Of a DNA stretch of 33,402 bases, positions 1 through 33,402 are shown in pieces (within the stretch, counting starts at the first letter, position 1; the number at the start of each line of letters is the position of its first letter). Position numbers and translations under genes: made by a program. The notes beneath the pieces were generated by a model, which had not been told where the DNA came from, did no database searches, and saw only the letters and a program-made list of their open reading frames with translations. Source of the stretch: Deltaproteobacteria bacterium (lineage in GTDB: Bacteria; Desulfobacterota; Desulfarculia; Desulfarculales; Desulfarculaceae); the NCBI GenBank assembly GCA_021811275.1, contig JAJZPI010000023.1:1-33402 (forward strand), read 5' to 3'.

Positions 1-1
1 G

Positions 2-280
2 GAACGGCTGGTGCGCGAGCTGATGCAGAACGGCCTACAGGGAATCGAGGCATTTTACAGCGAGCACGACCAGCCCACCCGGCGGGCGCTCGCCTCCCTG
101 GCGGGACGGCTGGGGCTGGTGATCAGCGGCGGCACCGACTTCCACGGCCAGCCCAAGCCCGACATCCGGCTGGGCGTGGGCAAGGGCGACCTGCGGGTGC
201 CGCCCTCGGTCCTGGCCGGCCTCAAGCAGCGGCGCGAGGTCATGCTGGCCCCGCGCCGGGAGGCCCTCCCGTGCAGTTGA
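2..280 (+). CDS. PHP-domain phosphoesterase, C-terminal part (5' end outside window)
   Basis: The reading frame is open to the left window edge, so only the last ~92 residues are seen. They contain SEHDQP and then GGTDFHG, followed by KPDIRLGVG and VPPSVL. This is the C-terminal signature of TrpH/YciV-like PHP phosphoesterases, whose Asp and His in the (S/T)DFHG motif bind catalytic metal. Known members hydrolyse 3',5'-nucleoside bisphosphates or trim RNA 5' ends; which substrate applies here cannot be told. The stop overlaps the GTG start of the following metallo-hydrolase by 10 bases, so the two are probably translationally coupled. Confidence 0.85.
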   Translation, partial: ERLVRELMQNGLQGIEAFYSEHDQPTRRALASLAGRLGLVISGGTDFHGQPKPDIRLGVGKGDLRVPPSVLAGLKQRREVMLAPRREALPCS

Positions 281-1059
281 CCGTGCTTGGCTCCGGCACC
301 TGCGAGCTGCGGCGGGAGCGCTCCTCGCCGGCCTACCTGGTCGAAGCCGGTCCGCAATCGATCATGCTCGATTTGGGCCAGGGGGCGTGGCGCAGGCTTT
401 TGCAGGCCGGGCGCGACCCGGCCCACATCACGGCCGTGCTGATCAGCCATTTGCACATAGATCACCTGGCCGACCTGTTGCCGCTGCTCTTCGCCCTCCG
501 CTACGACCCCCACATGAAAGCCCACGCCCGGGTGGACCTGGCCGGCCACCCGGACATGCAAGCCGTCACCCAGGGCCTGGCCGGAATATGGGGGCATTGG
601 GTGGAGCCGGATGCCGGCAACCTCGTCACCCATTGGCTCTCGCCGGGCTACAGCCTGGAGTTGGGCCCGGTGCGCGTGCGTACTGCCGCCGCCGGCCACA
701 CCAAGGCCAATCTGGCCTATCGTCTGGAGTACGAAGGGGCCAGCCTGGTCTATCTGGGCGACAGCGAAGCCACTCCGCAGTTGGTGGAGTTTTGCCGCCT
801 GGCCGATTTGATAATCGCCCACTGCGGGAGCAGCGACGAGCGCCCCAAGCAGGGTCATCTCGGCCCCAGCGCCGCCGGCGATCTGGCCGCTCAGGCCCAG
901 GCCCGGGGCCTGCTGCTCAGCCATCTCTACCGCGACGTCGACCCACAGCGGGCCCTGCAGGGAGCCGCCTCCCGTTTCAACGGTCAGGTCCTGCTGGCCG
1001 AGGACCTGCAGTGCTGGCGGGTGTCGGAGGGCGCAACCCAGGCCGACCCCGTCGTCTGA
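271..1059 (+). CDS. Metallo-beta-lactamase-fold hydrolase, RNase Z-like
   Basis: The 262-residue protein starts MQLTVLGSGT, as in the RNase Z/ElaC branch of the metallo-beta-lactamase superfamily. The zinc motif HLHIDH lies at about residues 60-65. Further candidate ligands are His in AAGHTKAN, Asp in YLGDSEAT and His in LLLSHLYRD. The fold and metal site are clear, but the RNase Z exosite arm is not evident, so tRNA 3'-end processing is not assured; generic phosphodiesterase or other MBL hydrolase activity is equally possible. The GTG start lies inside the end of the PHP gene (10-base overlap), so a shared nucleotide or RNA metabolic role with that phosphoesterase is an inference from coupling. 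Confidence 0.85.
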   Translation: MQLTVLGSGTCELRRERSSPAYLVEAGPQSIMLDLGQGAWRRLLQAGRDPAHITAVLISHLHIDHLADLLPLLFALRYDPHMKAHARVDLAGHPDMQAVTQGLAGIWGHWVEPDAGNLVTHWLSPGYSLELGPVRVRTAAAGHTKANLAYRLEYEGASLVYLGDSEATPQLVEFCRLADLIIAHCGSSDERPKQGHLGPSAAGDLAAQAQARGLLLSHLYRDVDPQRALQGAASRFNGQVLLAEDLQCWRVSEGATQADPVV

Positions 1060-1488
1060 CCCCGCCCCGCCCCCGGCGGCCGAAAGGCCAGCCCTAGTGA
1101 AAAAATGAACGTAGTCCAGGGGATAGCAACTCTTTCCCTTGACCGCCCTTCGTTAAATTTGATAGGCTGCTTCCGAAGTCAGCAAGCTCCTCCTTACTGT
1201 CCTTGCCCAACCAACAGGAGGTGGAATGTCTGTCCTGACCTCGGTCGAGCGGCTATGAGCCGGCGGCCGCAAGGCGGGAACATGCGACCACTGTTGAAGG
1301 GTCTAGCCGGACCAAATGATGATCGGTTCTCCCTGAGCACAAGGCTTGCCGGCGCTTGCTGGACAAAGGGCCAAGGTCCGTCCCTTACGGGACGCCAACC
1401 AGCCCCGCCGGTCCGGCGGCAAGCGCCTCCGCCTGGCGCCGGCCGGGTATTTTGACCGACGCGAAAAACCTACAGCGAGGCAACGGCC
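1060..1488. other. 429-bp intergenic leader region upstream of the usp-TRAP genes
   Basis: No convincing gene of normal size is seen. Just after the hydrolase stop is a GGCC-GAAA-GGCC mini-hairpin. A strong Shine-Dalgarno AGGAGGT at 1216-1222 precedes a 10-codon frame (1226-1258, MSVLTSVERL). Short hairpins follow, including GTCCC-TTAC-GGGAC (1380-1393) and the near-perfect palindrome CCGCCGGTCCGGCGG at about 1405-1419. The region probably carries the promoter and 5' leader of the usp/TRAP genes, but I could not identify a good -35/-10 pair or a known riboswitch. Confidence 0.5.
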
Positions 1489-1980
1489 ATGAAGAGCAAA
1501 GTTCTGATCCCCGTGGACACCGCCCGCAACTCCCTCACCGCCGAGGAATACGCGCTCAAGCTAAATTGGCGCATGCCCATTCAGGCCACCCTGATCAACG
1601 TCATCAACACCAAGCGCCTGGAAGGCCACGGCATCAGCGCCGACGACCAGGAACGCATCATGGCCAGCATGCGCCGCCGGGCCGAGGACGTCCTAAAGTT
1701 GGCCTCCGAGCCCTTCTCCAAGGCCGACGTGGACTTCGACACCAGGATAGAGGTGGGCCCTCCGGGCCCCACCATCTGCAAGGTGGCCGAGGAGGATGGC
1801 TACGAGATGGTGATCATCCCCCAGAGCGGCCTCACGGAGTGGGAGGAGATCCTGGGGGGCAGCGTGGTGCGCACGGTGCTCACCAAATGCAAGGTGCCGG
1901 TGCTGTTGGTCAAGCATACCAAGGAGCAGATGGAGACCCAGCGCCGCCTGCGCGGCGAGAAGGAGTTGCTGCCCAGGTGA
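1489..1980 (+). CDS. Universal stress protein (UspA family)
   Basis: This 163-residue single-domain protein begins KVLIPVDTARNS, the UspA alpha/beta fold with its Asp near the end of strand 1, and ends with EILGGSVVRTVLTKCKVPVLLVK. That is a recognisable but degenerate form of the G-x2-G-x9-G(S/T) nucleotide-binding loop, so ATP binding is uncertain. The start ATG has a GAGG ribosome binding site about 9 bases upstream. It lies 79 bp ahead of a TRAP transporter. Usp proteins encoded beside TRAP transporters are known (TeaD next to TeaABC regulates ectoine uptake), so a role in modulating this transporter is a reasonable inference. A charged ~20-residue tail follows the Usp domain. Confidence 0.88.
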   Translation: MKSKVLIPVDTARNSLTAEEYALKLNWRMPIQATLINVINTKRLEGHGISADDQERIMASMRRRAEDVLKLASEPFSKADVDFDTRIEVGPPGPTICKVAEEDGYEMVIIPQSGLTEWEEILGGSVVRTVLTKCKVPVLLVKHTKEQMETQRRLRGEKELLPR

Positions 1981-1989
1981 CGCCCTTGA

Positions 1990-2007
1990 GTGCGGGCAGG
2001 CCCGCAC
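1990..2007 (+). other. Inverted repeat between usp and the TRAP binding-protein gene
   Basis: GTGCGGGC and GCCCGCAC are separated by two bases, forming a near-perfect palindrome. No T-tract follows, so it is not an ordinary intrinsic terminator. It could be an operator or an mRNA hairpin separating expression of usp from the transporter genes; the sequence does not decide. Confidence 0.45.
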
Positions 2008-2059
2008 GGTCGGCCTGGCGGCGGGGGATAGCTAAACACCTATGTCCAAGGGAGGGATT

Positions 2060-3124
2060 ATGCGTTTGCCCAAATGGTTGGTAGTGACGGCGGCGGTCTT
2101 GGTGAGCGTTGCCTTCATCGCGCCCGCGGCCCTGGCCCAGGCGAAAAAGAAGCCGTCGCTGGATGCCTGGAAACCGGCCTTCGATTACTCGACCGCCAAA
2201 TACAAGATCAAGGTCAGCAACGTCAGCCATCCCGGCATCAAGGGCGTCTTCGCCGGCTTCGCCATGCGCGACGAGCTGTGGAAGGCCACCAACGGCCAGA
2301 TCTATTTCGAGTACCTTCCCTTCTCCATGTTGGGCGGCGAGGTGGAGGTCCTGAACCAGGTTCAGATGGGCGCCATCCAGGGCATGAGCGTCAGCTCGGT
2401 GGCCGCTCCCAACATGGGCCCGCGCATGGGCATCGTCAACCTGCCCTACCTGATCAACGACTATGACAAGCTGGAGAAGTTCGTCGGCAACGAGAAACTC
2501 TTCCAGCACTTCCTGGACGGCATGAAGCACCAGGGCATCATGGGCCTGGACATCACCGGCTACGGCCAGTACGGCTGGGCCACCACCGTCCCGGTGACCA
2601 CGGTGGAAGAGGCCCGCAAGGTGAAGATCCGCATCGCCGAGGCCCCGGTCAACAAGGCCGTCTACAAGGCATGGGGCTTCAACCCCGTGGTCATGCCCTG
2701 GCCCGACGTGCCCACCGCCCTCAAGCAGGGCGTGATCGAGGGCCTGGACCACACCCAGCTGGTCTGCTACATCGACAAGAAGTTCGACGTGGCCAAGCAC
2801 TTCACCACCCTGAACTACGCCCAGGGTCTGTTCATCTGGATCTTCAACGAGAAGTGGTTCAAGTCCCTGCCCGCCGACCTGCAGAAGACCTTTGTGAAGG
2901 TGGTCAAGGAAACCGCCAAGACCTACCGCGACCAGACCAAGGAACAGGCCGCCGAAACCCGCAAGCTGGCCATCGCCAACGACGGCGTGACCTTCCACGA
3001 CCTTTCCGCCGCCGACTACAAGACCTTGCAGCAAGAGGGCGACGTGGTGCACAAGGAGTTCGCCAAGGAGATCGGTCCCGAGTACCTCAAAGAGGTCCAG
3101 GACTTCCTAGGCTACGGCAAGTAA
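2060..3124 (+). CDS. dctP: TRAP transporter substrate-binding protein (DctP family)
   Basis: The 354-residue periplasmic receptor of a tripartite ATP-independent transporter starts with a signal peptide: basic MRLPK, hydrophobic VVTAAVLVSVAFIAP and an ALA-QA cleavage site. The segment KIRIAEAPVNKAVYKAWGF, followed by VVMPWPDVPTALKQG and VIEGLD, is the family signature; the Arg in KIR normally salt-bridges the substrate carboxylate. The ATG at 2060 is preferred over the in-frame ATG at 2042 because GGAGG sits at 2051-2055 and the signal peptide then begins canonically. Genes for the two membrane subunits follow. The symbol is a family name; the ligand, probably an organic acid, cannot be assigned. 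Confidence 0.93.
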   Translation: MRLPKWLVVTAAVLVSVAFIAPAALAQAKKKPSLDAWKPAFDYSTAKYKIKVSNVSHPGIKGVFAGFAMRDELWKATNGQIYFEYLPFSMLGGEVEVLNQVQMGAIQGMSVSSVAAPNMGPRMGIVNLPYLINDYDKLEKFVGNEKLFQHFLDGMKHQGIMGLDITGYGQYGWATTVPVTTVEEARKVKIRIAEAPVNKAVYKAWGFNPVVMPWPDVPTALKQGVIEGLDHTQLVCYIDKKFDVAKHFTTLNYAQGLFIWIFNEKWFKSLPADLQKTFVKVVKETAKTYRDQTKEQAAETRKLAIANDGVTFHDLSAADYKTLQQEGDVVHKEFAKEIGPEYLKEVQDFLGYGK

Positions 3125-3138
3125 AAAGCAACTACCCC

Positions 3139-3169
3139 GGCCGGGGGGCCCCCGCGGGGCTCCCCGGCC
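3139..3169 (+). other. Strong hairpin between TRAP binding-protein and permease genes
   Basis: GGCCGGGG (3139-3146) pairs with CCCCGGCC (3162-3169). A G-U pair joins this to an inner GCCCC/GGGGC stem with a 3-base loop, giving a continuous rod of about 14 pairs. No T-tract follows. It lies 15 bases after the binding-protein stop and 25 before the small-permease start. Hairpins placed like this in transporter operons commonly protect or partly terminate the upstream message, so that more binding protein than permease is made; that role is inferred. Confidence 0.7.
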
Positions 3170-3194
3170 TAAAAGTCAAGGGTGTGACATCGTC

Positions 3195-3698
3195 ATGATC
3201 CAACGCACATTGGACATCTTGGACAAGGGCCTGACCTGGTTCGAGGAGTGGACGCTCTACCTGTGCGTCATGGTGGGCATGATCTCCCTGTTCATCAACG
3301 TGGTCCTGCGCTACGGGTTCAACTACACCCTGGGATGGTCCGAGGAGTTGATCCGTGAGATCATCATCTACTCCACCTTCATAGGCTGCTCCGCGGCCAT
3401 AAAGAACCGCTCCCAGATCGTCATCGACGTGCTGGTGCAGCTGGTGCCCCGCCTGCGCCTGCCCCTGGCCTACGTCTGCAACCTGGCGGTGCTCTTCTAC
3501 TGTTTGTTCATGATGATCATGGGCTGGCAGATGGCCGCCCAGCAGGCCGCCACCATGCAGAAGACCATCCTGCTGGAGATACCCCTGGTGGTGTTGTTCA
3601 GCATACTGCCCCTCATGGGCGCCATGATGTTCGTGCGGACCCTGCAGGTGATGTGGAAGGACTACAACGAGGGCCGGGCCAAGGCATCCAATGCCTGA
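3195..3698 (+). CDS. dctQ: TRAP transporter small permease (DctQ family)
   Basis: This 167-residue inner-membrane protein has four predicted hydrophobic segments: around LYLCVMVGMISLFINVVL, IIIYSTFIGCSAA, AYVCNLAVLFYCLFMMIMG and VVLFSILPLMGAMMF. The pair of family features 'NVVLRYGFNYTLGWSEELIRE' near the first loop (split here for reading as NVVLRYGF and LGWSEEL) is typical of DctQ. It forms the membrane complex with the large permease encoded next. A GGGTG-type ribosome binding site lies shortly upstream. Length and topology are normal for the family. Confidence 0.92.
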   Translation: MIQRTLDILDKGLTWFEEWTLYLCVMVGMISLFINVVLRYGFNYTLGWSEELIREIIIYSTFIGCSAAIKNRSQIVIDVLVQLVPRLRLPLAYVCNLAVLFYCLFMMIMGWQMAAQQAATMQKTILLEIPLVVLFSILPLMGAMMFVRTLQVMWKDYNEGRAKASNA

Positions 3699-3764
3699 TC
3701 TTCGGCCGGTCCGTAGTCAACCAGGGCCCTCTGAGATGACAACTCTCGCAAAGGTCTGATCCAC

Positions 3765-5063
3765 ATGAAGATTCAATACATCCTCATCCTTTTGACTCTC
3801 CTGGGGTCCATGGCCGCCACCGTCCCGGTGTTTCTCTGCCTGATCTTTACCGGCTTGATGGGCTTCGCCCTGTTCACCGAAATCCCTCTGATCTTCGTCG
3901 TCCAGGCCATATTCCGCTCCATGGACAACTTCGCGCTCATCGTCGTCCTGTTCTTTATCCTCTGCGGCAACATCATGACCGCCGGCTCTATCGTCACCAA
4001 ATTGATCCGGGTGGCCAACGTCACCGTGGGCTGGTTGCCCGGTGGGCTGGCCATGGCCGGCGTGGTGGCCTGCGCCATGTTCGGGGCCATCAGCGGCTCC
4101 ACTGTGGCCACGGTGGTGGCCATCGGCGGCTTCATGATCCCGGCCTTGATCGACAACCATTATGAGGAAGGCTTCACCCTGGGGGTGATGACCACCGCCC
4201 CCAACCTGGGCATCATCATCCCGCCCTCCATAACCATGATCCTCTATTCCATGGTCAGCTCCTGTTCCCTGGAGGGCCTTTTCCTCACCGGCTTCATCCC
4301 CGGCCTGACCATCACCGCCGCCATGTGCCTCTACTGCTACTGGTGGGCCAAGCACAACCCGGGCTTCCAAACCGCGCCCTTCCCCACCTTCAAGGAACTG
4401 GTGTCCGCCTACAAGGAAGGCTTCTGGTCCTTGATGCTGCCGGTGGTCATCTTCGCCGGCATCTTCTCCGGGGCCTTCACCGCCAACGAGGCGGCGGTGG
4501 TGGCTTGCGTCTACGCCCTGATCGTGGAGATGTTCATCCACAAGACCACCAAATGGCTCAACCTCAAGAAGGTCATGGTCAACTCGGCGGTGACCAGCGC
4601 CAGCCTGCTCATCATCGTGGCCGGGGCCACCGTCTTCGGCAAGTACCTCACCATCGAGAACATTCCCACCCTGCTCAGCGAGGCCATCGTGGGCTCCATC
4701 ACCCAGCCCTGGGTCTTCCTGATGATAATGCAGATATGGCTCTTGATCGTGGGCATGTTCATGGACTGCATCAGCGCCACCCTGATCCTGACCCCGATCT
4801 TCCTGCCCATGCTGGAAAAATACGGCATCAACCCGGTGCACTTCGGACTCCTGATGACCATCAACCTGGCCATCGGCTACACCACGCCGCCCCTGGGCGT
4901 GAGCCTCTACATCACCGGCGCCATGCGCAACAAGGACCTGATCTACGTCTCCAAGGCGGCCTTCCCCTTCGTGATGATCCAGATCGCCTGCCTGATGCTC
5001 TACACCTACTGGCCGACGGCGGTGCTCTGGCTGCCCCGGGCCATGGGCTGGAACGTGGATTAA
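3765..5063 (+). CDS. dctM: TRAP transporter large permease (DctM family)
   Basis: This 432-residue, very hydrophobic protein has about 12 membrane segments and is the ion-coupled translocation subunit of the TRAP system. DctM signatures include GAISGSTVATVVAIGG, TTAPNLGIIIPPSITMILYS, FTANEAAVVACVYAL and the C-terminal GYTTPPLGVSLYITGA. It follows the small permease by 66 bp and is followed by a strong terminator, so it is the last gene of the transporter operon. Solute import is driven by a sodium or proton gradient; the substrate is unknown. Confidence 0.95.
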   Translation: MKIQYILILLTLLGSMAATVPVFLCLIFTGLMGFALFTEIPLIFVVQAIFRSMDNFALIVVLFFILCGNIMTAGSIVTKLIRVANVTVGWLPGGLAMAGVVACAMFGAISGSTVATVVAIGGFMIPALIDNHYEEGFTLGVMTTAPNLGIIIPPSITMILYSMVSSCSLEGLFLTGFIPGLTITAAMCLYCYWWAKHNPGFQTAPFPTFKELVSAYKEGFWSLMLPVVIFAGIFSGAFTANEAAVVACVYALIVEMFIHKTTKWLNLKKVMVNSAVTSASLLIIVAGATVFGKYLTIENIPTLLSEAIVGSITQPWVFLMIMQIWLLIVGMFMDCISATLILTPIFLPMLEKYGINPVHFGLLMTINLAIGYTTPPLGVSLYITGAMRNKDLIYVSKAAFPFVMIQIACLMLYTYWPTAVLWLPRAMGWNVD

Positions 5064-5084
5064 CGCCCTTTTCCCCGGACCTCA

Positions 5085-5128
5085 GCGGGCGCCGCATCCC
5101 CTCGGGGGGGCGGCGCCCGCCGCTTTTT
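5085..5128 (+). terminator. Intrinsic terminator of the usp-TRAP operon
   Basis: GCGGGCGCCGC (5085-5095) and GCGGCGCCCGC (5110-5120) form an 11-bp perfect stem, followed within three bases by TTTTT (5124-5128). It lies 22 bases after the large-permease stop. Confidence 0.88.
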
Positions 5129-5153
5129 GCCGCCCCGTGGGCCGCCGGGGGGC

Positions 5154-5182
5154 TTTCCCCGCCCGCAGCCGGGTAATATAAT
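5154..5182 (+). promoter_or_regulatory. Putative sigma70-type promoter for the histidine kinase gene
   Basis: A perfect -10 TATAAT (5177-5182) is preceded at 17-bp spacing by a weak -35 TTTCCC (5154-5159). Transcription would begin near 5189. This puts the ATG at 5181 outside the message and supports the ATG at 5211 as the kinase start. It follows the TRAP terminator directly, consistent with a new transcription unit. Confidence 0.5.
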
Positions 5183-5210
5183 GTCGGCTAGTCAAAGCTT
5201 GAGGAAAGCC

Positions 5211-6482
5211 ATGTCCGCCGCGCGGGAGGATCAGGCCGGCGCCAGCCTGGCCGACGAGGTCAAGCGCCTAAAATCACTGGTCGAGCTGGGCCGGTTGCTG
5301 GCTGACCCGGAGCAGGGCCTGGACGACAAGCTGCAAGCCGCCTTGGCCGTGCTGGCCCGTCAGGCCCGGGCCGAGCAGGCCTCCATCATGCTGCTGGAGG
5401 GTGAGCGGCTGGTGGTGGCGGCGGCCACCAATCCCCGCATCATCGGCCAGGCCACGCCGCTTTCCCAAAACGCCATCTCCACCCGCGTGGTATTTGACTG
5501 CCAGCCGGTTTGCCTGCCCGATCTGAGCGAGAGCCCCCTGGCCGAACTGGCCCGCGACGGCCACCGGAGCAGCTACCGCACCAAGAGCCTGATCAGCCTG
5601 CCGCTCACCGCCGACGGCGTGGCCGTGGGCGTGCTCAACCTGGCCGACAAGATCGGCGGCCAGGCCTTCACGCCCGCCGACCTGGACATGGCCCGGGACC
5701 TGGCCGGCCAGGTCAGCCGCCTGGTGCACTTCAGCGCCCTGCACAGCCGCCTGCTCGAGGCCCACCGCGAGCTCGCCCGCGAGCAGCGCGAGAAGGACGA
5801 GCTGCTGGGCCTGATCATCCACGACCTCAAGGCCCCGCTCGCCGCCGCCCGCCAGGCCTTGGGCCTGTTGCGGCCGGATGCCGTGCTGGACCGCGAGGAA
5901 CGGGCCCAGTTCCTGGCCCTGGCCGATGCCGACCTGGAATTGCTCTGGCGGCGGGTGACCAACCTGCTGGACCTGCGGCGCATGGAGCGGGGGGTGATGC
6001 CCCTGCAATCCGCCCCGCTGAACCTGGCGGCAATCGCCGCCGAGGCGGTGGCCCGGCTGACCCCCACGGCCAGGGTGCGCGAGGTGGAGCTGACCGTCGC
6101 CGCCGGGGCCGAGGCGGAGGCCATCCCCGAGGTCATGGCCGATAAGGACCTCCTGGAGCGCATCCTGGTCAACCTGGTCTTCAACGCCCTGAAATTCTCC
6201 TCACCCGACGAAGGCGGCGGCGGCCGGGTGGAGGTGCGGTTGGGTTTGCGCGGCTCTCAGGCCAGGCTGGACGTGATCGACAGCGGGCCGGGAGTGGACC
6301 CGGCCCTGGGGCAGGCCGTTTTCCAGCGCCACGTGCAGGGCGCGCCGGCCCAGGGTTCCAGCGGCCTGGGCCTCTATTTCTGCCGCCGCGCCGCCGGGCT
6401 GCTGGGCGGCCAGGTCTCCTTCGTCAATCTTGAGCAGGGCGGGGCCCGCTTCACCTTGCTCCTGCCTCTGGCCCGGGCCTGA
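5211..6482 (+). CDS. Soluble GAF-domain sensor histidine kinase
   Basis: The 423-residue protein has no membrane segment, so it is probably cytoplasmic. A GAF domain spans about residues 35-175. The dimerisation/phosphoacceptor helix carries LIIHDLKAPL, with His at about 204. The ATPase domain follows, with N-box LVFNALKFSS, G1 DSGPGVDP and G2 SSGLGLYFCRR. The ATG at 5211 has GAGG six bases upstream and is preferred over ATG 5181, which overlaps the -10 TATAAT. Its stop overlaps the response-regulator start (TGATG), so the two form a coupled two-component pair. The GAF ligand or signal is not identifiable. Confidence 0.9.
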   Translation: MSAAREDQAGASLADEVKRLKSLVELGRLLADPEQGLDDKLQAALAVLARQARAEQASIMLLEGERLVVAAATNPRIIGQATPLSQNAISTRVVFDCQPVCLPDLSESPLAELARDGHRSSYRTKSLISLPLTADGVAVGVLNLADKIGGQAFTPADLDMARDLAGQVSRLVHFSALHSRLLEAHRELAREQREKDELLGLIIHDLKAPLAAARQALGLLRPDAVLDREERAQFLALADADLELLWRRVTNLLDLRRMERGVMPLQSAPLNLAAIAAEAVARLTPTARVREVELTVAAGAEAEAIPEVMADKDLLERILVNLVFNALKFSSPDEGGGGRVEVRLGLRGSQARLDVIDSGPGVDPALGQAVFQRHVQGAPAQGSSGLGLYFCRRAAGLLGGQVSFVNLEQGGARFTLLLPLARA

Positions 6483-8278
6483 TGGACCCTCTGCCCCCCC
6501 CGCCTCAAGCCGGCCCGGCATCCGTCCAAGCCCTGGAGGACGAGATCGCCCTCTTGCAAAGGGTGGCGCGCCGCCAGTGCGCCGCGGTGGTGATCGACGA
6601 CATGCAGAGCATGCGCCTGCTGATGGCCCGGACCTTGAAGGCCGCGGGTTTCACGCGGGTGCTGCGCGCCGCCGACGGCGAGGCCGGCCTGGAGATGATG
6701 GAGCGCCACTCCTGCGACCTGGCCCTGGTGGATTGGAACATGCCCCGTCTGGACGGCATGGCCCTGCTGGGCCGGGTGCGCGAGCACCCCCGCCTGGCCC
6801 CCATGGTATTTCTGTTGGTCACCGCCGAGAATCTCGACGCCCGGGTCATGCGGGCCGCCGAGGAGAGCCAGGACGCCTTCTTGAGCAAGCCGGTCAGCGC
6901 CGAGAATCTCGCCCGCCGCCTGGGGCTGGTCCTGACCCGGCGCCTGACCAGCGCCCGGGCCGCCTTGCGGGAAGCCCTGGGCCGACCCGAGCGCGCCGCC
7001 GAGGAGTTCCTGGTGGCCATGGCCAACCAGCCCCGCCTGCTCTGGCCGCTCATGGGGTTGGGCGAACTGATGGCCCGCCAAGGGCGCCTGGCCGAGGCGG
7101 AGCGCTGCTTCGAACGGGCCCTGGCCCTCGAACCCCGGGCCCTGGGCGCACTGCTGGGAAAGGCCCGCCTGCGCGAATCCCAAGGCCAGATCGATCAGGC
7201 CAGGCTAATCTACGCCGAGGCCGTGGCCGCCGGCCCGCTCTTCTTCCGCGCCCGCGACGCCCTGGCCGACTCCCTGGTCCGGGCGGGACGGCCCGAGGAG
7301 GCCCTGGAGGAACTCGAGCAGGCCCTGGTCATGGGCGGGGGCGAAAACGCCGACCGCCAGGAGCGGGTGGGAGCCCTGGCCTATGATCTGGGGCGCTACG
7401 GGCGCGCCCAGGAGGCCCTGGCCAAGGCCCTGGAGCTGAAACCCCAGCGCCACGCCGCGGCCAACAATCTGCTCCTGGCCAGCGCCCTGCTGGCCCAGAG
7501 CGAGCAGGATCCGGCCAAGCTTGAGGAGGCCCTGCCCTGTCTGGAACGGGCCGCCCAGGCCGCCGCCCAAGGCGGGGACCACCGGGGCCTGGCCGACGCC
7601 CTGCTGCTGGCCGCCGCCACCCACTTGCGCCGGGACGACCAGGAGGGGGCCCGTCTGGTCTTCACCCGCCTGGGCCAGGACCAGACCTGGCCCGGCGGCC
7701 AGCGGCCCTTCGCCCCGGCCCGCCTGGAACGCGAACTCCTGGCCGTCTGCCTGGCCGCCGGTTGCGAAACCGAGGCCAAAAGGCGTCTGGCCGTCAGCCT
7801 GACCCTGGCCCCAGGCGATGCCGAGAACATCGAAGCCCTGCGCCGGCTCTGCGCCGAGGCCGGCCGGCCGGAACTATTCGGCGAGGTGCGGGACCAACGG
7901 GAGGCCTGGCTACGCGCCGAGGTCGAGGCCTGCTCCCGCCTGGGGCTGGCCTTGGTCCTGGAGGGCCGCTTCGATCAGGCCCGCGCGCAATACCAGCGCG
8001 GCCTGGAGCTGGACCCTGATTCCGGACGCCTGCGCTACAACCTGGCCAAGCTACACCTGCGCCAGGGCCAGGAGCGGGAAGCCCTGCCCAGCCTGGCCGC
8101 CGCCGCCGAGCTGGCGCTGGCGGCCCGCGATTGGGAGCTGCTGGCCCAGACCGCCGGCCTCCTGGCCGAACTTGGTCACGTTCCCCAGGCTCGTGCGCTT
8201 CTGGACCAGGCCCGGGCCTGGGCCCCGGACGAGGTGCTCTTGGCCAAGGCCCGCGAGGCCCTGCCCCCCGAAGATTAG
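6482..8278 (+). CDS. Response regulator with receiver domain and TPR repeats
   Basis: This 598-residue protein has an N-terminal CheY-like receiver (about residues 33-155) with acidic pair IDD (39-40), phosphoacceptor Asp84 in LVDWNMP, Thr in LVTAE and Lys in LSKPV, so the phosphorylation site is complete. The remaining ~440 residues are Ala/Leu-rich helical hairpins of TPR type; examples are AEAERCFERALALEPRALGA, then AQEALAKALELKPQRHAAAN and ARAQYQRGLELDPDSGRLRY. No DNA-binding or enzymatic output domain is present, so the output is probably protein-protein interaction. It is coupled to the preceding GAF kinase, its likely phosphodonor. Confidence 0.88.
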   Translation: MDPLPPPPQAGPASVQALEDEIALLQRVARRQCAAVVIDDMQSMRLLMARTLKAAGFTRVLRAADGEAGLEMMERHSCDLALVDWNMPRLDGMALLGRVREHPRLAPMVFLLVTAENLDARVMRAAEESQDAFLSKPVSAENLARRLGLVLTRRLTSARAALREALGRPERAAEEFLVAMANQPRLLWPLMGLGELMARQGRLAEAERCFERALALEPRALGALLGKARLRESQGQIDQARLIYAEAVAAGPLFFRARDALADSLVRAGRPEEALEELEQALVMGGGENADRQERVGALAYDLGRYGRAQEALAKALELKPQRHAAANNLLLASALLAQSEQDPAKLEEALPCLERAAQAAAQGGDHRGLADALLLAAATHLRRDDQEGARLVFTRLGQDQTWPGGQRPFAPARLERELLAVCLAAGCETEAKRRLAVSLTLAPGDAENIEALRRLCAEAGRPELFGEVRDQREAWLRAEVEACSRLGLALVLEGRFDQARAQYQRGLELDPDSGRLRYNLAKLHLRQGQEREALPSLAAAAELALAARDWELLAQTAGLLAELGHVPQARALLDQARAWAPDEVLLAKAREALPPED

Positions 8279-8297
8279 CCGGGCCGGCCGGGCGCTA

Positions 8298-8325
8298 TTG
8301 CCATAATCCGAGCCCCGGTGATAAA
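8298..8325 (+). promoter_or_regulatory. Putative promoter of the fructose-bisphosphatase gene
   Basis: TTGCCA (8298-8303, five of six matches to the -35 consensus) and GATAAA (8320-8325, four of six to -10) are 16 bases apart, in the 100-bp gap between the response regulator and fbp. The transcript would start near 8332, leaving a ~50-base leader. Confidence 0.4.
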
Positions 8326-8379
8326 ACATAGGCAGCACTTGCCCACCAGCGGCCCCTAGTGGCCGAGGGAGGTCATCAT

Positions 8380-9441
8380 ATGTCGGGCGATCAGCACAAG
8401 GAGTCAGCCATGGCCTCGGAAATCGGCGTTACCGTCACCCAGCACCTGCTCAGCCAGCAGGCCCAGCATGGAGGGGCCACCGGCGCCTTCACCCGCCTGC
8501 TCAACGAGTTGATCCTCTCGGCCAAGATCATCAGCCGCGAGGTCAACAAGGCCGGCCTGGTCGAGATTCTGGGCTTCACCGGCGAACGCAACGTGCAGGG
8601 CGAGCGGGTGCGCAAGCTAGACGAGTTCGCCCACGACATGATCGTGCGCCGCATGGAGCAGAGCCGTCAGCTTTGCGTCATGGGCTCGGAGGAGGACGCC
8701 GACCCCATCGAGATGCCGCCCCACGCCGAGAAGGGCGAGTACGTCCTGCTCTTCGACCCCCTGGACGGCTCCTCGAACATCGACGCCAACGTCAGCATCG
8801 GCACCATCTTCAGTATCCTGCGCAAACAGAGCCAGGGTGTCGACTACCAGATGGGCGATCTGTTGCAGCCGGGTTTCAAGCAGGTGGCCGCCGGCTACTT
8901 CCTCTACGGCTCCTCCACCATGATGGTCTACACCACCGGCAACGGGGTCAGCGGTTTCACTCTGGACCCCAGCGTGGGCGAGTTCCTGCTCAGCCACCCC
9001 CAGATCGAGATACCCTCCTCGGGCAAGATATTCTCGGCCAACGTGGGCTATTGGGATTACTGGAACGAGGACACCCGAGCCTACCTTGACTACCTGCGCA
9101 AGCCCGGCCCCAAGAAGCCGGTCTACTCCTGCCGCTACATTGGCTCGTTGGTGGCCGACTTCCACCGCACCCTGCTCTACGGCGGCGTATTCCTCTACCC
9201 CGCCGACAGCAAGGACCCCAGGAAGCCTCACGGCAAGCTGCGCCTGCTCTACGAGTGCAGCCCCCTGGCCTTCGTGGTGGAGCAGGCCGGCGGCGCGGCC
9301 AGCACCGGCAAGGAGCGCATCATGGAGGTCTCGCCCCAAGAGCTGCACCAGCGGGTGCCGATCATCATCGGCAGCCCCGAGGAGGTGGCCCTGGCCGAGG
9401 AATTCTTCGCCGGCCGCCGCCCGCGTGCCGAGGGGGCCTGA
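8380..9441 (+). CDS. fbp: Fructose-1,6-bisphosphatase, class I
   Basis: This enzyme hydrolyses fructose 1,6-bisphosphate to fructose 6-phosphate in gluconeogenesis, using divalent metal. Class I landmarks are the metal-binding DPLDGSSNIDANVSIGT, NVQGE near the N-terminus, the substrate-side YIGSLVADFHRTLLYGG and the C-terminal KLRLLYECSPLAFVVEQAGG. The ATG at 8380 has GGGAGGT seven bases upstream. ATG 8410, with AAGGAG six bases upstream, is a serious alternative and would give 343 instead of 353 residues, matching the usual family start (xxIGVTVTQHLL) better. It appears to be its own transcription unit. Confidence 0.96.
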   Translation: MSGDQHKESAMASEIGVTVTQHLLSQQAQHGGATGAFTRLLNELILSAKIISREVNKAGLVEILGFTGERNVQGERVRKLDEFAHDMIVRRMEQSRQLCVMGSEEDADPIEMPPHAEKGEYVLLFDPLDGSSNIDANVSIGTIFSILRKQSQGVDYQMGDLLQPGFKQVAAGYFLYGSSTMMVYTTGNGVSGFTLDPSVGEFLLSHPQIEIPSSGKIFSANVGYWDYWNEDTRAYLDYLRKPGPKKPVYSCRYIGSLVADFHRTLLYGGVFLYPADSKDPRKPHGKLRLLYECSPLAFVVEQAGGAASTGKERIMEVSPQELHQRVPIIIGSPEEVALAEEFFAGRRPRAEGA

Positions 9442-9533
9442 GCGGGCCGGGTGAGATAGTCGCCAGAACTGGCCTTGCCCGCTCCCGTTGAAGGGCCACA
9501 TCGTGAGAATCATAAGGCAGGGGCGGGGTTCAT

Positions 9534-9592
9534 CCTCGCCCCCTCCAATTCGCCCCCTCTCCCCCTCCCAAGGGGAGAGGACCGGGGTGAGG
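9534..9592 (+). repeat. REP-like palindromic element between fbp and tsaD
   Basis: Two nested stems are visible. The outer pairs CCTCGCCCC (9534-9542) with GGGGTGAGG (9584-9592), allowing one G-U pair. The inner pairs CCTCTCCCC (9556-9564) with GGGGAGAGG (9572-9580). The CTCCCC...GGGGAGAGG...CGGGGTGAGGG layout resembles short palindromic elements dispersed in intergenic spaces of many Proteobacteria. It ends ~41 bases before the tsaD ATG and is followed by TTCTTTCT, so it might also end fbp transcripts. Confidence 0.6.
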
Positions 9593-9633
9593 GGTTCTTT
9601 CTCCGGCCTCTCGCCCGCGCACCCGAACCACGG

Positions 9634-10686
9634 ATGAACCAGACCTTGAGCAATACCTCGCCCGACCCCGGCGCCCTGGTGCTGGGCATAGAGAGCAGCT
9701 GCGACGAAACCGCCGCCGCCGTGGTGGCCGAGGGCCGCCGTCTGCTCTCCTCCGTGGTGGCCAGCCAGGTCAAGGACCACGCGCCCTTCGGCGGGGTGGT
9801 GCCCGAACTGGCCAGCCGCCGCCACCTGGCCAACGCCGTGCCGGTCGTCCGCGCCGCCCTGGCCGAGGCGGAGGTCGCCCTGGCCGATCTGACCGGCCTG
9901 GCCGTCACCCAGGGGCCGGGTCTCATCGGCGCGCTCCTGGTCGGCCTCAATCTGGCCAAGGGCCTGGCTTGGTCCTTGAACCTGCCCATCGTGGGAGTCA
10001 GCCACCTGGAAGGTCACCTGGCCGCCCTGGGCCTGGGCGATGCCCCCCCTCCCTTCCCTCACCTGGCGCTACTGGTCAGCGGCGGCCACACCAGCATCTT
10101 CCTGGTGCGTGAGCCGGGCCGTCAGGAGGAGCTAGGCCAGACCGTGGACGACGCCGCCGGCGAGGCCTACGACAAGGTCGCCAAGCTCTACGGGCTGGGC
10201 TACCCCGGCGGCATCATCATCGACCGCCTGGCCGCCCGGGGCGACCCCAAGGCCATCCGCCTGCCGCGGCCCCGCCTGCACGACGGCACCCTGGACTTCT
10301 CCTTCGCCGGCCTGAAGACCGCCGTAGTCAACTTCCGCGAAAAGCACCGCGGCGAGCCCTACCGCATGGAGGACCTCTGCGCCGGCTTCCAGGAGGCGGT
10401 GGTGGAGGTGCTGGTCAAAAAGACCCTGGCCGCCGCCGAACGCCATGGCGTAGGCCACCTGGCCGTCACCGGCGGCGTGGCTTCCAACCGCCGCCTGCGC
10501 GAGCAGATGACCCGGGCCGCCGCCGAGGCCGGCCTGGGGCTAACCCTGCCGCCGCCCGAGCTTTGCACAGACAATGCCGCCATGATCGCCGCCGCCGGCT
10601 GCCATGGCCTGCGCGCCGGCCGCCGCCTGGCCCCGGAGGCCGACGCCGTCAGCCGCCTGCCCCGGGGCGGCGCCTTGCCCACATAG
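9634..10686 (+). CDS. tsaD: tRNA N6-adenosine threonylcarbamoyltransferase TsaD
   Basis: TsaD transfers threonylcarbamoyl to A37 of ANN-decoding tRNAs, with TsaB, TsaE and TsaC/Sua5. The 350-residue protein shows LGIESSCDETAAAVV at the start, the metal-binding SHLEGHLAA, the nucleotide-binding LLVSGGHTSIFLV, then DDAAGEAYDKVAKLYGLGYP and the C-terminal VTGGVASNRRLRE and ELCTDNAAMIA. The ATG at 9634 gives the usual short N-terminus; the open frame further upstream runs through the palindromic element and is not coding-like. The partner tsaB is in this window on the other strand, 8 kb away. Confidence 0.97.
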   Translation: MNQTLSNTSPDPGALVLGIESSCDETAAAVVAEGRRLLSSVVASQVKDHAPFGGVVPELASRRHLANAVPVVRAALAEAEVALADLTGLAVTQGPGLIGALLVGLNLAKGLAWSLNLPIVGVSHLEGHLAALGLGDAPPPFPHLALLVSGGHTSIFLVREPGRQEELGQTVDDAAGEAYDKVAKLYGLGYPGGIIIDRLAARGDPKAIRLPRPRLHDGTLDFSFAGLKTAVVNFREKHRGEPYRMEDLCAGFQEAVVEVLVKKTLAAAERHGVGHLAVTGGVASNRRLREQMTRAAAEAGLGLTLPPPELCTDNAAMIAAAGCHGLRAGRRLAPEADAVSRLPRGGALPT

Positions 10687-10761
10687 AGGAACCCTTCCCG
10701 GATGGTCGTCGGCGCCGGGCTTGGCCCGAAGGCATCATACCAATTGGCGTTAAAACGACTA

Positions 10762-10842
10762 GAGACCATCGCGCGGAGTTCCTGCGCCGTGCGATGGTCT
10801 CATACCAAATAAGCGATCATAGCCATCCATGGCTTTGATCGC
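10762..10842. repeat. Two tandem long hairpins at the convergent tsaD / CoA-transferase junction
   Basis: Hairpin 1: GAGACCATCGC (10762-10772) with GCGATGGTCTC (10791-10801), extended inward by a few more pairs. Hairpin 2: GCGATCA (10813-10819) plus AGCCAT (10821-10826) pair with ATGGCT (10829-10834) plus TGATCGC (10836-10842), with a single mismatch and a 2-base loop. The word TCATACCAA occurs on both sides of hairpin 1, at about 10736 and 10800. No T-tracts follow. They may be bidirectional terminators or a small palindromic mobile-type element. Confidence 0.6.
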
Positions 10843-10947
10843 CGATCGGCAGGGCAAAAGCGTGGTTCGACCCCACAAGGCAAGCTTTGGGGGGACCCCC
10901 GGTTTTCCCCTGCCTCGCGGGCGCTTGCGCGCCCAACCCTTCCCCGT

Positions 10948-12255
10948 TCACAGCAGTCGAAGGTTGTCCGCCTCCTTCAGCAGGTCGTCGCGGAACTTGG
11001 GATGGGCCAGCTCAATGACGGCCAGGGCCCGCTCGCGGGTGCTCTTGCCCTTCAGGCAGGCCGCCCCGTATTCGGTGACCAGCCAGTGGGCGGCGTTGCG
11101 GGTGGTGGTTACGATCGCGCCCTGCTCCAGCCTGGGCACGATGCGGCTGACCCCGCCGGCCTTGGCCGTGGCGTAGAAGGCGATGATGGCCTTGCCCCCG
11201 GGGGCGTCGAAGGCCCCGCGCACGAAATCCAGCTGCCCGCCGCTCCCGCTGAACTGGTGACCGGCCATGTACTCCGAGTTGCACTGGCCCAGCAGATCCA
11301 CCTCGATGGTGGCGTTGATGGCGATCATGTCCGCGTTACGGGCGATGACCCGGGGGTCGTTGGTGTGGTTCACCGGATGGCTGGCCATGCTGGGGTTGTC
11401 GTGGAGAAAGTCGTAGAGGGCTTGGTCGCCGATGGCGTTGGTGAAGACGTGACGACGGGGGTGCAGGGTCTTCTTGCGCCCGGTGATGACGCCCTTCTTT
11501 ATAAGCTCGGCCATGACCGGGCACATCAGCTCGCTGTGGACGCCCAGGTCCCGGTGGGCATCCAGGTAGGCTCCCACCGCCGCGGGAATCGCTCCGAAGC
11601 CCAACTGTATGGTGGCCCCGTCGGGCACCATCTCCGATACGGTCCGGCCGATGGCCGCCGCCTCGGGCTTGCTGTCTCCCGGAACCAGCTCCATGAGCGG
11701 CTCCTCATGCTCCACGATGGCGTCCACTTCCGATACGTGCAGCAGGGAGTCGCCAAAGATTCGGGGCATGCGGGGGTTCACCTCCACCACCAGGCGCTTG
11801 CAGCGCCGGGCTGCGGTGGAGATGTAATCGTTGACCAAGCCGAAGGTGAAGTGGCCGGAGTTGTCCATGGGCGAAACCGTGGTCACCACCAGGTCCACGT
11901 CCATATAGTCGGTGATGAGCCGCGGCACCTCATGGAAGTCGTTGGTCACGAAGTAGTTAAGGCCCAGGCCCACCAGGTTGCGGTCGCCGGCGCTGACGAA
12001 CCAGGAGTGGGGGACCACCCGGTCGCAGAGGTCCGGGGCCAGGATGGTGCGGGCGGCGTGGGCCATGGGCAACAGGGAATACACCTTCACCTCGCTCAAC
12101 CCACCCCCGCGCAGGCGTTCGGCCATGGCGGCCAGCAAGGCCGGAGGTTCGGCGGTGGCCATGCCATGAATCACGGTCTGGCCGCTGGCCAGGCTGGCCA
12201 TGGCCTCCTCCGGAGTGGTCAGCTTGCGCTTGTATTCGTCCAGATAGACGCTCAA
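10948..12255 (-). CDS. Acetyl-CoA hydrolase/transferase family protein (4-hydroxybutyrate CoA-transferase-like)
   Basis: The 435-residue class I CoA-transferase has an N-terminal half with SGQTVIHGMATAEPPALL and a C-terminal half holding the catalytic Glu in LGVHSELMCPVMAELIKKG, then GQCNSEYMAGHQFSGSGGQ and GGVSRIVPRL. Members move CoA between acyl groups (acetyl-CoA with 4-hydroxybutyrate, butyrate or succinate) or act as hydrolases; the exact acid is not readable here. Start is TTG: GGAGGG lies five to six bases upstream and the nearby ATG at 12260 is out of frame and closes after one codon. It is the last gene of the run behind the chemoreceptor. Confidence 0.9.
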   Translation of the reverse strand: MSVYLDEYKRKLTTPEEAMASLASGQTVIHGMATAEPPALLAAMAERLRGGGLSEVKVYSLLPMAHAARTILAPDLCDRVVPHSWFVSAGDRNLVGLGLNYFVTNDFHEVPRLITDYMDVDLVVTTVSPMDNSGHFTFGLVNDYISTAARRCKRLVVEVNPRMPRIFGDSLLHVSEVDAIVEHEEPLMELVPGDSKPEAAAIGRTVSEMVPDGATIQLGFGAIPAAVGAYLDAHRDLGVHSELMCPVMAELIKKGVITGRKKTLHPRRHVFTNAIGDQALYDFLHDNPSMASHPVNHTNDPRVIARNADMIAINATIEVDLLGQCNSEYMAGHQFSGSGGQLDFVRGAFDAPGGKAIIAFYATAKAGGVSRIVPRLEQGAIVTTTRNAAHWLVTEYGAACLKGKSTRERALAVIELAHPKFRDDLLKEADNLRLL

Positions 12256-12268
12256 AGCATCCCTCCGC

Positions 12269-13321
12269 TCAGGCCGCCGGCCGGCCGGGTAAACGGTTCA
12301 CCACTCCCCGCCCCAGCCAGATGAGGATGTCGCGGGCCGCGCCCAGGCGGTCCTCGTTGATCATGACCCAACGGACCCGGCTAGCCTCGGGCCCCGGCGG
12401 GGTCTGCACCAGGTATTTTCTCACTTGCAACGTGAACTCGCGCTTGACCCTCTCCCATTCGGGGTCGTGCCCGGCCAAGCGCCGGTCCAGCAGCGAAAAC
12501 AGCCGGCGCAGGGCCCGGAACTGGGTCAGGCGCTCGGCGGGCGGCAGGGCCTCCGGCGGCAGCCCGGTGCGGCGGAGCAGACGTATCTCCTCGGCGCTGA
12601 ACTGGCCGTCCAAGCCCGCCCGCCGGAAGTTATCAAACGCCACCCGGTCGCCGCATTCCTGCTGGGCCTCGCCGGCCGTGGTGGAGAGCTGGCCCCCGTG
12701 CACGCGAAACTTTATAAGCGGCTCATACAAGTTGGCGGCCAGGCCGTGCTCCATCACCCGCGACCAGAGGTCGTAGTCCTGGGCGTAGGTCATGGCCGGG
12801 TCGTAGGCCAGGCCGTGCTCCCGGAGAATCGCCCGGCGCGCCATGGCCGAGGCGTGGAAAAAGGCGTTCTGCATCAGCATCTTCAGGCGGATGGCTCGGT
12901 CGCCGCAAGGGTGGCGTCCGACGCCCGGCAAGGCCCTTCCCTCCCGGTCGATGCGGTGGGCCGCCGTGCCCAGGAGCGCCACTTCGGGCCTGGTCTTGAG
13001 AAAGGCGACCTGGCTGGCCAGGCGCTCGGGCAGGGAAAGGTCATCCACGTCCTGGCGGGCGATCAGCTCGCCTTGGGCCTGGGCCAGGCCCAGGTTGAGC
13101 GAACGGGTCAGGCCCAGGTTGGCCGGGTTGCGGATCAGGCGCAGACGCCGGTCGCGCTCCGCCCGCGCGGACAGCCGCTCCCAGGTGTCGTCGGTGGAGC
13201 CGTCGTCCACCACGATGAACTCCAGGTCGGCGAAGGTCTGGCCCAGAATGCAGTCCAGCGCCTGCTCCAGGTAGGCCCGGCCGTTGAGCACCGACATTAT
13301 GACGCTGACAAGGGGGGGCAT
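12269..13321 (-). CDS. Family 2 glycosyltransferase
   Basis: This 350-residue GT-A fold transferase begins PPLVSVIMSVLNGRAYLEQA, followed by FIVVDDGSTDDTWE and the metal-binding region ARQDVDDLSLPERL; the next motif YAQDYDLWSRVMEHG is the GT2 acceptor-side segment. It transfers a sugar from a nucleotide-sugar, probably to a surface glycan. The ATG at 13321 matches the usual GT2 start; an in-frame TTG at 13333 sits only one base after GGAG, too close to serve well. It lies between the NeuB-type synthase (24 bp) and the CoA-transferase (13 bp), so co-transcription is likely. The donor sugar and product are unknown. Confidence 0.9.
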   Translation of the reverse strand: MPPLVSVIMSVLNGRAYLEQALDCILGQTFADLEFIVVDDGSTDDTWERLSARAERDRRLRLIRNPANLGLTRSLNLGLAQAQGELIARQDVDDLSLPERLASQVAFLKTRPEVALLGTAAHRIDREGRALPGVGRHPCGDRAIRLKMLMQNAFFHASAMARRAILREHGLAYDPAMTYAQDYDLWSRVMEHGLAANLYEPLIKFRVHGGQLSTTAGEAQQECGDRVAFDNFRRAGLDGQFSAEEIRLLRRTGLPPEALPPAERLTQFRALRRLFSLLDRRLAGHDPEWERVKREFTLQVRKYLVQTPPGPEASRVRWVMINEDRLGAARDILIWLGRGVVNRLPGRPAA

Positions 13322-13345
13322 GCGCTCAGGCAAACTCCGGCGGCC

Positions 13346-14374
13346 TCACCGCTCCCACTCCACGTCCTCGGCGGTCAGCGGCCGGCCGGCGGGGATGTCG
13401 CGGGCGGCGCGGCGACCGATGATCTCGGTCAGGCGCGCCGGGGGCAGGCCGGTGCCCGGTTTCTTGATGCCCAGCCACTCGGGCTTGAAGACCTGGCCGG
13501 CCGCGATGGGCGCCAGGGAAACCACGCTCTTTTGAAAGACCAGTTTCATCTCCCCGTAGCGCTCGACGCGGTCTTTATCCACGGGGCTTTTGAGCATGGT
13601 TTCGACCGCGCGGATGCCCCGAACCAGTTCGGCGAACTCCCGCGGCTCCAGTGAGTGGGCGGCGTCGGAGCCGTACATCAGGCGGCTGAAGGCGAAGTGC
13701 TTCTCGATCACCGTGGCCCCCAGGGTCACGGCGGCGATCGAGGCGTGAGAGGTCAGGGTGTGGTCCGAGAGCCCCACGGGAAGGCCGTAGCGCCGGGCCA
13801 TCTCCAGCATCACGTTGAGGCCCACCTGTTCATAGGGGCACGGATACTCGCTGGTGCATTGCAGTATGGTCAGCTCGCTCCGGCCCTTGCCGATGGTTTC
13901 CACCGCCTGGTCCAGCTCGGCCCAGGAACTCATGCCCGAGGAGAGGATCACCGGCTTGCCCGTGGCGGCCACCGCAGTCAAAAGCGGCAGATTGGTCACT
14001 TCGCCGGAGGGAATCTTGTAGCGGGAGGCCCCGACCCGCTCCAGAAGGTCAACCGCCTCCAGGGAGAAGGGCGAGGATACGAACTCCACCCCCAGGTCCT
14101 CGCACTGGGCCTTCAGGCCCCGCCACTGCTCCAGGCTGAAGCCCGTGCGCTGGAAGTATTGGAAACGCGGCTCGCCCTTGAAGAAGGGCGGCATGGGGGC
14201 GTCGTACAGGGTCTCGGCCTCGGCGATATGAGTCTGGAACTTGACCACGTCGGCCCCGCACTGGGCGGCGGCGGCGATCAGCCTGCCGGCGTTGCCGTAG
14301 CTGCCGTCGTGCACCGAGCCCACCTCGGCCAGGATCAGAACCCCTTCCCTGGCGGTCATCTCCACCGCAGCCAT
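13346..14374 (-). CDS. NeuB-family sialic acid-type synthase with C-terminal SAF domain
   Basis: The 342-residue protein belongs to the N-acetylneuraminate/legionaminate/pseudaminate synthase family, which condenses phosphoenolpyruvate with an amino-hexose. Visible motifs are LAEVGSVHDGSYGNA, ADVVKFQTH, YKIPSGEVTNLPLL, ILSSGMSSWAEL, LQCTSEYPCPYEQVGL, GLSDHT and ATVIEKHF, then a SAF/antifreeze-like domain from about residue 280 (SVVSLAPIAAGQVF, GIKKPGTGLPP). No neuA (CMP transferase), neuC or other nonulosonate genes are nearby, so the actual sugar product is open. The stop of the preceding usp lies three bases before this ATG, suggesting coupled translation. Confidence 0.88.
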   Translation of the reverse strand: MAAVEMTAREGVLILAEVGSVHDGSYGNAGRLIAAAAQCGADVVKFQTHIAEAETLYDAPMPPFFKGEPRFQYFQRTGFSLEQWRGLKAQCEDLGVEFVSSPFSLEAVDLLERVGASRYKIPSGEVTNLPLLTAVAATGKPVILSSGMSSWAELDQAVETIGKGRSELTILQCTSEYPCPYEQVGLNVMLEMARRYGLPVGLSDHTLTSHASIAAVTLGATVIEKHFAFSRLMYGSDAAHSLEPREFAELVRGIRAVETMLKSPVDKDRVERYGEMKLVFQKSVVSLAPIAAGQVFKPEWLGIKKPGTGLPPARLTEIIGRRAARDIPAGRPLTAEDVEWER

Positions 14375-14377
14375 GGT

Positions 14378-14812
14378 CTAGCGCACCACCAGGCAACAGC
14401 AGCCGGCGCGGCGGGAGATCCGCTCGGCCACCGAGCCCAGGAGCACCAGGCCCACCCCGTGCAGCCCCTGGGAGCCCAGTACCACCAGATCGGCTCGCGC
14501 GCTTTTCAGGTGCTCCAATATCTCCTCGCTGGGATAGCCCCGCCTGAGGGCTATGCGGGTCTCCACGCCCATGGCGCGGCCCAGATAGCGCTCCTCCAGG
14601 TAGGCGCGCAGGCGGGTGACTATCTCCTGGTCGGCCAAGCGCTGGGCTTCGCGCACGGTCTGGCCGGGGATCAAGGGCGTGCCCGGGGCCACCACGTGCA
14701 GCAAAGTCAGGCGAGCGTTGTCCAAGCGGGCCTGTTCCAGAGCCGTCAAGAAAGCGCGCTCGGCGTGTTCCGAGAAGTCGCAGCAATAAACGATGTGCGT
14801 GAATGTTCCCAC
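14378..14812 (-). CDS. Universal stress protein (UspA family)
   Basis: This 144-residue protein has a classical Usp fold: HIVYCCDFSEHAERAF at the N-terminus, LTLLHVVAPGTPLI and the ATP-binding loop VLGSQGLHGVGLVLLGSVAE, which fits G-x2-G-x9-G(S/T). Unlike the Usp at 1.5 kb, this motif is intact, so nucleotide binding is likely. The start is GTG with AGGAG about six to seven bases upstream. It sits between the chemoreceptor and the NeuB-like gene in one run. Its link to either is not obvious. Confidence 0.9.
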   Translation of the reverse strand: MGTFTHIVYCCDFSEHAERAFLTALEQARLDNARLTLLHVVAPGTPLIPGQTVREAQRLADQEIVTRLRAYLEERYLGRAMGVETRIALRRGYPSEEILEHLKSARADLVVLGSQGLHGVGLVLLGSVAERISRRAGCCCLVVR

Positions 14813-14852
14813 AATCCGCTCCTGGTCCGGTTCGATCCGGGATGGATCGGCG

Positions 14853-16601
14853 CTAGTGTTGGTCCCGCCCGAAAAGGTCGTCGTCGGAATCGTCGCCTCG
14901 CCGCCGTGGCGCGGGCAATGAATGCCGCGCGCCTCCGCCCCCGCCGCGCACCGTGAAACGCCCCATGAGGGCCTGCATCTCTTGGGCCGCGGCGGCGGTG
15001 CTTTCGCTGGCGGCCGCGGCTTCCTCCACCAGGGCCGCGTTCTGCTGGAGTCCCTCGTCCATCTGGGACACGGCCCTGTTGATCTCCTCGATGCCGCTAG
15101 CCTGCTCTAGGCTGGCGGCGGTGATCTGCCCCACGGTATCTGCCACGGCCTGCACGTTGACGATTATATCGCCGAGCAGGCGGCCGCTCTCGGCCACCAG
15201 CTCGTTGCCCTGCTCCACCTTGCCCACGCTGTCGCTTATCAGGGCCTGTATCTCCTTGGCCGCTCCGGCGCTGCGCCCGGCCAGGCTGCGCACCTCGCCG
15301 GCCACCACCGCGAAGCCGCGGCCGGCCTCGCCGGCCCGGGCCGCCTCCACGGCGGCATTCAGGGCCAGCAGGTTGGTCTGGAAGGCGATCTCGTTGACCA
15401 CGTTGATGATGTCGGCAATTTTCTTGCTGGACTCGGTTACGGCCTTCATGGCCTCCACCGTCCGCTCCAGCACCGCTCCGCCCCGGCTGGCCATATCGGC
15501 GGTCTTCTTGGCCAGGTCGTTGGCCTGGCGGGCGTTGGCGGCGTTCTGCTTGACGCTGCTGGTCATCTCCTCGACCGCCGAGGCCGTCTCCTCCACGGCG
15601 CTGGCCTGCTGCTGGGTGCGGTCGGAGAGGTCCTGGTTGCCCTCGCGGATATCCCCGGCGGCATTGGCCACCGTGTCGGCGGCGTGCATGACCTCGCTCA
15701 CCGTGGCCGAGAGGTTGCCGGCCATGGCGTCCAGGTCGCGCATCACCTGGCCTATCTCGTCGCCCCGGTTCAGGTAGCTCTCGTCTATGTCGATGTCGAA
15801 ATTGCCCTGGGCGGCCTTCTTCACGGCCTTGGCGGTGAAGACGATGGGCCGGCTCAAGCCCCGGGCTATGAGCAGGGCCAGCAACAGACCCGCCAGCAGC
15901 GCCACGAGCATGACCACCCCGGCCATTATCAAGGACCGGCTGAGCTTCCTGTCGGCGGCCGTCAAGGAGTAGATAACCTCGAAGGCCCCGTGAATCTCCC
16001 CTTCCTTCCAACCCTCCATGCGCGCGCCTGTGGGGTCCAGGCCCTGGTCGTTGCCCCACAGCGCCTTGGAGTTGGCCGGGTCGCCGTGGCAATACAAGCA
16101 GGTCTTGCTCAGGCGCACGGCCCGGAAAAACCGCACCGCGTTGGTTTGTCTGTCGATGACATGGTATTCGTCGGCCTGGTTGTCGGTCAGGTACTTCAGG
16201 GCCTCGGCCTCCAACGCGTCGGGCTGATTGGCAGGGTTGCGAGGCTGGAACTTGGGCACCTTGAAATCATAGCCCGCCTCCTTGGCCTGACGGAGGGCCA
16301 CCTGCCAGGCGTGGACAACGGGGACGACCGCGAAGAGCTTGGCCTTGTCACCCCGCTCTGCGTAGGCGCGCAGCATCTCCACGTTGAAAACCCCTTGCGC
16401 CCACTTGGCCTCGATCTCGTCACGGGCGCTCTCCACGTTGAGGGTGACCACCCTGGCGGTGTAGACGTAGGAGTCCACCGTATCCACGCGCTGCTGCCAG
16501 GCGTAGAGAACAAAAATGACCACCATGAAGGCCAGGGCGAAAAGCAGCTTGGAGGCAATGATCTTTTGCCGGATAGACCAGTTTTTGACGCTTAAGCCCA
16601 T
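14853..16601 (-). CDS. Methyl-accepting chemotaxis protein with haem-binding-type (DUF3365/Tll0287-like) sensor
   Basis: A 582-residue transmembrane chemoreceptor. TM1 is about residues 18-36 and TM2 about 224-246. Between them lies a periplasmic sensor with CLYCH at 168-172, a CxxCH c-type haem attachment motif, in the DUF3365/Tll0287-like context ([16 protein letters not shown], then [13 protein letters not shown]). His97 in VPVVHAW is a candidate second haem ligand. A HAMP region (about 247-300) leads to a cytoplasmic signalling hairpin with [20 protein letters not shown] and [18 protein letters not shown]. No CheR-docking pentapeptide is seen at the DQH C-terminus. Redox, gas or haem-ligand sensing is the likely role. 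A good promoter lies upstream. Confidence 0.93.
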
Positions 16602-16682
16602 GGCTTTTGCCTCTCTCCCGCCGCGCCTTCCTGAGCGCGCCCAAGCCCCCCACCGATCACAACCGCAGAATAAACTCTAGAA

Positions 16683-16711
16683 ATTATAGCTCGATTGCCG
16701 CACGCTACCAA
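16683..16711 (-). promoter_or_regulatory. Sigma70-type promoter for the chemoreceptor-usp-neuB-like run
   Basis: Read on the minus strand: -35 TTGGTA (16711-16706, four of six), a 17-bp spacer and a perfect -10 TATAAT (16688-16683). The transcript would start near 16676, giving a leader of ~75 bases to the chemoreceptor ATG. It stands in the only sizeable gap upstream of the five-gene run. Confidence 0.65.
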
Positions 16712-16741
16712 AGGCTTAATGCGGATCGGCCGCCGCAGCGC

Positions 16742-17908
16742 TCAATGCCAGGCCGCTTGCCCGTATTGCTTCAGAAGCGCCTCCATCAGCGGGGCGGGGG
16801 CGAAGCGCCTGGCGACATCTTCGGCGGCCCTTGCTCCCATGGCCGGCCCCTCTCCGCCGGCCAGACGGTCGGCGGCCGCGGCCAGGGCCTGGGCATCGCC
16901 CGGGGGCAGGGCCAGCCCCGTCACGCCGTCGTTGAGCCAGTCCGCCACCCCGCCCACCCGAGAAGCGGCCACCGGCGCGCCCAGGGCCATGGCCTCCAAG
17001 CCCGAGATGCCGAAGGGCTCGGCCCAGAGGCTGGGCAGCCAGAGGCTGGCCGCGCTGGCCAGGAGCCGGCCCATGGCCGGACGGTCGGCCCAGCCGGCAA
17101 AGCGCAGGCGCTCGGGGGTTCGCGCGGCCGCCCGGCGCGCCTCCCCGGCCAGGGGGCCGTCGCCGGCCACCACCAGGGGCAGGGGATTGGCCATCATCAG
17201 CGCGGCGTCGAGCGCCACCCGCACGCCTTTGCGCTCCACCAGGCGGCAGGCCAGCAGGTGGTGGGTCCTGGGCCGGGGTTCGGGCGCGGGAGCGGACGCG
17301 AGACCATGAACGAAAGGCGGCAACACTACTATGCGCGCCGGGTCCAGGCCGGCGGCGGCCAGCTCGCCCGCCATGTAGGAGGACAGCGTCAGCAGCCGGC
17401 GCATACCCGCCAGAGTTTCAAGCCTGCGCCGGGTCAGATCCAGCATGCGCCGGCCGTGGACGGCCTCTTGGAAGCAGGCCAGGCATCCCTCGCCCAGGGG
17501 CGCGCGGCATATCTGGCCCGCGGCGGTGAGCTTGCCCAGGCCGGGGCAGAAGGCCCGGTGGTCCTGGACGGTCATCAGCGCCCGGCCCGTGGCCGCGCAG
17601 AGGCCCAGCAGGTCCGGGTCCATGATGTTGTGCAGGTGAATCGCGTCGGGGGCGAAGTCCGCGATGAGCCGGGCCAGGCGCTGGCGCGCGCCTTGGCCTC
17701 CGCGCGCGCTCCAGCCGCCGCGCTCCAGGCCCTTGAGCCTTTGCCAGGATCCCAGGCGTCGACGTTCTTCTTGGGGCAGGCTGCCGTCGTCCAGGCCAAC
17801 GGCCAGGAGGGTCTCTACCCGCCCCCGCAGTCGATCGAGCACGCCCCAAAGGTGGCGGTCGGCCCCGCCCCGAGCCGAGAGGCGGTCATGGAGGTGCAGC
17901 ACGCGCAT
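16742..17908 (-). CDS. Family 4 glycosyltransferase
   Basis: The 388-residue GT-B protein has N-terminal MRVLHLHDRLSARGGADRHL and a C-terminal donor domain with LLACRLVERKGVRVALDA and EPFGISGLEAMALGAPV, the EX7E motif that binds the nucleotide-sugar phosphate and sugar. A Cys-rich insert (CPGLGKL, then CRAPLGEGCLACF) follows MTVQDHRAFCPG, as in one GT4 subgroup of cell-surface mannosyl- or glucosyltransferases. Acceptor and donor are unknown. It is the last gene behind the housekeeping cluster but is separated from tsaB by the repeat array. The ribosome binding site is weak. Confidence 0.9.
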   Translation of the reverse strand: MRVLHLHDRLSARGGADRHLWGVLDRLRGRVETLLAVGLDDGSLPQEERRRLGSWQRLKGLERGGWSARGGQGARQRLARLIADFAPDAIHLHNIMDPDLLGLCAATGRALMTVQDHRAFCPGLGKLTAAGQICRAPLGEGCLACFQEAVHGRRMLDLTRRRLETLAGMRRLLTLSSYMAGELAAAGLDPARIVVLPPFVHGLASAPAPEPRPRTHHLLACRLVERKGVRVALDAALMMANPLPLVVAGDGPLAGEARRAAARTPERLRFAGWADRPAMGRLLASAASLWLPSLWAEPFGISGLEAMALGAPVAASRVGGVADWLNDGVTGLALPPGDAQALAAAADRLAGGEGPAMGARAAEDVARRFAPAPLMEALLKQYGQAAWH

Positions 17909-17932
17909 GGGCTAAGGCTTTCCCCTGGCTCA

Positions 17933-18295
17933 ACAAGCTCCAACGGGAGCGACGAACGCTGGCCAGGGGGGCAAGCCGCCCGACCCGCTACGCCCGCCGG
18001 GGCGCCCGGCCAGCTCCGTGTCCATTGAACAAGCTCCAACGAGAGCGACGAACGCTGGCCAGGGGGCAAGCCGCCCGACCCGCTACGCCCGCCGGGGCGC
18101 CCGGCCAGCTCCGTGTCCATTGAACAAGCTCCAACGGGAGCGACGAACGCTGGCCAGGGGGCAAGCCGCCCGACCCGCTACGCCCGCCGGGGCACCCGGC
18201 CAGCTCCGTGTCCATTGAACAAGCTCCAACGGGAGCGACGAACGCTGGCCAGGGGGCAAGCCGCCCGACCCGCTACGCCCGCCGGGGCGCCCGGC
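17933..18295. repeat. Tandem array of a 95-bp repeat, about 3.8 copies
   Basis: Units start at 17933 (96 bp), 18029 (95 bp), 18124 (95 bp) and 18219 (77 bp, truncated next to the tsaB stop). They are nearly identical: unit 1 has one extra G in a G-run, unit 2 has one G-to-A change (AACGAGAGC) and unit 3 one G-to-A change (GGGGCACCC). Each unit holds GCTCC-AACG-GGAGC (the G-to-A change weakens it in unit 2) and a GCCGGG/CCCGGC stem. The unit length is not a multiple of three, so any reading frame rotates between copies and none is coding-like. It fills nearly the whole 387-bp gap between tsaB and the GT4 gene. Confidence 0.93.
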
Positions 18296-18997
18296 TCACT
18301 CGATAAGGCGGTATTCGTCCAGGGGAAGGCCGAAGCGCACCTCGGCCTCGGAGGGGCGCAGGTAACGGGGCTTGATCTCCTCCGGACCCACTCCGTTTCC
18401 CGACTCCAGGAGTTCCTCGCCCAGGAGGGCCAAGAGCCCCGGCCTAGGCAGGCCGGCCCAGGCGGGGGCCAGTTCCAGGCCGGGCGCGAGCAGTTGCTCG
18501 CGGTACATCCCGGCCCCTTCGCCCACCAGCAGCGCCGGTGGCTCCAGGCGCTCGGCCAGCCGGACCGGGCTCATGGCCGCGTCCTGGTCCAGACGCCGGA
18601 CCTCGCCCCCCTCGACCTGGAAGGGCGCGGCGTAGACAAGGCCCCGGCGGGCGTCGGCCACCGCCCATAGGCGGCCCTCGCGCGAGCGGCAGGCCTCGGC
18701 CATGACCCGCAGGGTGGAGACCCCGGCGACCTTGAGCCCCAGGCCCAGGGCCAGGCCCTGGGCCGTGGCCAGGCCGATGCGCAGGCCGGTGAACAGGCCG
18801 GGCCCCAGAGTGACCGTCAAGCCCTCAAGCTGCTCCCGCCCCGCCTGGCACTGAGCCAGCAGAAACTCGACCGCGGGCAGCAGGCGCTGGGAATGGGTGC
18901 TGGCGGCGACGGCGAAGATCTCGCCCAGGAGCCGGCCCTCGCGGGCCAGAGCCACCCCGGCGGGGGCGAAGCTGGTGTCGATGGCCAGGACGAGCAT
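18296..18997 (-). CDS. tsaB: tRNA threonylcarbamoyladenosine biosynthesis protein TsaB
   Basis: TsaB is the scaffold partner of TsaD in bacterial t6A37 synthesis and belongs to the ASKHA fold. The 233-residue protein shows MLVLAIDTSFAPAGVAL, THSQRLLPAVEFLL, the diagnostic VTLGPGLFTGLRIGLATAQG and VADARRGLVYAAPF. It begins eight bases after the rseP stop, so it closes the housekeeping run. Its stop abuts the truncated last unit of the 95-bp repeat array, so the array has grown or inserted right at the end of the gene. Confidence 0.95.
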   Translation of the reverse strand: MLVLAIDTSFAPAGVALAREGRLLGEIFAVAASTHSQRLLPAVEFLLAQCQAGREQLEGLTVTLGPGLFTGLRIGLATAQGLALGLGLKVAGVSTLRVMAEACRSREGRLWAVADARRGLVYAAPFQVEGGEVRRLDQDAAMSPVRLAERLEPPALLVGEGAGMYREQLLAPGLELAPAWAGLPRPGLLALLGEELLESGNGVGPEEIKPRYLRPSEAEVRFGLPLDEYRLIE

Positions 18998-19005
18998 GGC
19001 GCGCC

Positions 19006-20079
19006 CTACTGCGCGGCTCCGGTAACCAGCCGGGCGATGTCGTTGTAGATGACGAAGCCCATGAGCATGATGAGCAGGGCCACCCCCACCTGTTGGGCCC
19101 GCTCGCGCAGGGCCACGGGGACCGGCTTGCGGGTGACGGCCTCCCAGACGAAGAAGAAGACGTGACCGCCGTCCAGGGCGGGTATGGGCAGCAGGTTAAG
19201 GATGGCCAGGTTGACCGAAAGGATGGCCATGAGGCTCAAGAACTCCACCAGGCCCATGCGCGCGGCCTGACCGGCGGCCTGGCCGATCTGGATGGGCCCG
19301 CCCAGGTTGTCCAAGGCTACCTTGCCCTCGAAGAGCTTGACCACGCTGAGCACGATCAGCTCTCCCGCGGTATAGCTCTTTTCCAGGGCCAGCCTTGCGG
19401 CCTCCAGCGGCCCCACCCGCTGGATGACGGCCTCGCCGGAGGAAAGGATGCCCACCCGGTAGACCCGGTGCTCCTCGCCGAAAATATCCTTTACCGTCAC
19501 CGTCCGGGGCTGCAGGGTCAGGCTGATTTCGCGGCCCTCGCGCAAAAGGGTCAGCCGCACGGGCTGGCCGCCGCTGTTCAGGATGGCAGAGGCCATGTCT
19601 CCCCAGCGCCTGACCGGCCGATCGCCGACGGCCACCACCAAGTCATCCTTCATAACCCCTGCCACCGCGGCGGGCTCGCCCGGCGCCACGCCTCCCACCC
19701 TGGCGGTCAGGGTGGGCAGGCCCCAGCCCGCGATGATGAGGTAGTAGACCAGCACCGCGAAGATCAGGTTGGCCACCGGTCCGGCCGCCACGATGGCCAG
19801 CCGCCAGCCCACCGGCTTGTGGGTGAAAGCGATAGGGACGTCCTCGGGCGCCAGTTCCTCGTCGGAGTGCTCGCCCACCATGCGCACGAAGCCGCCCAGG
19901 GGTATGGCCGAGAGGCGGTACTCTGTGCCGCCCTTGGTGAAGCCCAGCAGCTTGGGCCCGAAGCCCAGGCTGAAGGTGGTCACTCCCACCCCGGCCCGCT
20001 TGGCCACCAGAAAATGGCCCAGCTCGTGGACGAAAATCAGGACGCCCAGAACCACCACGGCGCTGAGTACGGTGATCAT
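19006..20079 (-). CDS. rseP: Site-2 intramembrane metalloprotease RseP
   Basis: The 357-residue M50 protease has the zinc motif HELGH at residues 18-22 within the first membrane segment, FSLGFGPKLLGF and LGGFVRMVGEH after it, a single periplasmic PDZ domain at about 115-195, and the second catalytic motif PALDGGH near residue 305 followed by a last membrane helix. It cleaves membrane-embedded anti-sigma factors or signal-peptide remnants. One PDZ instead of the two in Escherichia coli is usual outside gammaproteobacteria. It is tightly packed between dxr (6 bp) and tsaB (8 bp). Confidence 0.95.
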   Translation of the reverse strand: MITVLSAVVVLGVLIFVHELGHFLVAKRAGVGVTTFSLGFGPKLLGFTKGGTEYRLSAIPLGGFVRMVGEHSDEELAPEDVPIAFTHKPVGWRLAIVAAGPVANLIFAVLVYYLIIAGWGLPTLTARVGGVAPGEPAAVAGVMKDDLVVAVGDRPVRRWGDMASAILNSGGQPVRLTLLREGREISLTLQPRTVTVKDIFGEEHRVYRVGILSSGEAVIQRVGPLEAARLALEKSYTAGELIVLSVVKLFEGKVALDNLGGPIQIGQAAGQAARMGLVEFLSLMAILSVNLAILNLLPIPALDGGHVFFFVWEAVTRKPVPVALRERAQQVGVALLIMLMGFVIYNDIARLVTGAAQ

Positions 20080-20085
20080 GGCCTA

Positions 20086-21270
20086 TTACCCTCGCCCCGC
20101 CACCCAGGCCCGGGCCTGGGCGCGGGCCCAACGGTCCGCCTCCAGCACCGCCGCCACCGAGTCGGCGGGGCGGCCGGGAAACGCCTCCAGCACCGAGGCC
20201 GCGCAGGCGGTGATACCCGGGAAATCCAGGCCTCCGGCCAGGAAGCTCTCCACCGCCACCTCGTTGGCCCCCCCCAGCACCGCCGGAGCCGCGCCGCCGG
20301 CCTGGCCCGCCTGGTAAGCCAGCCTTAGCGCCGGGAACCGTTCCATGTCCGGGGGCTCGAAGGTGAGCGGCCCGGTCTTGGTCAGGTCCAGGGGGGGCAG
20401 GTTCCAGTATCGGCGCTCGGGATAGGCAAGAGCGAAAGCGATGGGCAGCCGCATGTCCGGCACCCCCAACTGTGCCACCATGGAGCCGTCCACGTATTCG
20501 ACCAGCGAATGCACCACCGACTGGGGATGGATCACTACCTGAATCTTTTCCAGGGGCTGGTCGAAAAGCCAGCGTGCCTCGATCACCTCCAGGCCCTTGT
20601 TCATCAGCGTGGCCGAGTCGATGGTGATCTTGGGCCCCATGCTCCAGTTGGGGTGGTTCAGGGCCTGCTCAGGGGTGACCCGCTTGAGCTCCGCCGGGGA
20701 GGCGGAGCGGAAGGGCCCGCCGCTGGCCGTGAGCAGAAGCCTCCGCACTCCGGCGGGATCGTTGCCCATGAGCGCCTGGAAGATGGCCGAATGTTCGCTG
20801 TCCACGGGCAGGATGGCCGCGCCGGTCTTTTTGGCCTCGGCCATGACCAGGTGGCCGGCGGCCACCAGGGTCTCCTTGTTGGCCAGGGCCACGTCAAGCC
20901 CGGCGGCCACCGCCGCAAAGGTGGGCACCAGCCCCGCCGCCCCCACCATGGCCGAGAGCACCAGATCCGGCCCAAAGCCTACCGCGGCCTCCAGGTATCC
21001 CTGGGGGCCGTGGGCGACCCGGCCGGCCAGATCGGGGGGCACAAGCGCCTTGAGTTCCTCGGCGGCCCGGGCATCGAGCACCGCGATCACCTCGGGCCGG
21101 TGGCGCCGGGCCTGCTCGGCCAGAACGCGCACCGAGCGCGCCGCCGCCAGGCTCACCACCCTGAAGCTTTCCGGCGCGGTCTCGATCACCTTGAGGGCGC
21201 TCAGGCCGATGGAGCCGGTGGAACCCAGGATGGCCAGGCGCTTGGGCTGGCTTTGCGTGTATTGGCTCAT
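20086..21270 (-). CDS. dxr: 1-deoxy-D-xylulose 5-phosphate reductoisomerase
   Basis: This enzyme converts 1-deoxy-D-xylulose 5-phosphate to 2-C-methyl-D-erythritol 4-phosphate with NADPH in the MEP isoprenoid pathway. The 394-residue protein has the nucleotide-binding GSTGSIG (16-22), LANKETLVAAGHLVM, the metal-site region ILPVDSEHSAIFQAL, LTASGGPFR and HPNWSMGPKITIDSATLMNKG. Length is normal. It lies seven bases after cdsA. It feeds uppS, encoded two genes upstream in the same run, with precursor. Confidence 0.97.
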   Translation of the reverse strand: MSQYTQSQPKRLAILGSTGSIGLSALKVIETAPESFRVVSLAAARSVRVLAEQARRHRPEVIAVLDARAAEELKALVPPDLAGRVAHGPQGYLEAAVGFGPDLVLSAMVGAAGLVPTFAAVAAGLDVALANKETLVAAGHLVMAEAKKTGAAILPVDSEHSAIFQALMGNDPAGVRRLLLTASGGPFRSASPAELKRVTPEQALNHPNWSMGPKITIDSATLMNKGLEVIEARWLFDQPLEKIQVVIHPQSVVHSLVEYVDGSMVAQLGVPDMRLPIAFALAYPERRYWNLPPLDLTKTGPLTFEPPDMERFPALRLAYQAGQAGGAAPAVLGGANEVAVESFLAGGLDFPGITACAASVLEAFPGRPADSVAAVLEADRWARAQARAWVAGRG

Positions 21271-21277
21271 GCCCTTC

Positions 21278-22102
21278 TCACCACCACAACGCGCGGCAGA
21301 TCAGCAGCACCGGGGCCGCGGCCAGTATGCCGTCGACGCGATCCAAGAGGCCGCCGTGGCCGGGGAGCACCCAGCCCGAGTCCTTGGCCCCCGCCGCCCG
21401 CTTGAGCCCCGACTCCAGGAGGTCGCCCACCACGCTGACCAGGCCCATGGCCATGCCCAGCAAGGCGCCGGCCCAGGCCGTGGTGTCGGGCAGGCCCAGG
21501 CCGGCCAGGACCGCGCCCAAGACGGCGGCCAGGACCAGACCGCCGGCCAGGCCCTCCCAGGTCTTGCCCGGGCTGAGGCGGGGGGCCATGTGATGCTTGC
21601 CCCAGAGGTGCCCGGCGAAGTAGGCCCCGGAATCGGCGGCCACCACCGTGCCCACCGCGAACAGGACCAGCACCCGGCCGTGCTCCTGGGCGGCCATGAT
21701 GAGGATGGCGCAGAAGGTTCCGCCCAGGTAGACCAGGCCCCAGCCTCGCTTGAGGATCCGGTCCATCAGCTCGGCCGGCTCGCCAGGAGCGGCCAGGGCG
21801 GCGCAGGTCAGAGCGATGGGGACCAGGGCCAGGGCCCCGGCCACCGCCGCCGGCCCGGCCAGCACCGTCCAGGGCAGCAAAGCGGCGCAGGCCAGGCCGG
21901 CCGCCTCCTCCACCTTGGGCGCGCCGGCGAGCGCCAGGCGGGAAAACTCGGCCATGGCCAGCAACAAGAGGCCGGTGACCACCGCCCCCAGCACCCACCA
22001 GGGCGAATAGCAAATCAGCCCCACCGCCACCGCGGCCAAGCCCAGTCCGGTGGCCAACCGGGGGCCCAGCTGGCGCATGGGGCGCTGGGTGTTATCAGGC
22101 AC
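21278..22102 (-). CDS. cdsA: Phosphatidate cytidylyltransferase
   Basis: CdsA makes CDP-diacylglycerol from phosphatidate and CTP, the branch point to all membrane phospholipids. The 274-residue protein has many membrane segments and the C-terminal signature region [20 protein letters not shown], followed by [14 protein letters not shown]. Upstream, [14 protein letters not shown] and [13 protein letters not shown] also match the family. Its start overlaps the 3' end of uppS by 8 bases, indicating coupled translation. Confidence 0.95.
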
Positions 22103-22888
22103 CGCCCGCCTCCACCTGCTCGCCGGTCTTGCCGAAGCGGCGCTGACGGGCGGCGTAGCTCGTCAGGGCCCGCGCCAGGGCCTCCTCCCGGAAATCGGGC
22201 CAGAGCGTCTCGGTGAAATGAAACTCGGCATAGGCTATCTGCCAAAGCAGAAAATTGCTCACCCTGAGTTCGCCGCTGGTGCGCACCAGAGATCGGGTTC
22301 GGGCAGCCCGGCGGTGAAGAGCCGGGCAGCCAGGGCGGCCTCGTCGATCTGGTCGGGCTTGATGCGGCCGGCGGCGGCTTCGGCGGCCAGTTGGCGCGCG
22401 GCGCGGACGATCTCCTGGCGGCTGCCGTAGGAGAGGGCCAGGGTCAGCGTCATATTCCTGCCCCGGGCGGTGTCGGTCATTACCTGTTTGAGCTGGCCGC
22501 GGGTGGGCTCGGGCAGGCGCTCGATCTCGCCGATGGCGTTCAAGGCGATGCCGTTGTCCAGCATCTCCTTGCGCTGGGATTTGAGGAAGCGGCCCAGGAG
22601 CGACATGAGGGCCTTTACCTCGGCGCCGGGACGGCCCCAGTTTTCCTCGCTGAAGGCGTAGAGGGTCAGGGCCTGAATCCCCAGGGCGCGGCAGGCGCGT
22701 ACGATCACCCGCACGCTCTCGGCCCCCTCGCGGTGGCCGGCCACCCGGCGCTGGCCCCGGGCCAAGGCCCAGCGACCGTTGCCGTCCATGATGATGGCCA
22801 GGTGGCGGGGCAGCCGGGCCCGGTCCAGGGTGGCCAGGGCCGGGTGCATCGGTGCCGACGAGGGCGCTTTCTTGGCTATGGCCGCCAC
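22095..22888 (-). pseudogene. uppS: Isoprenyl (undecaprenyl) diphosphate synthase UppS, interrupted by a one-base frameshift
   Basis: UppS makes the C55 lipid carrier for cell-wall and surface glycans by cis-prenyl addition. The frame from GTG 22888 (GGAGG seven bases upstream) shows [37 protein letters not shown] and [11 protein letters not shown], but after PEPDL it reads WCAPAANSG and stops at 22259. One base too few is present near 22288-22291; in the -1 frame the protein resumes as [17 protein letters not shown] through [10 protein letters not shown] to 22095, giving a normal ~264 residues. The conserved RTSGE motif is thus out of frame. The gene is normally essential, so a sequencing error is the simplest reading. 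Confidence 0.9.
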
Positions 22889-22910
22889 GGTCAGGCCTCC
22901 GGGGCCCGGG

Positions 22911-23468
22911 CTAAAATTCGGTGATTTCCTTTTCCTTCTCGGCCAGGAGGGCGTCGACCTTGGCGGTGTACTCGTCGGTGATCTTCTGCACCAGTTCCTG
23001 GCCGCGGCGGGCGTCGTCCTCGGAGATATCGCCCTCCTTCTTGTAATCCTTGAGCATCTCGTTGGCCTCGCGCCGGGCGTTGCGCACCGCCACCTTGGTC
23101 TCCTCGCTCATCTTGCGCACCACCTTGACCAGTTCCTTGCGCCGCTCGCCGGTGAGCGCCGGGATGCCGATGCGCACCACCTTGCCGTCGCCCTGGGGGG
23201 TCAACCCCAGGTCGCTTTTCAAGATGGCCTTCTCGATGGCCTCGCAGGACTTCGAGTCCCAGGGCTGGATCAGGATCAAACGGGCCTCGGGCACCGACAG
23301 GCTGGCCATCTGGTTCAGGGGGGTGGGGGTGCCATAGTAGTCGGCCCGCACCCCGTCCAGAAGGCTCAAGGAGGCACGCCCGGTGCGCACGCGGTTGAAA
23401 TCGCGTTTCAGGGCCTCGATGGCCTTTTCCATCAGGTCCTGGGCTTCCTTCTTGATGTCGTCGATCAT
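22911..23468 (-). CDS. frr: Ribosome recycling factor
   Basis: RRF splits post-termination ribosomes together with EF-G. The 185-residue protein has the family hallmarks FNRVRTGRASLSLLDGVRAD near the start, YYGTPTPLNQMASLSV, LIQPWD and the conserved RRKELVKVVRKMSEETKVAV, with a helical C-terminus. Full length and intact. It starts two bases after the pyrH stop, as in many bacteria. Confidence 0.97.
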   Translation of the reverse strand: MIDDIKKEAQDLMEKAIEALKRDFNRVRTGRASLSLLDGVRADYYGTPTPLNQMASLSVPEARLILIQPWDSKSCEAIEKAILKSDLGLTPQGDGKVVRIGIPALTGERRKELVKVVRKMSEETKVAVRNARREANEMLKDYKKEGDISEDDARRGQELVQKITDEYTAKVDALLAEKEKEITEF

Positions 23469-23470
23469 CG

Positions 23471-24196
23471 CTAGCCCTCCACGCTGGAACCCACCGTCTC
23501 GCCCCGGAGCACGCGGGCGATGTTGCCCGGGCGCATGAGGTCGAAGACGATGACCGGCAGGCGGTTGTCCCCGGCCAGGCTTATGGCGGTGGCGTCCATG
23601 ACCTTCAGGTGCCTGGCCAGCACCTCGTCGTAGGTCAGATGCGCAAGCTTTTTGGCCTGGGGGTTGGTCACGGGGTCGGAATCGTATATGCCGTCCACCT
23701 TGGTGGCCTTCAAAAGGGCCTGGGCCCCGATCTCCTGGGCGCGAAGGGCGGCGGCGGTGTCGGTGGAGAAATAGGGGCTGCCGGTGCCCGCGGCGAAGAT
23801 CACCAGCCGGCCCTTTTCCAGGTGGCGCATGGCCCGCCGGCGGATGAAGGGCTCGGCCACCTGGGGCATGCTGATGGCCGTCATCACCCGGGTGGGGGCT
23901 CCCCGCCGCTCCAGGGCGTCCTGCAAAGCCAGGGAATTGATCACCGTGGCCAGCATGCCCATGTGGTCGGCCTGGACCCGGTCCATGCCCTGGGCGGCTT
24001 GGCCCACGCCCCGGAAGATGTTGCCCCCGCCCAAAACCAGGCCCAGCTCCACGCCCAGCTCGCGGGCGGCCATGAGCTCGCCGGCCACGTATTCAAGCAC
24101 CTCGGCGCTGATGCCGAAGGGGGCCTGGCCCATGAGGGCCTCGCCCGAGACCTTGAGGAGCACCCGACGGTAAGCCGCTTTGTCTTCCACGCTCAT
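23471..24196 (-). CDS. pyrH: UMP kinase
   Basis: PyrH phosphorylates UMP to UDP and belongs to the amino-acid kinase fold. From ATG 24196 the protein is 241 residues: [75 protein letters not shown] and [11 protein letters not shown]. The frame continues upstream to 24319, but that stretch runs through three hairpins and lacks family similarity, so 24196 is chosen. The ribosome binding site (AAGGGG) is very close to the ATG, which leaves some doubt. Confidence 0.95.
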
Positions 24197-24225
24197 CCCC
24201 TTACCGAAGCGCTCGCCAACGGGTA

Positions 24226-24310
24226 GCGGGCCGGGAGGCCCGCCGCACGGCTCGGGCTCCTCAGAGCCCAGCCGTGCGGGAGGGTCGGCAAAATTTACTT
24301 TCGCCGACCC
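24226..24310 (-). promoter_or_regulatory. Three consecutive hairpins in the tsf-pyrH spacer
   Basis: In transcription order: GGGTCGGC/GCCGACCC (24310-24303 with 24289-24282) around a 13-base AT-rich loop; CCGCACGGCT plus GGGCTC pairing with GAGCCC plus AGCCGTGCGG (24279-24243) with one bulged base and a 4-base loop; and GCGGGCC/GGCCCGC (24243-24226) with a 4-base loop. They occupy much of the 157-base gap, the largest inside the rpsB-tsaB run. No T-tract follows, so processing, stabilisation or regulated read-through into pyrH are the likely roles. Confidence 0.7.
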
Positions 24311-24353
24311 GAGTTGCAAAAGTCCAGGGACGGAACTTATGCGACATAGCTCA

Positions 24354-24956
24354 TTAGGCCGACTGCTCGCCCAACTGGAAGCGGGCGAAACGCCGGATCT
24401 GGATGTTTTCGCCGGTCTTGGCGCGCATCTCGTTCAAGAGGTCCTCGATGGTCTTGTCCGGATCCTTGACGAAGGCCTGCTTGACCAGCACCGTCTCGGA
24501 CATGAACTTCTTGATCTTGCCCTCGATGATCTTGTCCCAGATCTTCTCGGGCTTGCCGGAGTCCTTGGCCTGGCCGATGTAGATTTCGCGCTCGCGGGCC
24601 AGGATGTCGGCGGGCATCTCCTCCTCGGTGACGCAGATGGGGTTGGCCGCGGCGATCTGCATGGCCAGGTCCTTGGCGAACTGGGTGAACTCGTCGGTCT
24701 TGCCGGTGAAGTCCGTCTCGCTGTTGACCTCCACCAGGACGCCCAGCTTGCCCCCGGCGTGGATGTAGGCCATCACCTGGCCCTCGCTGGCCACCCGGTC
24801 GGCGCGCTTGGCCGCCACGGCCAGGCCCTTCTGGCGGAGCCAGTCCACGGCCTTGGCCATGTCGCCGCCGCACTGGCCCAGGGCCTTCTTGCAGTCCATC
24901 ATCCCGGCGTTGGTTTTATCCCTCAGTTCCTTGACCATGCTGGCGGTGATATCCAC
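24354..24956 (-). CDS. tsf: Translation elongation factor Ts
   Basis: EF-Ts recycles EF-Tu by GDP release. The 200-residue protein has [20 protein letters not shown] and [10 protein letters not shown] at the N-terminus, and [15 protein letters not shown] with the core TDF motif. It is of the short type (about 200 residues, against ~280 in E. coli), with a shortened core and the coiled-coil region reduced; this is known in several lineages. The start is GTG with GGAG eight bases upstream. It is downstream of rpsB, the standard order. Confidence 0.96.
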
Positions 24957-24977
24957 GCTACGATCTCCTTCAGGGGT

Positions 24978-25008
24978 CGGGCGGGGCCCTTTGGCCGAGC
25001 TCCGCCCG
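24978..25008 (-). other. Hairpin in the rpsB-tsf spacer
   Basis: CGGGCGG (24978-24984) pairs with CCGCCCG (25002-25008), with an inner GGCC/GGCC stem. No T-tract follows in the direction of transcription. It lies between the rpsB stop and the tsf ribosome binding site and may adjust tsf expression relative to rpsB. Confidence 0.5.
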
Positions 25009-25036
25009 TTTTCAGTTTATTCGGTCGGCTTATAGC

Positions 25037-25882
25037 CTACTCGGCGTCCCCGGACTGGGGCTCGGCGGCGGGCTTTTCGGAACGGCGCTTGAAGACCACT
25101 TCCGGCCCCTCCTCCTCGCCCGTGGCCACGGTCAGCTCGGGCATGTCCGCGGGCATCTCCATGGCGGCCTTGTCCTCGCGGCCGCGGCCGCGGGCCTCGC
25201 GCAGGGCCAGGCCCTCGTTGGACGCTTCCGCCACCTTGCCGCAAACCAGGCGGATGGCGCGCAGGGCGTCATCGTTGCCAGGGATGATGTAGTCGATGCC
25301 GTCGGGGTCGCAGTTGGTGTCTACGATGGCCACGGTGGGGATGCCCAGGCGCTTGGCCTCGCTGACGGCGATGCGCTCCTTCTTGACGTCGACGATGAAT
25401 ACCGCCGCCGGCAGCCGGCCCATGTCCTTGATGCCGCCCAGGTTGCGCTGCAGCTTTTCAAGCTCGCGGCTGAGGCTGATGGTTTCCTTCTTGGGGAAAC
25501 GGTTGATGGTGCCGTCGGTGAAGAGGCTCTCCAGGTACTTGTAGCGCTCGATGGACTTCTTGATGGTGGCGAAGTTGGTGAGCATGCCGCCCAGCCAACG
25601 GTTGTTGACGTAGTACATTCCGCAGCGGGCGCTCTCCTCCTGGATGATGTCGGCGGCCTGCTTCTTGGTGCCCACGAAAAGCACGTCGCCGCCCCGGGCC
25701 ACGGCCTGGGTGACGAAGTCGTAGGCGGTGCGGAACATCTTGACCGTCTTTTGCAGGTCAATGATGTAGATGCCATTGCGGGCCCCGAAGATGTAAGGCT
25801 TCATCTTGGGGTTCCAGCGGCGGGTCTGGTGGCCGAAATGCACGCCAGCTTCCAATAGCTGGCGCATGGTCACGTATGCCAT
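25037..25882 (-). CDS. rpsB: 30S ribosomal protein S2
   Basis: S2 assembles late on the back of the small subunit. From ATG 25882 (GGAGG eight bases upstream) the protein is 281 residues and begins [32 protein letters not shown]. Further motifs are [34 protein letters not shown] and [26 protein letters not shown] (read in two parts). After the conserved LALREARGR there is a ~45-residue charged C-terminal extension ending [12 protein letters not shown], longer than in E. coli S2 (241 residues). First gene of the long housekeeping run. Confidence 0.97.
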
Positions 25883-26053
25883 TAAAAAACCTCCGATTTG
25901 TTGTTCCTCCGCCCCCGTCGTCCGCAGCTGGCCCACCGGAGCTTTGCTCCGGCACCGGACCCTCGCGTCAGGGGGCGTGCGTAGTTAAATCGCTGAACCT
26001 TATCACAGGCCCCGTCAGGGCGCAAGGGGCGCTCCCGGCGGGAAAAAGCGGCG
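25883..26053 (-). promoter_or_regulatory. rpsB 5' region: leader hairpin and weak promoter candidate
   Basis: The 171-base gap between rpsB and scpB holds a 7-bp stem CCGGAGC/GCTCCGG with a 3-base loop (25936-25952), about 54 bases upstream of the ATG. Further upstream on the minus strand are TTGCGC (26025-26020) and TAAGGT (26002-25997), 17 bases apart, each matching only three of six consensus bases. The gap is the natural place for the rpsB promoter, and S2 autoregulation through its leader is known in some bacteria; neither is proven here. Confidence 0.35.
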
Positions 26054-26890
26054 TCAGGCCGCCTCGGGCGGGGGGTCGCAGTCGCCGTCCTCGTCCACCG
26101 GCTCGTCCTCGTCACCCGCGCCGGCCGCGCCGGCCGAGGCGGGCGCGGATTGCCGAACGTAAGCCCCGGCGAGTTCAGCGGCCGGGGTCTCGGCGGCCTC
26201 TCCGGCGATTTCCACGCCGGATTTGGCCAGCAGCCGCTCCTCCCACTCCCGGGCCAATTCATCCTCGCCGGCCTCCGCGGGGGCCTCCACGCCAGGTTCC
26301 TGGCCGGACCCGGTCTGGGCCTGTCCCTCGCCCTGGGCCCCCACCCCGGCGAAGAGCTCCCCCTGCTCGCCGGCCAGGGCCTCCATCTCCTCCAGGGTGG
26401 GCAGGTCCTTCAAGTCCTTGAGGTCGAAGACCTCCAGGAAGCGGCGGGTGGTACCGTAGATCAGGGGCCGGCCGGGCAGGTCCTTGCGGCCGGCCACTCG
26501 CACCAGGTCCTTTTCCATGAGCATGCGCAGCACCCCGCCCACCTCCACCCCGCGCAGGCGCTCGATCTCGGCCTTCAAGACCGGCTGCTTGTAAGCGATG
26601 ATGGCCAGGGTCTCCAGGGCCGCCGGCGACAGCTTGGTCACCTGCTCGCGCTTGAGCTTGCGGATCCAGAAGGCCAGGTCCGGCCGGGTGCGCAGGGCGT
26701 GGCCGCCGGCCACCTCCACCAACTCGAAGGCCCGGCCCGTGGCCTGGTACTCCTCCCGCAGCCGGGCCAGGGCGTCGGCCACCGCGTCCTTGTCGGAGGT
26801 GTCGAGCACCTGCATGAGCTGGGCGGGGGTCAGGGGTCCCTCGGCCGCGAAGAGCAGGGCCTCCACTATGGTCTTCAGCTCGGTGCTCAC
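26054..26890 (-). CDS. scpB: Segregation and condensation protein B
   Basis: ScpB is the winged-helix kleisin-associated (Kite) subunit of the SMC-ScpAB condensin. From GTG 26890, which shares GTGA with the scpA stop, the protein is 278 residues. Core motifs are VEALLFAAEGPLTPAQL, ALRTRPDLAFWIRKL, LSPAALETLAIIAYKQPVLK and GRPLIYGTTRRFLEVFDLKDLKDLP. After about residue 180 there is a ~100-residue low-complexity, acidic and Ala/Gly-rich tail ending DEDEPVDEDGDCDPPPEAA, which is not part of the conserved fold. A GAGGAGG ribosome binding site is within scpA. Confidence 0.94.
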   Translation of the reverse strand: MSTELKTIVEALLFAAEGPLTPAQLMQVLDTSDKDAVADALARLREEYQATGRAFELVEVAGGHALRTRPDLAFWIRKLKREQVTKLSPAALETLAIIAYKQPVLKAEIERLRGVEVGGVLRMLMEKDLVRVAGRKDLPGRPLIYGTTRRFLEVFDLKDLKDLPTLEEMEALAGEQGELFAGVGAQGEGQAQTGSGQEPGVEAPAEAGEDELAREWEERLLAKSGVEIAGEAAETPAAELAGAYVRQSAPASAGAAGAGDEDEPVDEDGDCDPPPEAA

Positions 26891-27711
26891 GCCTGCGCAT
26901 CCTCCTCTTGCTCGGCCGGGGTCTGGGCCCAGCGCTCCTGGGCCTTGTAGTTGAAATAGAGACGCAAGGGGCTCCAGGCCGAACCGCCGGCGCCCTCCTC
27001 CCGGCCCGGCTCGGCGGGCTCGGCAGCCCGCTCCTGATAGACCTTGAGCAGGCCCAGCCGGGTCAGCTCCAGGAGGGCCAGGAAGGTCACCACCAGGGCG
27101 CCCCGGTCGAAGTCCTGGGGGAAGCATTCCTCGAAGAGCAAGGTCTGGCGGCCGCGCAGGAGGTCCAGAAGCTGGCCCATGCGCTCCTCCAGGGTCACCT
27201 TGACCTTGCGCACCGAGAGCGTCAGCTGGGGCCCGCGCGAGCGCAGCAGCCGCCGGAAGGCCTCCACCAGGTCAAAGACCCCGGCCACGATGATCTCCGG
27301 CCCCTCGGCCAGGGCCTGCTTGACCTCGCCGCCGGCGGCGGACCGGGTGAAGACGTCGCGGTCCAGCAGCGGGCGCTCGCCCAGGCGGTCGGCGGCATCC
27401 TTGATGCGCATGTGCTCCTTCAAGCGCTCTACCAAGTCGCTGCGGGGGTCCTCGTCCTCGCCGTCCTCCTGTGAGGAGTCGTAGCTGGGCAGGAGCATAC
27501 GGCTCTTGATGTGGGTCAGCGTGGCGGCCATGACCAGGAACTCGCCGGCCAGGCCGATGTTCAGGTCGCGCATCACCTCCAGGTACTCCAGGTACTGCTT
27601 GGTGATCAGCGCGATGGGAATGTCGTAAATGTCCACCTCGTTCTTGCGGATGAGGTGGAGCAGAAGGTCCAGGGGGCCCTCGAATATTTCCAGCTTGACC
27701 GGCACGTCCAT
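26887..27711 (-). CDS. scpA: Segregation and condensation protein A
   Basis: ScpA is the kleisin bridging SMC heads. The 274-residue protein starts VKLEIFEGPLDLLLHLIRKNEVDIYDIPI, the N-terminal SMC-neck binding helices, continues with LAGEFLVMAATLTHIKSRMLLP and ends with a winged-helix region containing VVTFLALLELTRLGLLKVYQ. ATG 27711 has AGGA seven bases upstream. Nine bases separate it from the upstream M50 gene, and its stop overlaps scpB, the common scpAB arrangement. Confidence 0.96.
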   Translation of the reverse strand: MDVPVKLEIFEGPLDLLLHLIRKNEVDIYDIPIALITKQYLEYLEVMRDLNIGLAGEFLVMAATLTHIKSRMLLPSYDSSQEDGEDEDPRSDLVERLKEHMRIKDAADRLGERPLLDRDVFTRSAAGGEVKQALAEGPEIIVAGVFDLVEAFRRLLRSRGPQLTLSVRKVKVTLEERMGQLLDLLRGRQTLLFEECFPQDFDRGALVVTFLALLELTRLGLLKVYQERAAEPAEPGREEGAGGSAWSPLRLYFNYKAQERWAQTPAEQEEDAQA

Positions 27712-27720
27712 GGATCGGTC

Positions 27721-28392
27721 CTATCCCGGCAGCAGCCAGCCCGTCACCAGGCTGGCCGGGCCCAGCACCAACAGGCCCAGCAGGTTGGGGAAGCCGCGCA
27801 CCACTTGGGGCAGGAAGATCAAGGCCAGCAGGATGGCGAAGCCGTAGCGGCTGAAGGCATGGTAGCGGGCCGCCGCCCGGGGCGGAAGCAGGCCCATCAG
27901 AATGCCCGAGCCGTCCAGGGGCGGCAGGGGCAGCAGGTTGAAAAAGGCCAACACCACGTTGACCTGCACCCCCACCAGGAAGACCTCGGCCAGGTAGTGC
28001 CGCCAGAGCGAATACTCGACGAAGACCCCCAGGCCCACCAGTAGCCTGAGCGCCAGCCCCAGCAGGGCGGCGGCCAGCAGATTGACGGCCGGACCGGCGG
28101 CCGAGACCCACATCACCCCGCGCTGGGGATTGCTCAGGCGGCGGTAGTCGACGGGCACGGGCTTGGCCCAGCCGATGCCTGAGCCGAACCAGGCGGTGAA
28201 AAAGAACACCAGGGTGCCCGCCACGTCCAAGTGCCGCAAGGGGTTCAGGCTCAGGCGGCCGGCCTGCTTGGCCGTGGGGTCGCCGAAGAGATAGGCCACC
28301 CCGGCGTGGGCCGCCTCGTGCACGGTCAAGGCCATGAGGATGGGCGGGGCCAGCACCAGGATCCTGAGCAGGATGTCAGCGATGTCGCTCAT
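27721..28392 (-). CDS. Site-2 protease-like M50 family membrane protein
   Basis: This compact 223-residue M50 peptidase without PDZ domain has about six membrane segments. The zinc motif HEAAH is at 25-29, in ALTVHEAAHAGVAYLFGDPTA. NPLRHLDVAGTL, GWAKPVPVDYRRL and AAGPAVNLL follow, and the second motif NLLPLPPLDGSG supplies the third ligand Asp. This is the SpoIVFB/YwhC-like subgroup commonly annotated as site-2 protease family; substrates are usually unknown. The ATG overlaps the stop of the nucleotidyltransferase fusion by four bases (ATGA). Confidence 0.92.
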   Translation of the reverse strand: MSDIADILLRILVLAPPILMALTVHEAAHAGVAYLFGDPTAKQAGRLSLNPLRHLDVAGTLVFFFTAWFGSGIGWAKPVPVDYRRLSNPQRGVMWVSAAGPAVNLLAAALLGLALRLLVGLGVFVEYSLWRHYLAEVFLVGVQVNVVLAFFNLLPLPPLDGSGILMGLLPPRAAARYHAFSRYGFAILLALIFLPQVVRGFPNLLGLLVLGPASLVTGWLLPG

Positions 28393-31061
28393 CGGGCGCT
28401 CTCTTCCAAAACCAAGGGAAACTCCTTGCGCACCAGGCCTATCTCCTGTTCGCGGGTGCTCACCTCGCCGTCCAGGCGGGCGGCCTGGAGCCGGTCCAGA
28501 ATGATCTTGAAAAGGGGGCCGGGCTGGTAGCCCATGGCCTTGATGTCCTCGCCGCTCAGGCTGGGCCGAACCTTCCGCAGGGTGGTCAGGTGCTGGCTGA
28601 CCGCCTTCTTGGCGCTCAGCATGGCGGCCTTGGCCATGATGTAAAGCTGATACTCGGCCTTGAGCGGCCTCAGCAGGGAGTATATCACCGAGGGCGGGGT
28701 GTGGCCGCGCTGAAGCCGGTTCAGGCCGGCCAGGGCCAGGGCCCGCATCTCCCTTATCTCCTCCTTGAGCTTGGGGGCCAGGCTCAGACGGGAGGCCACG
28801 GTCTCCATCTCCTGCTGGTTCAAGGGGTCGGTCAGCCCCAGGAACATCACCAGCCAATGCCGGAGGGGTTGGTCCAGGAAGGAAAGGTTGAACCAGGACA
28901 AGGACTCCTGCACCCGCTCCAGGAGCATGAGGTCCTTGGTCTCCAGCTTCAGCTTGGGGTGGAACAGGGCCAGGAGCTTGAAGTCCTTGAGCCGGTTCAG
29001 GCAGTCCACCGCCCGTTCCTCCTCCAGCACCTGCGCCAGTTCGGAGAAAAGGCGCTTACCGGTCAGGCGGCGGAAGGCGTCTATCTTGACGGCGTTCTTG
29101 ATAAGGCCCTCGGTGAGCTTGCCGATCCGGAAGCCGAAGCGCTGCTCGAAACGCACCGCGCGAAAGACCCGGGTGGGGTCCTCCACGAAGGAGAGGTTGT
29201 GCAGCACCCGCACGGCCTTTTCCTTGAGGTCGCGGGTGCCGTCGAAGAAGTCGTAGAGGGTGCCGAAGCTCCTGGCGTTGATGCGGATGGCCAGGGTGTT
29301 GATGGTGAAGTCCCGGCGGTAGAGGTCGAGCTTGATGGAGCTGGTCTCCACCACGGGCAGGGCGGCCGGGGCCTGGTAGTACTCCAGGCGGGCGGTGGCC
29401 ACGTCGATGACCTGGCCGTTGTCGAAGATGATCTTGGCGGTGTTGAACTTCTTGTGCACCCGCACCCGCACCCCCGGCCGGCCTTGGGCGAAGGCCCGCG
29501 CGAAGAGGATGCCCTCCCCCTCCACCACCACGTCCAGATCCAGGTTGGGCCGGCGTAGAAAGAGGTCGCGCACGCTGCCGCCCACCAGGTAGACGCCGTA
29601 GTCCAGTTCGTCGGCCAGGCGGCCCAACTCGGCCAGGATGTTCAGGATATCCCGGGGGAGGCGCTCGCGCATGAGGCTGAGCACGTTCTTCTGGCGGGGG
29701 GGGCGTTCCTCGTGGCCCAGCTCGGGCAGGCGGGGGGCGTCGATGAGGATGTTGAGGAGGTCGGTGCGGGTGATGACCCCCACCAGGCGGCCCTGGTCCA
29801 TCACCGGCACCAGGCGCTGGCGGTGCTCCACCACCGCATCCTCCACCTCGCTCAAGGACGCGGCGGCCTCCAGGGGCTGCACCCGCTGGTCCATGTACTC
29901 GCTGACCGGCTGGCCGCCCAGGCCGTGCAGCATGGCCTTCTCCACGGTCTGGCGGCTGATGATGCCCTTGACCTGCTCGTCCCTGGCCACCGGCAGCACG
30001 TTGATGCTGTAGCGGGCCAGCATCTCGTGGGCCTGGCCGATGGTGGCCTGGGGCTCCAGGGAGATGACCGGCCTGGTCATGAGGTCGCCGGCGGTGCGGC
30101 GGGGGTTGATGTGCTGGGAGAGCAGGGCCATGAGCTTTTCCCTGATCTCCGGCAGGTTAAGTTCACGCACCGTGGCGCTGGCCGCGGTGGGATGACCGCC
30201 GCCGCCCAGGGCCTTGGCTATGGCGCCCACGTCCACCTCGGGCAGGCGCGAACGGGCCACCAGGTAGATCCGCTCCTCCATGCGAGCCAGGGCCAGGAGC
30301 ACATTCAAGTTGTCCATGTCCATGAACTTGTGCACCAGCACCGCCAGCTCGGGCATGTACTGCTCGCGGCTGACCTCGCTGATGACCACCTCCACCCCGT
30401 TGACCAGGACCCGGCTGGCGGAATTGATCAGGTCGTTCAAAAGCCCCACCTCCTCGGCGTTCATCTCGCGGGTGATCAGCGAGGAGACCACCGCCAGGTT
30501 GGCGCCCTGGGAAACCAGCCAGCCGGCGGCCTCGAAATCCCGGGGGGTGGTGGAGACGAAGGTGAAGCTGCCGGTGTCCTCGTAGATGCCCAGGGCCAGG
30601 AGCGTCGCCTCGTCCTCGCCCAGTTCCACGCCCTTGTCGCGCAGGAGCCCGGTCATGACCGTGACCGTGGCCCCCACAGCCTCGACCAGCTGATAGGAGG
30701 TCTTCACGTCCTCGGGGGTGTCGGGGTGGTGGTCATAGGCGTGCAAGTCCACCTCTGGGTTGTCCACCAGCTCGGCCAAGGGGCCCAGGCGGTCCTTCTG
30801 GCGGGTGTCCACCAGGATCATGCGCCTGACCCTCTCGAAGGGCAGGTTCTTGACCTTGACGAAGTTGTAGAAATAGCAGGTGGACTCCACGAAGAAGTTG
30901 CGCAGGTTGCGCTCCTGCGCCCCGGGAAAGACCAGCCAGGCGTCAGGGTAGAGCTTGGCCGCGGCCAGCATGCTGGCCAGGGCGTCGAAGTCGGCGTTGA
31001 CGTGGGTGGTGATGACATCCAAGTCGCGCACCGGCTGGGGGCTCTGTTCCTTGCTTCGCAT
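28389..31061 (-). CDS. DHH phosphoesterase - CBS pair - tRNA nucleotidyltransferase fusion (A-adding/poly(A) polymerase type)
   Basis: An 890-residue fusion. Residues ~12-310: DHH phosphoesterase (ITTHVNADFDALAS, MILVDTRQ, HAYDHHPDT, and DHHA1 GGGGHPTAASATV). Residues ~318-440: two CBS domains (DLMTRPVISLEPQATIGQA; VGVITRTDLLNILID). Residues ~480-890: class II nucleotidyltransferase with YLVGGSVRDLFLRRPNLDLD (catalytic Asp pair), RRDFTINTLAI and FVEDPTRVFRAVRFEQRFGF. Such fusions are known in deltaproteobacteria and relatives, where CCA addition may be split between CC- and A-adding enzymes. ATG 31061 is chosen: AGAGG lies four bases upstream and a candidate promoter would start RNA just before the other ATG (31100). 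Confidence 0.93.
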   Translation of the reverse strand: MRSKEQSPQPVRDLDVITTHVNADFDALASMLAAAKLYPDAWLVFPGAQERNLRNFFVESTCYFYNFVKVKNLPFERVRRMILVDTRQKDRLGPLAELVDNPEVDLHAYDHHPDTPEDVKTSYQLVEAVGATVTVMTGLLRDKGVELGEDEATLLALGIYEDTGSFTFVSTTPRDFEAAGWLVSQGANLAVVSSLITREMNAEEVGLLNDLINSASRVLVNGVEVVISEVSREQYMPELAVLVHKFMDMDNLNVLLALARMEERIYLVARSRLPEVDVGAIAKALGGGGHPTAASATVRELNLPEIREKLMALLSQHINPRRTAGDLMTRPVISLEPQATIGQAHEMLARYSINVLPVARDEQVKGIISRQTVEKAMLHGLGGQPVSEYMDQRVQPLEAAASLSEVEDAVVEHRQRLVPVMDQGRLVGVITRTDLLNILIDAPRLPELGHEERPPRQKNVLSLMRERLPRDILNILAELGRLADELDYGVYLVGGSVRDLFLRRPNLDLDVVVEGEGILFARAFAQGRPGVRVRVHKKFNTAKIIFDNGQVIDVATARLEYYQAPAALPVVETSSIKLDLYRRDFTINTLAIRINARSFGTLYDFFDGTRDLKEKAVRVLHNLSFVEDPTRVFRAVRFEQRFGFRIGKLTEGLIKNAVKIDAFRRLTGKRLFSELAQVLEEERAVDCLNRLKDFKLLALFHPKLKLETKDLMLLERVQESLSWFNLSFLDQPLRHWLVMFLGLTDPLNQQEMETVASRLSLAPKLKEEIREMRALALAGLNRLQRGHTPPSVIYSLLRPLKAEYQLYIMAKAAMLSAKKAVSQHLTTLRKVRPSLSGEDIKAMGYQPGPLFKIILDRLQAARLDGEVSTREQEIGLVRKEFPLVLEESAR

Positions 31062-31109
31062 CGGGCCTCTTGGGTTCCTCGGGTACGCGGGTCGGGGCAT
31101 AGACTGATT

Positions 31110-31118
31110 CTTATAGCA
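31110..31118 (-). promoter_or_regulatory. Extended -10 promoter candidate for the nucleotidyltransferase fusion
   Basis: On the minus strand TGCTATAAG fits the extended -10 element TGnTATAAT in all but one base; no good -35 is seen. RNA would start near 31103, leaving a ~40-base leader to ATG 31061 and making ATG 31100 nearly leaderless. It could head a run of nucleotidyltransferase fusion, M50, scpA and scpB. Confidence 0.4.
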
Positions 31119-31516
31119 TAAAATGGCTTTTTCGGCCTTGGCCAGGCACCTTGGCAGCCGAAACGGGTCGGGCGACGCGGGTTACCTGGCTCAAGCCGTG
31201 CATGCTCCCGTAGGGCCTCGCGGCAGGCAAGACGGCTGTCACGCCGCTTGCTTGGGGCGGCCTGGGGAAGCCTTGCGCTTCCCGTCCGAGCAAGCGCCTC
31301 GCCAGCCTGAAGGCGACCGCGAAAACCTTCCCGCTTGTGCGAAAGTGTTGGTGATGGGTAGTCTAGTACTCGCGATGTACCGAGTGGAAAATCGTGGGCT
31401 ATCCTTCAATCGCCTTTTCACCAGGACCAAATTTTCGTCCCACGATTTAAATGGTGAGGAGAAAATGGCAACGGCGGAGCCAAAGTATTTATTTCCTATT
31501 CGTGGGACAACTAGAA

Positions 31517-31544
31517 CAAAAGGGAGGGGATAAACCCCTTCCCT
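31517..31544 (-). terminator. Intrinsic terminator downstream of the xerD-like gene
   Basis: Read on the minus strand: AGGGAAGGGG (31544-31535), loop TTTAT, CCCCTCCCT (31529-31521), a nine-pair stem with one bulge, running into TTTTGTT. It lies about 105 bases after the recombinase stop. Confidence 0.6.
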
Positions 31545-31649
31545 ACGAAGAAATACCAAGCTTTTCGGTGCTACCCTCCACCGGGAGCGCGCGCGGCCCG
31601 TAAGCGGAAAAACCTCATCGACCCGCCTTGCCCCGCCGGGGGCACCCGG

Positions 31650-32543
31650 CTAGCCGCGAGGGTGGTGGAGCTTGTGGACCTCGGAGAGGCGCTGGGTGGT
31701 GAGGTGGGTGTAAATCTCGGTGGTGGAGATGTCGGCGTGGCCGAGCATGATCTGGACGCTGCGCAGGTCGGCCCCGCCCAGGAGCAGGTGGGTGGCGAAG
31801 GTGTGGCGCAGGGTGTGGGGGGTGACCTCGCCGGGGATGGCGGCGGCGGTGACGTGCTTGCGCACGATCTTCCAGGCCCCCATGCGCGTGAGCGGTCCGC
31901 CCCGGTTGCTGATGAGCACCTCCTCGCGGCGGTTGCCCTTGAGCAGGCGGCGGCGGGGGCCTTCGAGGTAATCCTTGAGCAGGGCCAGCGCGGTCTCGTG
32001 CACGGGGACCAGGCGCTCCTTGCCGCCCTTGCCGCGCACGGCCAGGCAGCCCACCTGGAACTGGACCTGGCCCACGCCCAGACTGATGACCTCGCTGATG
32101 CGCAGGCCGGCGGCGTACATCAGCTCCAGCGTCACCCGGTCGCGGGCGCCGAGGTCGGTGGCGGGATCGGGGGCGGCCAGCAGGCGGGCGACCTCCTCCT
32201 GGCTGAGGAAGCGGGGCAGGCCCCCGGGCAGGCGGGGTCCCTCCAGGGTGGCCAGGGGGTCGTCCTTGACCAGGCCGTTCTCGTAGAGGTAGCGGAAGAG
32301 GCCGCGGGCGGCGGAGAGGCGGCGGGCCCTGGTGCGGGCGGCGAGCCCCTCGCGGCTCATGGCCGCCAGCCAGGCCACCACGTGCAGGGCGTCCACCCGG
32401 GGCCAGGAGTCCACGCCCTGGACCGCGAGGTAGGTGGTCAGCTCGCGCAGGTCGGAGGCGTAGGCCTCCAAGGTGTTGCCGGCCAGGGCCCGCTCGGCGG
32501 TCAGATGGGTCAGGAACAGGTCCAGGCCCTGGTCAAAGCTCAT
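31650..32543 (-). CDS. xerD: Tyrosine recombinase, XerD/XerC type
   Basis: Xer recombinases resolve chromosome dimers at dif near the division septum. The 297-residue protein has the N-terminal SAM-like core-binding domain (LTAERALAGNTLEAYASDL; ARRLSAARGLFRYL) and a complete catalytic domain: Arg in AAGLRISEVISL, Lys in GKGGKERLVPV, HTLRHTFATHLL, LGHADIS and the nucleophile Tyr in TTEIYTHLT. Length matches chromosomal Xer, not phage integrases. XerD is favoured over XerC by overall resemblance only. The ATG lies inside the end of the aminopeptidase gene (11-base overlap) and has no clear own ribosome binding site, so it is probably coupled. Confidence 0.88.
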   Translation of the reverse strand: MSFDQGLDLFLTHLTAERALAGNTLEAYASDLRELTTYLAVQGVDSWPRVDALHVVAWLAAMSREGLAARTRARRLSAARGLFRYLYENGLVKDDPLATLEGPRLPGGLPRFLSQEEVARLLAAPDPATDLGARDRVTLELMYAAGLRISEVISLGVGQVQFQVGCLAVRGKGGKERLVPVHETALALLKDYLEGPRRRLLKGNRREEVLISNRGGPLTRMGAWKIVRKHVTAAAIPGEVTPHTLRHTFATHLLLGGADLRSVQIMLGHADISTTEIYTHLTTQRLSEVHKLHHPRG

Positions 32544-33402
32544 AAAAATCGTCCAGGCCGTTCAGGAGCCGGCAGCCGTCCTTGGTGAGCAGCACCATCT
32601 GCTCCAAGCGCACCCCGCCCCAGCCGGGCAGGTAGATGCCCGGCTCCACGGTGAAGACCATGCCCGGCTCCAGGGCGCCGGCGGAGCGAGGGGCCAGCGA
32701 GGGATGCTCGTGGGTGGCCAGGCCCACGCCGTGGCCCAGGGAGTGGCCGAAGCGGTCGCCGTAACCCGCGTCCTCGATGATGCGGCGGGCGATGGCGTCG
32801 GCCTCGACCCCGCTCATGCCGGGCCTGATGCCGGCGATGGCCGCCAGCTGGGCCCGGCGCACGATGGCGTATATCTCCCGGAAACGGGCGTCTGACTTTG
32901 CCAGGCCGCCGACCACGACGGTGCGCGAGATGTCCGAGCAGTAGCCCCCCAGGCGCGCGCCCACGTCGAAGATGACCGGCTCGCCGGGGACCAGCAGGCG
33001 CTCGCCAGGCTCGGCGTGGGGCTCGGCGGCATTGGGGCCGCTGGCCACGATGGGGGTGAAGGCGTCGCCCTCGGCCCCGGCCTCCACCACGCCCCGGCTG
33101 ATGGCCCGGGCCAGCTCCAACTCGCTCCTGCCCGCCAGGTCGCCGGCCAGCACCCCGGCCAGAACCTTTTCGATCAGGGCCACGCTGGCCCGCAGGGCGC
33201 GCACCTCCTCGGGGTCCTTGCGCTGGCGCAGACCCATGACCAAGCCCCGGGTGGCCACCAGCTCCACGCCGGACAGCGCCTCGGCCAGGCGGTCGCGCTG
33301 CTCCACCAAGAGGGCGTCGGCCTCGAAACCCAGGCGCTTGACCCAGGTGGATTTGAGGACCTCGGCCAGCTCGGCGGCCAAGCCCTGGCGGTGGATACGG
33401 GG
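32533..33402 (-). CDS. M24 family aminopeptidase P / Xaa-Pro peptidase (N-terminus outside window)
   Basis: The frame is open to the right window edge, so the protein continues upstream; about 289 residues are seen. The two metal-ion (pita-bread) peptidase ligands are all present: Asp in VIFDVGARLGGYCSD (two Asp), His in FGHSLGHGVGLATHEHPSL, Glu in FTVEPGIYLPGWGGVR and Glu in RLEQMVLL. RQRKDPEEVRALRAS marks the linker between the creatinase-like N-domain and the catalytic domain. It removes N-terminal residues before proline or splits Xaa-Pro dipeptides; which applies cannot be read. Confidence 0.92.
   Translation of the reverse strand, partial: PRIHRQGLAAELAEVLKSTWVKRLGFEADALLVEQRDRLAEALSGVELVATRGLVMGLRQRKDPEEVRALRASVALIEKVLAGVLAGDLAGRSELELARAISRGVVEAGAEGDAFTPIVASGPNAAEPHAEPGERLLVPGEPVIFDVGARLGGYCSDISRTVVVGGLAKSDARFREIYAIVRRAQLAAIAGIRPGMSGVEADAIARRIIEDAGYGDRFGHSLGHGVGLATHEHPSLAPRSAGALEPGMVFTVEPGIYLPGWGGVRLEQMVLLTKDGCRLLNGLDDFYEL

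Follow-up and report, generated by a model that had tools for sequence, protein, structure and literature searches.

What accounts for a near-identical tandem array that fills the gap between tsaB and a glycosyltransferase gene, and does it act on either neighbor? The locus lies in a 33,402-nt stretch of Desulfarculaceae DNA, analyzed here at its full length (the window). The original prediction had described near-identical 95-bp repeats abutting the tsaB stop codon, and TRF recovered this array at 17932-18295 (period 95, 3.8 copies, 98% matches, score 705) as by far the strongest tandem array of the window, with its true start one base earlier than first given. Its four units measure 96, 95, 95 and 78 bp (17932-18027, 18028-18122, 18123-18217 and 18218-18295) and differ at exactly three positions, where about three had been noted: one indel and two substitutions, each private to a single unit (an extra G in the 17932 unit, a G to A change in the 18028 unit and another in the 18123 unit). 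The gap between tsaB and the GT4 gene measures 387 bases, of which the array takes 364. Base 18295 of the array directly adjoins the stop codon of tsaB, a minus-strand TGA that reads TCA at 18296-18298, bearing out the reported abutment. The copy at the stop had been called the last, which holds in plus-strand order; transcription on the minus strand runs tsaB, array, GT4 gene, which makes that copy the first in gene sense and puts the end of the array 23 nt upstream of the GT4 start codon. Read on that strand, the unit consists of an element of ~79 nt and a 17-nt linker, CAATGGACACGGAGCTG, which is the same in all three gaps. The units thus have no variable spacers, as predicted, and a CRISPR is ruled out. 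The features of the locus are as follows, with bit scores from the covariance model described below.

16742-17908, minus strand: GT4 glycosyltransferase, next gene downstream of tsaB (PF13692, 9e-24; PF00534)
17932-18027, minus strand: unit 4 (distal), element 17932-18010 and linker 18011-18027 (68.0 bits)
18028-18122, minus strand: unit 3, element 18028-18105 and linker 18106-18122 (62.5 bits)
18123-18217, minus strand: unit 2, element 18123-18200 and 17-nt linker 18201-18217 (68.3 bits)
18218-18295, minus strand: element copy 1 in gene sense, beginning at the tsaB stop (66.8 bits)
18281-18295, minus strand: 5' hairpin GCCGGG-CGC-CCCGGC of copy 1, from the first base after the TGA stop (read from the sequence; helix 1 covaries among 115 distinct copies)
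18296-18997, minus strand: tsaB (PF00814, 7e-27)

Copies in the genome and its relatives

A lack of other genomic copies had been named as a sign of neutral duplication, and this is clearly not what we found. A DNA search of the same genome with the array unit returned 18 places, and a search with a 29-base core, allowing up to 3 mismatches, matched at 29 places, the reversed control at none. A covariance model built from an alignment of 19 copies raised the count to at least 125 in this genome, and to at least 135, 99 and 48 in the congeners G003, G002 and G001, respectively; with 150 candidates scored per genome, these numbers are lower bounds. The original observation stands, and its interpretation needs widening to a family of dispersed copies to which the unit belongs. 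Besides the tsaB array, the window holds three further dispersed copies.

9420-9499, plus strand: dispersed copy (60.0 bits); the TGA stop (9439-9441) of the upstream gene 8380-9441 lies inside the element, which would encode the last residues of that gene
31141-31221, plus strand: dispersed copy (45.4 bits) in the same intergenic gap as the next, on the opposite strand
31570-31650, minus strand: dispersed copy (57.7 bits) whose first base is also the final base of the TAG that ends gene 31650-32543

The model matched all six genomes of the genus, gave a handful of borderline hits elsewhere in the family, in other genera, and found nothing in the remaining 43 genomes of the class. A looser two-block pattern detected a divergent, clearly cognate form in the sister-genus genome G007 and in G013; applied class-wide, this pattern becomes noisy once the family is left behind, matching no more often than its reversed control. 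G007, probably Desulfarculus baarsii DSM 2075, is a single contig of 3,655,731 bp; its arrays are spaced at 96 and 70 bp, and its hairpin reads GGCCGG-YGC-CCGGCC. No element match was found in plasmids or phages, and an origin from either was set aside. Neither G002, G003 nor Desulfocarbo indianensis, the nearest named TsaB relative (63%), has the element behind tsaB, and we reject a conserved tsaB-linked element.

Architecture of the element

In gene sense the element begins with a 6-bp hairpin with a YGC loop, followed by NCCAWRGCGGGTCGG, a spacer of variable sequence and nearly fixed length (~30 nt), and GCGCTCCCGTT, a 3' block also written GCGCTCCCGTTGRRGGC. Among 115 distinct copies, hardly any variation affects the unpaired blocks CGGGTCGG and GCTCCCG. 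A MITE or IS end would have terminal inverted repeats and a target duplication; in the consensus the element ends are not inverted repeats of one another, and one insertion (L191/L230, below) shows a 10-bp direct repeat. The 5' module of 30 nt (the hairpin and the GCGGGTCGG block) is itself repeatable, 23 of 116 copies having at least one extra module in front.

Single units are unremarkable in folding energy (z -0.6 to -1.9 against shuffles of this GC-rich sequence), and the argument for structure therefore rests on comparison. Among the 115 distinct copies, helix 1 is paired in 95.6% of cells and five of its six pairs are doubly changed, with double-change cells over the whole structure numbering 134; shuffling leaves 44.5 +/- 4.5 of them and sliding no more than 33. 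Helix 1 alone is supported by mutual information, helix 2 being nearly invariant. The stem occurs as GCCGGG, GCGGCG, GGCGCG, GCCCAG and GTCGAG, each with its complement, and it has switched even between orthologous sites of G002 and G003 (GCCGGG-AGC-CCCGGC versus GCCGCG-AGC-CGCGGC at L208/L221; GCCGGG/CCCGGT versus GCCGAG/CTCGGT at L212/L218). The stem changes show a pressure or mechanism that preserves the palindrome. Such covariation can also come from DNA-level template-switch correction of imperfect palindromes, which would give the same pattern. Helix 1 departs from Watson-Crick pairing in 42 cells, only 12 of them G-T pairs; this is no enrichment and no clear sign of tolerance at RNA level, and the covariation is thus no proof of RNA function.

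These observations bring in the most serious alternative, a purely neutral repeat whose palindromes are kept by template-switch correction and which survives mostly behind stop codons since insertions elsewhere harm genes. A stem that drifts freely yet stays paired, also at the two orthologous sites above in congeners that are ~95% similar, is what such a repeat would show, as are the absence of G-U enrichment in helix 1 and of a conserved site at tsaB. The near invariance of the two unpaired blocks across 115 distinct copies speaks against it, as does the placement of the copies discussed below. We regard this neutral reading as a real contender, albeit not the favored one.

Searches for a known counterpart of the element gave no Rfam match within the window at the gathering threshold, so that no known Rfam family is indicated, and nothing relevant for eight element loci at E up to 1; no described repeat of Desulfarculales that corresponds to it was found in the literature. 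Among the closest likenesses are REP/BIME repeats, of which the GTAG and CGTC superfamilies have been described and whose ends can supply a TAG stop (Di Nocera et al. 2013, PMC3733652). Shared traits include more than 100 short palindromes per genome, which are intergenic and for the most part located immediately 3' of a gene, subfamilies whose stem changes are complementary, clustering in tandem together with flanking DNA, and a TAG stop supplied by the repeat (PMC3733652). Unlike REPs, the element has no GTAG or CGTC tag beside its palindrome; no conserved tetranucleotide precedes it among 116 copies, TAG occurring there mainly as a stop codon. It also measures ~79 nt and has another conserved block at its 3' side, and its arrays run head-to-tail, whereas REP/BIME dimers are head-head or tail-tail. 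A BIME has palindromes of alternating orientation joined by defined linkers; here some opposite-strand neighbors exist (for example, C26 331-408 plus and 470-548 minus). In contrast to GTAG-type REPs, no RAYT or transposase gene adjoins it. BOX of Streptococcus pneumoniae (PMC3049150) is, by description, similar in its modular composite build (boxA-boxB(n)-boxC), in which the number of internal modules varies; it sometimes supplies the stop of the upstream gene, and its array length varies between strains (PMC3049150). It belongs to an unrelated organism and varies in boxB number, whereas the present family varies in the number of 5' hairpin modules and of whole elements. The element is thus a member of the broad REP/BOX kind, not of the GTAG or CGTC families.

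Arrays, gains and losses

Besides the tsaB array, 13 others occur in this genome, and the 14 together hold 34 of 116 copies. Linkers are identical or nearly so inside one array and unrelated between arrays; homology of the C83 and C142 array linkers was not significant. In C149 and C209 the linkers combine distal-flank-like with proximal-flank-like sequence, as expected if an element was duplicated together with its flanks, while the origin of the tsaB-array linker is not evident. The variable copy number that had been suggested for the array was seen in sister arrays of the close pair G002/G003, with 2 versus 1 copies (L205/L224) and 3 versus 0 (L187/L228); the tsaB array itself is represented by one strain. 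At L191/L230 (1 versus 0 copies), the 10-bp direct repeat AGGGGCGGGG stands twice in the filled site and once in the empty one.

Local tandem amplification of a dispersed element of REP/BIME-BOX type is, as a whole, the likely explanation of the array. That the element belongs to a non-autonomous, dispersed palindromic family of this kind we hold with high confidence, given its copy number, its modular architecture and its presence or absence between congeners. Very probably, the tsaB array arose by local duplication, and the recent expansion that had been proposed gains support from the near identity of its units and from the 13 other arrays. One copy behind tsaB would have been amplified in tandem, probably by replication slippage or unequal recombination that carried short flanks along as linkers, as the arrays suggest.

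Mobilization by the RAYT/IS200-type transposases of the genus is unsupported: their flanks carry other sequence, and no element match better than E 0.05 was found at the Y1 transposase loci L039 and L170-L174. We note that L171 (G005) and L173 (G003) encode intact RAYT-like Y1 transposases of 168-170 aa flanked by a different repeat, roughly CCGGACAACAAGTTGTCCGG as read from translated frames, which may be the transposases' own REP family. The only Y1 transposase match of the genome under study (G000 C160 926-1255, minus strand; L039) contains an in-frame TGA, and GTGCTCCCGTCGGAGCC just upstream of it resembles the element 3' block. At L132, L126, L112 and L040 the sequence downstream of the element shows a second repeat of REP-like form, roughly GTAGGGCGGGTTAGCG...CGTAACCCGCC; it often comes within ~20-40 nt of the element, in a mosaic-like manner. 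In G002 the young GTCGAG-stem subfamily sits within another palindrome, GGGGCGGGG...CCCCGCCC, and at L187-L194 and L199-L201 it forms a nested mosaic inside GGGGCGGGG-TTTA-TCCCCGCCC. L004 and L050 carry yet another dispersed intergenic palindrome, starting with TTATACCAA or ATACCAATAAGC.

Placement at stop codons

Gene calls for the following counts come from a codon-usage caller, which is heuristic and was checked by eye on the window. The upstream neighbor is co-directional with the element in 86 of 111 cases and divergent in 25. Element starts fall at -1 or 0 of the upstream stop in 27 copies and within -2..+4 in 37 of 93 once extra 30-nt hairpin modules are allowed for; G002 shows the same spike (7 of 31 within -2..+4). 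No stop of a convergent gene lies within 20 nt of an element 3' end. Gene avoidance, as the neutral reading has it, predicts neither docking at exactly -1 or 0 nt nor an 86:25 strand bias. A stop-codon hairpin as a general trait of all genes is rejected, as none of 78 element-free gene ends has a perfect hairpin at offsets -3..0.

TAG is over-represented at docked stops (25/33 versus 58/147, p 2e-4). About ten further copies contain the upstream stop at fixed positions within their own sequence, in which case the element would encode the last residues of the upstream protein. Where docked copies are present in G002 and absent in G003 (L204, L211, L198), the stop codon differs too, and these sites give no clean-insertion alignment. 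The TAG enrichment and these stop differences hint at a class of non-autonomous repeat that would arrive with or replace the host stop and place a hairpin at the terminating ribosome as a removable 3' control module, a reading we consider rather unlikely.

For tsaB, the hairpin at the stop in gene sense would most probably form the start of the transcribed 3' UTR, and the transcript element that had been proposed, a candidate role, fits both position and sense orientation. In E. coli, REPs that lie no more than 15 nt from a stop codon are reported to stall ribosomes, as that work is cited in PMC12306157 (its ref. 17); the element hairpin likewise falls within the critical distance given there, and it differs from the REPs so cited in docking at exactly 0 nt in many copies. 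By this analogy, a stop-codon hairpin probably affects mRNA end stability or translation termination of the upstream gene. For the tsaB transcript in particular, an effect of the array or its hairpin is a tentative proposal, and the array next to tsaB may itself be neutral.

Could the element instead be a transcription terminator without a U tract, multiplied to separate tsaB from the GT4 gene? A strong GC hairpin in sense orientation directly after stops would suit this role, but element-free genes have no such stop hairpins, which implies that the element is not a general terminator of this genome. The scan of 17600-18600, which demands a T run, found no terminator-like site; this argues against an intrinsic terminator of hairpin and T run, the scan being blind to types without a U tract. 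Nor did a simple consensus scan find a promoter-like site for the GT4 gene. Taken together, we judge a terminator unlikely.

An effect on the GT4 gene is harder still to uphold. The protein-binding array or phase-variable spacer that had been offered, setting GT4 expression, could draw on the invariant unpaired blocks as binding sites and on the differing array copy number of congeners at other loci; copies nevertheless follow genes of many different sorts, and 44 of the 116 lie where two genes converge, so that no general link to GT4 genes or promoters exists. Regulation of GT4 by the array is accordingly very unlikely, and a binding or phase-variable array in particular highly improbable. 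Least credible of all is an assembly artefact in copy number: the draft has 245 contigs and short reads handle repeat arrays poorly, but the private differences require at least three distinct units and similar arrays occur in other genomes, including the single-contig G007.

We conclude that a dispersed family of palindromic repeats, which docks at stop codons, has undergone many expansions, the tsaB array being one of them. The element is an additional repeat family, for which no earlier description was found, in the family of Desulfocarbo-like bacteria. Its gain, loss and copy-number change can be compared directly in the close congener pair G002/G003, and its docked, undocked, tandem, lost and stem-switched copies form a natural series for a wider question about hairpins of REP type at stop codons: does selection keep them for what they do to termination and to the ends of mRNA, or are they only well-placed parasites?
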